Source: Sphingomonadales bacterium (GTDB lineage: Bacteria; Bacteroidota; Bacteroidia; Flavobacteriales_D; Crocinitomicaceae). From it: 64,000 nucleotides of DNA. Position numbers and translations under genes: made by a program. The stretch lies in NCBI GenBank assembly GCA_016872115.1, contig VHBC01000006.1, positions 1 to 64,000 on the forward strand, read 5' to 3'. The notes beneath the pieces are model-generated. The model did no database searches. It was not told the DNA's origin and was given only the letters and a program-made list of their open reading frames with translations. Each line of letters starts with the position of its first letter. Within the stretch, counting starts at the first letter, position 1. Below are positions 1 to 64,000 of this stretch, piece by piece.

Positions 1-657
1 CAGCACTTAGGTAAAAAAGAAAGTGAAGTTGCGCCATTTGTATCCTTATTTTGGGCTAGCATGATGATTGGCCGTTGGGCTTCGGCAGCTGGCGTATTCG
101 AAAAATCCCAACTATTCAATCGTATCATGGGTATTTTCTTGCCGCTTATCGCGTTTGGTATTTTTGCACTTGCAAATGCCATTGGTGGATCTGATATCTC
201 CTCATTTATGCCTTATATTGGCTTGGTGTTCGTTCTTATTGCTGCAGATTTCATTTCTCGAGGTAATCCTGTTCGCCAAACCATCTTGTACTCCGGTTTG
301 GGGATTACAGCCCTCGTCATTGGCATTTTTGCGACCGGTTACGTGAGTGTATTTGCATTTATTTCGGTAGGTTTATTCTGCAGCACCCTTTGGCCATGTA
401 TTTTTACACTTGGTATTGCCGGAATGGGCTCCAAAACAAATATTGCTTCCAGTTTAATGATCCTTATGATTATGGGTGGCGGTGTCGTTTCGGTTGCCCA
501 AGGTTGGCTTTCTGACGACAAATTACTCGGGATTCAACACTCTTATTGGGTTGGTGTCGTGTGCTTTGTGTACTTGATTTATTTTGCAATTCGTACTGCT
601 GCTATTCTCAAAAACAAAGGAATTCATACCTTTGATGCTGTATCAAGCGGACACTAA
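1..657 (+). CDS. Sugar permease of the major facilitator superfamily (FHS-like), 5' end missing
   Basis: Inner-membrane sugar:proton symporter, C-terminal half. The frame is open from base 1, so the gene begins outside the window and the first visible Met is internal. About 218 residues with some six hydrophobic helices remain. The motif APFVSLFWASMMIGRW matches the start of the second half of fucose/glucose-galactose permeases (FHS family). The stop overlaps the next start by one base (TAATG), so it is co-translated with the Nudix regulator. Context (GH16, GH3, SusCD) suggests it imports glucose or a short glucan. Family assignment is good; the substrate is inferred. Confidence 0.85.
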   Translation, partial: QHLGKKESEVAPFVSLFWASMMIGRWASAAGVFEKSQLFNRIMGIFLPLIAFGIFALANAIGGSDISSFMPYIGLVFVLIAADFISRGNPVRQTILYSGLGITALVIGIFATGYVSVFAFISVGLFCSTLWPCIFTLGIAGMGSKTNIASSLMILMIMGGGVVSVAQGWLSDDKLLGIQHSYWVGVVCFVYLIYFAIRTAAILKNKGIHTFDAVSSGH

Positions 658-1358
658 TGGGGGTTTATAAAATTGAATTTCACGACTTCTTTACGGCAGC
701 ATTCTCTGTCGACTGCATTATTTTTGGCTATGAAGAAGGGCAAATCAAGGCGCTATTAATCAAACGCGCCATGGAGCCCTATGATAATTATTGGGCCATT
801 CCAGGTGACTTAGTTTATCCCGACGAAGACCTACCCGTTGCTGCAGAGCGCATCCTCAAAGAACTTACTGGTCTAGACCATATCCAAATGCACCAATCAC
901 AATCGTTTGGTCATCCGAAAAGACACCCGCAGGGCCGTGTCATCACCATCGCTCATTTTGCCTTAGTCCGCATAGAAGACTTTCAGGTTAAAGCATCGTC
1001 TTGGGCAGAAGACATCAGCTGGGTTCCACTTAACGAAGTGCCATCACTTGCCTTCGACCATAACTACATCTTAGAGAGCACCTACGAAATGCTCAAGCAA
1101 AAATTACATCACGAGCCCGTTTGCTTCGATTTGCTTCCAGAAAGATTTACGCTACATGAATTCCAACAACTGTATGAATTTGCTTTTGAACAAGAATTAG
1201 ATAAAGCTAATTTCCGTAAGAAAATCAAACATATTCCATTGACACCGCTCAACGAAAAACAAAAAAACGTCAAACATCGTCCTGCAAAACTTTTCAAGTT
1301 TGATCATAAAAGCTATTTACAACAACTTGCAGCAGGTGAATACAGTTTCAAAATGTAA
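657..1358 (+). CDS. Nudix-fold transcriptional regulator (NrtR/AraR-like)
   Basis: A 233-residue protein with an N-terminal Nudix domain (about residues 10-145) and a C-terminal winged-helix part (about 155-225), the layout of NrtR and of the Bacteroides arabinose regulator AraR. The Nudix box region (G50 to G72) is degenerate: the expected REUxEE core reads E64-R65-I-L-K68-E69, so metal-binding glutamates are replaced. It probably senses a ligand rather than hydrolysing one. It overlaps the permease by one base and lies directly upstream of the SusC gene. Three matching 21-bp inverted repeats at nearby promoters are the likely binding sites. The effector is unknown; a sugar or sugar phosphate is inferred from context. 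Confidence 0.85.
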   Translation: MGVYKIEFHDFFTAAFSVDCIIFGYEEGQIKALLIKRAMEPYDNYWAIPGDLVYPDEDLPVAAERILKELTGLDHIQMHQSQSFGHPKRHPQGRVITIAHFALVRIEDFQVKASSWAEDISWVPLNEVPSLAFDHNYILESTYEMLKQKLHHEPVCFDLLPERFTLHEFQQLYEFAFEQELDKANFRKKIKHIPLTPLNEKQKNVKHRPAKLFKFDHKSYLQQLAAGEYSFKM

Positions 1359-1369
1359 AAAAAGATGAC

Positions 1370-1390
1370 TTATTGTATTTTTTACAATAA
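1370..1390 (+). promoter_or_regulatory. Operator 1, 21-bp perfect inverted repeat
   Basis: Half-sites TTATTGTA and TACAATAA are exact reverse complements separated by five T. The site begins 12 bp after the regulator's stop codon and lies between a possible -33 TTG (1373-1375) and a -7 box (1397-1404). The same design recurs at 1520-1540 and 10463-10483. Binding by the adjacent Nudix regulator is inferred. Confidence 0.7.
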
Positions 1391-1396
1391 AGTTTG

Positions 1397-1404
1397 TATC
1401 TTCG
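1397..1404 (+). promoter_or_regulatory. -7 box TATCTTCG (promoter 1)
   Basis: Matches TAnnTTyG. A TTG at 1373-1375 lies 21 bp upstream, a normal spacing for the Bacteroidota -33/-7 promoter. Operator 1 overlaps the TTG and fills most of the spacer. Transcription would start near 1408 and meet a hairpin at 1454-1479. Confidence 0.5.
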
Positions 1405-1407
1405 GGC

Positions 1408-1485
1408 ATCGCTTTCACTCATTGTCGAGCGTTACACAGGTTAATAATCAATTGAAACGGAGAGGAGTGTCTCCGTTTCTCTTTA
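1408..1485 (+). ncRNA. Possible short leader RNA or attenuated transcript
   Basis: The segment between promoter 1 and the hairpin terminator would give an RNA of about 75 nt. It has no convincing reading frame. It could be a small RNA, a premature termination product of susC transcription, or simply spacer after the regulator gene. No RNA family is recognised. Both 3' structure and promoter are visible; the existence of the transcript is inference. Confidence 0.25.
1454..1485 (+). terminator. Terminator-like hairpin between the two operators
   Basis: Perfect 10-bp stem (GAAACGGAGA / TCTCCGTTTC) with a 6-nt loop at 1454-1479, followed by TCTTTATAT. The U-tract is interrupted, so termination may be partial. 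It can end the permease-regulator transcript and also any transcript from promoter 1 before susC. Confidence 0.65.
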
Positions 1486-1519
1486 TATATTACTCTGTTT
1501 TTCAAACGCTTATTAAAAC

Positions 1520-1540
1520 TTATTGTTATTTGTACAATAA
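1520..1540 (+). promoter_or_regulatory. Operator 2, upstream of susC
   Basis: 21-bp site of the same design as operator 1: TTATTGTT, 5 bp, TACAATAA, with one mismatch in the innermost pair. It covers the -33 region of the susC promoter, which fits repression, or activation from within the promoter. Confidence 0.7.
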
Positions 1541-1553
1541 TTTGATTTTTGCT

Positions 1554-1561
1554 TATATTTA
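1554..1561 (+). promoter_or_regulatory. -7 box TATATTTA of the susC promoter
   Basis: Seven of eight positions match TAnnTTTG. A TTTG at 1529-1532 is 21 bp upstream. The start codon at 1585 follows after 23 bp. The identical octamer occurs downstream of operator 3 (10493-10500). Confidence 0.55.
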
Positions 1562-1584
1562 CCTCACTCTAAAACTAAAACAAC

Positions 1585-4500
1585 ATGATTAAAAATCTAG
1601 TCCTGGCATTACTGTGCTGTATCAGTATTGCTCAAGTCTATGGCCAGTCTGTGAGCGGAACCGTCATGAACGAGCGCTCTGAGGCCATTCCTTATGCAAA
1701 AATTACTGTCAAGAGCACCAATAAACCATTTCTTGCCGATGGGAAAGGTCTTTTTCAAGTTGTCGTGAGCAGCTTGAATACAGATACACTAGTCATCACG
1801 GCCATGGGTTATCAAAAACAAATGGTGCCCGTCCAAGGAAGGGCTAACTTAACAGTGGTCATGCTCGAGGTTTCACAAGATACCAAAGACGTTGTTGTTG
1901 TAGGATATGGTACCGCCAAATCAAAAGAACTTACAGGCGCAACCTCGAAAGTAAAAGGTGAGGACATCGAAAAAATGAACATGACCCGTATGGACCAAGC
2001 CCTACAAGGTCAAGTTTCAGGAGTTACGGTTTCAAGTAACTCTGGATCTCCGGGTGGCTCGGCAAATATTCGCATTCGAGGCCTATCTACTTTCGGAGAT
2101 AACGACCCATTGATCTTAGTTGATGGCGTCGTCTACGACTCAGAAGGTCTCAACGCGCTCAACCCTTCTGATATCAAGTCGATTAACGTCCTAAAAGATG
2201 CTACAGCAGGTATTTACGGCGTGCGTGCTGCAAATGGCGTCATTATCGTCGAAACCAAAAATGGGGCTATTAATCGCAAACCAAGCATTGAATACAATGG
2301 TTATTACGGCGTGCAGCAGACGGCTCGCAAACTGGACTTGCTTACGGCCGAAGAATACGCAGTCATCAAGAACGAAGCGTTTGCATTTGGAGGTCAAGCA
2401 ATGCCTTTTGCCAATACCAATCTTGGAACAGGAACCAACTGGCAAGACTCCGTATTTAGTTCTGCGCCTGTTCAAAGCCACAACCTTTCTTTAAATGGGG
2501 GCACCCTCAATACGCGTTATTCAATTGGTCTAGGTTATTTCAACCAAGAGGGGATAGTTGGTGCAGACAAAGCGAATTTTGGCCGCTATAACGCCCGCCT
2601 CAACTTTGCTACTGATATGTCTGAAAAACTTAAACTTAATTCGGTTTTGTTGTTTTCTTCCGATATGCGCAGCACGCTTCCTGAGAATGGCATTGGTTCC
2701 GTACTTTACAACACCATCAACGCTTTCCCCAATGAACCTGTTTACAGCAGCCCAAGCACCTTTTCTTACATGGAGGAAGTCAGTGATATCATCAATCCGA
2801 TTGCCCAAATGATGAATCAATACAATTGGAGCACTGCCAATAAATTCGTTGGAAAAGAAGAATTTATTTACGAATTCAATGAAAACTTATCGCTTACCAA
2901 TCGCTTCAATTACAATTATGCGAATGTCGATAGCAAAGTTTTCTCTCCGCTCGTTTGGTACGGAGAAGGCAAATATGCCAACACAGCAGCCAATGCCCAA
3001 TTAGAATCGCCAGAAGTAGAAATAGCCGATAGCATCTTCATCGAAAGAGGCGCAGCTGTTTACGAAGAGCGTTCTACCTTCCTGGATCTTTCATATGAAG
3101 CGTTTTTGAACTACGACAGAACCTTCAATGAACTCCATAAAATTAAAGGAACGCTTGGTGCTTCTGTTTTCGAGCGCAAAGGACAATCGCTTAATGGGGT
3201 TGCTTATGGCATTCCTAACAACTCATTAGACTACGCAGATATATCGGCGAATACAGCTCAGGGCGGCTACCTCAACAATGTCAATTCTTGGGAATTCAAA
3301 GAGCGCTTATTGTCGGCATTCATGCGGGCGGAATATGCTTACAAAGAAAAATACCTTGTCTCTGGCATCTTGCGTCGCGATGGTTCAAGCAAATTTGGAC
3401 CCAATAGCCGTTGGGGGATTTTCCCAACAATCTCTGGCGGATGGTTGCTTTCAGAAGAAGACTTTTTCAAGAGTAAATCTATTGACTACCTTAAATTGCG
3501 CGTCAGCTACGGGGTTTCTGGTAACGACCAAATTCCAAATTTTGCCTACCGCGCTTTGCTCAATGGCGAAGGTGTTTATGTTTTTGACGACCTCATTACG
3601 CAGGGTGTTGCTATTGGCCGCCCAGCCAACCCCGACCTTAAATGGGAAACGACGCGCCAGCTCAACATAGGACTGGACCTCACTTGGTTAAAAGCCATTA
3701 ATTTCACGACCAATTACTTCATCAAAAACACCAATGACCTTTTGTTCCAGCCGGATGTATCAGCACTTCTTGGTTCTTATGGCCCAGGAGGTTATCCGCC
3801 AATTATCAATGCCGGCGACGTCTCTAACAAAGGCTGGGAATTCGAGCTAGCGTATCAATCAGATCGCAAGAACATCCTTCAAACCAACCTCAATTTCAAC
3901 CTCACGACCATCAATAACAAAGTAGTAAGCGTACCTGAAGGCATTCAGTATATTCCCGGTGCGGCTTTTAGCGTGGGTGGCGATGTCGCAACGCGCTTCC
4001 AAGAAGGCTACGAAATCGGTTATTTCTTTGGATACCAAACAGCTGGTGTGTACCAAACGCAAGAAGAAATTGACAACGCAGCTGTTATCCAAGAAGGCGC
4101 AAAGCCAGGTGACCTCATTTTTGTGGACCAAAACGGTGATGGCAAAATCAATTTCTCTGACGACTCCGATAAAACTTATCTAGGTTCTGCCATTCCAGAC
4201 CTTACCATGGGCTTTGCTTTTAATTTTAAACTACATGGATTTGACCTCTCGGGCAATGTTTATGCAGCATTGGGCCAAGAAATCATCCGCAATTACGAGC
4301 GTCAACAACCTTATGCCAATCAACTTGCTTACGTCATTGACCGATGGACTGGCCCAGGATCTACCAACGAACATCCGCGCCTTACAACAGGGCCAACCAA
4401 TAATAACCTTTTCTCTGATTATTATGTTGAGGACGGATCATTTGTGCGCTTACGCAACATCCAATTTGGCTACACAGTACCAAGCACAGTATTGCGCAAA

Positions 4501-4674
4501 ATCCACGTAGAATCTTTACGTGTATATGTTGCAGCTAATAACCTTGTTACCCTTACGCGCTACATGGGCTTCGACCCGGATTTGGGCGCATCAAATGTAT
4601 TGTCTGCAGGTGTAGACTACGGAATGTATCCACAAGCGCGTTCAATTATGAGCGGTCTTCAAATCAAATTTTAA
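1585..4674 (+). CDS. susC: SusC/RagA-type TonB-dependent outer-membrane receptor
   Basis: Outer-membrane porin that imports oligosaccharides using TonB energy, together with the SusD lipoprotein that follows 10 bp later. It has 1029 residues, normal for SusC. A signal peptide ends near YGQ21. A carboxypeptidase-regulatory-like domain covers about 22-105. A plug domain (VVVVGYGTAKSKELTG, then IRIRGLSTFGDNDPLILVDG) runs to about 225, followed by a 22-strand barrel ending in an aromatic/basic C-terminus (LQIKF). The start at 1585 gives the signal peptide directly. It is first gene after operator 2, so probably controlled by the Nudix regulator. The neighbouring GH16 and GH3 enzymes suggest a beta-1,3-glucan substrate. 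Confidence 0.97.
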   Translation: MIKNLVLALLCCISIAQVYGQSVSGTVMNERSEAIPYAKITVKSTNKPFLADGKGLFQVVVSSLNTDTLVITAMGYQKQMVPVQGRANLTVVMLEVSQDTKDVVVVGYGTAKSKELTGATSKVKGEDIEKMNMTRMDQALQGQVSGVTVSSNSGSPGGSANIRIRGLSTFGDNDPLILVDGVVYDSEGLNALNPSDIKSINVLKDATAGIYGVRAANGVIIVETKNGAINRKPSIEYNGYYGVQQTARKLDLLTAEEYAVIKNEAFAFGGQAMPFANTNLGTGTNWQDSVFSSAPVQSHNLSLNGGTLNTRYSIGLGYFNQEGIVGADKANFGRYNARLNFATDMSEKLKLNSVLLFSSDMRSTLPENGIGSVLYNTINAFPNEPVYSSPSTFSYMEEVSDIINPIAQMMNQYNWSTANKFVGKEEFIYEFNENLSLTNRFNYNYANVDSKVFSPLVWYGEGKYANTAANAQLESPEVEIADSIFIERGAAVYEERSTFLDLSYEAFLNYDRTFNELHKIKGTLGASVFERKGQSLNGVAYGIPNNSLDYADISANTAQGGYLNNVNSWEFKERLLSAFMRAEYAYKEKYLVSGILRRDGSSKFGPNSRWGIFPTISGGWLLSEEDFFKSKSIDYLKLRVSYGVSGNDQIPNFAYRALLNGEGVYVFDDLITQGVAIGRPANPDLKWETTRQLNIGLDLTWLKAINFTTNYFIKNTNDLLFQPDVSALLGSYGPGGYPPIINAGDVSNKGWEFELAYQSDRKNILQTNLNFNLTTINNKVVSVPEGIQYIPGAAFSVGGDVATRFQEGYEIGYFFGYQTAGVYQTQEEIDNAAVIQEGAKPGDLIFVDQNGDGKINFSDDSDKTYLGSAIPDLTMGFAFNFKLHGFDLSGNVYAALGQEIIRNYERQQPYANQLAYVIDRWTGPGSTNEHPRLTTGPTNNNLFSDYYVEDGSFVRLRNIQFGYTVPSTVLRKIHVESLRVYVAANNLVTLTRYMGFDPDLGASNVLSAGVDYGMYPQARSIMSGLQIKF

Positions 4675-4684
4675 GAAAGTCATT

Positions 4685-6145
4685 ATGAAAAAATTCATTT
4701 ATACCCTTTTGGCGCTTGTAACCGTTGTTACTTTGCCTTCTTGTGAAAAATTCCTTTCTGTTGATCCGCCGTACGCGCAAGATGCAGAAAACTTCTTCCA
4801 AACTCCAGAAGATTTTGAGCGCGCTCTTGTAGGTGCTTATGACCTTCTGCAAGGCTCTTTTTTATCTTTGTGGATCGGCGAAATTGCCTCAGATAACGCC
4901 ATTGCCGGCGGTGAAAGCGTCAACGACACCAAAGGCCTCCACGACATCGACAATATGACACATGGGGGTGTCAACGCCGAGTTGCGCAGTTTGTTTCGCT
5001 GGAATTACACCGGTATTACACGCGTAAACTACATTCTAGAACGCCAAGACAACATCGACTTTCCTGGCAAAGCACACATTTTAGCCGAAGCTAAATTCTT
5101 GCGCGCCTACTATTATTTCGAGCTTGTCAAATTCTTCGGAGATGTGCCACTCATCATTGACAAACGCATTGGTATCGAAGAAGCGCGCAGCATTCCACGC
5201 TCACCGAAAGCTGAAGTTTACGCGCAAATTGAGGCCGACCTCATTGCAGCTGCTGCTGTTCTCAATCCAATAGCGGCGCAAAAAGGCCGTGCAACACGCG
5301 GTGCTGCCAAAGCACTACTCGGAAAAGTTTACTTGTATCAAAATAAATTCACGGAGGCCGCAGCTGTTTTAGAAGAAGTGATCGCTACTGGACAATACAG
5401 TCTTTACCAAGACTACAGCCAACTTTTTAGCGTTGCTGCAGAAGGAAATCCAGAAACTATTTTTGACATCGAATATACAGGTCTCGAAGGCGGTAGCTAT
5501 GGTTGTTTGATCTGCCTCGAAGGAAATGCCGCTGTCGGATTCCAAGGCATTCGTCAATACAACGGTCCTGTGTACGGCGATGGCAACTCTTACAACCTAC
5601 CAACCCCTGAACTTTATGCAGTATTTTCCCCTATAGATCCGCGTCGTGCTGCAACCGTACTAGACATCGAAGCATTCATTGCCGCCCAGCCTAATCCGGC
5701 GGCAATTACTTATGCCGTCGGCGCTGGTGGGCACACCGGTTATTACAACAACAAATACATCAAACGTCAAGGAGAAATTGGCCTGCCCGATAACGACTTA
5801 ACCAGCCCCGTAAATTATCGCGTTTTACGTTATGCTGACGTACTTCTGATGGCTGCCGAAGCAAATTACCAGATTGGCAATGCCTCACGGGCCACCCAAT
5901 TGGTAAATCAAATTCGTCAACGCGCTGGTATCCCCGGAGCATCAGTTAACAACATTGAAAAAGTTTATTTGGAGCGTAGATTAGAGCTCTCAGGCGAAGG
6001 CCATCGCTTTTTTGATCTGGTTCGTACCGGACAAGCCGCACAATATATCCCTGGATTTGTTGTTGGTAAGCATGAACTCTTCCCTATTCCACAAGTTGAA
6101 ATCGACTTAGCGGGTGGTAATTGGGCACAAAACCCTGGTTATTAA
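4685..6145 (+). CDS. susD: SusD/RagB-family glycan-binding lipoprotein
   Basis: Surface lipoprotein that acts as the lid of the SusC transporter and binds oligosaccharide. It has 486 residues, normal for SusD. The signal peptide ends in the lipobox LPSC with Cys20. The N-terminal TPR-like helices include AEAKFLRAYYYFELVKFFGD, typical of SusD_RagB. The C-terminus has RLELSGEGHRFFDLVRTG and LFPIPQVEI, also typical. It lies 10 bp after susC and 19 bp before the PKD lipoprotein, so it is in one transcript with both. Confidence 0.97.
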   Translation: MKKFIYTLLALVTVVTLPSCEKFLSVDPPYAQDAENFFQTPEDFERALVGAYDLLQGSFLSLWIGEIASDNAIAGGESVNDTKGLHDIDNMTHGGVNAELRSLFRWNYTGITRVNYILERQDNIDFPGKAHILAEAKFLRAYYYFELVKFFGDVPLIIDKRIGIEEARSIPRSPKAEVYAQIEADLIAAAAVLNPIAAQKGRATRGAAKALLGKVYLYQNKFTEAAAVLEEVIATGQYSLYQDYSQLFSVAAEGNPETIFDIEYTGLEGGSYGCLICLEGNAAVGFQGIRQYNGPVYGDGNSYNLPTPELYAVFSPIDPRRAATVLDIEAFIAAQPNPAAITYAVGAGGHTGYYNNKYIKRQGEIGLPDNDLTSPVNYRVLRYADVLLMAAEANYQIGNASRATQLVNQIRQRAGIPGASVNNIEKVYLERRLELSGEGHRFFDLVRTGQAAQYIPGFVVGKHELFPIPQVEIDLAGGNWAQNPGY

Positions 6146-6164
6146 TTTTTTAAATAAAAAAACC

Positions 6165-7016
6165 ATGAAAACATTATTGCTAAGCATTTTAAGTATCGGA
6201 CTTGCGCTAGTAGCCTGTCAGAAATACGAACCTAGTCTTGGGCCTGCGCCTTCTGCTGCAGATGCTCAATTTACAATGGCGCCTTCTGCGGCCAATGCCA
6301 ATATCATAGAATTGAGCGCCAGTAACCAAAACATTCAATGCGTTTGGGACTTCGGCAACGGTACCAAAGCACAAGGAGCCAACGTTACGGCAACATATCC
6401 GTATGCAGGTACTTATACCATCAAGTTGACAGTTTTTGCAAAAGGCGGTAGCCGCAGTTCTAGCCAACAAGTTACTATTGCCAACGATGACTTAGGCTTA
6501 TTGAACAATCCTTTTTATACCATGCTAACGGGCGGCGTGAGTGGCCCGGGTTACAAAGTTTGGGTTGTAGATTCTGCTGCATCGGGTCATATGGGAGTAG
6601 GGCCCGACCCAGAAAGTGCACTCGGGCCGACACCGGAATGGTGGGCTGCTGGTGCTGGCGAAAAACCAGGTTGTGGGCTTTACAACGATCAATATGTCTT
6701 TCATCTCAACGGTTTTAAGTTCGACATGATTACCAACGGAGATGTTTATGTACACAATTCAATTGCTGCCAACTTCCCTGGCGCTTTTCAAAATTTAGGT
6801 GACTTTACGGCCCCATTTGACGACCAACCCAACGAGAACTGGTTGCTCACGGAGGGGGCAGAAAACACCATCACTATTTCTGGCAATGCCTTTATGGGGT
6901 TTTTTACAGGGCCCCGCGTTTATCGTATACTTTCTATAAACGATTCCACCATGCATTTGCAGTATGGTCATCACGCCGGCGGACTCAAATGGTACCTTAA
7001 ACTCAAGACTTTATAA
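6165..7016 (+). CDS. PKD-domain surface lipoprotein of the glucan locus
   Basis: A 283-residue lipoprotein (lipobox LVAC, Cys18). A PKD domain at about 50-110 is marked by VWDFGNGTKA and YPYAGTYTIKLTV. The remaining 170 residues look like a beta-rich binding domain (aromatic motifs such as PEWWAAG and ENWLL) with no recognised catalytic residues. In laminarin loci of marine Bacteroidota a PKD lipoprotein in this position is a surface glycan-binding protein, and that role is inferred. The ATG at 6165 is preferred over an upstream ATG inside susD because it gives a clean lipoprotein signal. Confidence 0.85.
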   Translation: MKTLLLSILSIGLALVACQKYEPSLGPAPSAADAQFTMAPSAANANIIELSASNQNIQCVWDFGNGTKAQGANVTATYPYAGTYTIKLTVFAKGGSRSSSQQVTIANDDLGLLNNPFYTMLTGGVSGPGYKVWVVDSAASGHMGVGPDPESALGPTPEWWAAGAGEKPGCGLYNDQYVFHLNGFKFDMITNGDVYVHNSIAANFPGAFQNLGDFTAPFDDQPNENWLLTEGAENTITISGNAFMGFFTGPRVYRILSINDSTMHLQYGHHAGGLKWYLKLKTL

Positions 7017-7025
7017 TTCAGCACC

Positions 7026-8111
7026 ATGAAGATCATGACTTTTTTATTGCTGAGTTTAACGCTCCTAGCTTGTCAGCCAGATGAACCTAAAGCGCCAGGT
7101 CTGCCTAGCAACCTGAACACGCAACTCACCATCACAAATGGTGAAGTACATGTAATTGCTTCTGCAGATAGCGCTAATTTTTATACAGTTACCTTCTACG
7201 ACAACAACGATACCATTACGGTAGAAACACAAGACGGTGAAGCTACGCATATCTACAACGCCTCAGGTACCTACAAAATCAGAACAAGAGCACATACGCT
7301 TCAAACTTCTTATATCGAAAAGGTTGAAGAAGTGCTTATTGAAATCAGTACTGGCAACACCGGCGCACCAGCTTCCGGCTTCATCAGCCCTCTTACTTAT
7401 CCGAATATGAGTTTAGTTTGGCAAGATGAATTCAACGGCGCGAGTCTATCCTCTGACTGGACCTACGACACTGGCACTGGTAGCTGGGGTTGGGGTAACA
7501 ACGAGTTGCAATACTACAAACAAGATAATGCTGTTGTAGCTGATGGCATCCTCACCATTACTGCTAAAAACGAAAACTTCAACACCTCCAACTACACCTC
7601 AAGCCGCATCAAAACACAAGGCATCAAATCATGGAAATACGGCCGTATTGATGTTCGTGCAGCACTACCTTATGGCCAAGGCATTTGGCCAGCAATCTGG
7701 ATGCTCGGAGACAACATTACCTCAGCTGGTTGGCCTGCTTGTGGAGAAATCGACATCATGGAGCTTATCGGTGGAGCAGGTGTAAATGACCGCACTGTGC
7801 ATGGAACTGTGCATTGGAGCAACAACGGAACTCACGCACAATATGGCGGCAGTAAAACACTCCCGTCTGGGAAATTTGCGGACAATTTTCACGTATTTTC
7901 CATCACTTGGGATGCCAATTCCATTCATTGGTTGCTCGACAACGTCGCGTACCATAGCATTGACACAAGCCCTGCAGACATGGCTGAATTCAGAGAAAAA
8001 TTCTTCATCATCATGAATGTCGCTGTGGGCGGAAACTGGCCAGGATCACCAGACGCAAGCACTGTTTTTCCACAAAAAATGTATGTAGACTACGTTCGCG
8101 TTTTCCAATAA
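7026..8111 (+). CDS. GH16 endo-beta-1,3-glucanase (laminarinase-like), lipoprotein
   Basis: A 361-residue glycosidase that probably cuts beta-1,3-glucan at the cell surface. The lipobox LLAC puts the anchor at Cys16. A beta-rich domain of PKD type covers about 30-110. The GH16 domain starts near 125 (LVWQDEFNG) and contains the active-site motif GEIDIME with E241 as nucleophile, D243 as helper and E246 as acid/base. The extra Met in this motif (ExDxxE) is the form of laminarinases. It lies 9 bp after the PKD lipoprotein. Exact linkage preference cannot be told from sequence. Confidence 0.93.
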   Translation: MKIMTFLLLSLTLLACQPDEPKAPGLPSNLNTQLTITNGEVHVIASADSANFYTVTFYDNNDTITVETQDGEATHIYNASGTYKIRTRAHTLQTSYIEKVEEVLIEISTGNTGAPASGFISPLTYPNMSLVWQDEFNGASLSSDWTYDTGTGSWGWGNNELQYYKQDNAVVADGILTITAKNENFNTSNYTSSRIKTQGIKSWKYGRIDVRAALPYGQGIWPAIWMLGDNITSAGWPACGEIDIMELIGGAGVNDRTVHGTVHWSNNGTHAQYGGSKTLPSGKFADNFHVFSITWDANSIHWLLDNVAYHSIDTSPADMAEFREKFFIIMNVAVGGNWPGSPDASTVFPQKMYVDYVRVFQ

Positions 8112-8126
8112 AATTCGTTGCCAATC

Positions 8127-10427
8127 ATGAAATGTCTTTCTGCATTTGCCGTATTGCTCCTTCTTTTAGGATTTAAAAGTTCAGAAGCGCCCCATTTTAC
8201 AAATCCTTCGGACCAAGACCTAGAAGCGCTTATCGCTCAAATGAGTATCGAGGAAAAAGTTGGTCAAACTTGCCAGATAACACTTGATGCCATTCACCAA
8301 ACTGATGAAAAAGGTGGCGCATTGGCTCCTGCTCGCATTGATCAAGCTAAACTCAAAGAAGCCCTTGAAGTTTATCATATCGGTTCCGTACTTAATGTTG
8401 GCTGGCACACACTCACTCGTGAAGAATGGAAATCAATAATGACGGATATTCATGCACCTTACCTTAAGAAACAACAAAACATTCCCATTCTTTACGGTAT
8501 TGATGCCATTCACGGTGTGAATTATACCGTTGGCGGCACCTTATTTCCACAAGAAATAGGTTTGGCTGCTACCTGGAACCCCGATCTTGCACGCCAAATG
8601 GGTGAAGTTACCGCCTACGAATGCAGGGCTTCTGGCATTCCCTGGAACTTTTCTCCTGTGCTAGATCTTGGGCGACAACCGCTTTGGTCGCGCCACTTTG
8701 AAACACTGGGAGAAGACCCCGTTTTAGGTAGCCAAATGGGCGTGGCTCTGGTAGAAGGCTACCAAGGCAAAGGAGCGCAAGTTGATGAATTTCATGCTGC
8801 TGCATGCTTGAAGCACTTTGTTGGCTATAGCGCAAGTTTCTCTGGTCGCGACCGCACACCCGCTTTCATTCCTGAAAAATACATGCAAGAGCTCTATTTG
8901 CCTGCCTTTAAAGCGGCTGTAGAGAAAGGCGCCCTCACGCTTATGATTAATTCTGGTGTAGTGAATGGCATACCTGGACATGCCAATTACAACCTCCTCA
9001 CTCGAACGCTGAAAAAAGAATGGGGCTTCAAGGGTTTTGTGGTTTCTGACTGGGAAGACTTCATTATGCTGCATACCGTTCACCGCACTGCCGCCTCACT
9101 ATCAGAAGCAGCGATACAAGCCTTTAATGCTGGCGTAGATATGAGTATGGTGCCCTCCAATCCGCAATACAAAACATATTGCCAAGACATGATTAAGGCG
9201 GTAAAAGAGGGTAAAATCTCAATGGAACGTCTGGACGATGCCGTTCGAAGAATCCTTTACGTTAAAAAGCAATTAGGCCTTTTCAACAATCCGCTACCCA
9301 ACCTCGACAACTATCCGCTTTTTGGAAGCCAAAAATTCAAGGATATTGCTAAAAAAGCAGCTCTTGAATCGATCACCTTACTTAAAAACGAAGGAAACGT
9401 GCTTCCGCTAAACACCAAGCAACGCGTATTAGTAGCGGGTCCAGGAGCTGCAAATATCAACATGCTTAATGGCGCATGGACGCATACTTGGCAAGGAATG
9501 GATACAAGCTTTAACACAAAAGGCGCCCTCAATATTTATCAAGCGCTCAAATACCAACTTCCAAATGCTTCCATATCATTTGCAAAAGGGGCCGAACTTT
9601 TCCTACAAAACGACTTTGAGGCTTCGCGCTTTATTGACATTAATAATTACAAAAAAGCCCTCAAAAAAAACGACGTCATCGTCATTTGTGTAGGTGAACT
9701 ACCTTCTACCGAAAAACCAGGGGATGTCCGAAGCTTGCAACTCGATGAAAAACAAAAAGAATTAGTGCGCTTGGCAAAAGCAGCTCAAAAGAAAGTTGTT
9801 TTGGTTTTACTCGAGGCCAGACCTCGCATCATCAACGATATCGAACCACTCTGTGACGCAATTATCCAAGCATATTTACCCGGAGATCATGGCGGCATGG
9901 CTCTGGCAGAGTTGCTTTCAGGAAAGGCAGACTTTAGTGGGCGGCTTCCTTACACCTATCCACGCTACGACGGTGTCATCGAATTCTATGACCACCCGGG
10001 CAGTGTGGCACGAGCAAAATCTGGCCAATTCACCGCCTACAATCCACAATGGAATTTTGGCTTTGGGCTGTCTTATCATATGGGTGTCATCAATGGCATA
10101 CAAATGACTGCCAAAGACGAAAATAAAGGAACGTTTTCGATTGCTGTAAATGTGAACAATCCACATTTACAAGCCATTCAAATGGTAGTGCCGGTTTACC
10201 TCAGCGACCTCTATGCGAGTACCACCCCTGAAAACAAAAGATTGGTTGACTTCAATAAAGTTACCCTTCGTCCAGGCGAAAATAAAACACTTGAATTTTC
10301 ATTTGATGCCCATACTTTAAAAAGAATCAGCGCCGACGGAAAATGGCGGGCCGAAAAGGGCACATTTGAAATCATTTGTGGAGAAAATAAAGTGGTCCTA
10401 GAACTTTTTAACGACTTATTATTTTAA
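8127..10427 (+). CDS. GH3 beta-glucosidase, periplasmic
   Basis: A 766-residue glycoside hydrolase family 3 enzyme that would release glucose from oligosaccharides imported by SusCD. It has a type I signal peptide without a lipobox (cleavage near SSEA). The family 3 N-domain has ETLGEDPVLGSQM, CLKHFVGYS and the nucleophile motif VVSDWED (D308). A C-terminal alpha/beta domain and a fibronectin-III-like end (PVYLSDLYAS, LEFSFD) follow. The ATG at 8127 is preferred over a TTG nine bases upstream. Gene order SusC-SusD-PKD-GH16-GH3 is typical of laminarin loci. Confidence 0.94.
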   Translation: MKCLSAFAVLLLLLGFKSSEAPHFTNPSDQDLEALIAQMSIEEKVGQTCQITLDAIHQTDEKGGALAPARIDQAKLKEALEVYHIGSVLNVGWHTLTREEWKSIMTDIHAPYLKKQQNIPILYGIDAIHGVNYTVGGTLFPQEIGLAATWNPDLARQMGEVTAYECRASGIPWNFSPVLDLGRQPLWSRHFETLGEDPVLGSQMGVALVEGYQGKGAQVDEFHAAACLKHFVGYSASFSGRDRTPAFIPEKYMQELYLPAFKAAVEKGALTLMINSGVVNGIPGHANYNLLTRTLKKEWGFKGFVVSDWEDFIMLHTVHRTAASLSEAAIQAFNAGVDMSMVPSNPQYKTYCQDMIKAVKEGKISMERLDDAVRRILYVKKQLGLFNNPLPNLDNYPLFGSQKFKDIAKKAALESITLLKNEGNVLPLNTKQRVLVAGPGAANINMLNGAWTHTWQGMDTSFNTKGALNIYQALKYQLPNASISFAKGAELFLQNDFEASRFIDINNYKKALKKNDVIVICVGELPSTEKPGDVRSLQLDEKQKELVRLAKAAQKKVVLVLLEARPRIINDIEPLCDAIIQAYLPGDHGGMALAELLSGKADFSGRLPYTYPRYDGVIEFYDHPGSVARAKSGQFTAYNPQWNFGFGLSYHMGVINGIQMTAKDENKGTFSIAVNVNNPHLQAIQMVVPVYLSDLYASTTPENKRLVDFNKVTLRPGENKTLEFSFDAHTLKRISADGKWRAEKGTFEIICGENKVVLELFNDLLF

Positions 10428-10462
10428 CTGAAAACGAGCGCTTTAAGTGTGTTATTTTTTGC

Positions 10463-10483
10463 TTATTGTATTTTTTACTATAT
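10463..10483 (+). promoter_or_regulatory. Operator 3, upstream of the secreted CBM-like protein
   Basis: Same 21-bp layout as operators 1 and 2: TTATTGTA, five T, TACTATAT. The left half and spacer are identical to operator 1; the right half differs at two positions. It suggests that the last gene of the locus has its own promoter under the same regulator. Confidence 0.6.
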
Positions 10484-10492
10484 TTATACCAT

Positions 10493-10500
10493 TATATTTA
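10493..10500 (+). promoter_or_regulatory. -7 box TATATTTA of the secreted-protein promoter
   Basis: Identical to the -7 octamer before susC. The start codon at 10535 follows after 34 bp. A second copy of TATATTTA overlaps operator 3 at 10479-10486, so the exact box is uncertain. Confidence 0.45.
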
Positions 10501-10534
10501 AATTTGAATTCTAAAAACCCTAAAAATTAAACAA

Positions 10535-11986
10535 ATGAAAAAACTGTACTTTTTGCTTTTTGCGCCAATTTTGAGCCTTTCAGCTCAAATTGAAGGCACA
10601 TGGAAATTAGCACCACAAGCTGCAGCCCTTGGCGTTGGCCCAGGATTGGGTAACATCAGCTGGTGGTCTAACAGCGCAGGTGATGTCACCACCAGAGCTT
10701 GTCTATTCGACGACTCTATTAAATTTGAAGCCAACGGCAACATGACGCATTACATGAATGGCTCAACTTGGCTAGAAGCATGGCAAGGTGCCCCAGAAGG
10801 ATGTGGCACTCCAATTGCACCACACGTTGGTGGTGCTGCCACTTACACATACGACGCTGCAGCCGGTACACTTACTGTAAATGGTTTAGGCGCTCATATT
10901 GGTTTGGCTAAAGTAATCAACGGTTCTGAAATCGCCAGCCCCGCTGCTGCTGCAAGCTCAATTACCTATGACGTTGCTATCTCTAACGGAGGCAACACAC
11001 TTACCGCTGACATCAACTTTGGTCCAGGGTGGTGGCGTTTTGTTTACCAACGTACGGTTCCAATTGCGGTTCAAGATTATAACGTTACATTCCGTGTAGA
11101 CATGTCACAATACGCAGGTTCTTTAGCCGGTGGTATGTTCGTTAACGGTACGTTTAACGGCTGGTGTGGTACTTGTAACCCGATGACAGATCAAGGTAAT
11201 GGTTCTTGGGCCGTAACTCTTCCTTTGCCTCCAGGTGCTATTGAATACAAATTCACAATTGACGGCTGGAATGCACAAGAAGAGTTTGCCGGTGGTGAGT
11301 CTTGTACAGTAAGTTCAGGTGGTTTTACCAATCGTGCTCATACAGTTACTAGTGATATCACTTTACCAAATGTATGTTTTGCAAGTTGTGATGCCTGCAC
11401 AAACGACATTACTTTCGCGGTTGACATGAATGACTACGTAAACGGTGGTGGTTCTACTACAGCAGGCGTATTCTTGAATGGTACTTTCAACGGCTGGTGC
11501 GGTACTTGTACACCAATGGCAGACGCGAATGGTGATAACGTATGGGATGTAACCGTCCCACTTACTGCAGGAGCAATCGAATACAAATTCACCGTTGATG
11601 GCTGGAACGTTTCTGAGCAATTTGTTGGTGGTGAGTCTTGTACGGTAACTAACGGTGGTTTCACTAACCGTGCTTACACAGTAACTACAGCCGCAACCAT
11701 TGGCGAGGTTTGTTGGGAAAGTTGTGATGATTGCACAACTGGAATTGAAGAACTTAACAACACTGTTACGCTTTATCCGAACCCAGTAAACACAATTATG
11801 ACTGTTAAAGCAACTGACGCAATGCAACAAATCCGCATTCTTGACCTTACTGGTAAAGTAGTTGCAACATTTGTTGGCAATGGCTTAACACAAGAAATCA
11901 ATGTAGAGAGCCTCAAAGCAGGTATCTACACTATCCAAATCGCAACAGCAGCTGGTAACAGCAGCAAGCAATTTGTGAAGAAATAA
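10535..11986 (+). CDS. T9SS-secreted protein with two Cys-rich CBM-like modules
   Basis: A 483-residue secreted protein, probably a glucan-binding protein. It has a signal peptide (ends LSLSAQ), an N-terminal beta-rich, Trp-rich domain (about 19-180; IEGTWKLAP, NISWWSNSAG, GWWRFVYQRT), and two tandem repeats of about 105 residues (about 182-287 and 288-398). Each repeat has the pattern VNGTFNGWCGTC, IEYKFTxDGWN, GGESCTV and a C-terminal SCxxC pair, resembling the CBM48/E-set glycogen-binding fold. A type A T9SS sorting domain closes it (VTLYPNPVN to GNSSKQFVKK). No catalytic motif is seen. It has its own operator and promoter. The CBM48-like reading is inference from local motifs. Confidence 0.85.
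   Translation: MKKLYFLLFAPILSLSAQIEGTWKLAPQAAALGVGPGLGNISWWSNSAGDVTTRACLFDDSIKFEANGNMTHYMNGSTWLEAWQGAPEGCGTPIAPHVGGAATYTYDAAAGTLTVNGLGAHIGLAKVINGSEIASPAAAASSITYDVAISNGGNTLTADINFGPGWWRFVYQRTVPIAVQDYNVTFRVDMSQYAGSLAGGMFVNGTFNGWCGTCNPMTDQGNGSWAVTLPLPPGAIEYKFTIDGWNAQEEFAGGESCTVSSGGFTNRAHTVTSDITLPNVCFASCDACTNDITFAVDMNDYVNGGGSTTAGVFLNGTFNGWCGTCTPMADANGDNVWDVTVPLTAGAIEYKFTVDGWNVSEQFVGGESCTVTNGGFTNRAYTVTTAATIGEVCWESCDDCTTGIEELNNTVTLYPNPVNTIMTVKATDAMQQIRILDLTGKVVATFVGNGLTQEINVESLKAGIYTIQIATAAGNSSKQFVKK
11083..11728 (+). repeat. Tandem in-gene duplication of a 105-residue module
   Basis: Two copies of about 320 bp, with near-identical stretches such as those coding NGTFNGWCGTC (around 11150 and 11480) and GGESCT (around 11295 and 11630). 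Synonymous differences between copies show the duplication is not very recent. Confidence 0.8.
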
Positions 11987-12006
11987 GAAGTTGATTGATG
12001 AAAAGG

Positions 12007-12035
12007 AGGGGCTTTCGAAAGAGGCCCCTTTTTTT
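12007..12035 (+). terminator. Intrinsic terminator ending the glucan locus
   Basis: Stem AGGGGC / GCCCCT with an inner TTTC-GAAA pairing, followed by seven T. It lies 21 bp after the secreted-protein gene and marks the 3' boundary of the polysaccharide locus. Confidence 0.9.
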
Positions 12036-12060
12036 GTGCCTAACATCGCCCTTCTATGTG

Positions 12061-12068
12061 TATTTTTG
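12061..12068 (+). promoter_or_regulatory. -7 box TATTTTTG, near-leaderless promoter
   Basis: Perfect TAnnTTTG. Only 4 bp separate it from the ATG at 12073, so the transcript probably starts at or next to the start codon. Confidence 0.6.
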
Positions 12069-12072
12069 CAAT

Positions 12073-12435
12073 ATGGATCACGATATTGAATTACGCTTTC
12101 AAAAACTACAAAAACACCTCGAAAAAGACTTTGGCCCAGGAATGGACATGTCTGCTTTTTTGTTTTTAGTGGGCGTCAATGAACTCGGCATGGGGCACCA
12201 AACTTTTTCCAAACAACAAAAAATGGAACTCATGCACATTGCCATTTGCACGCTCCTAGAGCCCTATGGCTATTATACTTTTGATGGCCGCGATTCCGAC
12301 CTCTGGCCACACTTTACGCTCAATCAGCAACTACCGCCTCTCAACCATCAGCAACAACAACATCTACTCAAAGAAGCCCTGTTAGACTATTTCATCAAAA
12401 ACGATTATTACCATGAAGTTTCTGAGTCTTTGTGA
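12073..12435 (+). CDS. Conserved hypothetical protein, 120 aa
   Basis: A small soluble protein without signal peptide or membrane segment, rich in His, Gln and Leu (MDHDIELRFQKLQKHLEKDF; FSKQQKMELMHIAIC). I do not recognise a domain, though it resembles short conserved Bacteroidota proteins. The ATG at 12073 is chosen because a perfect -7 box ends 4 bp upstream and the preceding codons overlap the terminator at 12007-12035. It overlaps the next gene by 23 bp, suggesting translational coupling. Confidence 0.7.
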   Translation: MDHDIELRFQKLQKHLEKDFGPGMDMSAFLFLVGVNELGMGHQTFSKQQKMELMHIAICTLLEPYGYYTFDGRDSDLWPHFTLNQQLPPLNHQQQQHLLKEALLDYFIKNDYYHEVSESL

Positions 12436-12991
12436 TTTCTTATTGATGATTACTTTATTAACAGCCTGCAGCTCTCCTGAACTGATCCTGCGCCATAGTA
12501 AAGTAAAGAAGAATACAACACTAGTAGACACTAGTGCTCAGGAGGCGCTTGCACTCACCCCTACGCCGAGCAACATACCCAATACCATCTCGCCAACAAA
12601 TACTGTCCAAAGTACTAATCCATCAGACGTTTCCTCTTCGGCCGTCGCAGAGAAAAAATTGATCGTACCAGAAGAAAAATTGCCATTCCAGCAAACACAA
12701 CATCAACAGCGCGCCGACCAAAATCAAAAACATGTAATTCATTCAACATATCAACAAGCCAAAGCCGTTGCGCACAAGCACAAGCAAAAAGTAAACGGTA
12801 TATTTAGTGGCATTGGCAATGCATTCAAGGTGGTTGGTTTGGTTTTTATTATTGTGGGCATCATTCTCTTCTTGATTGGTGGAATTATTATCGACACATT
12901 AGGGGCCGTATTCCTCGGGTTTGGGCTTCTTTTTCTATTAATTTGGCTTGTCTTAATTATTTTACAAGGTGTATTTGACGTAATTTTGTAA
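12413..12991 (+). CDS. Putative lipoprotein with two C-terminal membrane helices
   Basis: 192 residues of unknown function. The N-terminus is a lipoprotein signal (LLTAC, Cys19). A low-complexity Ser/Thr/Pro linker (about 25-75) is followed by a Gln/His-rich segment (about 92-120; QQTQHQQRADQNQKH). The C-terminus holds two strongly hydrophobic helices (about 138-160 and 163-190). A lipid anchor plus two C-terminal helices is an unusual topology. It could be a membrane-tethered spacer, or the signal may act as a plain first helix. It overlaps the previous gene by 23 bp and cyoE starts 3 bp after its stop. Confidence 0.7.
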   Translation: MKFLSLCDFLLMITLLTACSSPELILRHSKVKKNTTLVDTSAQEALALTPTPSNIPNTISPTNTVQSTNPSDVSSSAVAEKKLIVPEEKLPFQQTQHQQRADQNQKHVIHSTYQQAKAVAHKHKQKVNGIFSGIGNAFKVVGLVFIIVGIILFLIGGIIIDTLGAVFLGFGLLFLLIWLVLIILQGVFDVIL

Positions 12992-12993
12992 CA

Positions 12994-13896
12994 ATGTCTG
13001 AAGACCCTCAAATAAAGCCTTCCAAAATCAAAACCTATTTGGTTTTTACCAAGTTCCGGCTTTCATTCCTCGTCATTTTATCTGCACTTAGCGGTTATCT
13101 TTTTGCTGGAGGCCAAAACTGGCTTGAAATCGCCTACCTCATGCTCGGTGGCACGCTTGTCACCGGAGCATCCAACGGAGCCAATCAAATCTGGGAACGC
13201 GACCTCGATCAAATCATGAACCGTACCAATCACCGACCACTGCCCACCGGACAAATGCAACTTAAAGTAGCCTATTCAGTGGTCATTCTCTTTTTACTTC
13301 TCGGTACCTACTTGCTCTTCATAATTAATCTTAAAAGTGCCCTACTTGGTTTACTTGCTTTTGTGAGTTATGTATTCATTTATACACCGCTCAAACAAAA
13401 AACGCCTTGGGCTGTATTTGTGGGCGCTTTTCCAGGAGCAATTCCGCCATTTTTGGGGGCAATTGCAGCCACAAACCAATTTGGTTTTATTCCCGGAATC
13501 CTCTTTTTTGTACAGTTTGCCTGGCAATTTCCACACTTTTGGGCCATTGCCTGGGTGCTTTACGACGACTACAAAAAAGCGGGCTTTTCATTGTTGCCCT
13601 CCCCTTCCGGAAAAAGCAAAGCATCAGCCTTTCAAATCATGGCCTACTCGCTGGCGCTCATTCCATTTAGCCTCATGCCTTGGCTTCTAGGTTGGGTCGG
13701 CACATTCACGCTAGTCGCAGCTAGTATAATGGGTGTGTGGTTCTTTTATTTAGCTTATAAACTCTACCATAGCTGTGAAACTTCCGATGCGCGTAAACTC
13801 ATGTTCGCTTCGTTTGTTTATCTTCCGATCATTCAATTCATTTATGTTTTTGATCGCACTGAAAACTTTATTGAACTTATAAAATCGCTACCATGA
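12994..13896 (+). CDS. cyoE: Heme O synthase (protoheme IX farnesyltransferase)
   Basis: Integral membrane UbiA-family prenyltransferase that adds a farnesyl group to heme B, giving heme O for the cytochrome oxidase. 300 residues, normal length, about eight or nine helices. The Asp-rich prenyl-diphosphate motif is NQIWERDLDQIMNRTNHRPLP (start N about 65; NxxxDxxxD then the MxRTxxRP signature). It overlaps the downstream subunit III gene by 4 bp and heads an oxidase-assembly cluster, which supports the call. Confidence 0.95.
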   Translation: MSEDPQIKPSKIKTYLVFTKFRLSFLVILSALSGYLFAGGQNWLEIAYLMLGGTLVTGASNGANQIWERDLDQIMNRTNHRPLPTGQMQLKVAYSVVILFLLLGTYLLFIINLKSALLGLLAFVSYVFIYTPLKQKTPWAVFVGAFPGAIPPFLGAIAATNQFGFIPGILFFVQFAWQFPHFWAIAWVLYDDYKKAGFSLLPSPSGKSKASAFQIMAYSLALIPFSLMPWLLGWVGTFTLVAASIMGVWFFYLAYKLYHSCETSDARKLMFASFVYLPIIQFIYVFDRTENFIELIKSLP

Positions 13897-14942
13897 AGTA
13901 CGAAAATGAATTGAGCCCTGAGCTCAAAGAAAAAATGAAAAAAAACCTCGTATATGTAGGTATTTTCAGTATTGTTATGCTTTTTGCAGGCCTTACGTCA
14001 GGCTACTATGTGTCGATGGGAAAATCCTTTTGGCTCAAATACCCGATGCCAACAGGTTTTTACTTAAGCACGCTTTTCATTGGGCTTAGTTCGCTTAGCT
14101 TTTGGTGGGCTATTCAGGGTGCTAAAAAAGACAAGCAGGGCCAACTAAAAGGCGCAATGGCAGCCACGCTTTTGTTTGGCGTAGCATTTATCTATTTTCA
14201 GTTCCAAGGATACAATCAACTTGTAGAAAAGGGGCTTAACCCCGTCAATGATATGCTTGTAACCAATGGCCGCTATGGTGAGTATTACGAGTTTAAATAC
14301 AAGGGAACCCTCGTGGCTGTTGACGGAAATGAATACCTCATCAATGGTAAAGCTATTCCGTCAGGTGAGTTTAAAAAAATTCAAGCCTATTTCAAGCAAT
14401 TTGAAAATATCAACCGATCCGCTGAGTTTAAACTTCAGCGCAAGAACAATGACATTGAGCTCTACTACAACGGCAGCCCTGTCGTCATCAAAGACAACAT
14501 GCTTTACGCAAACGATAGCACGCAAATGACTTACTCCGACGTACTTCGACTCAGCGAACTAGCTATCAATATCCGAGATAAGCGCGGGGACTTTTTTGCC
14601 CATGGCACTTATGGTAAAGACTTCGCCATTTACTACGCGGGTAAGGCCCTTGCGTACAAAAACCGACAACTACAATATAACGGCACCGTACTCAAACCCC
14701 ACATGCAACTTTCTGCTATGCAAGCTGCCGATACCGCCTCTGCATATTTATACCTCATCACGTTTGTTCATCTTCTGCATGTCCTCATTGCTTTACTTTA
14801 TCTTGTAAAAGTTGCAATTGCTTCATTTACAGGCAAGTTCTCTTCACAAGACACCCTTTCGCTTAGATTGAGTAGCATTTTCTGGCACTTTTTAGGCCTT
14901 TTGTGGTTGTATTTACTCGTCTTTTTGATTTTTATTCACTAA
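13893..14942 (+). CDS. Cytochrome c oxidase subunit III-like protein with large loop insertion
   Basis: 349 residues of the heme-copper oxidase subunit III family. N-terminal helices (LVYVGIFSIVMLFAGLTSGY; PTGFYLSTLFIGLSSLSFWW; MAATLLFGVAFIYFQFQGY) and C-terminal helices (ASAYLYLITFVHLLHVLIAL; FWHFLGLLWLYLLVFLIFIH) are typical. Between them, about residues 112-275, is a hydrophilic insertion of about 160 residues with no recognised fold. Related flavobacterial proteins are often near 200 residues, so the insertion is the notable feature. It overlaps cyoE by 4 bp. It probably sits in the oxidase beside its paralogue. Confidence 0.85.
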   Translation: MKYENELSPELKEKMKKNLVYVGIFSIVMLFAGLTSGYYVSMGKSFWLKYPMPTGFYLSTLFIGLSSLSFWWAIQGAKKDKQGQLKGAMAATLLFGVAFIYFQFQGYNQLVEKGLNPVNDMLVTNGRYGEYYEFKYKGTLVAVDGNEYLINGKAIPSGEFKKIQAYFKQFENINRSAEFKLQRKNNDIELYYNGSPVVIKDNMLYANDSTQMTYSDVLRLSELAINIRDKRGDFFAHGTYGKDFAIYYAGKALAYKNRQLQYNGTVLKPHMQLSAMQAADTASAYLYLITFVHLLHVLIALLYLVKVAIASFTGKFSSQDTLSLRLSSIFWHFLGLLWLYLLVFLIFIH

Positions 14943-14966
14943 ACTTGCACAAAAATTTTTCTAAAG

Positions 14967-15992
14967 ATGGCTGGACATTCTGCTCAACTAGACGCCAAAG
15001 CACTATGGGGTGGTAAAGAATCCCCTTTTCAAACAAGTTATGGCAAACTAATGATGTGGTTCTTCCTCGTTTCGGATGCGCTCACTTTCACAGGTTTATT
15101 AATTGCTTATGGCTTTACTCGCCACGACGCCCAAGATGCTTGGCCTATCGGTGAACAAACCTTTAACTCCATGCCTTTCCTAGGTCATGGTTACCCGTTG
15201 CTTTACGTTGCGCTCATGACATTTATCTTAATTGTTTCTTCTGTAACTATGGTGCTTGCTGTTGAAGCTGGACATCGTATGGATCGTAAAGGCGTTACCA
15301 AATGGATGATTGCTACAATTATTGGCGGATTCTTCTTCTTGGGCTCCCAAGCCTGGGAATGGTCTCACTTCATTCATGGTTCCGAGTTCGGCAAAATCGA
15401 ACTAGCCGACGGCTCAATGGCTATTGTGAAGGGGCACTTCGGTGAAATCAAGAACTTCACAGTCATTGAATCCGGTAAAACACATAAAGTAGGTGCTGTC
15501 ATCAAAGAAGACCTCATGCACCAATTTCAGCATGCAGCAGAGCAAGGTCATTTAGAGAACGGCACCATTCGTCTTGCTGATGGGGCTGTTGCTAAAATCA
15601 ACAAAGCTCATGACCACGACATGAAATTAATCATCAAACGCGATGGTAAAATCAATAAAGTTGGGGGCAAAGAAATCACAGGAAAAGCAGCTGAAAAGCA
15701 ATACTACCAGGCACTTTACACTGGTGAGAAAAACCGTGTCACATACGGTGCCAACATGAAACAAAACGAATATGGCCCACAGCAATATGCCCAATTCTTC
15801 TTCTTCATTACTGGCTTTCATGGCTTCCACGTATTTTCAGGTGTCATTATCAACATCCTTATCTTATTGGGTGTAATAGCAGGCACCTACCACAAACGTG
15901 GCCATTACGAAATGGTTGAGAAAACCGGCCTCTACTGGCACTTCGTTGACCTTGTATGGGTATTCGTATTTACCTTCTTTTATTTATTGTAA
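14967..15992 (+). CDS. Cytochrome c oxidase subunit III
   Basis: 341 residues. Helices and motifs of subunit III are clear: MMWFFLVSDALTFTGLLIAY, LGSQAWEWSHFIHG, FFFFITGFHGFHVFSGVIIN and YWHFVDLVWVFVFTFFYLL. A hydrophilic insertion of about 130 residues (about 140-270) separates the fourth and fifth helix regions; a comparable insertion is known in this paralogue of Flavobacteriia. It follows the first subunit III gene by 24 bp and precedes subunit IV by 21 bp. It functions in the inner-membrane caa3/aa3-type terminal oxidase. Confidence 0.93.
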   Translation: MAGHSAQLDAKALWGGKESPFQTSYGKLMMWFFLVSDALTFTGLLIAYGFTRHDAQDAWPIGEQTFNSMPFLGHGYPLLYVALMTFILIVSSVTMVLAVEAGHRMDRKGVTKWMIATIIGGFFFLGSQAWEWSHFIHGSEFGKIELADGSMAIVKGHFGEIKNFTVIESGKTHKVGAVIKEDLMHQFQHAAEQGHLENGTIRLADGAVAKINKAHDHDMKLIIKRDGKINKVGGKEITGKAAEKQYYQALYTGEKNRVTYGANMKQNEYGPQQYAQFFFFITGFHGFHVFSGVIINILILLGVIAGTYHKRGHYEMVEKTGLYWHFVDLVWVFVFTFFYLL

Positions 15993-16013
15993 TTCTCTTA
16001 ATCAACACACATC

Positions 16014-16382
16014 ATGGAAAGAGACGACCTTATAGAATATTCACTTCACGCACACCACGACGAAGCCAAAGGCAAACAAATTCGTTCTAAAATTTACAAA
16101 GTCACCATACTGTTGACTTTAATTACAATTGTAGAAGTTTTTATTGGTTCCAGCATCAAACAATCTTCAGACTACTGGACTGCTGTTAAAATCATCTTTA
16201 TTTTACTCACCCTGCTTAAAGCAGGTTACATCGTAATGGTATTTATGCACCTCGGTGACGAGAAAAAATACATGCGCAACGTAATACTCATTCCCTACTT
16301 TATTTTTGTCCTTTTTTTGATTTTCATTGCCCTATGGGAAGCTGCAGCCGTTGGCAGCGTTTGGGAAACTATGTGGCAATAA
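16014..16382 (+). CDS. Cytochrome c oxidase subunit IV (bacterial type)
   Basis: 122 residues with three membrane helices (IYKVTILLTLITIVEVFIG; AVKIIFILLTLLKAGYIVMV; VILIPYFIFVLFLIFIALW) and the FMHLGDEKKYM connection typical of the short prokaryotic subunit IV family. It is a small structural subunit of the terminal oxidase. It lies 21 bp after subunit III and 3 bp before an SCO-like gene. Confidence 0.9.
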   Translation: MERDDLIEYSLHAHHDEAKGKQIRSKIYKVTILLTLITIVEVFIGSSIKQSSDYWTAVKIIFILLTLLKAGYIVMVFMHLGDEKKYMRNVILIPYFIFVLFLIFIALWEAAAVGSVWETMWQ

Positions 16383-16385
16383 AAT

Positions 16386-17084
16386 ATGCAAGAAAAAGTC
16401 GCTCCCCGCAACAAAAAGCGCTCTATTCTTGCGCTCTCTTTGGTCTTTGGACCGGCTCTTTTTTTAATATTCATTGCCACTCGTGGTTGTGACCATCGTT
16501 TTAAAGTATTAGCAGATTATGGGTTGGTGAAAACACCAACCTTTTCTGTATACAACCACTTGGGTAAGCAAACTAAATCCTTAAACGATTATCAAGATCA
16601 AGTGGTCATCATCAACACCATTCAAACCACATGTCCTTACGACTGCGGCCTGGCCTTTTTTCCGCTTACACAAAACCTCTACAAGGACCTTCGCACCAAC
16701 AAACGTAAAAAACTCAAACAAGTGCGCATGCTTTCTATCGTGGTCGATTCACTTGGCAATCCTGTAACCGAGGCCGCATTGCTTGATATTCAAGCCATGC
16801 TTCGTTCCAAAGTAGAGGGCTACGACCCTGAGCTCTGGCAGCTAGTCAGCGGCGACCCAAAAGATTTTTACAACCTATCGAACAATGGCGAAAAACTTAT
16901 TGTTAAAGATAAGAAGTATTTCGGCGGTGTATCTTACAACGAACTTATCTTGCTCTTAGACAAGCGCAATCACCTTCGCATGGTCATCAATGGCCATACA
17001 GAAGGCATGATTCGCAAAATGAAAGAACACCTGGCGTTATTAATGAAACAATACGACAAGGAACGTGCTCAAAAATCTCGTTAG
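16386..17084 (+). CDS. SCO1/SenC-like thioredoxin-fold protein lacking the copper His
   Basis: 232 residues: one N-terminal membrane anchor (SILALSLVFGPALFLIFIAT) and a periplasmic thioredoxin-like domain. The motif TCPYDC keeps the CxxxC cysteines of SCO proteins. Aligned by eye with the next gene, the conserved copper-ligand His (GGYAHSG there) is replaced by Tyr (GGVSYNE here). It may therefore work as a thiol reductase for the oxidase copper site rather than as a copper donor; that is inference. It overlaps the next gene by 20 bp. Confidence 0.8.
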   Translation: MQEKVAPRNKKRSILALSLVFGPALFLIFIATRGCDHRFKVLADYGLVKTPTFSVYNHLGKQTKSLNDYQDQVVIINTIQTTCPYDCGLAFFPLTQNLYKDLRTNKRKKLKQVRMLSIVVDSLGNPVTEAALLDIQAMLRSKVEGYDPELWQLVSGDPKDFYNLSNNGEKLIVKDKKYFGGVSYNELILLLDKRNHLRMVINGHTEGMIRKMKEHLALLMKQYDKERAQKSR

Positions 17085-17745
17085 TAATTTATGTCTGCTC
17101 ATAGTGCTGCTATTGTCTTGTGCGGAGCCCAGCACCAAACAGCTCCCTTATTTAGGTAATTACGACCTCGCTTATCGCCAGCACCACGGCAAAACCGTCA
17201 CAGATACCATTTATCCTCGGATACCAAACTTTACCTTTCTAAATGAAGATTCTGTACAAGTGCACAATGAAGACTTTGCAGGAAAGGTTTGGATCAGCGA
17301 ATTTTTCTTTGCCAGCTGTCCGAGTATTTGCCCTATTATGAATACGCAGCTCAAAATCATTGACAAAGAGCTACGCCCTTATAAAAAACACATTCAATAC
17401 CTTTCTTTCTCAATTGACCCCAACCACGACACACCTAGTGTGCTCAAAGCCCATAAAAAGAAACTGGGTATCGTCAATAAAAACTGGGCTTTTTTAACCG
17501 GAAATGAAGCATTTACACATCAGTTAGGAATAAATCATTTTCTTATTTTTGCAGGCAGAGAGGCTGAGGCGCTTGGCGGATACGCACATTCTGGTGCTTT
17601 CACCCTCGTCGATAAAAAAGGATATGTGCGCGGTGTTTATGAAGTTGTGCTACCCGATTTAAGCATCAATCAAAAAGAATACAAACGTCTCCTTTCAGAA
17701 ACCAAAAACCTACTTCAATATGAGTACGACATCACAACCAACTAA
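17065..17745 (+). CDS. SCO1/SenC copper chaperone for cytochrome oxidase, lipoprotein
   Basis: 226 residues. It delivers copper to the CuA site of the oxidase. The GTG start at 17065 gives a proper lipoprotein signal (LLLSC, Cys19); the nearest ATG, at 17091, is out of frame. The SCO domain has FFFASCPSICPIM (CxxxC), SIDPNHDTPSVLKAH and the ligand His in GGYAHSGAFTLVD. It overlaps both neighbours (20 bp and 26 bp), so the cluster is translated as one unit. Confidence 0.92.
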   Translation: MLKNLVSNLCLLIVLLLSCAEPSTKQLPYLGNYDLAYRQHHGKTVTDTIYPRIPNFTFLNEDSVQVHNEDFAGKVWISEFFFASCPSICPIMNTQLKIIDKELRPYKKHIQYLSFSIDPNHDTPSVLKAHKKKLGIVNKNWAFLTGNEAFTHQLGINHFLIFAGREAEALGGYAHSGAFTLVDKKGYVRGVYEVVLPDLSINQKEYKRLLSETKNLLQYEYDITTN

Positions 17746-18244
17746 CCCTAATTTGCGCAAATGGATTATTGCTATTTCTATTGTTATTCCGGTTGCAGTT
17801 GCGGCCTTGTTCGGGATTAAAATAGAAGGCGTTGATTTTTCTTTTTTACCTCCTATTTATGCTGGAATCAATGCAGTCACTGCGTGCCTTCTGGTTTTAG
17901 CGCTTATTTTTATTAAAAGCGGCAAAATACAACAACACCAAAAAACCATTCAGATTGCACTCGCGCTTAGTGTTTTATTTTTGTTGTGTTATGTTGCCTA
18001 CCACATGACCTCCGATTCAACTCCCTACGGAGGTTCAAACAAAATACTCTATTATTTTATTCTCCTTACTCATATATTTTTAAGCGTAGCCGTTATTCCG
18101 ATCGTCTTGTTCACTTATTTACATGCTTGGGAAGGCAACTATCAAAAACACAAGAAGTGGGCTAAGTTTGCATTCCCAATTTGGTTATATGTGGCAGTAA
18201 CTGGCGTTGTGGTTTATTTAATGATTTCACCCTACTACTCGTAA
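17720..18244 (+). CDS. DUF420 membrane protein (CtaM-like)
   Basis: 174 residues with five hydrophobic helices and His residues in the pattern of DUF420 (CYVAYHMTSDSTPYGG; LTHIFLSVAVIPIVLFTYLHAWEGNYQKHKKWAK). In other bacteria this family (YozB/CtaM) is needed for maturation of heme-copper oxidase. It overlaps the SCO gene by 26 bp, consistent with that role. Confidence 0.88.
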   Translation: MSTTSQPTNPNLRKWIIAISIVIPVAVAALFGIKIEGVDFSFLPPIYAGINAVTACLLVLALIFIKSGKIQQHQKTIQIALALSVLFLLCYVAYHMTSDSTPYGGSNKILYYFILLTHIFLSVAVIPIVLFTYLHAWEGNYQKHKKWAKFAFPIWLYVAVTGVVVYLMISPYYS

Positions 18245-18285
18245 ACTAAAAATTACGTACTTTTAATAACACAAAACCGCACACT

Positions 18286-18711
18286 ATGGCCTATCTCCAT
18301 TTGCTCAGCAACCACTTGCCCATATTAGGAACTTTATTTGGTGTTTTACTTTTGGCTATTGCTTTTTTCAAACCACAACTTCAGACAACCATTAGTGCTT
18401 ACATCCTACTTGTAATTAGTGGCATTGGTGGGATGGTTGCTTATTTCAGCGGGGATAATGCTGAAGAACACGTCGAGCATATCGGAGGCATCTCTCATAA
18501 AGTCATTCACCTCCATGAAGAAATGGCCGAGAACACATTGTTTTTCATATTTCTGCTTACCGCTATTGCCATAGTTGGACTTTGGGCAGAACGCGCGCAA
18601 TGGCCTAGCAGCAAAAAAATTGCTTTAGGCGCCTTGGTTATCGGCATTATTGCATTCGTATTATTTGCTTTCACGGGCTATCTTGGAGGTCATATCCGAC
18701 ATGACGCCTAA
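18286..18711 (+). CDS. Conserved four-helix membrane protein
   Basis: 141 residues with four predicted helices and a His-rich loop (NAEEHVEHIGGISHKVIHLHEEMAE). The start MAYLHLLSNHLPILGTLFG resembles small Bacteroidota membrane proteins often found near oxidase genes. I do not recognise a characterised family. It follows DUF420 by 41 bp and overlaps the dCMP deaminase by 11 bp. A link to respiration is suggested only by position and the histidines. Confidence 0.75.
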   Translation: MAYLHLLSNHLPILGTLFGVLLLAIAFFKPQLQTTISAYILLVISGIGGMVAYFSGDNAEEHVEHIGGISHKVIHLHEEMAENTLFFIFLLTAIAIVGLWAERAQWPSSKKIALGALVIGIIAFVLFAFTGYLGGHIRHDA

Positions 18712-19147
18712 CCTTTCCAAAGATAAACAAACTCGCTACGACAAGGCGTATTTGCGTTTAGCCGTTAGCTGGGCTCGTTTGTCGCATTGCAAGCGCAAAC
18801 AAGTTGGTGCCATTATTGTCAAAGACGCCATCATTATTTCAGATGGCTATAATGGCACGCCAGCGGGTTTTGATAACTGCTGCGAGGATGACAACCACCA
18901 AACACATTGGTACGTATTACACGCCGAAGCCAACGCCATTTTAAAAGTGGCGCGCTCAACCAACAACTGCAAAGACGCAACGCTCTACCTCACTCATTCT
19001 CCTTGCAAAGACTGTAGCAAACTGATCTTGCAATCAGGCATCAAGCGCTTGGTTTACCAAGAAGCCTACAAAGATTTATCTGGTGTCGAATTTCTAAAAT
19101 CTGCCGGACTGTCTATCCAACAAATAGAAGATATAGACGATGTCTGA
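18701..19147 (+). CDS. dCMP deaminase (ComEB family)
   Basis: Cytosolic zinc enzyme converting dCMP to dUMP for thymidylate synthesis. 148 residues from the ATG at 18701, which overlaps the preceding gene by 11 bp; an upstream TTG would read deep into that gene. Zinc and proton-shuttle motifs are present: VLHAEANAIL (HAE) and SPCKDC (PCxxC). The N-terminal segment RLAVSWARLSHCKRKQVGAI and DGYNGTPAGFDNC are typical of deoxycytidylate deaminases. It overlaps the protease gene by 8 bp. Confidence 0.93.
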   Translation: MTPNLSKDKQTRYDKAYLRLAVSWARLSHCKRKQVGAIIVKDAIIISDGYNGTPAGFDNCCEDDNHQTHWYVLHAEANAILKVARSTNNCKDATLYLTHSPCKDCSKLILQSGIKRLVYQEAYKDLSGVEFLKSAGLSIQQIEDIDDV

Positions 19148-20708
19148 GCAAACTCCAAAATCACTTTATTGGTTACCTGTTTTACTTGCGGTAGTTGCTG
19201 CGGCGGGTATTTATGTTGGAAGCCTGTTGTTTGGGGGTGCCAATTCGAGCAATAAAGAACTTCAAAAATTAAGTCAAATCTTTGAAGTGCTCGACCAGCA
19301 ATACGTCGACAAAATCAATAAAGAAGAAATTTTCGAAAGAACCATTTCTGAGATGTTGCACAAACTCGACCCGCACAGTAATTATATAGCAGCAAAAGAT
19401 ATTAAATTACTAGATGAACAAACAAACGCCGCATTTGGAGGCATTGGGGTGCGTTTTTTGTTGTTTAGAGACACAATCTGTGTTACACACGTCAACATGC
19501 ACTCTCCGGCCTTCTTAGGGGGCTTAAAACGCGGAGACCGCATTGTTGCGGTAAATGGCAAAGCCGCAACCGGCAAATCAATCACCAACGAGAAAGTCAT
19601 GTCTCGTCTCAAAGGCCTTCCAGGCACCAAAGTGAAGGTTACTATTTATCGAAAACGCAAAAAAATCAATGTAACCCTAACACGCAATACCATTCCTATC
19701 TCTACGGTGCCTTGTGCCTATATGCTTCAACCACAAACAGGTTACATTCAAATCTCTCAATTTTCGGTACCTACCGCCCAGGAATTCCATACGGCAGCGC
19801 TTCAGCTTTTATCCAAAGGGATGAACAAATTGGTACTCGACTTGCGGGGAAACAGTGGCGGCACTATGGATGCAGCCATACAAATTGCCGATGAATTTCT
19901 GCCTAACGGGTTCCTCATCCTCAGTTCCAAGGGACAACACAGCGAAGAAAAGAAGTTCAAGGCTACAGCTGCTGGTGTACTCGAAAAAATTAAAGTTGTC
20001 GTGCTCATTGACGCGCAATCTGCATCGGCAAGTGAAATTTTAGCTGGCGCGCTTCAAGATAATGACCGTGCTTCAATCGTAGGCCGGCGCTCCTATGGCA
20101 AAGGACTCATTCAGCAAGATAAACGACTTCAAGACGGTTCTAACCTGCGCATAACTATTGCAAGATACTACACGCCTTCTGGACGCTCCATTCAAAGACC
20201 TTATAAAAAAGGTTACGAGGCCTATCGACAAGACGAACAAAAAGCCTTTGCCGAAGAGTTCTTCAAGCCAGACCCTAACGTTTTTGTAGATTCATTGAAA
20301 TTCAAAACGAGAAAAGGAAGAATAGTTTATGGTGGGGGCGGTATTATGCCAGATGTTTTTGTTCCTGGAGACACCACCGGAACCTCCCTGTACCTATCCG
20401 AACTACAATGGAACGGCGTATTTAACGCATTTGCATTTGATTACTTAAACCAATCTGGATTAGCCCCCAAACTCACTGATTTTGTGAAAGATTTCAAAAT
20501 CGACGAGCAATTACTGCGCGCATTTACAGCTTTTGCTGCCAAAGAATTTAAAATTAGGGTGCAGCCAAACGAATACCAACACAGCAAAGAAAAAATCCGT
20601 TTGCTGCTCAAGGCAGAAGTTGCCAGACACCTCTTCTTAGAAAATGGGTATTATCGGGTCATTAATGCCCAAGACAAAGAGATCCAGCGTGCACTAGCAC
20701 AATTTTAG
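19140..20708 (+). CDS. C-terminal processing peptidase (S41 family)
   Basis: 522 residues. One N-terminal membrane segment (WLPVLLAVVAAAGIYVGSLLF) anchors it facing the periplasm. A PDZ domain (about 95-180; GIGVRFLL, GDRIVAVNG) precedes the S41 protease core with the catalytic Ser in QSASASEILAGAL and Lys in SYGKGLIQ. It processes C-termini of envelope proteins. Bacteroidota usually encode several such enzymes, so the exact substrate is not clear. Its stop TAG overlaps the stop of a small minus-strand ORF. Confidence 0.93.
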   Translation: MSEQTPKSLYWLPVLLAVVAAAGIYVGSLLFGGANSSNKELQKLSQIFEVLDQQYVDKINKEEIFERTISEMLHKLDPHSNYIAAKDIKLLDEQTNAAFGGIGVRFLLFRDTICVTHVNMHSPAFLGGLKRGDRIVAVNGKAATGKSITNEKVMSRLKGLPGTKVKVTIYRKRKKINVTLTRNTIPISTVPCAYMLQPQTGYIQISQFSVPTAQEFHTAALQLLSKGMNKLVLDLRGNSGGTMDAAIQIADEFLPNGFLILSSKGQHSEEKKFKATAAGVLEKIKVVVLIDAQSASASEILAGALQDNDRASIVGRRSYGKGLIQQDKRLQDGSNLRITIARYYTPSGRSIQRPYKKGYEAYRQDEQKAFAEEFFKPDPNVFVDSLKFKTRKGRIVYGGGGIMPDVFVPGDTTGTSLYLSELQWNGVFNAFAFDYLNQSGLAPKLTDFVKDFKIDEQLLRAFTAFAAKEFKIRVQPNEYQHSKEKIRLLLKAEVARHLFLENGYYRVINAQDKEIQRALAQF

Positions 20709-20815
20709 TTTTTTCTGTCCGTAATAAACACGGCGAAAATAATACTCATAATCGCTAAGACTGCTGCAACAGCCCACCAAAAATTTGCATCAAACGCGGG
20801 TACAAGTGGTATCAT
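20705..20815 (-). CDS. Possible 36-aa single-helix membrane protein
   Basis: Short ORF beginning MIPLVPAFDANF, then a hydrophobic helix (WWAVAAVLAIMSIIFAVFI) and a charged end (TDRKN). It ends in a 4-bp stop overlap with the protease gene, the same convergent arrangement as several gene pairs in this window. No family is recognised. Short hydrophobic ORFs also arise by chance, so this is a weak call. Confidence 0.35.
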   Translation of the reverse strand: MIPLVPAFDANFWWAVAAVLAIMSIIFAVFITDRKN

Positions 20816-20930
20816 AATGCGGCTTTTTAAGATGAATGTATGAGATATTCTTATTCGCAAGCCAATAAATGAATAAATCGCAGTACCTAGTGAACAATCG
20901 CCGATAGGCAAAGAACAAAAGGCAAAGTAT

Positions 20931-21179
20931 CTAGTTGGCTTTCACCCAAGTACGGCTGAAATTTGGGCCTACTAAAAAATAAGTCCCTGGTAATAATTTC
21001 GAAAGGTCTTGGTGATTTTTATTTTGAGTCCTATTGATTGCAACCCGACCGCTTGTATCGATCAATTGAAAAGTTGAAAGGAGCTACTGAGGGATATACA
21101 AAATAGTGCCTAGATCTACTCCTTGCGCCTTGATAAGAATGCTAAAAGTTAGCGCTAACAGCAAACAGAGCGCTTTCAT
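20931..21179 (-). pseudogene. Amber-interrupted mini-gene: signal peptide plus sorting-domain-like segment
   Basis: Read on the minus strand from 21179: a 31-residue start with a clean signal peptide (MKALCLLLALTFSILIKAQG), then GTILYIPQ, an in-frame TAG, and in the same frame a further 50 residues (FQLIDTSGRVAI, LSKLLPGTYFLVGP) before the final stop. The second part resembles the last two strands of a type A T9SS sorting domain. The ATG overlaps the TGA of the upstream gene by 4 bp, as in a real coupled gene. It is either a recently broken gene, a sequencing error, or a read-through case. Confidence 0.5.
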
Positions 21180-22033
21180 GCCAATAACTTAGTAGGCCAA
21201 TCAAGCGCCTCCTCACTGGTTACTAAATTCAACTCTAAAAGGGTTTCGACGGTATTTTGTATGTCATTTGCATGAATTGAGCTAGAAGTTGCCCAATCCG
21301 TTTGGCGCAACCATGCCTCTACTTGGTCTTTTTTGAGTGCGTAGCGCCAAGCCAAGACCTCTGCTGCATCAGGCGAATTTTTAAGTTCGGTGGCGCGCGC
21401 CTGAATGATTGGTAAAAGGGCGTGTAATAAGTTGGTGTCAGCAGCCAAAACCTCGTCTCTGGCAGCGATAACAAAACAAGGCCATGGAGTATAAACCTCG
21501 CCAATACGCTTGAGCTTTCGTTGATCAACAAATGGTTGTGTGGTGTATTTTTCCCAAAGAAAAGCCTCTGCTTCGCCATGATTGAGCGCCCAAAGCCCGC
21601 CATAGATATCGCCAACAACATTAAATGATAAGTCGTTGGGTTCCCATCCTTCGCGCTGAGCTAAAACGTAGCTCATTAAATGTGATCCCGATCCTTCTCT
21701 TGAGATTGCGAATATAGAAGCGTCTAATTCATCGATTGTTCGAATGGAATTATTTGCGGGAACGTGAATTCCCCAACAAAGCGGGCTCTGTACATAAACC
21801 GCTAATATTTTGGCTCCTAGCCCCTTTAAAATCGCCCTTGTGATTCCTTCCGTTAATAATACAGCTATGTCCAACGTACCTGCTTGCAAACCTTTGATCA
21901 TTTGACCGGTGCCACCAGTCATGTCGGACCAATGCAACTCTATGCCAGCATTTTTAAATTTGCCTTCTTCAATGGCCAAGCGCCAAGGTAGGTTGAAGTG
22001 CTCTGGCACACCGCCAATCTTTAGTCTTTTCAT
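21176..22033 (-). CDS. Cytosolic solo substrate-binding-protein homologue (NMT1/Ca3427-like)
   Basis: 285 residues with the type II periplasmic-binding fold seen in nitrate/sulfonate/thiamine-precursor binders (GGVPEHFNLPWRLAIEEGKF; GTGQMIKGLQAGTLDIAVLLTEG; EAEAFLWEKYTTQPF). There is no signal peptide, and no importer permease or ATPase lies next to it. That fits the stand-alone Ca3427-type family rather than an ABC importer component. It overlaps the ABC exporter gene upstream by 4 bp. Ligand unknown. Confidence 0.8.
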   Translation of the reverse strand: MKRLKIGGVPEHFNLPWRLAIEEGKFKNAGIELHWSDMTGGTGQMIKGLQAGTLDIAVLLTEGITRAILKGLGAKILAVYVQSPLCWGIHVPANNSIRTIDELDASIFAISREGSGSHLMSYVLAQREGWEPNDLSFNVVGDIYGGLWALNHGEAEAFLWEKYTTQPFVDQRKLKRIGEVYTPWPCFVIAARDEVLAADTNLLHALLPIIQARATELKNSPDAAEVLAWRYALKKDQVEAWLRQTDWATSSSIHANDIQNTVETLLELNLVTSEEALDWPTKLLA

Positions 22034-23793
22034 GCTTCCTGATTGAAATATTGTCTTTCCGACAAGTTTTTGTAATGTCCGTTCAACGCAAGCAATTCTT
22101 CATGTGTGCCCTGTTCAATTATGCGGCCTTTTTCCATGACGATGATGCGATCGGCGCCTCTAATCGTAGACAGACGATGTGCTATCACAATTGATGTGCG
22201 GCCCTTCGTAAGTCTTTCTGTGGCACGCTGAATTAATAATTCGCTCTCAGTATCCACACTTGAAGTCGCTTCGTCGAGAATAAGCAATGAAGGCTGATAA
22301 ACATAAGCCCTAATAAAAGAAAGCAATTGACGTTGTCCTGTAGAAAGCGTGCCGCCTCGCTCTCCTATTTGATGCTCATATTGATTTGGCAACGCATTAA
22401 TAAAGTCATGAGCGCCCACTTCTTTAGCCGCAGCGATCACCTGCTCTAAGGATATCGTGGGGTCCCCGAGCGTAATGTTATTGAGGATGGTATCCGAAAA
22501 TAAAAACACATCCTGAAGTACAATGGCTATATTTCTACGCAGGGTATTTAATTCGATTTCTTGTATAGGGATATCACCGATTAATATTTCACCTGACTGG
22601 TGCTCATAAAAACGACCAAGTAAATTGACTAGTGTCGTTTTTCCAGAGCCTGTTGCGCCGACTATTGCCACGGTTTGACCAAGTTTAATGTCTAAGTTTA
22701 AATCAATTATAACCGGCTGATCAGGAACATATGAGAAATGAACCCCCTTGAAAGATAACTGCTGCTGAAAATCAACGTCTTTGAGTTGGCCTTTTTGCTG
22801 AATATCAGTTTGCTCATCGAGCACCGCAAAAATGCGTTCTGCCCGGACCGTTCCGCGTTGCAAAACATTGAATTTATCGGCAAGCATCCGAATCGGACGA
22901 TATAATTGACTGATCCAAAATACAAAGGCAAAAAGTTCCCCAAACATATTGCGTACTTCTTCGTCTGTTTTCCCTACTGCTTGTATAGCGCCCCAAACCA
23001 ATAAAGCAGCAACAGACATAGAGCTCAGCAGTTCTACAAACGGAAAGAAAATAGAGTTCGCCCAAACCGCTTTAATATGTGCCCCACGATGTTCTGCGTT
23101 GATCTGTTCAAAATGTGTAGACTCTTGCTTTTGGCGGTTAAAAAGCTGAACCAAACTCATGCCAGTAAGGCGCTCTTGCACAAACGTATTGAGCTTGGTA
23201 ACGGCTTGTCGCTCCTGCTGAAAAGAGGCTTTCATGGCGCGGGCAAAAATACGCGTTGCCCAAATCAACAGCGGCACGGGCAATAAAGTCATTAAAGCAA
23301 GCTGCCAATCGGTAAAAAACATAAATAAAATGATAATTACTAACGAAAGTAAATCGGCAGCAATATCCATAATGCCCGATGAAAAAACCTCCGTAATTGC
23401 CTCCATATCGGAAACTACTCTTGTTACCATTGCTCCGACCGGATTCTTATCAAAATAAGCGATGCGCAAACGCATGAAATGCTGAATCACTTGTTGACGC
23501 AAATCTCGGATAACGGACTGTGCCAGTAAATTCGAAAAGTAAGTGCCTACAACCTGCAAAATAGCCTCTACCAAGAGCATGACCAACACCAAAACAGAAC
23601 CCAATAATAACATGTTCGGGTCTTTGTCTCGCAATAAATAACGGTCTATGATTTGTCCGATTATGTAAGGCCTAGATGGAGAAAGTGCGGCAAGCAGTAT
23701 AGTGGCGATAATAGCTACAAAAAGAAGTTTTCGGTAGGGCTTGGCAAAGCTAAATAAGCGTTTGAACAAGGAAAATTGCAGCTTTTGACTCAT
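22030..23793 (-). CDS. ABC exporter, half-transporter (MsbA/YheI-like)
   Basis: 587 residues: six-helix membrane domain (about 15-320) fused to an ATPase domain (about 340-580). Motifs: Walker A GATGSGKTT, Q-loop, signature LSTGQRQ (Thr in place of the usual Gly), Walker B LLILDEATSSVD and H-loop IAHRLST. It exports lipids, drugs or peptides from the cytosol or inner leaflet; the substrate is not predictable. A perfect -7 box lies 7 bp upstream of its ATG. It shares a 54-bp divergent promoter region with prs. Confidence 0.93.
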   Translation of the reverse strand: MSQKLQFSLFKRLFSFAKPYRKLLFVAIIATILLAALSPSRPYIIGQIIDRYLLRDKDPNMLLLGSVLVLVMLLVEAILQVVGTYFSNLLAQSVIRDLRQQVIQHFMRLRIAYFDKNPVGAMVTRVVSDMEAITEVFSSGIMDIAADLLSLVIIILFMFFTDWQLALMTLLPVPLLIWATRIFARAMKASFQQERQAVTKLNTFVQERLTGMSLVQLFNRQKQESTHFEQINAEHRGAHIKAVWANSIFFPFVELLSSMSVAALLVWGAIQAVGKTDEEVRNMFGELFAFVFWISQLYRPIRMLADKFNVLQRGTVRAERIFAVLDEQTDIQQKGQLKDVDFQQQLSFKGVHFSYVPDQPVIIDLNLDIKLGQTVAIVGATGSGKTTLVNLLGRFYEHQSGEILIGDIPIQEIELNTLRRNIAIVLQDVFLFSDTILNNITLGDPTISLEQVIAAAKEVGAHDFINALPNQYEHQIGERGGTLSTGQRQLLSFIRAYVYQPSLLILDEATSSVDTESELLIQRATERLTKGRTSIVIAHRLSTIRGADRIIVMEKGRIIEQGTHEELLALNGHYKNLSERQYFNQEA

Positions 23794-23800
23794 TATGTTA

Positions 23801-23808
23801 CAAAATTA
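23801..23808 (-). promoter_or_regulatory. -7 box TAATTTTG for the ABC exporter
   Basis: Perfect TAnnTTTG on the minus strand, 7 bp before the ATG at 23793. Confidence 0.6.
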
Positions 23809-23821
23809 GTTCTTAATTCCT

Positions 23822-23829
23822 TACCTTTG
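23822..23829 (+). promoter_or_regulatory. -7 box TACCTTTG for prs
   Basis: Perfect TAnnTTTG. It lies 18 bp before the GTG at 23848 and excludes upstream start codons. The divergent -7 box of the exporter is only 13 bp away, so the two promoters share their upstream DNA. Confidence 0.65.
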
Positions 23830-23847
23830 CGTCCAATTTTAAGTATC

Positions 23848-24777
23848 GTGGGCGTAAAAATCTTTGCAGGCAGGGCTTCCGAACAACTAGCATCAAACAT
23901 CGCTAAGTCTTTTGGCGCGTCCTTAGGAGATGTTAAAGTTAGTGTTTTTTCAGACGGCGAATTCCAGCCTTCCTTCGAAGAAACCGTGCGTGGTCAAGAC
24001 GTTTTTATCGTGCAGTCCACCATGCCCCCCACAGAAAACCTATTTGAATTGCTTCTTCTTGTCGATGCCGCTAGACGCGCCTCTGCAAGAAAAATAATTG
24101 CCGTGATTCCTTATTTCGGTTTTGCTCGTCAAGACCGCAAGGACAAACCGAGGGTAGCAATTGGTGCAAAATTAGTTGCCAACATGCTTATGGCTGCTGG
24201 CGTAGATCGCGTCATGACCATGGACCTCCACGCCGATCAAATCCAAGGGTTTTTTGAAGTCCCTGTTGATCATCTCTTTGCATCCACGCTCTTTTTCAAA
24301 GAAGTAGAAAAACTAGACCGACAAAATTTAGTAGTGGCCGCGCCGGACGCAGGCGGTGCCAAGCGCGCCAATTCTTACGCCAAAAACCTCAATTGCGGTC
24401 TTGCGCTCTGCCATAAACACCGTAAAAAAGCCAACGAAATCGCCGAAATGACTGTAATCGGAGACGTCGTAGGCAAAGACGTCGTCATCATCGACGACAT
24501 GTGCGATACCGCTAGTACGCTCACCACTGCTGCAGACCTCCTCATTGAAAAAGGAGCAAAAAGTGTACGCGCATTTACCACACACGCCGTTTTAAGTGGC
24601 CCGGCATTTGAAAGAATTGCCGCTTCTAAGCTCACCGAACTCATTGTTACCGATACTATTCCGCTCCAAAAACAGAACGAGAAAATTCGGGTTTTAAGTG
24701 TCGCTGACCTGTTTGCAGATGTTATCAAACGCTTAGTCAACAACGAGTCGATTAGTTCACATTTTGTAATCTCTTAA
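23848..24777 (+). CDS. prs: Ribose-phosphate pyrophosphokinase
   Basis: Makes PRPP from ribose 5-phosphate and ATP for nucleotide, His and Trp synthesis. 309 residues from a GTG start, giving VGVKIFAGRASEQLA, the normal N-terminus of the family; the in-frame start further upstream lies before the promoter. Motifs: FSDGEFQPSFEETVRG, RQDRKDKPR (catalytic flexible loop region), MDLHADQIQGFF and the PRPP loop VVIIDDMCDTASTL. rplY follows after 13 bp. Confidence 0.96.
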   Translation: MGVKIFAGRASEQLASNIAKSFGASLGDVKVSVFSDGEFQPSFEETVRGQDVFIVQSTMPPTENLFELLLLVDAARRASARKIIAVIPYFGFARQDRKDKPRVAIGAKLVANMLMAAGVDRVMTMDLHADQIQGFFEVPVDHLFASTLFFKEVEKLDRQNLVVAAPDAGGAKRANSYAKNLNCGLALCHKHRKKANEIAEMTVIGDVVGKDVVIIDDMCDTASTLTTAADLLIEKGAKSVRAFTTHAVLSGPAFERIAASKLTELIVTDTIPLQKQNEKIRVLSVADLFADVIKRLVNNESISSHFVIS

Positions 24778-24790
24778 ATTAATATATAAT

Positions 24791-25381
24791 ATGAAAACAG
24801 CACATTTGAGCGGTTCGCTCCGAGCGAACGTAGGGAAGAAGGATGCTGCGGCTTTGCGCAATGCAGGCCTAGTTCCTTGTGTGCTTTACGGACAAGGTGA
24901 GCAAACTCACTTCGCAGTAAAGCGAACGGCCATTGACAAAATCGTTTTTTCTCCTGATGTATTTCAGGTGGCCCTCGATATCGAAGGCAAAAAAGCAGTT
25001 GGCATCATCCGTGAATTGCAACAACACCCAACCAAAGACACCATTCAACACGTAGATTTCTACGAGCTCAATGAAACCAAAGAAGTTCGCGTTAAATTAC
25101 CTGTTCGCATTACAGGTTCTTCTCCCGGTGTAATGGCTGGTGGTAAACTCATGACCGTTTTCCGTCAATTACAATGTGTTGGTTTACCAAGTGCATTGCC
25201 TGACGCGATTACCCTTGACATCAACAAACTTCGTATTGGTCAGTCGATTCGTGTAAGCAGCATTGAAATTCCAGGAGTTAAGTTCCTAGACCCTGCAAAT
25301 GCGGTTGTTGTTGCGGTCAAAATGGCTCGTGGCGCTGTCAAAGTTGCTGACGTCAGCGATGAAGAAGAAGAAGAAGCATAA
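24791..25381 (+). CDS. rplY: 50S ribosomal protein L25 (general stress protein Ctc type)
   Basis: 196 residues, the long two-domain TL5/Ctc form. It binds 5S rRNA. The N-terminal domain has SLRANVGKKDAAALRNAGLVPCVLYGQ and the C-terminal domain ends in an acidic tail (DVSDEEEEEA). The prs-rplY pair is common in Bacteroidota. An intrinsic terminator follows 20 bp after the stop. Confidence 0.96.
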   Translation: MKTAHLSGSLRANVGKKDAAALRNAGLVPCVLYGQGEQTHFAVKRTAIDKIVFSPDVFQVALDIEGKKAVGIIRELQQHPTKDTIQHVDFYELNETKEVRVKLPVRITGSSPGVMAGGKLMTVFRQLQCVGLPSALPDAITLDINKLRIGQSIRVSSIEIPGVKFLDPANAVVVAVKMARGAVKVADVSDEEEEEA

Positions 25382-25400
25382 ACCCTTCATTCAAATAATG

Positions 25401-25427
25401 AAACCGCCCGCAAGGCGGTTTTTTTTT
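25401..25427 (+). terminator. Intrinsic terminator after rplY
   Basis: Stem AAACCGCC / GGCGGTTT with a 5-nt loop and a run of nine T. Confidence 0.93.
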
Positions 25428-25442
25428 GTCACTTTTCTTCGC

Positions 25443-25450
25443 TAAATTCG
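25443..25450 (+). promoter_or_regulatory. -7 box TAAATTCG
   Basis: TAnnTTCG variant, 13 bp before the ATG at 25464 and just after the rplY terminator, so it starts the mannosyltransferase-pyrC-DUF4296 transcript. Confidence 0.5.
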
Positions 25451-25463
25451 TTCCAATATAGAT

Positions 25464-26180
25464 ATGGCTAGCCCGCGAACCCTCATTATTATTCCGACCT
25501 ACAACGAACGCGAAAACATCGGCAAGATGGTCGACAGCATTCTCGGGCTGCAACAGGGGTATCATCTTCTATTTATCGACGACAACTCTCCTGACGGAAG
25601 CGCAGCTCTTGTCGAAGCGCTCATGGAAAAGCACCCTGAAGTTTTTCTAGAGAAACGACCCGGTAAGCTCGGGTTAGGCACTGCCTATATTCATGGGTTT
25701 AAGTGGGCGCTAAGCAGAGATTACGCCTTTATAATAGAAATGGACTGTGATTTCTCACACAACCCCACTGATCTTCCGCGGCTTGTTGCGGCTTGCGAAG
25801 CAGGCGTCGATTGCGCAATTGGTTCTCGTTATGTCAGGGGTGGGAAAGTGCGCAATTGGCCTGCCAAACGAATTCTTATGAGTTATTTCGCTAGCGTATA
25901 TGTCCGGTTGATCTTGCTTATCAATATCAAAGACACCACTGCTGGCTTTAAATGTTACCGAAATATTGTACTTTCCTCCATTCCTTTAGACCTTATTCCA
26001 TTCAAGGGGTATGCTTTTCAAATTTGCATGAAATACGCAGCCATCAAACTCGGGTTCAAGGTCAAAGAAATACCCATTACTTTTGTCGATCGCATTGCTG
26101 GAGATTCAAAAATGTCTAAAGGAATTTTTAAAGAAGCTTTCTTTGGTGTTTGGCAGATGCGCAAAATGAAATGGAAATGA
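25464..26180 (+). CDS. Polyprenol-phosphate mannosyltransferase-like GT2
   Basis: 238-residue cytoplasmic-face glycosyltransferase of family 2, closest in pattern to dolichol/polyprenol-phosphate mannose synthases. Motifs: IIPTYNERENIGKMV, FIDDNSPDGS (nucleotide-sugar Asp pair), EMDCDFSHNP (DxD-like), GSRYVRGGKV and DTTAGFKCYR. It lacks the C-terminal membrane helices of some relatives. It would transfer a sugar to a lipid phosphate carrier for envelope glycan or glycoprotein synthesis. The stop overlaps the pyrC start (ATGA). Confidence 0.9.
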   Translation: MASPRTLIIIPTYNERENIGKMVDSILGLQQGYHLLFIDDNSPDGSAALVEALMEKHPEVFLEKRPGKLGLGTAYIHGFKWALSRDYAFIIEMDCDFSHNPTDLPRLVAACEAGVDCAIGSRYVRGGKVRNWPAKRILMSYFASVYVRLILLINIKDTTAGFKCYRNIVLSSIPLDLIPFKGYAFQICMKYAAIKLGFKVKEIPITFVDRIAGDSKMSKGIFKEAFFGVWQMRKMKWK

Positions 26181-27514
26181 AAACCCTAATCAAAAACGGA
26201 ACAATCATAAACGAAGGCAAACGGTATGTTGCCGACATCCTCCTCAATGAAGGAATAATTCAAAAAATCAGTGCCACTATCTCAGTTACAGAACAAGTAA
26301 ATGAAATTGACGCAAGTGGACTATATCTTCTGCCTGGCTGTATCGACGACCAAGTCCATTTTAGAGAACCTGGACTTACCCACAAAGGAAATATATACAC
26401 AGAATCACGCGCGGCGGTAGCTGGCGGTATTACCAGCTTCATGGAAATGCCCAATACGGTTCCCAATGCACTAACACAAGAATTACTCGAAGATAAATAC
26501 CGTATTGCTGCACAAAACGCAATTGCCAACTATTCTTTCTTCATGGGTGCTTCAAACGATAACCTCGAAGAAGTGCTGAAAACTGACAGCTCAAAAATTT
26601 GCGGCGTCAAGGTGTTTATGGGTTCCTCGACGGGAAATATGCTTGTCGATAAAGAAAGTGTTCTAGAGGGCTTGTTCTCTCGCGTGGGGGCCTTAATTGC
26701 TACCCATTGTGAAGACGAAGCAACCATTAGATCCAATATGGCCATTTATCAAGAAAAATACGGCGCCGCGATACCCATCGAAGCTCACCCACTCATTCGC
26801 AGTGAAGAAGCCTGCTTCTTGTCTTCCTCTAAAGCTGTGACTTTGGCTAAAAAACACGGTGCGCGGCTTCATATCTTGCACATATCCACAGCAAAAGAAA
26901 CCAATCTGTTTGACAACAAATTGCCGCTTGAGCAAAAAATGATAACCGCTGAAGCCTGCATACATCACCTTTGGTTTTCTGATGCTGATTACGCCAACAA
27001 GGGAAACTTCATCAAGTGGAATCCAGCTGTAAAAACAGCCGAAGATCGTGCGGGTATTTGGCAAGCACTTTTAGATAATCGCATAGATGTCATCGCAACG
27101 GATCACGCGCCACACACTATAGAGGAAAAAAACAATCCCTATGCTAGTGCGCCATCAGGCGGGCCGCTCGTGCAACATGCGCTTTTGGCCATGCTCGAAA
27201 AAGCGTACGAAGGTAAAATCACTATAGAGCGCGTTGTGGAGAAAATGGCACATGCCCCAGCCGTTTTATTTCGTGTACAAAAACGCGGATTTATTCGGGA
27301 GGGCTATGCTGCAGATTTAGTCTTGGTTTCACCTCAGCCCGGTGCGACCGTTAACAAACTACAATTACTTTATAAATGTGGTTGGTCTCCTTTTGAAGGC
27401 CACGCTTTTTCTCATCAGATTCACAGTACTTATGTAAATGGAAACTGTGTTTATGCCAACGGGAAAATCATTGAAAGTGGTTTAGGCCAACGCCTGCTTT
27501 TTGAGTCACGATGA
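26177..27514 (+). CDS. pyrC: Dihydroorotase
   Basis: Cytosolic zinc amidohydrolase of pyrimidine synthesis that cyclises carbamoyl-aspartate. 445 residues from the ATG at 26177, which overlaps the preceding stop; longer starts would lie inside the GT2 gene. Motifs: CIDDQVHFREPGLTHKG (metal-binding His), EMPNTVPNA, GVKVFMGSSTGNML, ATHCEDE, LHILHIST and DVIATDHAPHT. The DQVHF form is the type common in Flavobacteriia. It overlaps the lipoprotein gene downstream by 4 bp. Confidence 0.93.
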   Translation: MKTLIKNGTIINEGKRYVADILLNEGIIQKISATISVTEQVNEIDASGLYLLPGCIDDQVHFREPGLTHKGNIYTESRAAVAGGITSFMEMPNTVPNALTQELLEDKYRIAAQNAIANYSFFMGASNDNLEEVLKTDSSKICGVKVFMGSSTGNMLVDKESVLEGLFSRVGALIATHCEDEATIRSNMAIYQEKYGAAIPIEAHPLIRSEEACFLSSSKAVTLAKKHGARLHILHISTAKETNLFDNKLPLEQKMITAEACIHHLWFSDADYANKGNFIKWNPAVKTAEDRAGIWQALLDNRIDVIATDHAPHTIEEKNNPYASAPSGGPLVQHALLAMLEKAYEGKITIERVVEKMAHAPAVLFRVQKRGFIREGYAADLVLVSPQPGATVNKLQLLYKCGWSPFEGHAFSHQIHSTYVNGNCVYANGKIIESGLGQRLLFESR

Positions 27515-27831
27515 AACCTTACAGCTTGTTTTTTTTATTGTTGTTTTTGGGCTGTCAGCAAACTGAGCTGCCAAACCATATTCTTCCAATAAAGAAAATG
27601 TGTTCTGTAGTTAAAGAAATTACATTATTGGAAACACATTTTCAAAGCAAATATGGCGTTCCAAGTCAATATAAAAGCGCATTAGATCTGTCTGTAAAGA
27701 AAGTGTTTAAAAAAGCGCATATTACACGGAAACAATTTCAAACAAGCCTGGACTATTATGCGGCGCACCCCGAATTGCAAAAAGCGCTGAATGAACAACT
27801 CCTGATGGAACTTAGTCGGGCGGTCAACTAA
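27511..27831 (+). CDS. DUF4296 lipoprotein
   Basis: 106 residues with a lipoprotein signal (LFLGC, Cys15) and an all-helical domain with the DUF4296 pattern (MCSVVKEITLLETHF; YKSALDLSVKKVFKKAHITRKQFQTSLDYYAAHPELQ). Function unknown. It often follows pyrC in Flavobacteriia, and here overlaps it by 4 bp. Its stop overlaps that of murI on the other strand by 4 bp. Confidence 0.88.
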   Translation: MKPYSLFFLLLFLGCQQTELPNHILPIKKMCSVVKEITLLETHFQSKYGVPSQYKSALDLSVKKVFKKAHITRKQFQTSLDYYAAHPELQKALNEQLLMELSRAVN

Positions 27832-28652
27832 AAGCTATGATGCTTGGCGGTTACTTCTCTTCCTAAAAAATAGGCTGCCTTTTCGTTGAATACCGCTGTG
27901 CTTTCAGAACTGAAAAAAGCCAGATCGGCTTTTTTACTTAAGCGGGCTTCCATTTCGGGATGAGCCTGTAAATAAGCTTTTAATTTCTTTGCTACTATTG
28001 GGCCTTGTGGAATCACATTGACGCCTGGGCCAACCAAGGCTTCTATTTGTGCATGCAATACTGGGTAATGCGTGCAGGCCAATAAAATTGTGTCTATTGC
28101 CTTGTTTTTTGCCATAAGTAGCGCAATATCTTCTTGAATAAACTGCCGTCCGGCTGAATGTAAATGCAATTGATTTTCAATCAATGGCACCCAAATTGGA
28201 CAAGCGTGTTGGTGCACTTCTGTGTTGGGAGCAAATTTGTGCAATTCAATTGGATAGGAGTCTGAGGCGATGGTTCCTGTGGTTCCTATAACACCCACAT
28301 GGCCGCTTTTAGTGAGTTCTCCAAGCACCTCGGCGCTCGGACGAATTACGCCGAGCACGCGGTTATTTGGCGCCATTAAGGGCAGGTCTTTTTGCTGAAT
28401 GGTGCGCAGAGCTTTTGCAGAGGCCGTATTGCAAGCTAAAATGACTAATGGGCAACCCTGATTAAAGAGAAACTTTACAGCCTCGAGCGTGAACTCGTAA
28501 ACCACATCAAAAGAACGGTTGCCGTAGGGTGCCCGGGCATTGTCTCCGAAATAAATGAAATCGTGATCTGGCAGCTGTTTTGTAAGTTCTTTCAAAACAG
28601 TTAAGCCGCCATATCCGGAATCAAAAACACCTATAGGACCTTGTATTTTCAC
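27828..28652 (-). CDS. murI: Glutamate racemase
   Basis: Produces D-glutamate for peptidoglycan. 274 residues. The two catalytic cysteines are in LACNTASA and LACTHYP; substrate motifs IGVFDSGYGGLTV and YFGDNARAPYG are intact. The start is a GTG at 28652, and a perfect -7 box ends 4 bp upstream, so the mRNA is probably leaderless. Confidence 0.96.
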   Translation of the reverse strand: MKIQGPIGVFDSGYGGLTVLKELTKQLPDHDFIYFGDNARAPYGNRSFDVVYEFTLEAVKFLFNQGCPLVILACNTASAKALRTIQQKDLPLMAPNNRVLGVIRPSAEVLGELTKSGHVGVIGTTGTIASDSYPIELHKFAPNTEVHQHACPIWVPLIENQLHLHSAGRQFIQEDIALLMAKNKAIDTILLACTHYPVLHAQIEALVGPGVNVIPQGPIVAKKLKAYLQAHPEMEARLSKKADLAFFSSESTAVFNEKAAYFLGREVTAKHHSF

Positions 28653-28656
28653 GATT

Positions 28657-28664
28657 CAAAACTA
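28657..28664 (-). promoter_or_regulatory. -7 box TAGTTTTG for murI
   Basis: Perfect TAnnTTTG on the minus strand, 4 bp before the GTG start codon. Confidence 0.6.
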
Positions 28665-28666
28665 AC

Positions 28667-28695
28667 GAAAAAAGGGCAACCAATGGCTGCCCTTT
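28667..28695 (-). terminator. Intrinsic terminator after the OmpH genes
   Basis: On the minus strand: AAAGGGCA, 9-nt loop, TGCCCTTT then further T. It separates the bamA-ompH transcript from murI. Confidence 0.85.
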
Positions 28696-28715
28696 CTGAA
28701 CACCAATAAAGGTGT

Positions 28716-29225
28716 TTACTTTTTTGCGGCGGCATCGAGTAATAAAAGCTCGACAACCACCTCGTTGGTGATGTCGATTCCGCCTTTAGAATACATAGTG
28801 GCAGAAACATCAATGACATAATTTAATTTCTTGCGTTCCGCTACAATATCAATTGCCTTTTGAACGCGATCTAAAATAGGCTTATTGAGCTCTTCGCTCA
28901 TGATTTGAAGCCCCTCTTCCAGAGAAGCTTGAGTGGCTTCTAACATTTGTTGTTTTTGCATGAGTCGGCCCTCAATGATTTGACGTTCCGCTGGAGACTT
29001 GCTTGCTTGGTTGGTCATGTAATCTTGGTAAGCTTTCTGAAAATCGGCATCCATTAATTGCAATTCTTGCATGCCTGCCGTTTTCATTGAATCTAATTTT
29101 TTGATAGCTATATCGCGAGAAGGCAACGTATCGAGTAATTTTTGAGAGTCTACGTGTCCGATTTTAGTCTGGGCAAAAGTGCTAAAACCAATAGCTACAA
29201 ACAGCCCTAGTATTACATTTTTCAT
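28716..29225 (-). CDS. OmpH/Skp-family periplasmic chaperone (second copy)
   Basis: 169 residues with a signal peptide (GFSTFAQ) and the Skp/OmpH helical hairpin (KIGHVDSQKLLDTLP; long coiled-coil helices about 40-125; LNYVIDVSATMYSKGGIDIT). It holds outer-membrane proteins on their way to BamA. It lies 9 bp after the first OmpH gene. Confidence 0.92.
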   Translation of the reverse strand: MKNVILGLFVAIGFSTFAQTKIGHVDSQKLLDTLPSRDIAIKKLDSMKTAGMQELQLMDADFQKAYQDYMTNQASKSPAERQIIEGRLMQKQQMLEATQASLEEGLQIMSEELNKPILDRVQKAIDIVAERKKLNYVIDVSATMYSKGGIDITNEVVVELLLLDAAAKK

Positions 29226-29234
29226 TTGTTATAT

Positions 29235-29753
29235 TTATTTAGTTATTCCCATTTCTTCGAGGACCTCATTTGAGATGTCGAATTCTTTCTCTGCATAGAG
29301 CAAGTTACTTTGATTAGCCTTGTCAAACACAAAAGCATAGCCTTCGCGCTTAGCTACCTTTTTCATGGCCGTAAAAACACGGTCTTGAATGGGCTTGATC
29401 AGCTCTTGACGTTTTTGAAAGTAATCACCATTTGCCCCAAAGTGCTGGGTTTGGAGGTCAATGGCTTCTTGCTCTAATTTTTCTATTTCTAATTTTCTTT
29501 TTTCTCTTTCCTCTTTTGGAAGGAGCACTTCTTCTCTATCAAAATTGCTTTTTAAATCTTTGATGGTGGCATAACGCTCTTCGATTTCTTTGGTCCAGCG
29601 CTCAGCCATTTTGTCTAGACGCTCTTTGGCTTCTGTGTATTCTGGAACATTTTCTAGAATATAGTCAGAATCAATAAACGCATAGGTTTGCGCACTGACA
29701 AATCGCATGCCAAAAACCAAAACAAGTAAAAGGAGGTATTTCATGAGTTTCAT
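29235..29753 (-). CDS. OmpH/Skp-family periplasmic chaperone (first copy)
   Basis: 172 residues with a signal peptide ending VSAQ, the start AFIDSDYILENVPEY, a charged coiled-coil region (about 35-110) and the end YAFVFDKANQSNLLYAEKEFDIS, all typical of the OmpH family. A Met three residues in could also be the start. It lies 42 bp after bamA; a TAACTTCG box in that gap may add a promoter. Confidence 0.92.
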   Translation of the reverse strand: MKLMKYLLLLVLVFGMRFVSAQTYAFIDSDYILENVPEYTEAKERLDKMAERWTKEIEERYATIKDLKSNFDREEVLLPKEEREKRKLEIEKLEQEAIDLQTQHFGANGDYFQKRQELIKPIQDRVFTAMKKVAKREGYAFVFDKANQSNLLYAEKEFDISNEVLEEMGITK

Positions 29754-29770
29754 TTGCGAGCTAAGAACGA

Positions 29771-29778
29771 CGAAGTTA
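29771..29778 (-). promoter_or_regulatory. Possible internal -7 box TAACTTCG before ompH
   Basis: TAnnTTCG variant on the minus strand in the short bamA-ompH gap, 17 bp before the ATG. It would let the chaperones be made without bamA. Confidence 0.35.
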
Positions 29779-29795
29779 CCAATTTATTGTCAATG

Positions 29796-32354
29796 CTACA
29801 ATTCTCCTAAGTTCATGCCGATTGTGAACGTGAGTTTAGGGTAATACCCTTTTGCCTTGATGTCTAAATCAGAGCCCTTGCCGTGGCCAGATGACCAACT
29901 ATCCAATTGATCAAACCCAAAGCCGTAGTCCAGACCTAACATACCAAACATAGGCAAGAACACCCTAATACCAATACCGGCAGCCCTCTTCACGTTAAAT
30001 GGATTGAATTTATCAAAGCTTGGATAAGTATTACCAGCTTCTAAGAACGAAAGGGCATAAAAAGTTGCTTGTGGATTGAGAGAAATAGGATAGCGCAATT
30101 CTAGTGTGTATTTAGCTACTATTGGGTCTCCGCCAGGAGATGAAATGGTTTGGTCTTCATAGCCTCGTAAGGCAATGATTTCTCTACCCCCAATTTGATT
30201 GGCGCCCATTCCGGTAAGTCCGCTGCCCCCCATGATGAAGCGATCAAACGGAGAAATTCCCTTGGCTTTATTGTAGGCGCCCATGTAGCCGAAGCCAAAA
30301 CGCGACATTAAGACGAGTTTTTTATCGGCGCTTAGTGGCGTAAACCATTCCCCAGTGAATTTGAGCTTGAAGTATTCCAAATACTTGTAGCGCTCTTGTT
30401 GGGTGATGCTTCCGTAATCTTTTCCGTTTTCAAAAAGAGAATATGGCGCTGTTGCCTTCGCTGAAAAAGTAAAATTGGAGCCGTTTTGAGGATAAATTGG
30501 CGCGCTCACAGAACTGCGCTGCAAGGTGTACTTTAAAGAGATGTCGTTGGCATAGCCGTTTTGAAACAACGGGAAAAAAGAATATTTCTGTACATCGTAA
30601 TACATATAGGAGAGCTCATAATTAGCCACGAAGTAATCATCTGGCCATTTTTTGCGGCGGCCCATAGCCACACCGGCGCCTGAAATAGAAATCCCATTAT
30701 AAGCCGCATTTGATCTCAATAAACCATTTGTAGAAATTGAAGAGTTGGTAATGTAGAAAGTCAAGGAGTTTGGCTTTTTACCGCCTAACCACGGCTCGGT
30801 AAACGAGAAATTATACCCTTGATAAAAGCGGCCCGTAGATTGCGCGCGAATAGTCAAGCGCTGGCCATCGCCACCGGGAAGCGGGCTCCAAGCATCTTTT
30901 TTGAAAAAATTCTTTGTAGAAAAGTTGTTAAATGACAATCCAAGCGTTCCAATTACCCGACCCGAAGTGTTGGGGCCGGCACCACCATAACCGCCTGAAA
31001 GCTCAATTTGATCGCTGGATTTTTCAACCACAACATACTCGATATCGACCGTTCCGTTTGCAGGATTGGGCTGCGGGTTCACTTGAAAACCTTGCTCGTC
31101 AAAAAAGCCAAGCTGCGCGAGTTCCCGTTGCGTACGCATGATGTCTGCCTTGTTGAATAAATCTCCTGGCTTGGTTCTTATTTCGCGCAAAATAACGTGG
31201 TCGTTGGTTTTGGTGTTGCCTCGGATAGTGACCACTCCAATATGCGCTTCTTTACCCTCAATAATGCGGATTTGATGATTTATTTTATTACCCGCAACAC
31301 CTGTTTCGACTGGTTGTATTTGGAAAAACAAATAACCGCGATCCATGTATAAAGAAGAGATGTCTCGTCCGTCGCCATTGCCATACAAACGCTGATTAAA
31401 CAAGTCTTTATTGTAGAGGTCGCCAGGCTTAATTCCTAATACTGTATCCAAGAAACTCGATCTGTATTTGGAATTGCCAATCCATTCAATATTGCCAAAA
31501 TAATATTTCTCACCCTCACTGATTTCGATGCGGATCTTCATGTTCTTTTCGTCGAGCATGTAAACGGTGTCTTTGGTAATGGTAGCGTCGCGGAGGCCCT
31601 CGGTATTGAATTTAGCCATGAGCGCTTTTTTATCTGTGGCGTAGCTGCTCTCAGTGTATTTAGAGCGCTTAAAAATACGTTGTGGCCCTTTTTGTTTTGT
31701 GTCTTTCATGGCCATCCGAAGCTTCCAAATAGGCACAGACGTAACCCCCACAAATTCGATTTCTTTGATGCCTATTTTGATGCCTTTATCAATTTGAATA
31801 ACAAAAATTTCAGAGTTGTTGATAAGGGTGTCTAGTTGTCTATTGATATTGACTTTTGCATAATAAAAGCCTTTGTCGCGGTAATAGCTTCTGATTTTGC
31901 TTTTCGTTTCAAAAACTAAGTTTTCGGTGATCGTTTTACCCGCATACAAACTGATTTCTTCTCGAAGTTTGTCTGCTTCGCGTTTGTTAATGCCTTCAAA
32001 TCTAAATTTAGAAAGCTTGGGTCTTGGGCTGAGTTCAATTACCATGTAAACCACACCAGAAATCTCTTTTTCAGCATAAATAGCCACATCCGAAAAAAGT
32101 CCTTCTGCCCAAAGATTTTGAATGGCTTTATTGATTTGCTGACTTGGCAGTGTGATTTTTTGACCTGTGCGCAGGCCTGCAATTAGTTTAATGGCTTGAT
32201 GGTCATAATTGTCGGCGCCGGTTATGCGAATAGGCCCTATTTCAAAGGTTTGTGGGTTGGCATAATCAAATGTGAGCGCACCAAGGCTACTTGGTGTTTG
32301 AGACCAAAATATACTTGTTGCGCCGAGAAATAATGCCAAAATAAATTTATTCAT
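29796..32354 (-). CDS. bamA: Outer-membrane protein assembly factor BamA
   Basis: 852 residues from the ATG at 32354, which gives a signal peptide (FILALFLGATSIFWSQ); longer starts lie inside uppS. Five POTRA domains occupy about 45-440 (for example VYMVIELSPRPKLSKFRFEG; GNTKTNDHVILREIRTKPGD). The beta-barrel domain follows and contains the loop-6 type motif RGYE and the final strand GMNLGEL. BamA inserts beta-barrel proteins into the outer membrane. It overlaps uppS by 8 bp. Confidence 0.96.
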   Translation of the reverse strand: MNKFILALFLGATSIFWSQTPSSLGALTFDYANPQTFEIGPIRITGADNYDHQAIKLIAGLRTGQKITLPSQQINKAIQNLWAEGLFSDVAIYAEKEISGVVYMVIELSPRPKLSKFRFEGINKREADKLREEISLYAGKTITENLVFETKSKIRSYYRDKGFYYAKVNINRQLDTLINNSEIFVIQIDKGIKIGIKEIEFVGVTSVPIWKLRMAMKDTKQKGPQRIFKRSKYTESSYATDKKALMAKFNTEGLRDATITKDTVYMLDEKNMKIRIEISEGEKYYFGNIEWIGNSKYRSSFLDTVLGIKPGDLYNKDLFNQRLYGNGDGRDISSLYMDRGYLFFQIQPVETGVAGNKINHQIRIIEGKEAHIGVVTIRGNTKTNDHVILREIRTKPGDLFNKADIMRTQRELAQLGFFDEQGFQVNPQPNPANGTVDIEYVVVEKSSDQIELSGGYGGAGPNTSGRVIGTLGLSFNNFSTKNFFKKDAWSPLPGGDGQRLTIRAQSTGRFYQGYNFSFTEPWLGGKKPNSLTFYITNSSISTNGLLRSNAAYNGISISGAGVAMGRRKKWPDDYFVANYELSYMYYDVQKYSFFPLFQNGYANDISLKYTLQRSSVSAPIYPQNGSNFTFSAKATAPYSLFENGKDYGSITQQERYKYLEYFKLKFTGEWFTPLSADKKLVLMSRFGFGYMGAYNKAKGISPFDRFIMGGSGLTGMGANQIGGREIIALRGYEDQTISSPGGDPIVAKYTLELRYPISLNPQATFYALSFLEAGNTYPSFDKFNPFNVKRAAGIGIRVFLPMFGMLGLDYGFGFDQLDSWSSGHGKGSDLDIKAKGYYPKLTFTIGMNLGEL

Positions 32355-33096
32355 TTGGTTGAATTTGTTCTGAAACCATTCCAAATCGGCGCTCCCGCTT
32401 TTGATAATTTGCAATTGCATTTATAAATTCATTGCGTCTGAAATCTGGCCAATGTGTGTCTGTAAATAGCAATTCTGTATAAGACAATTGCCAAAGCAAA
32501 AAGTTACTAATGCGGCATTCACCGCTTGTTCTGATGAGTAATTCAGGGTCAGGTATATCTTTGGTGTTTAATAAACTAGAGAATTGAGATTCTGTGAGTT
32601 CAGGGGTTGAAATTGAACCGCTTTGCAACAATTCGTGTGCTTTGAGCGTGGCTTGTATGATTTCTTGACGTGCTGAATAGTTAAGCGCAAGTACAAGTGT
32701 AAGTTCGCGATTGTTTTTGGTGCGCTCTGTGGCTGCAAGCAAAGATTGATAACAATTCCCTGGAAGGCCTTGAATATCACCGATTGTTAACAAGCGAACG
32801 CCTTTCTGATGCATTTCATCGACTTCATTTGAAATAGCCTCTACCAACAAATTCATTAAGCCTTCCACCTCGTCACTAGGGCGCGCCCAGTTTTCTGTGG
32901 AAAATGCGTACATAGTGAGGTAGGCTATGCCTAATTCTCTTGCTGTTTTGATGATTTCTTTGACAGATTCTACGCCTGCCGCATGTCCAAACAAGCGTTG
33001 CTGTCCTTTGTTTTTGGCCCAACGTCCATTTCCATCCATGATAAATGCTACATGCTTTGGAATGTTTTGAAGATCTAATTGTGGAGTGGCGGTCAT
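32347..33096 (-). CDS. uppS: Undecaprenyl diphosphate synthase (isoprenyl transferase)
   Basis: Cytosolic cis-prenyltransferase that makes the C55 lipid carrier for cell wall and O-antigen. 249 residues. Motifs: FIMDGNGRWAKNKG (catalytic Asp), RLFGHAAGVE, YAFSTENWARP and the C-terminal RTSGECRISNFLLWQL. The ATG at 33096 is preferred because a -7 box (TATTTTCG) lies 9 bp upstream and longer frames run into the atpC terminator. Confidence 0.96.
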   Translation of the reverse strand: MTATPQLDLQNIPKHVAFIMDGNGRWAKNKGQQRLFGHAAGVESVKEIIKTARELGIAYLTMYAFSTENWARPSDEVEGLMNLLVEAISNEVDEMHQKGVRLLTIGDIQGLPGNCYQSLLAATERTKNNRELTLVLALNYSARQEIIQATLKAHELLQSGSISTPELTESQFSSLLNTKDIPDPELLIRTSGECRISNFLLWQLSYTELLFTDTHWPDFRRNEFINAIANYQKRERRFGMVSEQIQPNE

Positions 33097-33105
33097 TTTG
33101 TTAAA

Positions 33106-33113
33106 CGAAAATA
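33106..33113 (-). promoter_or_regulatory. -7 box TATTTTCG for uppS-bamA-ompH
   Basis: TAnnTTCG variant on the minus strand, 9 bp before the uppS ATG and downstream of the atpC terminator. Confidence 0.5.
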
Positions 33114-33138
33114 CGCAATCTTTTGCTGAAAACTTCAT

Positions 33139-33171
33139 AAAAAAAGGGAGTGGTTGACCCAATCCCTTTTT
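33139..33171 (-). terminator. Intrinsic terminator after atpC
   Basis: On the minus strand: AAAAAGGGA, 13-nt loop with possible inner pairing, TCCCTTTTT and further T. It closes the atpD-atpC transcript. Confidence 0.85.
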
Positions 33172-33191
33172 GTTTTGTTGATTCGTGTTGA

Positions 33192-33461
33192 TTACTCAGC
33201 CAAAACGATGAGTTTTTGATTGTTGAGTTCAGCAACTCCCCCTTTGATTTGAACGCTTACTGCTGTTCCTGAAACCTGTAGAAATTCAGTAGCCTCAACA
33301 GTATTGGTGGCTTCAAAACGCAACTCCCCTCTTCTTAGCGAAGAAATGATGGGTGCGTGATGATTAAATACTTGAAACGCGCCGTCGGTGCCGGGTAAAC
33401 TAACACTGTTCACTTCGCCTTTGAATAGGCTTTTTTCGGGGGTGATAATTTCTAATAGCAT
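33192..33461 (-). CDS. atpC: ATP synthase F1 subunit epsilon
   Basis: 89 residues, the short epsilon form that keeps the N-terminal beta-sandwich (LLEIITPEKSLFKGEVNSVSLPGTDGAFQVFNHHAPI) and lacks the C-terminal helical hairpin of the 130-residue form. Short epsilon is usual in Bacteroidota. It lies 2 bp after atpD. Confidence 0.95.
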   Translation of the reverse strand: MLLEIITPEKSLFKGEVNSVSLPGTDGAFQVFNHHAPIISSLRRGELRFEATNTVEATEFLQVSGTAVSVQIKGGVAELNNQKLIVLAE

Positions 33462-33463
33462 AA

Positions 33464-35026
<1,563 letters not shown>

Positions 35027-35050
35027 TCAAAATATTTCGCTTGTGCTGAC

Positions 35051-36247
35051 CTATTTGTTGCGAAGTAAAAAGCGCACAGGAAAATAAGTGAATATAAATC
35101 CTAAAACACTAGTTGCCAAAAATATGCTCAAGAAATCATTGAGTTTATAGATAATCGGGAAGGGCACATTGGCGCCGGGCACGATTAACCAGCTAAAAAA
35201 TTGCTGCGACCAACAGAGAAGTAAGCCCAAGAATAGGCCCAACAAGACCCCGAGATAAACCAAAAGCTGACCCTCAAAAAAGAATACTAAAAACCGCGAC
35301 TCTGCGCCCATTCCCATGGCTTTTAAAATCTGAAGGCTTTCTTGTTTTTCATGGATGAGCATGGTCAGTGTAGCAATTAAATTAAATGATGCTAAAACAA
35401 AAACGAAAAGTAAGATGATAAAAACAACTAAGCGCTCAGATTGACTGGTTTTGTATATCAACTCATTCTTTTGAAATTGCGTTTGTACTTTAAAATGTTT
35501 GCCAACCACATTTTGTATCTCTGACTGTACTTTAGAAAGGTTTGCATTAGTTGAGACATAAATGTTTACACTAGTTAATGCCCCTTTTTGGTTAAAAAGA
35601 TCTGCAACCGCAGCAAAATTGCACAACAATACCGTTCCATTGAGTTCTTGGTTATAATTGAGCGCGCCCTCTACGAAAAACTGCTTTGTTTGAAAAGGAT
35701 TACTGCCAAGTCGCATTCGTAATTTTTGTTTTGGGGCATAAATAAGCACGTCGTTTTGGTCTGAGCCTAGCCCTAATTTCAGTTTGGAAAAAAGATCAGC
35801 GCCTAAAAAAATCGAAGATGGCCGCAATAATTCGCTTGAGCCCACGCCATTAATCAAATGCTTAGCTACATTCGCCTTCCGAAAAAAAACAGGGTCCACT
35901 GCGTGTAGGGTTGCATTGACCCAGCGCTGTTTTTTACGCACAACCACCAATTCTTCACGTTCTTTACTCAAAAAAGTAAGCCCCTCAATTTTCGCTAGTT
36001 TTTTAAGGTCTAATTGACTTAAGAAGAATGTTTTGCGGCTTTGGTGTTGAATCGTAATTGGCGCATCAAATGAAGTATACAGCTTAGACACCATGTGTTC
36101 GATGCCGTTGAATGCCGAAAGAAGAATGACCATTGCGGCAACACATACGGCAATCCCCACTACAGAAATGCGAGAAATGATGCGGACAATTGATTGTTTT
36201 GACCGATTAAAAAGGTATCGTTTCGCTATGTAAAACGCGGATTTAAT
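35051..36247 (-). CDS. LolC/E-type ABC permease (FtsX-like), apparent ATT start
   Basis: About 398 residues. It has the four-helix FtsX/MacB layout: TM1 VVGIAVCVAAMVILLSAF, a periplasmic domain (about 60-270), then three C-terminal helices (VVFIILLFVFVLASFNLIATL; FEGQLLVYLGVLLGLFLGLL; LSIFLATSVLGFIFTYFPV). It probably helps release lipoproteins from the inner membrane. The conserved N-terminus KSAFYIAKRYLFNR is in frame but has no ATG, GTG or TTG before it. The only possible start is ATT at 36245-36247, one codon after the rbfA stop. A GTG at 36160 would cut TM1 in half. Confidence 0.8.
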   Translation of the reverse strand: MKSAFYIAKRYLFNRSKQSIVRIISRISVVGIAVCVAAMVILLSAFNGIEHMVSKLYTSFDAPITIQHQSRKTFFLSQLDLKKLAKIEGLTFLSKEREELVVVRKKQRWVNATLHAVDPVFFRKANVAKHLINGVGSSELLRPSSIFLGADLFSKLKLGLGSDQNDVLIYAPKQKLRMRLGSNPFQTKQFFVEGALNYNQELNGTVLLCNFAAVADLFNQKGALTSVNIYVSTNANLSKVQSEIQNVVGKHFKVQTQFQKNELIYKTSQSERLVVFIILLFVFVLASFNLIATLTMLIHEKQESLQILKAMGMGAESRFLVFFFEGQLLVYLGVLLGLFLGLLLCWSQQFFSWLIVPGANVPFPIIYKLNDFLSIFLATSVLGFIFTYFPVRFLLRNK

Positions 36248-36250
36248 CGC

Positions 36251-36586
36251 TTACTTCTTAAGGAGTTCGTCTATTTTATGAGCGTAGTCAAGAGAATCGT
36301 CAATGTGAAAAACCAAATCGGGAATTTTACGCAAATTTTTCAGGCGTTTCCCAACTTCTAAGCGAATTTTACCGCGATTGGTTTGGATATTCTCCAAAAC
36401 AACTTGTTTGTCGGGGCCGGCAAAGATGCTCAAATAGATTCGGGCTAAACTCAAATCAGAAGTGATGCGTACCACGGTAACCGAAACCATTGATCCCAGG
36501 CAAATGTCGCTTGCTTGTCTTTGGAAAAAAGTCGCTAGTTCAGCCTGAATAACAGCCTCTATTTTTTGTTGACGAATAAAACTCAT
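36251..36586 (-). CDS. rbfA: Ribosome-binding factor A
   Basis: Small cytosolic factor for 16S rRNA 5'-end maturation. 111 residues from the ATG at 36586, with the KH-like fold pattern (RQQKIEAVIQAELATFF; VSVTVVRITSDLSLARIYLSI; RKIPDLVFHIDDSLDYAHKID). A perfect -7 box ends 4 bp upstream of the ATG, so it is probably leaderless. The permease frame continues one codon after the stop. Confidence 0.93.
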   Translation of the reverse strand: MSFIRQQKIEAVIQAELATFFQRQASDICLGSMVSVTVVRITSDLSLARIYLSIFAGPDKQVVLENIQTNRGKIRLEVGKRLKNLRKIPDLVFHIDDSLDYAHKIDELLKK

Positions 36587-36590
36587 GATG

Positions 36591-36598
36591 CAAAGGTA
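36591..36598 (-). promoter_or_regulatory. -7 box TACCTTTG for rbfA
   Basis: Perfect TAnnTTTG on the minus strand, 4 bp before the ATG. Confidence 0.65.
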
Positions 36599-36637
36599 AG
36601 AATACTTGAGGTGCAAGCCCTCTTGTAAACAAAAATG

Positions 36638-36645
36638 TATCTTTG
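36638..36645 (+). promoter_or_regulatory. -7 box TATCTTTG for the ABC exporter
   Basis: Perfect TAnnTTTG, 5 bp before the ATG at 36651; the divergent rbfA box lies 39 bp away. Confidence 0.65.
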
Positions 36646-36650
36646 TGTCA

Positions 36651-38489
36651 ATGTCTTACTACAAAGAAATATATCGGTACACTTTTAAATATAAAGGGCT
36701 CGCTTGGGCAACCATACTTTTTAATTTATTATTTGTCATATTCAATTTATTATCGCTTGTCCTTTTTGTGCCTATTTTACAACTAATATTCAAGCGTCCA
36801 GAAGATTTACCTGTTCTTCAAAGGCCCCATTGGCCTGGCGGTTTTTCCGAGATGATTGATTTTTTGCAAGACTCTTATAACTATCAAATGTCCGTTTTGG
36901 TCAAGTCGGATCCAAAAGCAGCGCTTTTATTTGTCTGTGTGAGTGTCTTTCTTGCCTTCTTGTTGAAAAATGTTTTTCGCTACGGCGCGGTTTGGACGCA
37001 ATCTCAATTGCGCATGACTGTAGTTCGAGATATTCGTTCATCGCTATTTGAAAAATCTTTACGGCTCCCTTTGGCTTACCACAGTAATGAAAAAAAGGGC
37101 GACCTCATGGCTAGGATGAATAGTGATGTTAACGAAATAGAAGTTGCCGTAGTGAGTCTTTTAGAATTGGTTTTCAGGGAGCCGCTTGCTATCCTTATCA
37201 ACCTGGTTACATTAATTTATATGAGCCCTCAGCTTACATTGACGGCTTTACTTTTGCTCCCTATATCTGCATTTGTGATTTCCAGGATTGGCAAAAGTCT
37301 GAAGCGCACGGCAAAGAAAACCCAAGAACAACTCGGGTTTTTGTATGCATCGATGGACGAAAACCTAGGGGGTGTTCGGGTCATTAAAGCCTTCAATGCG
37401 ATACCATTTATTGCTGCACAATTTAGGGAACAAAATAGCCAACATCAAAAGTTGGCCACGCGCGTTTTTCGCAAACGCGATTTATCTCCACTTGTCAACG
37501 AAACACTAGGCGCCACTGTGCTTTTAGCGTTGGTGTTTTTTGGTGGGCGGCTGATACTTAGTGGCGAAGGAATTGGTCTAACCGGCGAGGTCTTCCTGAC
37601 CTACATTATTGTATTTTCTCAATTTCTTCGGCCCATTCAAAGCGTGTCAAATAATATGGCCAACATGACCAAAGCACAGGCCTCACAGGACCGTATCAAT
37701 AGTTTACTCAATGCGCCAGATCCAATTGTCGACACACCCCAAAGTGAAGATGTTAAAGGGTTTCATCATGCTATTTCATTTCAAAATGTAACATTTACCT
37801 ATGATGAACAGCCTGTGGTGACTCAATTAAATTGGGAAGTTAAAAAAGGAAGTTTAGTTGCTATTGTTGGTGAGTCGGGTAGTGGTAAATCCACATTAAT
37901 GGATTTACTACTTAGATATTATGATGTAAACTCTGGCGCAATTTCAATCGACGGTAAAGACATCCGGGCTTTCAAAGTGTCGGCGCTGCGCAATTTAATC
38001 GGCGTGGTCAGTCAAGAATCTTTTTTATTCAATTTAACTGTTGCTGAAAACATCGCGTTCGGACAGAGCTCCGTTGATATTGAAAAGGTCATTGCCGCGG
38101 CAAAAGTGGCCAATGCGCACGACTTCATTTTAGAATTAGAACAGGGTTACGACACTGTATTAGGAGAGCGTGGAAACAAATTGTCTGGGGGTCAAAAGCA
38201 GCGCATTGCAATTGCTAGGGCTATCTATAAAGACCCAGCTATTCTAATTTTGGACGAAGCGACGTCCGCCCTTGACACTGCTTCTGAACACCTTGTACAA
38301 CAAGCGCTTGAGAAACTGATGCAAAACAGAACTTCTTTTGTGATCGCACACCGCCTTTCTACGGTGCGCAATGCTGACGAAATTATTGTATTATCCAAAG
38401 GTGCAATTGTTGAACGCGGCCAACACGAAGAATTACTAGCTAAAAACAGCCATTACAAACAGCTTTGTTCGCTTCAAGGCTTATCATAA
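36651..38489 (+). CDS. ABC exporter, lipid A/lipid flippase type (MsbA-like)
   Basis: 612 residues: membrane domain (about 15-330) fused to an ATPase domain (about 365-605). Motifs: Walker A VGESGSGKST, signature LSGGQKQR, Walker B ILILDEATSALD and H-loop IAHRLST. The start at 36651 is set by the -7 box 5 bp upstream. This is the better MsbA candidate of the two exporters in the window because its signature is canonical and its length is normal, but the substrate is inferred. Confidence 0.93.
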   Translation: MSYYKEIYRYTFKYKGLAWATILFNLLFVIFNLLSLVLFVPILQLIFKRPEDLPVLQRPHWPGGFSEMIDFLQDSYNYQMSVLVKSDPKAALLFVCVSVFLAFLLKNVFRYGAVWTQSQLRMTVVRDIRSSLFEKSLRLPLAYHSNEKKGDLMARMNSDVNEIEVAVVSLLELVFREPLAILINLVTLIYMSPQLTLTALLLLPISAFVISRIGKSLKRTAKKTQEQLGFLYASMDENLGGVRVIKAFNAIPFIAAQFREQNSQHQKLATRVFRKRDLSPLVNETLGATVLLALVFFGGRLILSGEGIGLTGEVFLTYIIVFSQFLRPIQSVSNNMANMTKAQASQDRINSLLNAPDPIVDTPQSEDVKGFHHAISFQNVTFTYDEQPVVTQLNWEVKKGSLVAIVGESGSGKSTLMDLLLRYYDVNSGAISIDGKDIRAFKVSALRNLIGVVSQESFLFNLTVAENIAFGQSSVDIEKVIAAAKVANAHDFILELEQGYDTVLGERGNKLSGGQKQRIAIARAIYKDPAILILDEATSALDTASEHLVQQALEKLMQNRTSFVIAHRLSTVRNADEIIVLSKGAIVERGQHEELLAKNSHYKQLCSLQGLS

Positions 38490-38531
38490 ATGAATTAAAT
38501 GCTCTTTTCGACATTTACTACTTTTATTCCT

Positions 38532-38539
38532 TAACTTTG
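38532..38539 (+). promoter_or_regulatory. -7 box TAACTTTG for the desaturase
   Basis: Perfect TAnnTTTG, 18 bp before the ATG at 38558. Confidence 0.65.
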
Positions 38540-38557
38540 TTCCCTAATAATTTCTAA

Positions 38558-39661
38558 ATGGCCTATTCACCCGTACAGTTCTCTAAAGAACATAATTCCG
38601 AATTCTATAAAACACTCAAGTCCAGAGTAAACGCATATTTCAAAGACAACAACATCTCAAAAAATGCAAATGCCGCAATGGTGTTTAAAACCTTTGCGTT
38701 GTTGGCGCTTTTTATGACGCCTTATGGCTTTCTGTTTTGGCAAAATCTTCCAACACTTGCTTATTATGGTTTGTGGTTTGTTATGGGTTTTGGCATGGCC
38801 GGCGTTGGTTTATCTGTAATGCACGATGCCAACCACGGCGCCTATTCTCGAAAAGAATGGGTAAATACGTTGGTTAGTAACGTCATGATTTTATTGGGTG
38901 GAAGTGCGCGCAACTGGCGTATTCAACACAACGTACTGCACCACACCTATACGAATGTCATTGACCACGATGAAGACATCGACTCGCCTGTATTTATGTT
39001 GCGTTTTTCCCCGCACTCTAAATACCACGCTATTCATAAATTTCAATACCTCTATGCTTGGTTTTTCTACGGAACCATGACCCTTTTTTGGTACTTATCG
39101 AAAGATTTCCAACAGGCTTTTCGATATCATAAAAAGGGATTAGTTGAAGCACAAGGGGTCACTATTAGCCAACACATGTTCAGGATTATTTTATTCAAAA
39201 TCATTTATACGGGTATTTTCTTGTTTTTGCCTATGTATTTTGGTGGCGCGGCTTGGTTAACCAACGTGCTTGGCTTTTTAATGATGCAATTTATTTGCGG
39301 TCTCATTCTAGCTATAATTTTTCAACCTGCTCACGTTGTACCCACATCAACCTATCCACTGCCAAACGACTCCGGTGTTGTCGAAGCAGATTGGGCGGTT
39401 AGTCAACTTTTCAACACCGCTAATTTTGCACCAAAAGCCAAATTGTTTTCATGGTATGTCGGTGGGTTAAATTATCAGGTAGAACACCATTTATTTCCTT
39501 CTATTTGTCATATTCACTACAATAAAATTTCCAAAATTGTAGAGCAAACAGCCAAGGAATACCAATTGCCTTACTACTCTTATCCAACTTTTATACAGGC
39601 GCTTTCAGAGCACACCAAAATGCTCAAAAACTTAGGCAAACCCAATCCGGTCATCGCCTAA
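38558..39661 (+). CDS. Fatty acid desaturase, front-end type
   Basis: Membrane di-iron enzyme that introduces a double bond into acyl chains, helping membrane fluidity. 367 residues. The three His boxes are HDANHG, HNVLHHTY and QVEHHLFP; the Gln in the third box marks front-end (delta-5/6 type) desaturases. Hydrophobic helices surround the first two boxes. No cytochrome b5 domain is attached, as usual in bacteria. The YjbR gene begins 3 bp after its stop. Confidence 0.92.
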   Translation: MAYSPVQFSKEHNSEFYKTLKSRVNAYFKDNNISKNANAAMVFKTFALLALFMTPYGFLFWQNLPTLAYYGLWFVMGFGMAGVGLSVMHDANHGAYSRKEWVNTLVSNVMILLGGSARNWRIQHNVLHHTYTNVIDHDEDIDSPVFMLRFSPHSKYHAIHKFQYLYAWFFYGTMTLFWYLSKDFQQAFRYHKKGLVEAQGVTISQHMFRIILFKIIYTGIFLFLPMYFGGAAWLTNVLGFLMMQFICGLILAIIFQPAHVVPTSTYPLPNDSGVVEADWAVSQLFNTANFAPKAKLFSWYVGGLNYQVEHHLFPSICHIHYNKISKIVEQTAKEYQLPYYSYPTFIQALSEHTKMLKNLGKPNPVIA

Positions 39662-39664
39662 CAG

Positions 39665-40018
39665 ATGAACATTGAAGAGGTTTATCTCTTTTGTAGTCAG
39701 AAAACCGGTGTCTCTGAACACTTTCCGTTTGACCACAAAACTTTAGTTTTCAAGGTTTTTAGCAAAATGTTTGCGCTAATTGACGTCGAACAACCCGATG
39801 CTATTAATTTAAAATGTGATCCTGAAAGAGCATTGCTTTTACGCGAAACACATCATGGTGTTCGCCCTGGTTTTCATATGAATCACAAACACTGGAATAC
39901 CGTACTACTCTCTAGTGACGTAGATAACCATCTGCTCAAGGAACTAATTGACCACTCCTATCTTTTGGTCTATAATGGGCTTCCTAAGAAAATACAAAAT
40001 GAAAATCCGCTTAGATAA
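39665..40018 (+). CDS. MmcQ/YjbR family protein
   Basis: 117 residues of the MmcQ/YjbR fold, a small DNA-binding-like domain (EEVYLFCSQKTGVSEHFPFDHKTLVFKV; CDPERALLLRETHHGVRPGFHMNHKHWNTV). Function in cells is not established. It lies 3 bp after the desaturase and overlaps the S4 gene by 20 bp. Confidence 0.88.
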   Translation: MNIEEVYLFCSQKTGVSEHFPFDHKTLVFKVFSKMFALIDVEQPDAINLKCDPERALLLRETHHGVRPGFHMNHKHWNTVLLSSDVDNHLLKELIDHSYLLVYNGLPKKIQNENPLR

Positions 40019-40379
40019 ATATTTGTGGGCCGTGCGCTTATCTAAAACGCGTTCACAGGCCGCCGAGTTGATTAATAAGGGTAGGGTGCTCATCAATGAC
40101 GCGCTTATTAAACCATCGCGCGAAACCAAAGTTGGTGATATCATTACTGTTCTAAAACACGGTGCGCAATTTAAATACCAGATTCTTGCGGGCTTAGAAA
40201 AACGTGTAGGGGCCCCATTGGTCAAAGACTATCTTTTAGATATTACTGAACCCGAGGAAATAGAGAAGTTTAAGGCCTACCAACTCGCGCAACAAAACTA
40301 TCGACAAACAGACGGGAAGCCCACCAAAAAAGACCGCCGAGAACTCGATCGTTTCATGGACGATTGGTCGGATAATTAA
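39999..40379 (+). CDS. S4-domain RNA-binding protein (HslR/Hsp15-like)
   Basis: 126 residues with an N-terminal S4 domain (MKIRLDKYLWAVRLSKTRSQ; INKGRVLINDALIKPSRETKVGD) and a basic/acidic tail (KPTKKDRRELDRFMDDW). It resembles Hsp15, which recovers stalled 50S subunits. The ATG at 39999 gives the exact family N-terminus; it overlaps yjbR by 20 bp. Its stop overlaps the stop of the convergent dehydrogenase gene by 4 bp. Confidence 0.9.
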   Translation: MKIRLDKYLWAVRLSKTRSQAAELINKGRVLINDALIKPSRETKVGDIITVLKHGAQFKYQILAGLEKRVGAPLVKDYLLDITEPEEIEKFKAYQLAQQNYRQTDGKPTKKDRRELDRFMDDWSDN

Positions 40380-41326
40380 GCATTTTCGTCGGCTAATATT
40401 TTATCCGCTAAAACACTGCTTAGTTTTACGTAACTTTCTGATGTCCAGCCACCTACGTGTGGAGAGAAGCAAATATTGTCGCGCTGAATTAATGACTGAA
40501 ATGCCGTAGGTAGTTCTTGGTCAAAAAAGGACTCAAAGCTCTTTTGTTCATACTCCAACACATCCAAACCAGCCCCTTTAATTTGTCCGTTGTCTAAGCC
40601 TTTTACCAAAGCAGCCGTGTTCACAATTTTACCCCTCGATAAATTCAAAAGATAAAACGGTTTTTGCATTTGACTCAAGAAGTCTTCGTTAAAAAAATAT
40701 TTGGTCTCTTTGTTTTGTGGTATGTGGAAACTGATGACATCGGCTTGTTGATGAATCGCCTCAAGCGTACATTCTTGTACGAAATGATCTCCGAAACCTG
40801 TTTTATATTTGTCATGCGCCAGAACCTTTACATCAAACCCCCTTAATTTTTTAGCAAATGCGGCGCCATTGTTACCGTAACCGATAATGCCTAATGTTTT
40901 GCCGTCTAGTTCTTCTCCGCGATTCTGCTCTCGATTCCAAATACCAGACCTCACTTCTTTATCTGCTTTGTTGAGTTTGTTTAGAAGATTGAGTAGCATT
41001 CCTAGCGCGTGCTCTGCAACGGCGTTTCTGTTTCCCTCCGGTGAATTGTAAAGTAAAATTTGTCTTTTTTGACAGGCTTGTTGATCAATATTCTCCAAAC
41101 CAGAACCAGAACGGGCAATAAATTTTAACTGAGCACAATTGGCTAAAAAAGATTCATCTATGGTAAACCTTGACCGTATTACAAGTCCGTATGCACGCGG
41201 AAGAAATTTTCTGAGCTCCTCTATGGTTGTTTTGAAATGACGTTGACAAACAAACCCGGCCTGTGTTAATCTTTCTTCTAAAATAGGATGAACACTATCC
41301 ACAAAAATTACCAAACGCTCTTGCAT
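40376..41326 (-). CDS. D-isomer 2-hydroxyacid dehydrogenase (3-phosphoglycerate dehydrogenase-like)
   Basis: 316 residues. NAD-binding motif GIIGYGNNGAAFAKKL and the family motifs ARSGSGLENID, LSRGKIVNTAALV (catalytic Arg nearby) and the catalytic His in SPHVGGWT. There is no C-terminal ACT domain. It may serve serine synthesis, but related enzymes act on other 2-hydroxyacids, so the substrate is open. A TATTTTTA -7-like box lies 4 bp before the ATG. Confidence 0.9.
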   Translation of the reverse strand: MQERLVIFVDSVHPILEERLTQAGFVCQRHFKTTIEELRKFLPRAYGLVIRSRFTIDESFLANCAQLKFIARSGSGLENIDQQACQKRQILLYNSPEGNRNAVAEHALGMLLNLLNKLNKADKEVRSGIWNREQNRGEELDGKTLGIIGYGNNGAAFAKKLRGFDVKVLAHDKYKTGFGDHFVQECTLEAIHQQADVISFHIPQNKETKYFFNEDFLSQMQKPFYLLNLSRGKIVNTAALVKGLDNGQIKGAGLDVLEYEQKSFESFFDQELPTAFQSLIQRDNICFSPHVGGWTSESYVKLSSVLADKILADENA

Positions 41327-41330
41327 GTGC

Positions 41331-41338
41331 TAAAAATA
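41331..41338 (-). promoter_or_regulatory. -7-like box TATTTTTA
   Basis: Seven of eight positions match TAnnTTTG on the minus strand, 4 bp before the dehydrogenase ATG. Confidence 0.4.
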
Positions 41339-41437
41339 GTTAAAAATCGGTCTATTCTAAGCGTATTTCGAGGTATTTAACAGGTGTTTTCCTTTGAGTG
41401 GTGAAAAAAGCAGCTTAAATCGGCTTAAAATCGAATT

Positions 41438-43309
41438 CTAGCGTCCCAAATGCACCAAAAGCACGGAGATATCACTAGGAGAAACGCCAGAGACGCGAGC
41501 CGCCTGACCAATAGTGGCTGGTTTGATTTTAGATAATTTTTCTTTGGCTTCAATACTTAAGCTCTTGATTTGAGAATAATCTAAGTCTTCTGCCAAGGAA
41601 AGCGCTTCAAGTCTTTGCAATTTCTGTACTTGTTCTTGTTCGCGTTCTATGTAGCCCTCGTATTTCAAAAGTATTTCTGCCTGCTCAACAGCAAGCGGAT
41701 CTTCTTTGGCAATTTGCGTAACTGACGCAGTAATGTGTGCATTCATTTCTTGAAGGTCTTCAAGAGAAATATGAGGCCGGGTTAATAAAGAACTAGCTTT
41801 CACCTGTTGGTTAATTGGTGCAGATTCTTTTCTTAGAAGCAATGGATTTGCGTCATTTGGGCCGATTCCTGTTTGACGTAATATTGATTTTAAAGAGGTG
41901 GTCAGCGCTTGCTTTTTCTGTACTTTGTTTAACGCTTCTTGATCGGCTAAACCAATTTCATAACCAAGCGGTGTAAGCCGCTCATCTGCATTGTCCTGAC
42001 GCAAAAGAATTCTAAATTCTGCTCGGCTTGTAAACATGCGATATGGCTCGTTAGTGCCTTTGGTAATCAAATCATCAATCAACACACCAATATAAGCTTC
42101 GCTTCTTGATAATATAAAAGGGTCCTTTTCGTTGGTTTTGTGGTGCGCATTGATACCAGCGATTAATCCCTGACAAGCCGCCTCTTCATAACCTGTTGTA
42201 CCATTAATTTGTCCGGCAAAAAACAGGTTGTCTATTAATTTTGTTTCTAGTGAATGTTTGAGTTGGGTTGGTGGAAAATAATCATATTCAATAGCGTATC
42301 CAGGTCTGAACATTTTTACATTTTCAAAACCTGGTATTGTTTTCATTGCTTCATACTGTACTTCTTCAGGTAATGAAGTGCTGAAGCCATTCACGTAGAT
42401 TTCAACAGTGTTCCAGCCCTCTGGCTCAACAAAAATTTGGTGGCGGTCTCTATCGGCAAAACGAGAAATTTTATCTTCTATACTTGGACAATATCTGGGA
42501 CCGCTGCTTTTAATTGCGCCATTAAACATTGGTGAGCGATCAAAACCTGTTCGCAACATCTCGTGCGTTCTATCATTGGTGTAAGTGATGTGGCAGGGTA
42601 ATTGTTTGTGTAGTGCGCGTGTTTTTGAGTAGCTAAACTTAGATGGGGTTTCATCGCCTTCTTGCACTTCCATTTTGGTATAATCCAAGCTGCGTCCGTC
42701 AACTCTTGGTGGGGTGCCTGTTTTCATTCGGCCAGCATCAAAGCCCAAACGAACCAATGATTCTGTTAATCCTATAGCGGCTTTTTCACCTGCGCGTCCG
42801 CCGCCAAATTGTTTTTCTCCTAGATGGATAAGCCCATTTAAAAACGTGCCGTTTGTTAGCACTACCACCTCCGCATATACTTTAGTGCCCATCGCCAGTT
42901 CTACGCCCACAGCTTTGTTTTGCTGGACAATAATACCAACACACATGTCTTGCCAGAAGTCCACATTGGGGTTTTGCTCTAATAAATAGCGCCATTCCAA
43001 GGAAAACAAAACCCTGTCGTTTTGTGTTCTTGGCGACCACATCGCTGGGCCTTTTGATCTGTTCAGCATTCTAAATTGTATGGCGCTTTTATCGCTAACA
43101 ATTCCAGAGCCGCCGCCAAGCGCATCGATCTCACGCACGATTTGACCTTTTGCAACGCCGCCCATGGCTGGATTGCAGCTCATTTGCGCAATGGTGTTCA
43201 TATTCATTGTGACCAACAAAACCTTGCTACCCATGCGTGCAGCAGCGTTTGCTGCCTCACACCCTGCGTGGCCTGCGCCTACAACAATTACATCATATTT
43301 AGGTAACAT
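41438..43309 (-). CDS. mnmG: tRNA uridine-34 5-carboxymethylaminomethyl synthase, FAD subunit
   Basis: With MnmE it modifies the wobble uridine of several tRNAs. 623 residues. FAD motif VVGAGHAGCEAANAAARMG, CNPAMGGVAKGQ, MKTGTPPRVDGRS, GQINGTTGYEEAACQG and a helical C-terminus (IGQAARVSGVSPSDISVLLVHL) are intact. mnmG (gidA) is commonly near the replication origin. A perfect parS site lies 9 bp upstream of its start codon. Confidence 0.97.
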   Translation of the reverse strand: MLPKYDVIVVGAGHAGCEAANAAARMGSKVLLVTMNMNTIAQMSCNPAMGGVAKGQIVREIDALGGGSGIVSDKSAIQFRMLNRSKGPAMWSPRTQNDRVLFSLEWRYLLEQNPNVDFWQDMCVGIIVQQNKAVGVELAMGTKVYAEVVVLTNGTFLNGLIHLGEKQFGGGRAGEKAAIGLTESLVRLGFDAGRMKTGTPPRVDGRSLDYTKMEVQEGDETPSKFSYSKTRALHKQLPCHITYTNDRTHEMLRTGFDRSPMFNGAIKSSGPRYCPSIEDKISRFADRDRHQIFVEPEGWNTVEIYVNGFSTSLPEEVQYEAMKTIPGFENVKMFRPGYAIEYDYFPPTQLKHSLETKLIDNLFFAGQINGTTGYEEAACQGLIAGINAHHKTNEKDPFILSRSEAYIGVLIDDLITKGTNEPYRMFTSRAEFRILLRQDNADERLTPLGYEIGLADQEALNKVQKKQALTTSLKSILRQTGIGPNDANPLLLRKESAPINQQVKASSLLTRPHISLEDLQEMNAHITASVTQIAKEDPLAVEQAEILLKYEGYIEREQEQVQKLQRLEALSLAEDLDYSQIKSLSIEAKEKLSKIKPATIGQAARVSGVSPSDISVLLVHLGR

Positions 43310-43318
43310 TAGAAAATG

Positions 43319-43334
43319 TGTTTCACGTGAAACA
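43319..43334. promoter_or_regulatory. parS site 1, TGTTTCACGTGAAACA
   Basis: A perfect 16-bp palindrome identical to the consensus binding site of the chromosome-partitioning protein ParB. It lies in the 32-bp gap between ybeY and mnmG. Confidence 0.9.
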
Positions 43335-43341
43335 ATGTTTT

Positions 43342-43779
43342 TTAAGATTGGTTTGTTTCACGTGAAACAAACATTTTTAAATATTGATCTTCTTTTTGAC
43401 GCATTGTTTTCTCATCGGTCTTGGTTTTATCCTTATAACCACACAAATGCAGCACGCCATGAAAGCAAACACGAAAAAATTCCAATTCAAAAGCACAACC
43501 TAATTGTTGGGCATTGTCTCTAACCCTCTCCAGAGAAATCATAACGTCGCCAGAAACAAAAGGGCTGACACCGTAATCAAATGTAATTACATCTGTATAA
43601 TAATCATGTTGCAAAAACTGTTTGTTTACCTCAAGCAAATGATCGTCGTCTGTAAAGACAAAACTAAGGTCTCCTATTTTTTTTGATTCCAAAAAACAAA
43701 TATCTCTAGCGAATCTCTTTAAATCGTTTTTCTTTAGGAATGGCGGTAGATTTACACCAAGATTGACAACGGTGGTCAT
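43342..43779 (-). CDS. ybeY: Endoribonuclease YbeY (rRNA maturation)
   Basis: Single-strand RNase that matures 16S rRNA. 145 residues. The metal site reads HGVLHLCGYKDK: the first two His are present and the third of the usual HxxxHxxxxxH is Lys/Asp, as in many Bacteroidota homologues. The C-terminal codons for VSRET are the second parS site. It overlaps the RsbW-like gene by 4 bp. Confidence 0.93.
   Translation of the reverse strand: MTTVVNLGVNLPPFLKKNDLKRFARDICFLESKKIGDLSFVFTDDDHLLEVNKQFLQHDYYTDVITFDYGVSPFVSGDVMISLERVRDNAQQLGCAFELEFFRVCFHGVLHLCGYKDKTKTDEKTMRQKEDQYLKMFVSRETNQS
43354..43369. promoter_or_regulatory. parS site 2, inside ybeY
   Basis: Same perfect 16-bp palindrome as site 1, 35 bp away centre to centre. 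It lies within the last codons of ybeY, so the protein's C-terminus (FVSRET) is partly dictated by the DNA site. Confidence 0.9.
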
Positions 43780-44189
43780 TTATGAAAATAAAGATTTACT
43801 GTGTTTCCGGAATGAATGAATTCAACCTCATCTGCTAAGTTCTTCATTAAGAAGACGCCCCTACCACTATCTTTCAATAGATTTTCTGGGGCGGTTGGAT
43901 CAGGTAAATCTTGAAAAGCGAAACCATGACCCTCATCCTTGACTTGAATACAAAAATGAGTAGAATCAGTAGCTACCTGAAGATATACTTTTGCCGCCAC
44001 GTTTTCTTTGTTGCCGTGTTGAATGGCGTTATTAACCGCTTCCGAGACAGCAATTAACACATTTCCGAAAGCGTCGGCTTGTACGCCGAACTCTTCACAA
44101 ACAGAGTCAACCAAGCCCTCAACATCTACAAGTGACTGATAATCAGATGATAAAGTCACTTCTTTCACTACCGTAAAACCTTCTTTCAT
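43776..44189 (-). CDS. RsbW-like ATP-binding regulator (HATPase, anti-sigma factor family)
   Basis: 137-residue stand-alone GHKL ATPase domain of the serine-kinase/anti-sigma type. N-box AVSEAVNNAIQHGN, G1 VKDEGHGF and G2 SGRGVFLMKNLAD are present. Such proteins bind sigma factors or phosphorylate STAS partners; no sigma or STAS gene is in this window. It overlaps ybeY by 4 bp and follows the DUF4175 gene by 18 bp. Confidence 0.88.
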   Translation of the reverse strand: MKEGFTVVKEVTLSSDYQSLVDVEGLVDSVCEEFGVQADAFGNVLIAVSEAVNNAIQHGNKENVAAKVYLQVATDSTHFCIQVKDEGHGFAFQDLPDPTAPENLLKDSGRGVFLMKNLADEVEFIHSGNTVNLYFHK

Positions 44190-44207
44190 ACCAAATAAAT
44201 CGGGAAT

Positions 44208-47200
44208 TTATTGATTAAGATAAGTATCAGAACGCTGCTTATAATAAATTTGTAAGGCTGGATCTAATGATTTTAGCTGTTCAATTTCATTCCATTTTGC
44301 CTTTTTGTACGCCTCAAATCTAATTTGGTTACCTTTTTCGGTGTCTTTTGCTGAATTAGATTCGCGCTTTTCCTCATAACCCCTCTGCATAAGCGCCTTT
44401 TCGCTTTCAAGTAGTCGTGTTAATATTTCTTTTTGACGTTGGATTGTTTGTGGGTTTACCCGTTTAAGCAAAAGATCTTTTTCTTGCTCTTCCAATTCTT
44501 TTAAAAGTGGATTGAGTTGATTACCCAAGCCCTTTCCTTCTTTATTTAATTCTTGTTTAAGCTGCTCCAAACGCTGACGAATCGCCGTCTGTTCAGCCGC
44601 CATTCTTGCTAATTCTTTAGAGCTTAATCCTGGCAGCCCTTGCCCGGGTTGACCTTGCTGCCCAGGCGCAGAGCCTGGTTTGTCTCCCGGCTTGTTGCCT
44701 CCAGGATTGGACCCTTTTTGCATTTGTTCCAGTTGTTTTTTAAGCATTTCTTTCATGTCTCCGGAAGACATAGACTGTCCTGATTTTGGCCTACCTTTTC
44801 CTGGATTTTCACAACTTCCATTGCCTGACATCTGAGAATTCATTTGCTGCTGCATAGATTGCAACGCTTCGTTTAGTAATAACGCCAGATTGTTATAAGA
44901 AGTCATTACTTTTTGTTGGTGCTTCTCTATTTCTTTCTTTTGATGGTCATCAATTGCTTCAATAGCTAATTTTTGTTGTGTTTCAATGGTTAAAAGTTCA
45001 GCATCAATAAAAGTTGCTATTTTCGGTTGGCGTTTGGCTAAAGCAAGTAGACTATCTCGAATGATCTTGGTGTCATCATTAATGCGTTGTTGGCGCCGGC
45101 CAAGCTTTCTATATAGCGGGTCTTTGGTGCTAATCTTAGTAAATTGTAATTGCGTTTTTTCTTGATCCAAACTAAGTGTAATGAGGCCTTCAAGTATAGC
45201 TCTTAAGCTTTCCATATCCTCTTCTTGTTGCTGTTTATTCGATTGATTTTGCTTGGCATTCATTTGCGCTGCCATTGATTTCATTCCGTCGGCAGCAGAT
45301 TTCTGTTTTTCACCGGCTTTTTTATTCTTACCATCAGAAATTTCTTGTTGGGCTCCTTTCAAGTCATCAGAAACTTGTTGTTCAATCGCATCTAAACCTT
45401 CTAAATCCAAAGGTTTCATCAAGTCTTTATTTAACTCCTGAATTTCGTTGAGCTCTTTTTTAAGTTCTTCAAATTTTTCGTTTAATTCCGTTTGTTTTTT
45501 AAGTAGTTCTTCTTTGGATAAAGTCTGATTCTCTTCTTTTAAGTCTTCTTGTTCTTTAGCTAATGAATTGAGTTCCTTTTCTAGGTCATCTATACGTTCA
45601 TTCACCTGCATTTTTTTTAGTAATTCTAGACTTCTATCTAGTTGTTTGTTCATGTCTTCAGCGGATTGCTCCAATTGGTTCATTTTATCTTTCGCTTGTT
45701 CTTTGTTTTGTTCCTTCAATAACTCTTCTAATTGTTCTAATAATGCTTTGAGTTCATCATCCATAACTTCTTTGAGCAACTCTTCTAACAATGCTTGCTT
45801 ATCGAGTAATTCTTGATCTATTGGAGAAAGTTCATTTTTTTGTTCTGTACTTTGTTTGATTTCTTCTAAGCTCTCTTGAATTTGTTGTTGTAATTGTTGT
45901 TGTTGTTCCTGGAGTTGTTCAACCTTATTGAGTTTATTCCAATTTGTAGATTTTGACTGAGTACTTTCCTTTTTAAGTTGTTGAACATCTTTATTGAACT
46001 GCTGCATTTTTTTAAATACATCTTCAAGTTCTTTAATTTGCTCTGTTTGTTCTTCTTTACGTTGCTCATTTAGTTCTTCTAAACTTGGTAATTCATAAGT
46101 ACTTGTTTGGCTCTTTGTTGCCTTGTGACCGTTGACACCATCATTATCGTAAACAACAAAATAATAAGTAATGATATCGTTGAGCTGTAGTTTTTCTCTA
46201 CTAAAATCAACAGCAAAGTCAAACTTTTTCATGGTTCCTGAAACGGTTTCTACATCTATTTTTTGTGTTTTATTTTGGCCATTTTGTTGTTCGATGTTAT
46301 AAACAAATTTTAATTGGCTCAAACCATAATCATCAGAAACTTGCCCTTGAAAATATTTTCGACCCGCATAAATTGAATCTTGTTCTTCCTGAATTTGAAT
46401 AAGAGGATGTGCATCTTTAATAACCATAATATTGGTAATTAAAGTATCCTTTTTGTTTGTCTGGCTGTTAGTTAAGATAAACTTCTGTTTACCTCCTAAT
46501 TTGTATTCTTGTTTATATTCATCAAAGCTCGGATTTAAAAAGCGTATTTGTTCTTGCCAAATAACAGCTAATTTTTTAGTGTTTTTTGTCGCTACTTCCC
46601 ATTTAACTACTGTACCTTCTGGAATATTAAGGTCATTCGTATTAGAAATTACACAGTCTGTTTTATTGAGGTATTTTGGGAAATAACAATGTGCTTTTAA
46701 CGTTCCTAGAATTGCCTTTCCATTGATGTAAATCCATTTTTTGGGACTATTCATTTCATTAGTAGTTAGAAAGAAAGAAGTAGTTTTTTGAAGTGGAGTT
46801 AATTGGAATGTAAAAAGATTCCTCTTCTTTTGCCTCATTAAGAATTTACCTTGGTCTAGAACAATATAAAGTTGCTTAGGAACTGCGTTAAAACCAGGTG
46901 TAGGTTGAACCAATACTTTAATTTGAGGTGTTGCTCCTTCCTCTAGTTGCTCAGGAAAATCAATAAATTTAAAAATATAAGGATCTGGTGTTTTGAATTC
47001 TTGACTGTACTTCAGTACTCGGGTTGATCCTAAGGTGAAAATTTCAGGTAACCAAATTCCTACACTAATCAGCCCTATTAATAAGGGGATAAAGTACTTC
47101 AAATATTGTCTTTGACTCTTGAACTGAATAGCATCAGAAAAAGAAATTACACTTAATTGGCTAGCTTTTTGTTGAATACTAGCGGCAATTAATTCAATAG

Positions 47201-47573
47201 ACCCTTCTTTTTGATTGAGTGTGTTCTGTAATTGTAATGTATTGGTAAGTTTATCGGCAACATCTGGGAAAAAGGAACCAATAATTTGTGCGGCTTGTAA
47301 GTGTGAAATGCGTTTACCAAATGACCACAGTCTACTCAGTGGTATTCCAATGTAATGAATAAAAAGTGAACTTTGTAAGACTATAAAACCAAAGAATAAG
47401 ATTGCCCTAACCCAAACAGGAAAGAGCCAAATAAATGCCAGTGTTGATGTAATTAAAAAAGCAAGTAAAAAAAATAAGGTAAACAGTAAAACACCTTTTA
47501 AAATCTGATTGAGATAGTACTTTCTAATAAAAGCATCTATCTGATCTATCAATTTGTAATAAGTATTTTGCAT
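44208..47573 (-). CDS. DUF4175-like giant membrane protein with coiled-coil, Gln/Glu-rich middle
   Basis: 1121 residues. Two or three N-terminal helices (GVLLFTLFFLLAFLITSTLA; AILFFGFIVLQSSLFIHYIG; FIPLLIGLISVGIWLP) precede a beta-rich periplasmic part (about 180-500). A long coiled coil rich in Gln, Glu, Lys and Leu spans about 505-750, followed by a Gly/Pro-rich stretch (GSNPGGNKPGDKPGSAPGQQ) and a charged helical end. It matches the Bacteroidota DUF4175 family, of unknown function. The gene is visibly more AT-rich than its neighbours. A -7 box lies 31 bp upstream. A structural or secretion-linked envelope role is only a guess. Confidence 0.75.
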   Translation of the reverse strand: MQNTYYKLIDQIDAFIRKYYLNQILKGVLLFTLFFLLAFLITSTLAFIWLFPVWVRAILFFGFIVLQSSLFIHYIGIPLSRLWSFGKRISHLQAAQIIGSFFPDVADKLTNTLQLQNTLNQKEGSIELIAASIQQKASQLSVISFSDAIQFKSQRQYLKYFIPLLIGLISVGIWLPEIFTLGSTRVLKYSQEFKTPDPYIFKFIDFPEQLEEGATPQIKVLVQPTPGFNAVPKQLYIVLDQGKFLMRQKKRNLFTFQLTPLQKTTSFFLTTNEMNSPKKWIYINGKAILGTLKAHCYFPKYLNKTDCVISNTNDLNIPEGTVVKWEVATKNTKKLAVIWQEQIRFLNPSFDEYKQEYKLGGKQKFILTNSQTNKKDTLITNIMVIKDAHPLIQIQEEQDSIYAGRKYFQGQVSDDYGLSQLKFVYNIEQQNGQNKTQKIDVETVSGTMKKFDFAVDFSREKLQLNDIITYYFVVYDNDGVNGHKATKSQTSTYELPSLEELNEQRKEEQTEQIKELEDVFKKMQQFNKDVQQLKKESTQSKSTNWNKLNKVEQLQEQQQQLQQQIQESLEEIKQSTEQKNELSPIDQELLDKQALLEELLKEVMDDELKALLEQLEELLKEQNKEQAKDKMNQLEQSAEDMNKQLDRSLELLKKMQVNERIDDLEKELNSLAKEQEDLKEENQTLSKEELLKKQTELNEKFEELKKELNEIQELNKDLMKPLDLEGLDAIEQQVSDDLKGAQQEISDGKNKKAGEKQKSAADGMKSMAAQMNAKQNQSNKQQQEEDMESLRAILEGLITLSLDQEKTQLQFTKISTKDPLYRKLGRRQQRINDDTKIIRDSLLALAKRQPKIATFIDAELLTIETQQKLAIEAIDDHQKKEIEKHQQKVMTSYNNLALLLNEALQSMQQQMNSQMSGNGSCENPGKGRPKSGQSMSSGDMKEMLKKQLEQMQKGSNPGGNKPGDKPGSAPGQQGQPGQGLPGLSSKELARMAAEQTAIRQRLEQLKQELNKEGKGLGNQLNPLLKELEEQEKDLLLKRVNPQTIQRQKEILTRLLESEKALMQRGYEEKRESNSAKDTEKGNQIRFEAYKKAKWNEIEQLKSLDPALQIYYKQRSDTYLNQ

Positions 47574-47604
47574 CTTATAAAACTACCATTTCATTTTCTA
47601 GTTA

Positions 47605-47612
47605 CAAAATTA
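47605..47612 (-). promoter_or_regulatory. -7 box TAATTTTG for the DUF4175-rsbW-ybeY run
   Basis: Perfect TAnnTTTG on the minus strand, 31 bp before the ATG at 47573. Confidence 0.6.
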
Positions 47613-47700
47613 ACGCCTAAACCCCGACGACTTAATATATAGTATATCTATTTTTAAAAAATTTAAAAAAAAATTACTACTACTATTAAGGTTGTGAATT

Positions 47701-47709
47701 TGTGTATAA
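47701..47709 (-). promoter_or_regulatory. DnaA box TTATACACA (minus strand)
   Basis: Perfect match to TTATnCACA. Confidence 0.55.
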
Positions 47710-47748
47710 TTATTTTACCTCTTTTTAGTAGGATTGAAACATATGGTT

Positions 47749-47757
47749 TTATCAACA
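47749..47757 (+). promoter_or_regulatory. Near-consensus DnaA box TTATCAACA
   Basis: One mismatch to TTATCCACA, 40 bp from the first box. Confidence 0.4.
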
Positions 47758-47986
47758 GTCAATGCACTAAAATTAATTTATAATAAAATGAAAATCAAAC
47801 ACTTAAATATATATTAACATTTCTTCTATTTGATAACATGTTAAAAAAAATAAGCTGATTAAAACTTAGAAATTGTGTCAAAAGCGTTGAAAATTTCTGA
47901 ATAAAGATTGTTTAAAAACACACGTTTATTGGATAATATTTTGGTTTATATAAATATCTCGGATAAACAAAAAAGGTTTTTAGTTC

Positions 47987-47995
47987 TTATACACA
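47987..47995 (+). promoter_or_regulatory. DnaA box TTATACACA (plus strand)
   Basis: Perfect match to TTATnCACA, in inverted orientation to the box at 47701. Confidence 0.55.
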
Positions 47996-48068
47996 TGATT
48001 TAAACCAAAATAAGCACCGCCCTGTGTAAAAGCCCCACACATTTATTGAGTTGTAGCGCCGATTATTT

Positions 48069-48076
48069 TACCTTTG
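48069..48076 (+). promoter_or_regulatory. -7 box TACCTTTG for rpiB
   Basis: Perfect TAnnTTTG, 42 bp before the ATG at 48119. It rules out the TTG at 48074 as a start. Confidence 0.6.
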
Positions 48077-48118
48077 TTTATAAGTTTCATTGTAATAACT
48101 ATTAAAAACTTCATACAA

Positions 48119-48547
48119 ATGCTCATTCCTATAGGTGCAGATCACGCGGGCTTTAAGACCAAACAAATTTTAATTGATTACCTCCTTTCTTTAGGTCATG
48201 AAGTTAAAGATTATGGCTGTTATTCAGAGGACAGTATTGACTACCCAGATTATGCGCACCCGGTTGCTCAGCACGTTATTAAGCACCCCGGTACTTTAGG
48301 AATTTTATTGTGTGGCTCAGGTAATGGAATCAGCATGACTGCCAACAAACACCAAGAAATTCGCTGTGCACTTTGTTGGACAACAGAAATAGCACAATTA
48401 GCCAGACAACACAATGATGCAAATATTATATCCTTGCCGGCTCGATTTATTACCAGTGAAGCCGCCAAAGAAATGGTTAAAGTTTTCTTAGAAACACCAT
48501 TTGAAGGTGGTCGCCATGCAAATCGGGTTGTAAAGATTCCTTGTTAA
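48119..48547 (+). CDS. rpiB: Ribose 5-phosphate isomerase B
   Basis: Interconverts ribulose 5-phosphate and ribose 5-phosphate in the pentose phosphate pathway. 142 residues from the ATG at 48119 (MLIPIGADHAGFKTKQI). Family motifs GADHAGF, DYPDYAHPVA, LCGSGNGISMTANKH and RHANRV are present. The stop overlaps that of the OmpA-like gene on the other strand by 4 bp. Confidence 0.95.
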   Translation: MLIPIGADHAGFKTKQILIDYLLSLGHEVKDYGCYSEDSIDYPDYAHPVAQHVIKHPGTLGILLCGSGNGISMTANKHQEIRCALCWTTEIAQLARQHNDANIISLPARFITSEAAKEMVKVFLETPFEGGRHANRVVKIPC

Positions 48548-49617
48548 TTGTTTTTAATAAGGATTTCTACCCGCCTATTCGCTTCTTTTTGATTTTCATC
48601 TTGTGGTTTGGCATAAATAGGTTTGCTAGAGCCAAAGCCAACGGCAAATAAACGCTCGGGGTTAATGCTGTTTGCAACAAGGTATTTTTTGACCATCAAA
48701 GCCCGTTGTTTAGATAATTTTTGTGCTTTTTTAGTGCTATTTTCATCTAAATTGACATGCCCGTGAATTTCTATAGAAATCCCGGGGTTGAGAATAAGTA
48801 AGTCACGCAAACGATTTAACTGTGGATAAGACTCTTCCATTATTTCCGGAAGACCCGCAGCAAAATAGACCTGTTCCAATTTACTTAATTTTCCCAACTC
48901 AAACTTTTGTAAATAAAGTGTATCAACACGCGCTTCACTTAAAGGAATTGGGCGGTTGTTGAATTCAACAGGGAAATAACCAGGCGCATCAATTTTGATA
49001 ATTCCTTTTTTAACGTTTTGTTTGAGCGTTAATTTAAGTGTTGATGCATAATAGGAGCCGGTGATTTCTGTAGAACCCTGTAAAAAGATTTTCCCCGCTA
49101 TAGGGGCTTTGGTCACGCCGTCTTTTACCACCAAAGTATAAGAAGGTAGCGCGTCGTCGTACGATAAATCTAAAACAAGCGCTTGTTCATTTGGATCACT
49201 AGACTCAAATGAACATTTAAAAAGCACGACATCTTTCATTTGGGAAGCCGTGCTTAAACACAAAGCAAGCTGTTGGTTTTTTTTAAGCGCGATGTTCAGG
49301 GTTTCTTTGCCGCGTAATTCGAAGGATGTTTCTTCCAATGCATCTCCTTTGGAAGAACACAAATCCAAAACGGTTTTTCTTATCAAGCCCTTAGATAAGT
49401 TCAAAGAAGAGCCTATTTGAGTTATATCAACCTGGATAGTGCCGCTTTGAGGAGCAACAAACACAACCCAAATTTGGTTATTCGTTTTTAAACCTAGAAA
49501 TGAAAGAGAGAAAGCACCATCTACAGGCGCGTTAACCGCGCCATAACAATTATTATATGAAAGTTGCTGGGCAGAAACAACTTGAAAACATATAAGAAAA
49601 CCACATAAAATCTTCAC
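48544..49617 (-). CDS. OmpA-family C-terminal domain envelope protein
   Basis: 357 residues with a signal peptide ending VSAQ. About residues 20-140 look like a beta-sandwich, about 145-215 like a carboxypeptidase-regulatory-type beta domain, and about 235-357 form an OmpA peptidoglycan-binding domain (SIEIHGHVNLDENSTKKAQKLSKQRA; FGSSKPIYAKPQDENQKEANRRVEI). The start is a GTG at 49617. It lies 16 bp after the DUF4403 gene and probably links outer membrane or periplasmic structures to the wall. Confidence 0.9.
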   Translation of the reverse strand: MKILCGFLICFQVVSAQQLSYNNCYGAVNAPVDGAFSLSFLGLKTNNQIWVVFVAPQSGTIQVDITQIGSSLNLSKGLIRKTVLDLCSSKGDALEETSFELRGKETLNIALKKNQQLALCLSTASQMKDVVLFKCSFESSDPNEQALVLDLSYDDALPSYTLVVKDGVTKAPIAGKIFLQGSTEITGSYYASTLKLTLKQNVKKGIIKIDAPGYFPVEFNNRPIPLSEARVDTLYLQKFELGKLSKLEQVYFAAGLPEIMEESYPQLNRLRDLLILNPGISIEIHGHVNLDENSTKKAQKLSKQRALMVKKYLVANSINPERLFAVGFGSSKPIYAKPQDENQKEANRRVEILIKNN

Positions 49618-49633
49618 AAAAGCCTTATACGAC

Positions 49634-51028
49634 TCAATCTACTTTAAGTTTCAGAATACCAGTAAGCCGCAGGTCTATTACAAGGTAATCGCTGGTAAGC
49701 AATAACTGTTGAACTAAAAGTTCTTCAATTGTTCCACTTAACCAAACGTCTTTAATTACTTCAATATTAATCTGTTTTTCAATAGCCTTTTTTGTTTCCA
49801 TTAACATAGGGCTCAGGTCAATGTCGATGTTTTGTTGGAGTTTATCCTTGATTTTATCATCGAGTATCCATTTGGCCGAGTGAAGTAATACGCTTTTTGT
49901 TTTGAATTCGAAATCAACATCTTTTACTTTTAGGTGTTGATTGCTGTCTATAAAAGGCGACACAACTAAATATAAGTCACCCGTTTTAGTTCCAGAAAAA
50001 GCAACCTGTAAGACAAGGCGATCGCCCTGAGGGCCAAGTAATTGCACCTTGTCAATATTGATTTGTTTGTTGGCGCTGATTTGGATTTGTTGGGTATCGA
50101 AGTCGCGCAACAAAAATTGGTTAATAGAATCATATGATGCAATTGTTCTTAGATAAAGCGTGCTATTTGTTGGTGCCGCGATACGCGTCGTGTTTTGTGG
50201 CAGCGGGTTTTTAGGCTCGTTTAAAAGATCAGTTGAGAAAAGAGGCAGCGCACTTAATTGGGTGGTAAAAACGGCTTTTTGACCATCATTTTTTAAACTC
50301 AAATCAGAAATCCCGATGGATGATGGGCGTAAATAAAAGTAACCATATGGCGCAACCAGGATAGAATCTTGTAAACTAGACCACACTTCTTTCATCGTAG
50401 AACGCAATGGTGCAGAAGCAATTTGTTTGTCAATCTCTTTTTCTAAATCTACTAATGCAGCCCTTACTTCTTTTTCAATTGTTGGGGTAGCATTGTATTG
50501 AAAAACAGTGATTTTACACGGATCTATAAGCCTGAGCTCTTTGAGTTTGGTTTGTGATTTGAGCGCAAAATTTTCGGTGATAACGATATTGCTCGCATAA
50601 GAAATTTGAACCCTTCTTTTGGGCTCACCGACACCGCAGGATGCAGATACGCGAGGAATCAAGCACATTTCTTCACCAAATACATCTTGACATTTTGGAC
50701 AATATGAAAGTTGCAGACCAAACCTCCCCTTGATATCACATAACACCTGTTTGTCTTTTAATTCAAAAGACAACGGCTCGCGCTCAAAGTGATACTTATA
50801 TTGTATGCCCTCACAAGGGGCTTCGCCACCGCTGAATTTCTTATCTAAGCTTTGGTCCGCCTCTTTTAAATAAGGCTTAAGAGCGAGCTCTGTTTGTATC
50901 GAAAGAAAAGAAGGTTGTGTCGCGCTGATTTCATTAACATATTTGAACTCGGGCGCCGGGGGGTCGATTTCAATGGTTTTACACGCAAATAAAACCAGCG
51001 TTAAAATCAATAAAACCAGCTGCTTCAT
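49634..51028 (-). CDS. DUF4403 lipoprotein
   Basis: 464 residues with a lipoprotein signal (LVLFAC, Cys16). The long beta-rich body fits the DUF4403 family (for example SFLSIQTELALKPYLKEA and the C-terminal LVIDLRLTGILKLKVD), related to lipid-binding tubular-type folds. Six Cys between about 70 and 135 (CEGIQ, CDIKG, CPKCQ, CLIPR, CGVG) could form disulfides or bind metal. Function unknown. It overlaps the next gene by 4 bp. Confidence 0.8.
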   Translation of the reverse strand: MKQLVLLILTLVLFACKTIEIDPPAPEFKYVNEISATQPSFLSIQTELALKPYLKEADQSLDKKFSGGEAPCEGIQYKYHFEREPLSFELKDKQVLCDIKGRFGLQLSYCPKCQDVFGEEMCLIPRVSASCGVGEPKRRVQISYASNIVITENFALKSQTKLKELRLIDPCKITVFQYNATPTIEKEVRAALVDLEKEIDKQIASAPLRSTMKEVWSSLQDSILVAPYGYFYLRPSSIGISDLSLKNDGQKAVFTTQLSALPLFSTDLLNEPKNPLPQNTTRIAAPTNSTLYLRTIASYDSINQFLLRDFDTQQIQISANKQINIDKVQLLGPQGDRLVLQVAFSGTKTGDLYLVVSPFIDSNQHLKVKDVDFEFKTKSVLLHSAKWILDDKIKDKLQQNIDIDLSPMLMETKKAIEKQINIEVIKDVWLSGTIEELLVQQLLLTSDYLVIDLRLTGILKLKVD

Positions 51029-51540
51029 TGAACTTTAATTAAGCGTACTCTTTGAAGAAAATCTACTCGCATGGTTTCCACAACACTTTCTGCTTCTTCA
51101 ATTTTTGGGCTCGTATAGGTTGGTTTTTTCTGCCCACCCGTTATGGTAAAAATCAAATCGTCATTTTCCTTGCAAAGTAAAGAGTTGAAAAACATGCCGC
51201 TCAATTCAAAATGATCAAAAAAACAATCTCCCATAAAACTCATCTCGATGAGCAGGCTGTCGCCTTCGTCCATCCAAAAGGTTTTCGCCTCTTCTTTGTA
51301 AACGATTTTGTATGCTTTGGTGCTTACAACACTATTGTTTTTAAGATCAATGTAGGACATGTTGTAGGACCAATAATTCTCCCGATCTAAAATTTGTAGG
51401 TCAAATTTCACCCCAACGGTTTGTTGTAGCCCTTTGCGGTTGTATATTTCCATGGCTCCTTCATAGGAGCCCAACCATTCATTTGGGATTCTTTGTCCAA
51501 AAGCGAAAGAGCTTAAAAAGAAAATAAAAACTAGTCGCAT
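51025..51540 (-). CDS. Secreted hypothetical protein
   Basis: 171 residues with a signal peptide (MRLVFIFFLSSFAFGQ) and a beta-rich lipocalin-like or METTL-like body (EWLGSYEGAMEIYNRKGLQQTVGVKFDLQI; DEGDSLLIEMSFMGDCFFDHF). I do not recognise the family. The ATG at 51540 directly abuts the T-run of the icd terminator, so it must be expressed by read-through or from a promoter at the end of icd. It overlaps DUF4403 by 4 bp. Confidence 0.75.
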   Translation of the reverse strand: MRLVFIFFLSSFAFGQRIPNEWLGSYEGAMEIYNRKGLQQTVGVKFDLQILDRENYWSYNMSYIDLKNNSVVSTKAYKIVYKEEAKTFWMDEGDSLLIEMSFMGDCFFDHFELSGMFFNSLLCKENDDLIFTITGGQKKPTYTSPKIEEAESVVETMRVDFLQRVRLIKVQ

Positions 51541-51562
51541 AAAAAAAGGGGCCAAAGCCCCT
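51541..51562 (-). terminator. Intrinsic terminator after icd, ending at the next start codon
   Basis: On the minus strand: AGGGGC, 4-nt loop, GCCCCT, seven T, then immediately ATG of the secreted hypothetical gene. Confidence 0.85.
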
Positions 51563-51567
51563 CTAAA

Positions 51568-52797
51568 TTAGTTCATTTTTGCTTTCAATCCCCGATCGAG
51601 CGCATCGAGAAATTCTTCTGTATAAACGTAGTGTTCACCGTGATTGACTTTATTACCATGAATACATACTGCTAAATCTTTGGTCATGACACCAGTTTCT
51701 ACTGTTTCGATACAAACCCTTTCTAAGGTTTCGCAGAAATTGATAAGTTCTTGGTTTTGATCAAGTTTTCCTCGGAAAGCTAAACCGCGTGTCCAAGCAA
51801 AAATTGAGGCAATAGGGTTGGTAGAGGTCTTTTTGCCAGCCTGGTGGTCGCGGTAATGACGGGTCACGGTTCCATGAGCGGCCTCTGACTCCATGATTTG
51901 GCCATCTGGCGTAATAAGCACCGAAGTCATTAGACCTAAAGAACCAAAACCCTGAGCAACGGTGTCTGACTGGACATCGCCGTCGTAATTTTTACAAGCC
52001 CATACAAAATTGCCATTCCATTTTAATGCTGAGGCCACCATGTCATCGATGAGGCGGTGTTCATACCCAATGCCCGCTGCGTCAAATTGACTTTTGAATT
52101 CAGCTTGATAGATTTCTTCAAATATATCTTTGAAGCGACCGTCGTATTTTTTAAGAATGGTGTTTTTGGTTGAAAGGTACAGCGGCCATTTTTTAGTTAG
52201 CGCCATATTAAAACAACTTCTTGCAAAACCAGCAATTGAGTCGTCGGTGTTGTACATGGCCATGCCAACACCATCGCCCTTGAAGTTGTATACCTCAAAA
52301 GTTTGGTTTTCACCACCGTCTTCTGGTGTGAAAGTCATGGTGAGCCTGCCTTTTCCTTTGAACACGGCATCTGTTGCGCGGTATTGATCACCAAAAGCAT
52401 GACGACCAACGATGATAGGTGCGGTCCAGTTAGTGACCAAACGCGGCACATTTTGCATCACGATAGGTTCGCGAAACACCGTGCCGTCTAGGATGTTGCG
52501 GATGGTTCCATTGGGCGACTTCCACATTGATTTCAAGTTAAATTCTTGAACGCGCGCTTCGTCAGGGGTAATGGTGGCACATTTGATACCAACTTTGTAT
52601 TTTTTAATAGCTTCTGCCGCGTCAATCGTAATTTGATCATTGGTTTTGTCTCGTTTTTCAATACCTAAATCGTAGTATTTGATATCTAAGTCTAGGTAAG
52701 GAAGAATCAGTTTATCTTTGATGAATTTCCAAATAATGCGGGTCATTTCATCTCCGTCGAGCTCGACAACAGGGTTGGCTACTTTAATTTTTGACAT
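51568..52797 (-). CDS. icd: Isocitrate dehydrogenase, NADP-dependent (eukaryotic-type homodimer)
   Basis: TCA-cycle enzyme producing 2-oxoglutarate and NADPH. 409 residues, the length of the eukaryotic-type subfamily. Motifs: [39 protein letters not shown] (substrate Ser, Asn, Arg), [10 protein letters not shown] (metal Asp residues) and [17 protein letters not shown] -7 box lies 16 bp upstream. fumC precedes it on the same strand but 74 bp away, so the two may be separately transcribed. Confidence 0.96.
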
Positions 52798-52813
52798 GTA
52801 AAATTTTTATGTG

Positions 52814-52821
52814 CAAAATTA
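52814..52821 (-). promoter_or_regulatory. -7 box TAATTTTG for icd
   Basis: Perfect TAnnTTTG on the minus strand, 16 bp before the ATG. Confidence 0.6.
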
Positions 52822-52871
52822 AACAATATTATGACTTCTATTGGTTCAAATTTGCTTAGATGGATAGATGG

Positions 52872-54269
52872 CTAGTCGAGCGAACCAATCATTTTTGATG
52901 GATCAACGAGTTGATCATATTCTTCAGAACTAACATGGCCAAGGCCCACAGCTGCTTCTTTTAAAGTGGTGCCATTTTTATGGGCATATTTAGCAATTTC
53001 AGCAGCTTTATAGTATCCAATTTTTGTGTTGAGTGCTGTCACAAGCATTAAAGAGTTGTCTAGATGTTGTTTTACGATAGGTAGGTTGGCCTCAATACCA
53101 ATAGCACAATTGTCTGTAAAGGAAACACAAGCATCGCCAATTAGGCGTGCCGATTGTAGAACATTGGCAGCAATTACAGGCTTAAACACATTGAGTTCAA
53201 AGTGACCGTTTGAACCCGCAATGCTCACAGTTACGTCGTTACCCATGACTTGGGCGCAAACCATAGTAAGCGCTTCTGGCTGTGTAGGGTTGACTTTGCC
53301 AGGCATAATTGAAGAGCCCGGTTCGTTGTCTGGAATGATGATTTCACCAATTCCACAACGCGGCCCTGAAGAAAGCATACGGATGTCGTTTGCTATTTTC
53401 ATCAGCGCAACAGCGCTGCGTTTGAGTGCCCCAGAAAGTTCTACCATAGCGTCGTGTGCGGCCAACGCCTCAAATTTATTAGCGGCGGTGATGAATGGAA
53501 GGCCTGTGAATTCAGCTATTTTTTTAGCCACCAATACATCATATCCTTTAGGTGTATTGAGTCCCGTACCAACTGCGGTTCCACCGAGTGCAAGTTCAGA
53601 AACAGCAACTAACGCATTTTGAATGGCGCGTATGGAGTAATCGATCTGAGCGACATAACCGCTAAATTCTTGACCTAAGGTCAAGGGCGTGGCATCCATA
53701 AAGTGGGTGCGCCCCGTCTTGACTACGTCTTTGAATTGAATCACTTTTTGTTGCAAAACCTCACGAAGGTGTTTGAGACCAGGCAAGGTAATATCTACAG
53801 TCATTTTGTATGCAGCAATGTGCATAGCGGTAGGGTAGGTATCGTTAGAAGATTGTGATTTATTGACGTCATCATTGGGGTTCAGTACCCTTTGCTCGTC
53901 TAAAAGATTTCCACCATTCATGACGTGCGCACGGTTGGCAATTACTTCGTTACAGTTCATATTAGACTGTGTTCCAGACCCTGTTTGCCAAATCACTAAT
54001 GGAAATTCACCGTTATGTTGACCCGATAAAATCTCATCGCAAACCCCCGATATAAGGTCTCTTTTTTCTTGTGGTAAAACACCTAATTGATGATTGGCAT
54101 GAGCGGCAGCCTTTTTAAGGTAAGCGAACGCATAAATGACCTCAATTGGCATAGAGCCTTCAGGGCCAATTTTAAAATTGTTGCGCGAACGTTCTGTTTG
54201 CGCTCCCCAATAGCGTTGAGCAGGCACTTTAACCTCACCCATGGTGTCTTTTTCAATGCGAAATCCCAT
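52872..54269 (-). CDS. fumC: Class II fumarate hydratase
   Basis: TCA-cycle enzyme converting fumarate to malate; iron-independent. 465 residues. Family signature [15 protein letters not shown], and substrate motifs [32 protein letters not shown] and [12 protein letters not shown] (catalytic His) are intact. It neighbours icd, so two TCA enzymes sit side by side. The opposite-strand mini-gene starts 65 bp upstream. Confidence 0.96.
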
Positions 54270-54296
54270 TTTTTAGTGTTTATGAATTTATTTGTG

Positions 54297-54304
54297 TAAT
54301 TTTG
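54297..54304 (+). promoter_or_regulatory. -7 box TAATTTTG for the 51-aa gene
   Basis: Perfect TAnnTTTG, 30 bp before the ATG at 54335. Confidence 0.55.
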
Positions 54305-54334
54305 AATCGTTTTCAAATGCAAAAATAATAGAAG

Positions 54335-54490
54335 ATGAGCACTTTCGGTATTGTAATGTTTCTTTTAATAGGCGGAATGGCCTTTTGGATGTTATTCTTT
54401 TTATTGGGTTTCATCCTTCCATATTGGCTTACACTTGGTCTTTTCGAACAATTACGTCCAAAACGTATTTTTGACGAAGAGTCAAAATAA
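54335..54490 (+). CDS. Small membrane protein, 51 aa
   Basis: Short gene with two closely spaced hydrophobic stretches (FGIVMFLLIGGMAFWMLFFL and GFILPYWLTLGLF) and a charged tail (EQLRPKRIFDEESK). It has its own -7 box and a terminator 20 bp after the stop, so it is a complete small transcription unit. No family is recognised. Confidence 0.6.
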   Translation: MSTFGIVMFLLIGGMAFWMLFFLLGFILPYWLTLGLFEQLRPKRIFDEESK

Positions 54491-54510
54491 AGAAAATACA
54501 CTTTTAACCG

Positions 54511-54535
54511 AAAGCGCCCACAAGGCGCTTTTTTT
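54511..54535. terminator. Bidirectional intrinsic terminator
   Basis: Stem AAAGCGCC / GGCGCTTT with a 5-nt loop and T-run on the plus strand. It ends the 51-aa gene and touches the stop codon of the bestrophin gene on the other strand. Confidence 0.85.
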
Positions 54536-55400
54536 ATACGCCAAAAATTTGTTGGCAGTTTTGATGAATGGTCATACATATTTGGTCTGTTGGGAGGTCA
54601 TTTTCATCCGAACCAAAAGGATCTTCAATTTCTTCGGCCAGTAGTTCCATACTGACTAGGGCGTAAAACACAAATGTCGAAATGAAAGCGGAGAAATAAC
54701 CAAATAGCGGCACAAATGCCAGCGGCATTGTCAGTACGTAAATAAAAATAAACTTTTTAATAAAAAGACTGTAAGAAAAGGGAATCGGGGTGTTTTTAAT
54801 ACGCTCACACGCTCCTAACGAAGCAACAAGCGAATCAATGTCTTTTTGAATGGCTAGCCAAATTTCATGACTGATGATTTGGCCGTCGAGTAAAGTTTGA
54901 ATTTCGCTGCGCAGTTTCTGTTGAATAGCTAAAGGTTGATGCCCGTCAACTACAACATCATTTTGATATTTTGGAAGTTCGGGGTCGCTTTCTAGTGCAT
55001 TGTCTCGTAGGTGATTTTTCATGGCGAATACAAACAATGTGATCAATTCTTTTAGCAACACCTTTTGTTCGTTTGAAATACCAAGTACACTTAGCTTCGC
55101 GCTTAAACTACGCGTATCATTGACAATCGAACCCCATGCTTTTCTACCCTCCCACCAACGATCATAGGCGGTATTTGTCCGAAACACCAACAATAATGAA
55201 ATCACAAAGCCCAATAATGAATATACAACTGTGAGGTTTTTAAGAAAAACAGCTTCTGGAAAAAAAGCAATTTCGATATATGCAATTAGAATGGATAAAA
55301 GACTGATGTAAACCAATTCCTTCCACATCATTCTTGCCGTATCACTTTTGTGAAAGGAAAAAATAAAGGAAAGCCAATTTTTCGGATTGTAGTTGATCAT
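54534..55400 (-). CDS. Bestrophin-family ion channel
   Basis: 288-residue inner-membrane anion or cation channel of the bacterial bestrophin (UPF0187) family. Motifs: LLSILIAYIEIAFFP, FRTNTAYDRWWEGRKAWGSIVNDTRSL and PLAFVPLFGYFSAFIST, with the C-terminal EIEDPFGSDENDLPTD typical of the family. The ATG at 55400 is 20 bp after a perfect -7 box; longer starts precede that box. Confidence 0.93.
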   Translation of the reverse strand: MINYNPKNWLSFIFSFHKSDTARMMWKELVYISLLSILIAYIEIAFFPEAVFLKNLTVVYSLLGFVISLLLVFRTNTAYDRWWEGRKAWGSIVNDTRSLSAKLSVLGISNEQKVLLKELITLFVFAMKNHLRDNALESDPELPKYQNDVVVDGHQPLAIQQKLRSEIQTLLDGQIISHEIWLAIQKDIDSLVASLGACERIKNTPIPFSYSLFIKKFIFIYVLTMPLAFVPLFGYFSAFISTFVFYALVSMELLAEEIEDPFGSDENDLPTDQICMTIHQNCQQIFGV

Positions 55401-55420
55401 GATGTTTTTAGTTAGAAGTA

Positions 55421-55428
55421 CAAAAGTA
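55421..55428 (-). promoter_or_regulatory. -7 box TACTTTTG for bestrophin
   Basis: Perfect TAnnTTTG on the minus strand, 20 bp before the ATG. Confidence 0.6.
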
Positions 55429-55455
55429 AAATACTTTAGGCACATAAAATTTGTT

Positions 55456-55463
55456 TAATTTCG
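55456..55463 (+). promoter_or_regulatory. -7 box TAATTTCG for tryptophan 2,3-dioxygenase
   Basis: TAnnTTCG variant, 24 bp before the ATG at 55488. Confidence 0.5.
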
Positions 55464-55487
55464 AATCACAATATCAAGTAACACCAA

Positions 55488-56438
55488 ATGGAAATTACAC
55501 CGGAACTCAAAGAGAAATTAGACTTACTTCATCAAAAATATGCGGCTTTAGGTGAAGATTTCAACGCGTATCTCGAAGGTTTGTTATATACCGATGTCAC
55601 AACTTATTGGGATTATATTCAGCTCGACACCTTATTAAGTTTGCAAAAAACAAAGACATCCTTTCCTGACGAGGTTGTATTTATAATGTATCATCAAATT
55701 ACAGAGCTATATTTCAAATTGGCTCTAAGAGAATTTGAAGCATTGGGCAAAACACAAAATCCAGATAAAAAACACTTTGTTGATCGCGTCACGCGCATCA
55801 ACCGTTACTTCGATGCGCTTGTAAATAGCTTCGAAATCATGATCAATGGCATGGACCGGGTCGAATTTTTAAAGTTTCGAATGAGTCTTTTACCGGCGTC
55901 TGGTTTTCAATCGGCGCAATACCGAGAAATCGAAATTTACAGTACTGACTTCATTAATTTAGTAGCTAAAGATCAGCGCGCGTCATTAAAAGATGAGCGA
56001 GAAATTAGCAAAATGTTTGACAAGATTTATTGGAAGGCAGGCGCCACCGAGGTTGCTACTGGCAAAAAGACCCTCACACTTATTCAGTTTGAAGAGAAGT
56101 ACAAGGACCAATTTATTGCACATGGCGAGCATTGTAAAGACAAAAATCTATGGCAGGTGTACTTGCGCCTTAATCTTGAAGATCAGCAAGACGAAGCAGT
56201 GAAACAAGCTTTGCGCCAAAATGACATCAACGTAAACATCAATTGGCCGCTGGCACATTATAAATCGGCTGTCCGTTATTTGGCTCGTCAAGACAAAGAT
56301 GTGGCGGCAACTGGAGGAACCAATTGGCAAAAGTACCTGCCTCCACGTTTTCAAAAGCGCATTTTTTATCCACACCTATGGTCTAACGAAGAAATGGACA
56401 ATTGGGGCAAGGCCTGGGTAGAGGAATCACTTAATTAG
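55488..56438 (+). CDS. kynA: Tryptophan 2,3-dioxygenase
   Basis: Heme enzyme opening the indole ring of tryptophan to N-formylkynurenine, first step of the kynurenine route. 316 residues. Motifs: VVFIMYHQITELYFKLALRE and FRMSLLPASGFQSAQYREIE (substrate-binding Arg and SGFQS). No other kynurenine gene is in the window. It overlaps the convergent OppA-like gene by 8 bp. Confidence 0.94.
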   Translation: MEITPELKEKLDLLHQKYAALGEDFNAYLEGLLYTDVTTYWDYIQLDTLLSLQKTKTSFPDEVVFIMYHQITELYFKLALREFEALGKTQNPDKKHFVDRVTRINRYFDALVNSFEIMINGMDRVEFLKFRMSLLPASGFQSAQYREIEIYSTDFINLVAKDQRASLKDEREISKMFDKIYWKAGATEVATGKKTLTLIQFEEKYKDQFIAHGEHCKDKNLWQVYLRLNLEDQQDEAVKQALRQNDINVNINWPLAHYKSAVRYLARQDKDVAATGGTNWQKYLPPRFQKRIFYPHLWSNEEMDNWGKAWVEESLN

Positions 56439-58119
56439 TTTTAAGCTCTTTGATATAGAGTTGCGCGTAGTCAATTAATCCAACCTGATTGAGCACAAGA
56501 CCACGCAAATGCAGCTGATTGAGCAAAATGAAACCTTCTGTATATATTGGCAAAAATGCGTTCTGTACTAAGATTTCTTTTTCACACAGGCGCTCTGCAT
56601 ATTGTTTTTTCTTTTCATTTTGAGCTAATAACGCGGCTAAATAAAGCGCATCAACTTTGTGGTTTTTGAAAAAAATCGGCTTTTGGGCACCACTGTAAAA
56701 AAGCCTAAGATAAGATTCTGCGCCCGCATAATCGCCAATCCAACCGCTGCGCCAAAGCGCGTTTTTTAATGAGCCCTTTGGTTCTTCTGTTCTCAGAACA
56801 ATGTTTACACTAAGGTTTTTTCGAAGCATTTGGGCAACCGAACTACACCAACGATAGGCGAGCGTGTTTTTTGCCGCGCCCACATAAAGATAAATTATAG
56901 GCAATGGGTTTTTACTGTTATACCCAGCCTGGGCAAGTGCTTTTTGGGCGTCCACAACACTTTCTTCAAAAGAACGTATCGCATTTCTTTTTGCCGCATT
57001 TAATCCGCCATGGGAGGCTGGAATAAAATATCCATTCAGCGGGAGCCCCTCTCCTTTGAGCATTTCGTCGCAAATCGTTTTGGTGTCTATTGCTAAAGCA
57101 AACGCTTTGCGTAAGGCAGGGTTGTTAAAAGGCGTTTTAGTACAGTCAAATTGTAAAAAATGAATTTTTGCTGCATTTTTTATATAGACTTCATGCAACG
57201 GATTTTTTCCTGATTTGGCATCATTTAATGTTCCAAATGCTTCTTGAAGGTCATCTACGGGCAGATCAAATAGAAGGTCTAGTTTATCTTGGAGAAATAA
57301 CTTTTGCGCTTCAGCTCCGCTGACACCATATTTAAGGATGACTTTATCCATGTAGGGAAGTTGATTGCCATGCACATCCCTTCTCCAATAGTTTTTGTTT
57401 GACCTAAATTCAGCCTTATTCCTGTCGGAATGATGAAGTTGAAAAGGCCCTGTTCCAACAGGGCGCTTGTAAAAAAGAGATTTATAGTATTTAGCAGCTT
57501 GCAGACTCATTATTCCAAAACTAGGACTTCCAAGTAATTGAATAAAATGATTGTAGGGCGCAGTCAGTTTAATTTCTAGTAAGTAGTCGTCCACAATTCG
57601 GATTCCTTTCACCTTTTTAAGAAGTGGATTTTCTTGGTGTTGGTAAAAAGCCGTTCCGCCAACTATAAGCCCAGCAAAGTAAGCGTTTGGTTCGGTCTGC
57701 TTGATGTTCGCACAGGCTAAAGAAAGACTAAAAGCGACATCAGCAGCTGTGAGCTCATCGGAGGCAAGTCTAAAGCAAGTGTCTGGGGCAAAGCGCACAT
57801 TTTTTCTTAGCGAAATGCGCACCGTTTTCTTGTCCGAAAGAACGGTTATTTTTTTGGCAAGCAGGTAATTCCAGCCCCGTTGATTATTCGCAGGCTTGAT
57901 TAAAGGCTCGAAGATCAGTTGCTGAACTCGGTGATGGTCAAGTGTGTTGGCCGCAAGTGGATTCAAAGAGGCGCAGTTGCTTTTTATAGCAAGGCGCAAT
58001 TCACCACCAAATTGTTTACCTCCTTTAGCTAGGGAGTTGTTTTGCATTGTAAAATAATAGGCGATAACCGCTACTGCAAGTATACTGGTTAACCAAATTA
58101 TTTTCTTGTGTTTTGTCAT
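56431..58119 (-). CDS. Oligopeptide-type substrate-binding protein (SBP family 5)
   Basis: 562 residues. One N-terminal membrane segment (IIWLTSILAVAVIAYYF) with no clear cleavage site or lipobox suggests an anchored periplasmic protein. The body has the family 5 pattern (GGELRLAIKSNCASLNPLAAN; KRPVGTGPFQLHHSDRNKAEF; NPALRKAFALAIDTKTI). No ABC permease or ATPase is next to it. It binds peptides or nickel-type ligands in other bacteria; here the ligand is unknown. Confidence 0.88.
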   Translation of the reverse strand: MTKHKKIIWLTSILAVAVIAYYFTMQNNSLAKGGKQFGGELRLAIKSNCASLNPLAANTLDHHRVQQLIFEPLIKPANNQRGWNYLLAKKITVLSDKKTVRISLRKNVRFAPDTCFRLASDELTAADVAFSLSLACANIKQTEPNAYFAGLIVGGTAFYQHQENPLLKKVKGIRIVDDYLLEIKLTAPYNHFIQLLGSPSFGIMSLQAAKYYKSLFYKRPVGTGPFQLHHSDRNKAEFRSNKNYWRRDVHGNQLPYMDKVILKYGVSGAEAQKLFLQDKLDLLFDLPVDDLQEAFGTLNDAKSGKNPLHEVYIKNAAKIHFLQFDCTKTPFNNPALRKAFALAIDTKTICDEMLKGEGLPLNGYFIPASHGGLNAAKRNAIRSFEESVVDAQKALAQAGYNSKNPLPIIYLYVGAAKNTLAYRWCSSVAQMLRKNLSVNIVLRTEEPKGSLKNALWRSGWIGDYAGAESYLRLFYSGAQKPIFFKNHKVDALYLAALLAQNEKKKQYAERLCEKEILVQNAFLPIYTEGFILLNQLHLRGLVLNQVGLIDYAQLYIKELKTN

Positions 58120-58130
58120 ATAGCTTTCGA

Positions 58131-58138
58131 CAAATGTA
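58131..58138 (-). promoter_or_regulatory. -7 box TACATTTG for the OppA-like gene
   Basis: Perfect TAnnTTTG on the minus strand, 11 bp before the ATG. Confidence 0.6.
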
Positions 58139-58160
58139 AGAAGCTATAGTCAATTTATAT

Positions 58161-58182
58161 AAAAAAAGGGGGCGACCCCCCT
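58161..58182 (-). terminator. Intrinsic terminator after the adhesin gene
   Basis: On the minus strand: AAGGGGGG-type stem, 3-nt loop, CCCCCTT and a run of seven T. Confidence 0.85.
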
Positions 58183-58186
58183 TTAA

Positions 58187-60529
58187 TTATTTTTTGTTTA
58201 CCAAATGCAAGAAACCGTGACCGCTTACCTCTTGGTTGTTGAGGCCTATTGCAATATACTTATAAAAGTAAACGCCTTCACTAGCGGGTTCACCATTTAT
58301 TTTACCATCCCATGCGGGATTGTTATTGATGAGATCCAATGAGGTGGCGTCGAATAAAACATTGCCCCAACGATTTAAGATCATAAGCTGGAGTTCGATG
58401 ACGTTTTTACTGTCGAGATAGAAGGTTTCGTTGCTGTTGTCTGCATTTGGACTAAATACGTTTGGAGCAACAACTTCAGGACGAGCGTACTCACAACTAC
58501 CGTCATCGATAAGTGCATTTGGATCATAGTTCAGTGCCAATGAATCTGTACAACCCGTAGGATATACACAGGAACCATTATCAACGTTGGCATTTGGATT
58601 ATAGTTGGTCGCCAATGGATCTGTACAGCCACATACGTTTACTTGAATAGTTATGGCCGCCACATCTGTACATTGAGGGCCTTGGCTGGCTGAAAGGGTG
58701 ATGGTGTAGTTGCCAAAAGGCACATCAAAAACATGGGCTTGTGGGCTGAGGTCATTGCTGCTTCCGGTTTGACCATCGCCAAAGTTCCAGCTGTATGAGG
58801 TTGCGTTTTGACTGGTGTTGGTGAACGTGACGCTGAGCGGCGCGCAACCCGAGGTAACACTCGCGCTAAATTCAGCAATCGGCGGATCAAGAAGGTCAAC
58901 AAATGCACTATCTGAAACTGTACAAACGTTGTCTTCTATAGTGATGTAATACCAACCGGAAGGCAGGTTTTGCCAAACAGACGCATCAATAAATCCGTTT
59001 GGACCAGGCCCCGTCCAGTTATATTGCGGCACGCCTTGCGTTCCGAATACTTGTACAGAGACAAAACCACTTGGCACACAATTAGAAGGCCCAACATAAA
59101 TAGTGTCGATGCCCAAGGTTTGATTCATGGTTACCGTAACGGTGTCTGTTTGTGTGAAATCACAGTTGTCAGTAGCGGTAACTAAGTAATACATAGTGCC
59201 GTTTTGCCCAATACCAACAGAAATCGAGTCGTTCGTACCAAGGTTGGCGCCAGCTAGGTTTTCCCATTGATAGTCATAAGGCGCATAGCCCCCCGAGGCA
59301 CTGGCCGTTAACCAAACGCTGTCGGTAGCGCAGTAAACAGTGGGGTTATTGCCGGTTATATTAATAATGGGGCCTTCGCCTATATAAATGGTTCCCGAAG
59401 AAGTAATGGTGTCTCCACATGGATTGATGAGTTGCACCGTAATTACAACTGATTCAAAACCCTCATTGATACCATCTTGAGTGGGTATTAGGGTGATAAT
59501 AATGGTGTCTTCACCCGGTAAAAAAGTTATTGGGTTGGGCAAGGTGTTGTAGTCAATACCTTGTTGGGCAACACCTCCAATAGTATAGTTGATAATAAGC
59601 GTGTCGTTGACCTGTCCAGGAGGGCGCGTAAAAATAAAGTCGGCGTAGGTACAGCCTTCGACAATTGTCGTGTCTCCGGAAACCGTTGCAACGGTAACAT
59701 CTACGGCAGCAGAACTAAAAGATCCTGCCTCTAGAAAAACACCAGAGTCGTAAGATTGGTCACCAACGTTGGAAATTCCCAATTTGATGTGATATAATTG
59801 GTTGCATTGAACACTTGCTGCTGCGGTTAGCAGAACGGTTGTGCCATCGTATTGAATGGCATCGCCATAGGTTAGCGTAGAGGCGGCTTCGTTGAACACG
59901 TAATATTGCGTATTAGAGGCGTCGCCTACATTATTAATGGTTACCGGAATGCCGCCGGGAATGGTGGCAATATTTGTTCCGCCATTTGGATAACCCGCTA
60001 AAGTGTACGGACCTGTAATTCCTGGCCCCCACAAGAAAAGCCCAAAGGCGTCGTTGAATGATGATGGCGAGAATTCTGGATATTCGTCAGAGCCGAACAT
60101 GTAATTGAAAACAAGCGAGTCTCCAGATGGAATAAAGTCAAATTCCAATACCACCCCGTTGGTAACGTTACCTGCGGCGATGTCGTTAAGGTGTGGGTCC
60201 GTGGAAACTGAAGATGTTGGTGGGTTGTTGTTGGTAAAGGAAGGGCTGTTATTGGGGCCAACCGCAGCTGAAGCATTCCCTGTGGTTAGGATAAGACCAT
60301 TATTAATTGGAAAGGCTGGGTTGGTGTTGGTAAAATAACCGACGTTTGATTGTGCAGTGTTGGCTAAGGCTGGATTGCCGTTAATGGTCACATTAAAGGC
60401 GGTAACACCAAAACCAAGCAAGACATTGTCAACGAGTTGTTGGGGTGTTTGAGTGGTAGAAACGGCAATTGGTTGCGCAAAAACAGGGCCAATTGAGAAT
60501 ATAAAAATGAGGTGTAGTACGTGTTTCAT
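58187..60529 (-). CDS. T9SS type B secreted adhesin with choice-of-anchor L domain
   Basis: 780 residues. Signal peptide (IFSIGPVFAQ), a choice-of-anchor L domain (about 20-245; NNGLILTTGNAS, FNYMFGSDEYPEF, NDAFGLFLWGPG), a Calx-beta-like region (about 265-370; FLPGEDTIIITLIPTQDG), Ig/SprB-like segments (about 375-540), a PKD domain (about 545-635; SYSWNFGDGQTG) and two short Cys repeats (GCTDPLATNYNPNANVDNGS and a second copy). The end is the gliding-motility-associated type B sorting domain (APNVFSPNADNSNETF to HLVNKK). It is a surface adhesin. The ATG at 60529 gives the signal peptide. Confidence 0.92.
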   Translation of the reverse strand: MKHVLHLIFIFSIGPVFAQPIAVSTTQTPQQLVDNVLLGFGVTAFNVTINGNPALANTAQSNVGYFTNTNPAFPINNGLILTTGNASAAVGPNNSPSFTNNNPPTSSVSTDPHLNDIAAGNVTNGVVLEFDFIPSGDSLVFNYMFGSDEYPEFSPSSFNDAFGLFLWGPGITGPYTLAGYPNGGTNIATIPGGIPVTINNVGDASNTQYYVFNEAASTLTYGDAIQYDGTTVLLTAAASVQCNQLYHIKLGISNVGDQSYDSGVFLEAGSFSSAAVDVTVATVSGDTTIVEGCTYADFIFTRPPGQVNDTLIINYTIGGVAQQGIDYNTLPNPITFLPGEDTIIITLIPTQDGINEGFESVVITVQLINPCGDTITSSGTIYIGEGPIINITGNNPTVYCATDSVWLTASASGGYAPYDYQWENLAGANLGTNDSISVGIGQNGTMYYLVTATDNCDFTQTDTVTVTMNQTLGIDTIYVGPSNCVPSGFVSVQVFGTQGVPQYNWTGPGPNGFIDASVWQNLPSGWYYITIEDNVCTVSDSAFVDLLDPPIAEFSASVTSGCAPLSVTFTNTSQNATSYSWNFGDGQTGSSNDLSPQAHVFDVPFGNYTITLSASQGPQCTDVAAITIQVNVCGCTDPLATNYNPNANVDNGSCVYPTGCTDSLALNYDPNALIDDGSCEYARPEVVAPNVFSPNADNSNETFYLDSKNVIELQLMILNRWGNVLFDATSLDLINNNPAWDGKINGEPASEGVYFYKYIAIGLNNQEVSGHGFLHLVNKK

Positions 60530-60553
60530 AAGCAGAAGTTGTCGGTTAGACGT

Positions 60554-60561
60554 CAAAAATA
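60554..60561 (-). promoter_or_regulatory. -7 box TATTTTTG for the adhesin
   Basis: Perfect TAnnTTTG on the minus strand, 24 bp before the ATG; a second match (TAATTTTG) lies at 60579-60586. Confidence 0.5.
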
Positions 60562-60641
60562 GAATTTTAGTTGCATTACAAAATTAATATAAACGCCGAG
60601 GCAGCAAAACCGGGCTATTTTTTGCAACTTTGAGGTATAGA

Positions 60642-62036
60642 ATGAATATGGAAAAAACACAACTTTTAATCAGTCAAAATAAGGACAGATTTATCACTGA
60701 GCTTTTTGAGTTATTGCGCATCCCCTCGGTTTCAGCCGACCCAAATTATCAGGGAGACGTGGCGGCTTGTGCTGCACACCTAGCCGCACACTTTCAATCA
60801 ATCGGACTAGAGAATGTCGAAGTTATTACTACTGCGGGCCACCCTATTGTGTATGCAGATAAAATCATTGATACAGCCCTGCCAACAGTTTTGGTTTACG
60901 GTCATTATGACGTACAACCGGCAGATCCACTAGCGTTATGGCACACCCCTGCTTTTGAGCCCGTAATCAAAGCTACCCCAATCCATCCAGAAGGCGCTAT
61001 TTTTGCCCGCGGCGCTTGCGACGATAAAGGCCAATTTTTTATGCACATCAAGGCTTTAGAAGCAATGCTTCAAGCGCAAGAATTGCCTTGTAATGTGAAG
61101 CTCATGATCGAGGGCGAAGAGGAGGTAGGGAGTCCTAATCTCGCTTTGTTTGTCAGCGCGAACAAACAGAAACTAAAGGCGGACATTATTTTGGTATCAG
61201 ATACCGGGATGCTCGCCAACGACACACCATCGATAACTACAGGATTGCGCGGCCTTAGCTATGTTGAAGTGGAGCTAACGGGCCCTAACCGCGACTTACA
61301 TTCAGGTTTATACGGAGGATGTGTGGCTAACCCCATCAACATTTTAACACAAATGGTCGCTAGTTTGCACGACGAAAATAGGCGTATCACTATACCGGGT
61401 TTTTACGACAAAGTTGTAGAGCTTTCTGCCGCAGATCGTGCCGAAATGGCCAAGGCACCTTTTTCAGAAGCGGCATATTGTGAAGCACTCGATATTCGTG
61501 ATACCCACGGCGAAAAAGGTTACAGCACTATGGAAAGAGGCTCCATTCGTCCGACTTTAGATGTCAATGGTATTTGGGGTGGTTACACGGGTGAGGGTGC
61601 TAAAACGGTCATTGCCTCTAAGGTATTTGCAAAAATTTCTATGCGCTTGGTTCCTGATCAAGACCCCGAAGAAATCACGAGGCTTTTTCAGGCGCATTTT
61701 GAAAGTATCGCACCACAAAGTGTTCGCGTAAAAGTATTGCCACATCATGGCGGTCAACCAGTGGTGACCCCAACAGATTCGCCAGCATACGCTGCAGCCA
61801 GTCTTGCATATGAAACCACTTTTGGCAAAAAACCAATTCCAGTACGCAGCGGCGGCAGCATCCCAATTATAGCTATGTTCGAACAAGAACTTGGGTTGAA
61901 AACGATTTTAATGGGCTTTGGACTTGATAGCGACGCTATTCACAGCCCGAATGAACATTTTGGTTTGTTTAATTTCTTTAAAGGAATAGAAACTATTCCA
62001 TATTTTTTTAAGCATTTTAGTAAAATTCAAGCATGA
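60642..62036 (+). CDS. M20-family dipeptidase (carnosinase/CNDP-like)
   Basis: Cytosolic di-zinc metallopeptidase cleaving dipeptides. About 464 residues. Zinc and catalytic motifs: VLVYGHYDVQPAD (His and Asp), ARGACDDKGQF (bridging Asp), MIEGEEEVGSPN (catalytic Glu pair) and the C-terminal DSDAIHSPNEHF (His). Either ATG at 60642 or 60648 could be the start. It overlaps the next gene by 4 bp. Confidence 0.93.
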   Translation: MNMEKTQLLISQNKDRFITELFELLRIPSVSADPNYQGDVAACAAHLAAHFQSIGLENVEVITTAGHPIVYADKIIDTALPTVLVYGHYDVQPADPLALWHTPAFEPVIKATPIHPEGAIFARGACDDKGQFFMHIKALEAMLQAQELPCNVKLMIEGEEEVGSPNLALFVSANKQKLKADIILVSDTGMLANDTPSITTGLRGLSYVEVELTGPNRDLHSGLYGGCVANPINILTQMVASLHDENRRITIPGFYDKVVELSAADRAEMAKAPFSEAAYCEALDIRDTHGEKGYSTMERGSIRPTLDVNGIWGGYTGEGAKTVIASKVFAKISMRLVPDQDPEEITRLFQAHFESIAPQSVRVKVLPHHGGQPVVTPTDSPAYAAASLAYETTFGKKPIPVRSGGSIPIIAMFEQELGLKTILMGFGLDSDAIHSPNEHFGLFNFFKGIETIPYFFKHFSKIQA

Positions 62037-62503
62037 AGACTTTCCTTTTGATCGCTTTAGCGTTGTGCCTCGCAGCTTGTAAAAGTTTAGAAGAGCCTCT
62101 TGAGCTAGTAAGTTACGACGGCTCACAAATTGAGCAGTTTAGCGGCCAACTTATCAAATTTGAAGCTGGTTTTCATGTGCAAAATAAACTTTGGCTTCCG
62201 GTAAAAATGAAACCAGGATCTTTTGAGATTTTTATCGACCAGCAAAAAATAGGCAATCTCTATTTGGATGAGCCCATCAAATTAAAAGCAAATAAAGAAA
62301 CCGTTCTAAAAGTACCATTGCGTATGATTCCTGAGCCCGGTTTTATCACCATGGCATATAAAGCAGCTAAAAAATCTGCGGTTGGCGTCAAAATAAGTGG
62401 CTATCCAAAAGTGGGCATGTTGTTTTTGTATAAAACGGCGCCTATTTCAAAAGAGTCGCAAATAGATCCAGCACTATTCACTCCGTATTTCCCCACTTTC
62501 TAA
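62033..62503 (+). CDS. LEA14-like lipoprotein
   Basis: 156 residues with a lipoprotein signal (LCLAAC, Cys16) and a single beta-sandwich like the LEA14/water-stress family (LIKFEAGFHVQNKLWLPVKM; GNLYLDEPIKLKANKETVLKVPL). Function in Bacteroidota is unknown. It overlaps the dipeptidase by 4 bp and polA by one base. Confidence 0.82.
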   Translation: MKTFLLIALALCLAACKSLEEPLELVSYDGSQIEQFSGQLIKFEAGFHVQNKLWLPVKMKPGSFEIFIDQQKIGNLYLDEPIKLKANKETVLKVPLRMIPEPGFITMAYKAAKKSAVGVKISGYPKVGMLFLYKTAPISKESQIDPALFTPYFPTF

Positions 62504-64000
62504 TGCTTACTTCAAACGCACCCAAAAAGCTCTTTCTACTTGATGCTTACGCACTTATTTATCGCGCTTATTTCGCTTTTGCAAAAAACCCAAGGGTCAA
62601 TTCAAAAGGGGAGAATACGTCGGCTGCTTTCGGCTTTACAAATCTTTTGATAGACGTATTAAAGACCGAACAACCCACCCATATAGCCGTGGTTTTTGAT
62701 CCGCCGGGTGGATCCACTCAGCGTCAAGAAGAATTTGAAGCGTACAAAGCACAACGCGAAGAAATGCCCGAGGATATTCGTTCAATGATTCACCCAATTA
62801 AGCAGATTGTGCGCGCATTTAACATTCCAATTTTAGAAGTTGCGGGCTTTGAAGCAGACGATGTGATTGGAACCGTTGCAAAGCTTGCAGAGTCCAAGGG
62901 TTTTGTGACTTACATGATGACCCCCGACAAAGATTATGCCCAACTTGTAAGCCCCCAAACTTTTATTTATAAGCCGGGAAGAGGAGGTAATCCACCAGAA
63001 ATTCTTGGCATTAAAGAAGTGTGTGAAAAATTTGAAGTGCAAGACACACTCCAGGTAATCGATATTTTAGGCCTTTGGGGCGACGCCTCTGACAACATTC
63101 CGGGTATTCCGGGCATCGGCGAAAAAACCGCAAAAGTGTTGGTGGCCAAATACGGATCAATGGAGGGTCTTTTTGCTAATGTGCACGAACTCAAAGGGAA
63201 GCAAAAAGAAAATGTTGAGAATTTTCAGCAACAAGGACTCATGTCTAAATCGCTCGCTACAATCATCCGTGATGTGCCCGTTGAATTTGACGAGCAAGAC
63301 TTGCAGGTATGTCCGGTAAATGCCGATGCTATTCGCGACATTTTTACTGAACTTGAATTCCGAACCTTAGCAAAGCGTATTATTGGCGAGGAAATAGTAG
63401 TTACACAAACCAACGTTTCGAAAGAAGAGGCACAACTCGATCTTTTTGGTGTACAAAGCATGTTGGAGCCCCAATCTGCTACACCAACCTCAAGTTATAA
63501 AACAATCGTCACCGAAAAACCAAGTTATCATTTGATCACTTCGCCCGAAGAACGAAAAGAGTTGCTCGAATTGCTTCTCGTTAAGAGCGAAGTTTGTTTT
63601 GATACAGAAACCAACTCAATTGATGCCTTACATGCAAATCTTGTCGGCTTTTCATTTTCGTACAAGGCGCGCGAGGCATTTTATATTGCGGTTCCGTCAA
63701 ATTTTGAACAAGCAAAGGCTATCGTTCAGGAATTTGCGCCGATTTTTGAAGATTTATCAATTGAAAAAATTGCGCACAACATCAAGTATGACCTCAAGGT
63801 ATTACATCGCTATGGAATCGAATTAAAAGGCCCCTTGTTTGATACAATGATTGCACAATACCTGATCAATCCAGAGGCCAAACAAAGCATGGATTTCTTG
63901 GCCACCTACTATCTGAATTACCAACCAATTTCAATTGAAGAGTTGATAGGAAAGAAAGGCAAAGGCCAAGGTAATATGGCAGATTTAGCACCCGAGCAAA
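62503..64000 (+). CDS. polA: DNA polymerase I, 3' end missing
   Basis: The first 499 codons are present; the gene runs off the window. The ATG at 62503 overlaps the preceding stop (TAATG). The 5'-3' exonuclease domain (about 8-300) has FLLDAYALIYRAYFAF, AGFEADDVIGT, TPDKDYAQLV and the helix-hairpin-helix region GIPGIGEKTAKVL. The 3'-5' exonuclease domain begins near 345 and keeps the DxE of exo motif I (CFDTETNSID), so proofreading is probably active. The polymerase domain lies beyond the edge. Confidence 0.96.
   Translation, partial: MLTSNAPKKLFLLDAYALIYRAYFAFAKNPRVNSKGENTSAAFGFTNLLIDVLKTEQPTHIAVVFDPPGGSTQRQEEFEAYKAQREEMPEDIRSMIHPIKQIVRAFNIPILEVAGFEADDVIGTVAKLAESKGFVTYMMTPDKDYAQLVSPQTFIYKPGRGGNPPEILGIKEVCEKFEVQDTLQVIDILGLWGDASDNIPGIPGIGEKTAKVLVAKYGSMEGLFANVHELKGKQKENVENFQQQGLMSKSLATIIRDVPVEFDEQDLQVCPVNADAIRDIFTELEFRTLAKRIIGEEIVVTQTNVSKEEAQLDLFGVQSMLEPQSATPTSSYKTIVTEKPSYHLITSPEERKELLELLLVKSEVCFDTETNSIDALHANLVGFSFSYKAREAFYIAVPSNFEQAKAIVQEFAPIFEDLSIEKIAHNIKYDLKVLHRYGIELKGPLFDTMIAQYLINPEAKQSMDFLATYYLNYQPISIEELIGKKGKGQGNMADLAPEQ

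Follow-up and report, generated by a model that had tools for sequence, protein, structure and literature searches.

Glucans such as laminarin make up a large share of aquatic carbon, and we know of no switch described for the glucan-eating genes of small planktonic Bacteroidota of the Crocinitomicaceae. How such genes might be controlled is the question raised by a locus at the start of contig VHBC01000006.1 (contig C6, assembly GCA_016872115.1), which belongs to a small aquatic bacterium of this family; the window analyzed here is the first 64,000 nucleotides of that contig. A single narrow literature search on Nudix regulators in connection with SusC or polysaccharide utilization loci (PULs) returned Bacteroides work only, and linking Nudix with laminarin yielded only unrelated plant work. 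The locus comprises the following genes:

1..657, plus strand: MFS transporter of the glucose/galactose type, C-terminal 218 aa (NCBIfam gluP, E 2.9e-18, under the model cut-off)
657..1358, plus strand: Nudix-fold regulator of the NrtR/AraR type, 233 aa (Pfam NUDIX, NrtR_WHD, AraR_C)
1585..4674, plus strand: susC, TonB-linked outer-membrane transporter (NCBIfam OMP_RagA_SusC, 783.7 bits, cut-off 368)
4685..6145, plus strand: susD, glycan-binding lipoprotein (Pfam SusD_RagB, E 6.8e-32)
6165..7016, plus strand: PKD-domain protein (Pfam PKD, E 3.3e-11)
7026..8111, plus strand: GH16 glucanase (Pfam Glyco_hydro_16, E 6e-24; motif EIDIME in the translation)
8127..10427, plus strand: GH3 enzyme (Pfam GH3 N, GH3 C and Fn3-like; NCBIfam BglX 368.7 bits, short of the cut-off of 666)
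10535..11986, plus strand: secreted protein; two CBM48-like stretches, type IX sorting tail (Pfam AMPK1_CBM, CBM_48, Por_Secre_tail)

With susC and susD adjacent and accompanied by carbohydrate enzymes, the locus has the composition of a PUL. The GH3 enzyme is probably a beta-glucosidase, judging from its domains, and since the NCBIfam matches of both hydrolases stay below their cut-offs, beta-glucan is given here as the predicted substrate. The transporter gene is truncated by the start of contig C6, its 5' part lying at the end of contig C26, and its stop codon is overlapped by the ATG of the regulator gene. No arabinose catabolic gene occurs among the eight locus genes scanned (MFS, regulator, susC, susD, PKD, GH16, GH3, and CBM); this gene content and an altered recognition helix (see below) exclude an arabinose regulator. 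The initial annotation had seen neither hybrid two-component systems (HTCS) nor anti-sigma/ECF pairs, which holds for the whole genome with respect to the two Pfam domains searched, Y_Y_Y (HTCS, PF07495) and FecR (PF04773), both with 0 matches at E 0.001.

According to profile searches and its structural model, the regulator is an NrtR/AraR-type protein combining a Nudix domain with a winged helix-turn-helix. An N-terminal NUDIX domain (47.8 bits, cut-off 21.1) is followed by a C-terminal winged helix (NrtR_WHD 70.4 bits, cut-off 27; AraR_C 40.5 bits, cut-off 23.8), the closest PDB sequence is BtAraR (5bs6, E 4.1e-48), and the same entry is the top Foldseek match (TM 0.82) of the AF2 model (pLDDT 83.3). 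The Nudix catalytic motif GX5EX7REUXEEXGU (PMC4666351) appears degenerate by eye at residues 50-73, where REUXEE reads ERILKE. The sugar contacts R34, R86, H131, and F129 of BtAraR correspond to R37, R89, H135, and F133, assuming a numbering offset of 3 (PMC4666351), and are invariant in 17 orthologs. Elsewhere in the pocket G48 is replaced by D51, F49 by L52, and G89 by Q92, so that the ligand is not deducible from the pocket. The recognition helix DKANFRKK is invariant in all 17 aligned orthologs. Among the DNA contacts of BtAraR, K179, N181, K184, and R205 are kept, R180 corresponds to Ala184 and K204 to His207; the full set of six (K179, R180, N181, K184, K204, R205) that marks AraR orthologs is thus not conserved.

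Four candidate operators can be assigned to this protein:

1370..1390, no strand: operator 1 (op1), 16 of 16 positions; precedes a small-RNA candidate
1520..1540, no strand: operator 2 (op2), 15 of 16 positions; precedes susC
10463..10483, no strand: operator 3 (op3), 14 of 16 positions; right arm overlaps a -7-like box
C26:18339-18359, strand not given: fourth operator, of the transporter-regulator operon (TTATTGTAATTTGGACCAAAA, 3 mismatches)

The first three had been proposed by the initial annotation as inverted repeats of one design, and a scan with TTATTGT-N7-ACAATAA recovers them all, op1 and op2 with 0 mismatches and op3 with 2 mismatches that fall in its right arm. The accompanying statement that the design is found nowhere else in the window is true of the two exact copies; op3 is equaled by positions 29784 and 46144, likewise with 2 mismatches. 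Allowing up to 3 mismatches gives 12 matches in the window where shuffling predicts 8.07, and 12 shuffled versions out of 100 have 12 or more, which makes op3 unremarkable on sequence alone. It is credible because relatives have a site before their CBM gene as well, with a right arm that is asymmetric in the same way (consensus TTATTGTATTTtTTACTATAT, 29 sites). When the 2.22-Mb genome is scanned with the 16-position form of the operator, TTATTGTA-N5-TACAATAA, the top two matches are op1 and op2, and four places have 2 mismatches, namely op3, C10:11703, C11:40423, and C30:9025; the last three all lie inside ORFs and were rejected as additional regulon members. The repeats had further been placed at the promoters of the regulator, susC, and the CBM gene. 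This is correct for the latter two, but op1 is located downstream of the regulator gene (657-1358, plus strand) and not at its own promoter, and the site of its operon is the one on C26, 268 bp from the contig end and immediately upstream of the transporter start codon. The sites display the operator traits of the NrtR/AraR family: a palindrome with a TGT-N7-ACA core before target genes (register compared with crystal DNA, PMC4666351).

Of 314 related loci, the best 80 (1.26 Mb in total) were searched with up to two mismatches allowed: the 16-position pattern turned up 182 times and its reversed form once, and 77 of the 80 loci contain at least one site. Across 200 genomes of the family, sites with at most one mismatch average 2.2 where the regulator is present (n = 76; control 0.2) and 0.52 where it is absent (n = 124; control 0.52), a difference whose Mann-Whitney p of 4e-19 is indicative only, because the genomes are related. 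The class with the regulator is defined by at least 58% identity, a threshold set by us, and includes broken or partial genes in two genomes (G065, G149); seven of its 76 members have no site with at most one mismatch. The 182-to-1 contrast together with this co-occurrence rules out chance repeats. Two of the checks suggested by the initial annotation, a genome-wide scan and a comparison of orthologous upstream regions, bore out its proposal: good sites occur in small numbers per genome, go with the regulator, and are kept in orthologous loci before MFS, susC, CBM, or GH3 genes. Judged by this distribution, the inverted repeats are part of a conserved regulon.

The link between protein and sites is computational, and the operators might be bound by another transcription factor encoded elsewhere, with the Nudix protein a bystander. 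Such a reading could draw on more distant loci that carry a regulator homolog but no nearby site: of 20 examined, eight (L155, L156, L158, L161, L166, L169, L170, and L172) lack any TTGT-N7-ACAA up to 700 bp away from the regulator; the helix reads DKANFRKK in four of these, and L157, with the same helix, combines one TTGT with one GTGT-type site. A site with at most one mismatch is also present in 45 of the 124 genomes without a regulator of at least 58% identity, yet this is not above the control. In other families of the order, TTGT-N7-ACAA is found near the gene in 7/7 loci with DKGNFRKK regulators and 3/4 loci with DTRNFRKK regulators. We consider a bystander role very unlikely, since the sites follow the regulator over 200 genomes and across the layouts MFS-REG, GH3-REG, and divergent CBM-REG, their geometry is identical to that of the BtAraR operator, and the two paralogs differ both in the outer base of the core and in the recognition helix.

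The paralog in question adjoins a maltose-type operon and has the helix residues of BtAraR, whose operator in crystal DNA is GTGT-N7-ACAC (PMC4666351). Its helix reads DKRNFRRK in 21/21 loci, of which 19 contain GTGT-N7-ACAC and none TTGT-N7-ACAA. These operators were located by a core-pattern search; most of them escaped a palindrome search requiring complete 8-bp arms, because their arms are short. The glucan-locus regulator has DKANFRKK in 76 of the best 80 of 314 loci, and NKANFRKK in three of the remaining four. Core base and helix thus change together between the two paralogs. Taken together, the AraR-related Nudix protein very probably controls the glucan gene cluster via matching DNA sites.

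Near the operators in the window lie boxes resembling the -7 consensus TAnnTTTG (PMC7366714):

1397..1404, plus strand: op1 promoter, -7-like box TATCTTCG at +27 relative to op1
1554..1561, plus strand: susC promoter, -7-like box TATATTTA at +34 relative to op2
10479..10486, plus strand: CBM-gene promoter, -7-like box TATATTTA; more candidates at +30 and +36

Most classes of site keep a fixed distance to such a box, with preferred spacings before susC, CBM, GH3, and the RNA candidate. In relatives, the box follows op1-class sites at +27 in 13/26 cases and at +25 in the other 13, and CBM-class sites at +16 in 27/29. No fixed-distance box was found downstream of the MFS-class sites (n = 26), 23 of which have one inside the operator. 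We infer that an NrtR/AraR-type repressor, sharing an operon with a glucose/galactose-type transporter, would bind the 21-bp operators as a dimer and thereby control four units: the transporter-regulator operon, the small-RNA candidate, the susCD-PKD-GH16-GH3 operon, and the secreted CBM gene. In the absence of a sugar ligand it would keep RNA polymerase from contacting the promoter, and a cytoplasmic sugar derived from the glucan, for which glucose is a guess, would make it let go. We hold this explanation as a whole to be highly probable. The sign of control is not readable from sequence, and many susC-class sites lie farther upstream of the box (+33/+34) than other classes, as might be expected of an activator. 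Activation nevertheless seems improbable, as op1 and GH3-class sites overlap the presumed -33 region, op3 overlaps the -7-like box, and L-arabinose frees BtAraR from its operator (PMC4666351).

Besides protein-coding genes, the repressor might govern an RNA encoded behind op1:

1408..1484, plus strand: candidate small RNA of ~77 nt, start placed according to the -7 box
1454..1479, plus strand: terminator-like stem-loop of 10 bp, then a T-rich tail (terminator scan; also listed on the minus strand)

Because a -7-like box, a conserved element of ~77 nt, and a terminator come after it, op1 probably drives a small RNA. The element has a folding z of -2.55, and a covariance model (R1) gives a strong match in 13 of 61 genus genomes, one in each; a 14th match (G136, E 0.0017) was judged to be terminator-like background, as were all but six of the E 0.01 matches that a second model (R2) gave in 44/61 genomes, these background matches scoring 30-41 bits. 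An Rfam scan of 1300-1600 brought up five matches (E 2.2 to 7.5), none of them anywhere near its gathering score. Clade alignments were built from loci in which susC lies no more than 400 bp from the regulator, leaving out L085 and others without susC at that distance, and omit the identical rows L077, L090, and L094 in A2 and A3. Alternatively, op1 and the terminator might merely form the end of the transporter-regulator operon, serving as a roadblock or a second susC promoter with no independent small RNA, which we regard as a serious possibility although the less probable one. A terminator is required at this place anyway, and covariation is weak, with one double change per clade. By eye, a terminator-like hairpin follows the regulator in L124 and L130, where op1 is missing, and the susC leader of L125, L129, and L139 contains a hairpin that lacks a T-run, which makes a role in cis possible. 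Conservation extends to the susC leader (1541-1584) as well (0.82-0.91 identity). Pairing of the RNA with start regions of locus genes in 15 of 27 loci revealed no conserved or convincing cis target: pairing with the PKD gene (z -1.0 to -3.0) occurs in 9/9 clade-1 loci, in a stretch overlapping the susD end, and is absent in six clade-2 loci, and pairing with susC reaches z <= -2 in 3/15 loci. A separate RNA is favored by the -7-like box at fixed distance behind op1 in 26/26 relatives, and by identities to nine relatives of 0.87-0.94 in 1408-1484 and 0.93-1.00 in the unpaired stretch 1437-1451, as against 0.30-0.48 at fourfold sites of the regulator and 0.32-0.79 in the spacer 1490-1517. Moreover, two clades differing in sequence have the layout of hairpin, unpaired stretch, and terminator in common.

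A more far-reaching reading joins two proposals, and its chances seem to us slightly short of even: one sugar-responsive Nudix repressor would run a complete glucan regulon including its own small RNA, coupling uptake to a post-transcriptional signal, and a two-residue helix switch (K-R versus K-A, K-G, or T-R, BtAraR positions 179-180) would set GTGT versus TTGT and so separate the glucan and maltose regulators in one cell. Three things make the locus useful: a regulon open to experimental test, found in a genome where no HTCS sensors were detected; two paralogs with different operators, suited to studies of protein-DNA specificity; and a candidate small RNA that would respond to the same switch as the glucan genes.

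The closest known system is AraR (BT0354) of B. thetaiotaomicron, which shares the domains and fold, the 21-bp operator register, the sugar-contacting Arg/Arg/His, and a predicted control of SusCD loci and sugar catabolism (PMC4666351). The initial annotation expected Nudix control of a beta-glucan locus to extend this precedent. A glucan regulon is supported; Nudix control of SusCD loci as such is not new, because predictions already place arabinan PULs under BtAraR, whose binding was demonstrated at two promoters (PMC4666351, PMC3878776). Unlike AraR, to which it is 36-39% identical in Foldseek alignments, the regulator is associated with a TTGT instead of a GTGT core, has Ala in place of the intercalating Arg180 and D/L/Q in place of G48/F49/G89 in the pocket, and is linked to a GH16/GH3 locus, not to arabinose genes, in a genome where the Y_Y_Y search found no HTCS sensor domain. 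XylR (BT0791) of B. thetaiotaomicron belongs to the same sugar-responsive NrtR branch in Bacteroidetes (PMC4666351, PMC3878776), but is the predicted regulator of a xylose operon. NrtR of Shewanella oneidensis likewise joins Nudix and winged-helix domains (Foldseek TM 0.73 to 3gz6), but it is 28% identical, acts in NAD metabolism, and responds to ADP-ribose (PMC4666351). The RNA candidate resembles FopS (~65-70 nt) and GibS of B. thetaiotaomicron, short intergenic RNAs with an unpaired region and an intrinsic terminator, of which FopS represses susC translation in PULs (PMC11697453, PMC7366714). FopS, which is reported to be deposited in Rfam, forms a family of 14 members, whereas the candidate has one strong match per genome, and in contrast to FopS and GibS it sits behind an operator of the PUL's own regulator.

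The regulator gene, which encodes an NrtR/AraR-type Nudix-fold protein, overlaps with its start codon the stop of a glucose/galactose-type MFS gene, the first part of which is absent from the window's contig:

657-1358, forward strand: regulator, 233 amino acids, with NUDIX, NrtR_WHD and AraR_C domains, all over their cut-offs

Among solved structures, AraR of Bacteroides thetaiotaomicron (BtAraR) is the closest to it, both by sequence (E 4.1e-48) and by structure comparison of a model with a mean pLDDT of 83.3 (TM 0.82). On its 3' side follow susC, susD, genes for a PKD protein, a GH16 and a GH3 enzyme, and a gene whose secreted product combines a type IX tail with CBM48-like domains, a gene content that makes a beta-1,3-glucan such as laminarin the likely substrate of the locus. 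The initial annotation had stated that neither a hybrid two-component system (HTCS) nor an anti-sigma/ECF pair is present; consistently, a domain search of the genome for two regulator types gave no match to either the HTCS domain Y_Y_Y or FecR.

The pattern TTATTGT-N7-ACAATAA fits 1370-1390 and 1520-1540 exactly, and 10463-10483 deviates from it at two positions, which bears out the proposed three inverted repeats of one design. With up to three mismatches, the window contains 12 matches vs 8.07 expected, and site 10463-10483 is therefore unremarkable by sequence alone. In the whole genome (2,220,027 bases, 65 contigs, the window being C6:1-64000), a 16-position form of the pattern with up to three mismatches yielded 45 sites, compared with 19 for its reverse, and the two best matches both lie within the window. 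Four sites have two mismatches, among them 10463; the other three were rejected as regulon members, all being located inside ORFs. Outside the window, a weaker predicted operator, TTATTGTAATTTGGACCAAAA, is situated at positions 18339-18359 of another contig of this genome (C26:18339-18359), immediately upstream of a transporter start codon, and this contig terminates at 18627 within the beginning of the transporter gene. Relatives with both parts on one contig have the gene order site, MFS, regulator, and in the closest of them the pre-MFS site scores just 13/16. The three sites first described stand, but the regulon is larger than noted, with the C26 site as a fourth.

A profile search of genome contigs with an alignment of 17 orthologs retrieved 314 relatives, of which the best 80 loci were used (1,261,371 bases). 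Most of them are titled as Flavobacteriales, Crocinitomicaceae, Cryomorphaceae or Fluviicola; some MAGs carry other names (Polynucleobacter in one case). Here 26 sites match the pattern exactly, 78 with one mismatch and 78 with two, vs 0, 0 and 1 for the reversed control. At least one site with up to two mismatches is present in 77/80 loci and at least two in 60/80; none was detected in L107, L146 and L150. By nearest annotated gene, the 182 sites fall to susC (40), CBM (29), the position of the first operator (op1; 26), MFS (26) and GH3 (18), and 43 have no annotated gene in reach. Among 200 genomes of the family, the 76 with a regulator (at least 58% identity) contain 167 sites with at most one mismatch vs 15 control matches, and 69 of them have at least one such site; the 124 others contain 64 vs 64. 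Because the genomes are related, the p value for the difference between genomes with and without the regulator (Mann-Whitney, 4e-19) is only indicative. The regulon of a Nudix regulator proposed in the initial annotation is well supported by these counts, since the sites track the regulator. In L054, L111 and L121, MFS and regulator are kept and CBM- and GH16-like genes replace susCD behind the same operator. L058 (L116) and L158 have two regulator copies each, convergent in one and tandem in the other.

The available text of PMC7366714 gives TAnnTTTG as the Bacteroidetes -7 consensus. Similar boxes follow op1-class sites at +27 (13/26) or +25 (13/26), CBM-class sites at +16 (27/29), GH3-class sites (n=18) at +25 (10) or +26 (5), and the 40 susC-class sites at +34 (25), +33 (10), +23 (12) and +22 (7), with double counting possible. 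The 26 MFS-class sites show no preferred distance, apart from a match within the operator itself in 23. The box at +16 would explain why CBM-class sites keep their odd right arm ACTATAT. Promoter occlusion would be the simplest mode of action.

Between the first two operators lie three further features:

1397-1404: -7-like box
about 1408-1484: RNA candidate element
1454-1479: terminator-like stem

The layout of operator, element, terminator and second operator is found in 14/14 rows of one clade (window included) and 13/13 of a second. Compared with nine first-clade relatives, identity is 0.87-0.94 in the element, 0.95-1.00 in the operators and 0.82-0.91 in the likewise conserved susC leader, vs 0.30-0.48 at fourfold sites of the regulator gene and 0.32-0.79 in spacer 1490-1517. 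Despite different sequences, both clades have a hairpin at the 5' end, an unpaired region and then the terminator, with slight covariation. Among 61 genus genomes, covariance model R1 has strong matches in 13, once each (E <= 4.2e-13), and R2 in six (E <= 2.5e-14); at least 9 of the 13 and at least 4 of the six adjoin the regulator. A small RNA is probably among the regulon targets; a search for its own target in the start regions of the locus, covering 15 of 27 loci, found no conserved one. Small RNAs acting on PULs are known from Bacteroides, according to the accessible part of PMC11697453. L125, L129 and L139 form a third group within the genus. They have a single operator, and their long susC leader contains a strong hairpin that lacks a T-run and may be a related cis element.

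The window's genome encodes a paralog with 42% identity to the regulator and with NrtR_WHD, AraR_C and NUDIX domains:

L018:4643-5398 (contig C19), genes to about 14252: second regulator of the NrtR/AraR type, in divergent orientation to a maltose-type run

The run is so labelled because of its domains (alpha-amylase (GH13), MFS, HAD-hydrolase, GH65 and secreted alpha-amylase (GH13)); its first gene has a BadF ATPase family match slightly under cut-off. GTGT-N7-ACAC occurs 29 bases upstream of the paralog's start and likewise before the paralog in 19/21 loci of this type, TTGT-N7-ACAA in 0/21, and the paralog helix is DKRNFRRK in 21/21. The regulator helix is DKANFRKK in 17/17 aligned orthologs and 76/80 loci, with NKANFRKK in three of the remaining four. 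In the tree, the maltose group (99/97) stands apart from the window's group (100/100), which also takes in three rows from a different family. In other families of the order, TTGT-N7-ACAA lies near DKGNFRKK regulators in 7/7 loci and near DTRNFRKK regulators in 3/4. Against a match of helix and operator count the absence of TTGT-N7-ACAA within 700 bp in 8/20 distant loci (four of these eight with DKANFRKK), the presence of both the TTGT and the GTGT kind of site in L157 (DKANFRKK) and of neither in the two DKRNFRKK loci. In L159, L160, L162-L165 and L173, from another family, a DKGNFRKK regulator is divergent from CBM-like genes, with GH16 near some, and TTGT-N7-ACAA lies 84-143 bp before it; the regulon therefore seems to reach beyond the window's family.

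A search of the open-access literature on Nudix, polysaccharide utilization and SusC regulators gave two papers, PMC4666351 (on AraR) and PMC3878776; nothing related was found for Nudix and laminarin, nothing on point among the best 10 of 35 matches for sRNA, PUL, Flavobacteri and laminarin, and, among the matches listed, nothing nearer than AraR-type regulators in the wider literature. The accessible text of PMC5507952 has no bearing on the window's regulator.

For BtAraR, the available text of PMC4666351 describes the roles of pocket residues Arg34, Arg86, His131, Phe129, Gly48, Phe49 and Gly89. We assumed a numbering offset of 3, because each named residue then lands on its letter. The first four correspond to Arg37, Arg89, His135 and Phe133 of the regulator, whereas Gly48, Phe49 and Gly89 are replaced by Asp51, Leu52 and Gln92, respectively, all invariant in the 17 orthologs. 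These residues are consistent with a sugar ligand other than arabinose; our guess is glucose, which the linked transporter would import. In the BtAraR-DNA crystal, as described in the same text, Lys179 contacts the first G of GTGT-N7-ACAC and Arg180 is wedged into the next step. The core of window-type sites is in the same register but reads TTGT-N7-ACAA, and Arg180 is replaced by Ala in DKANFRKK. The window's regulator is thus a variant of the AraR type; its operator differs from that of BtAraR, and its target is very probably a glucan locus.
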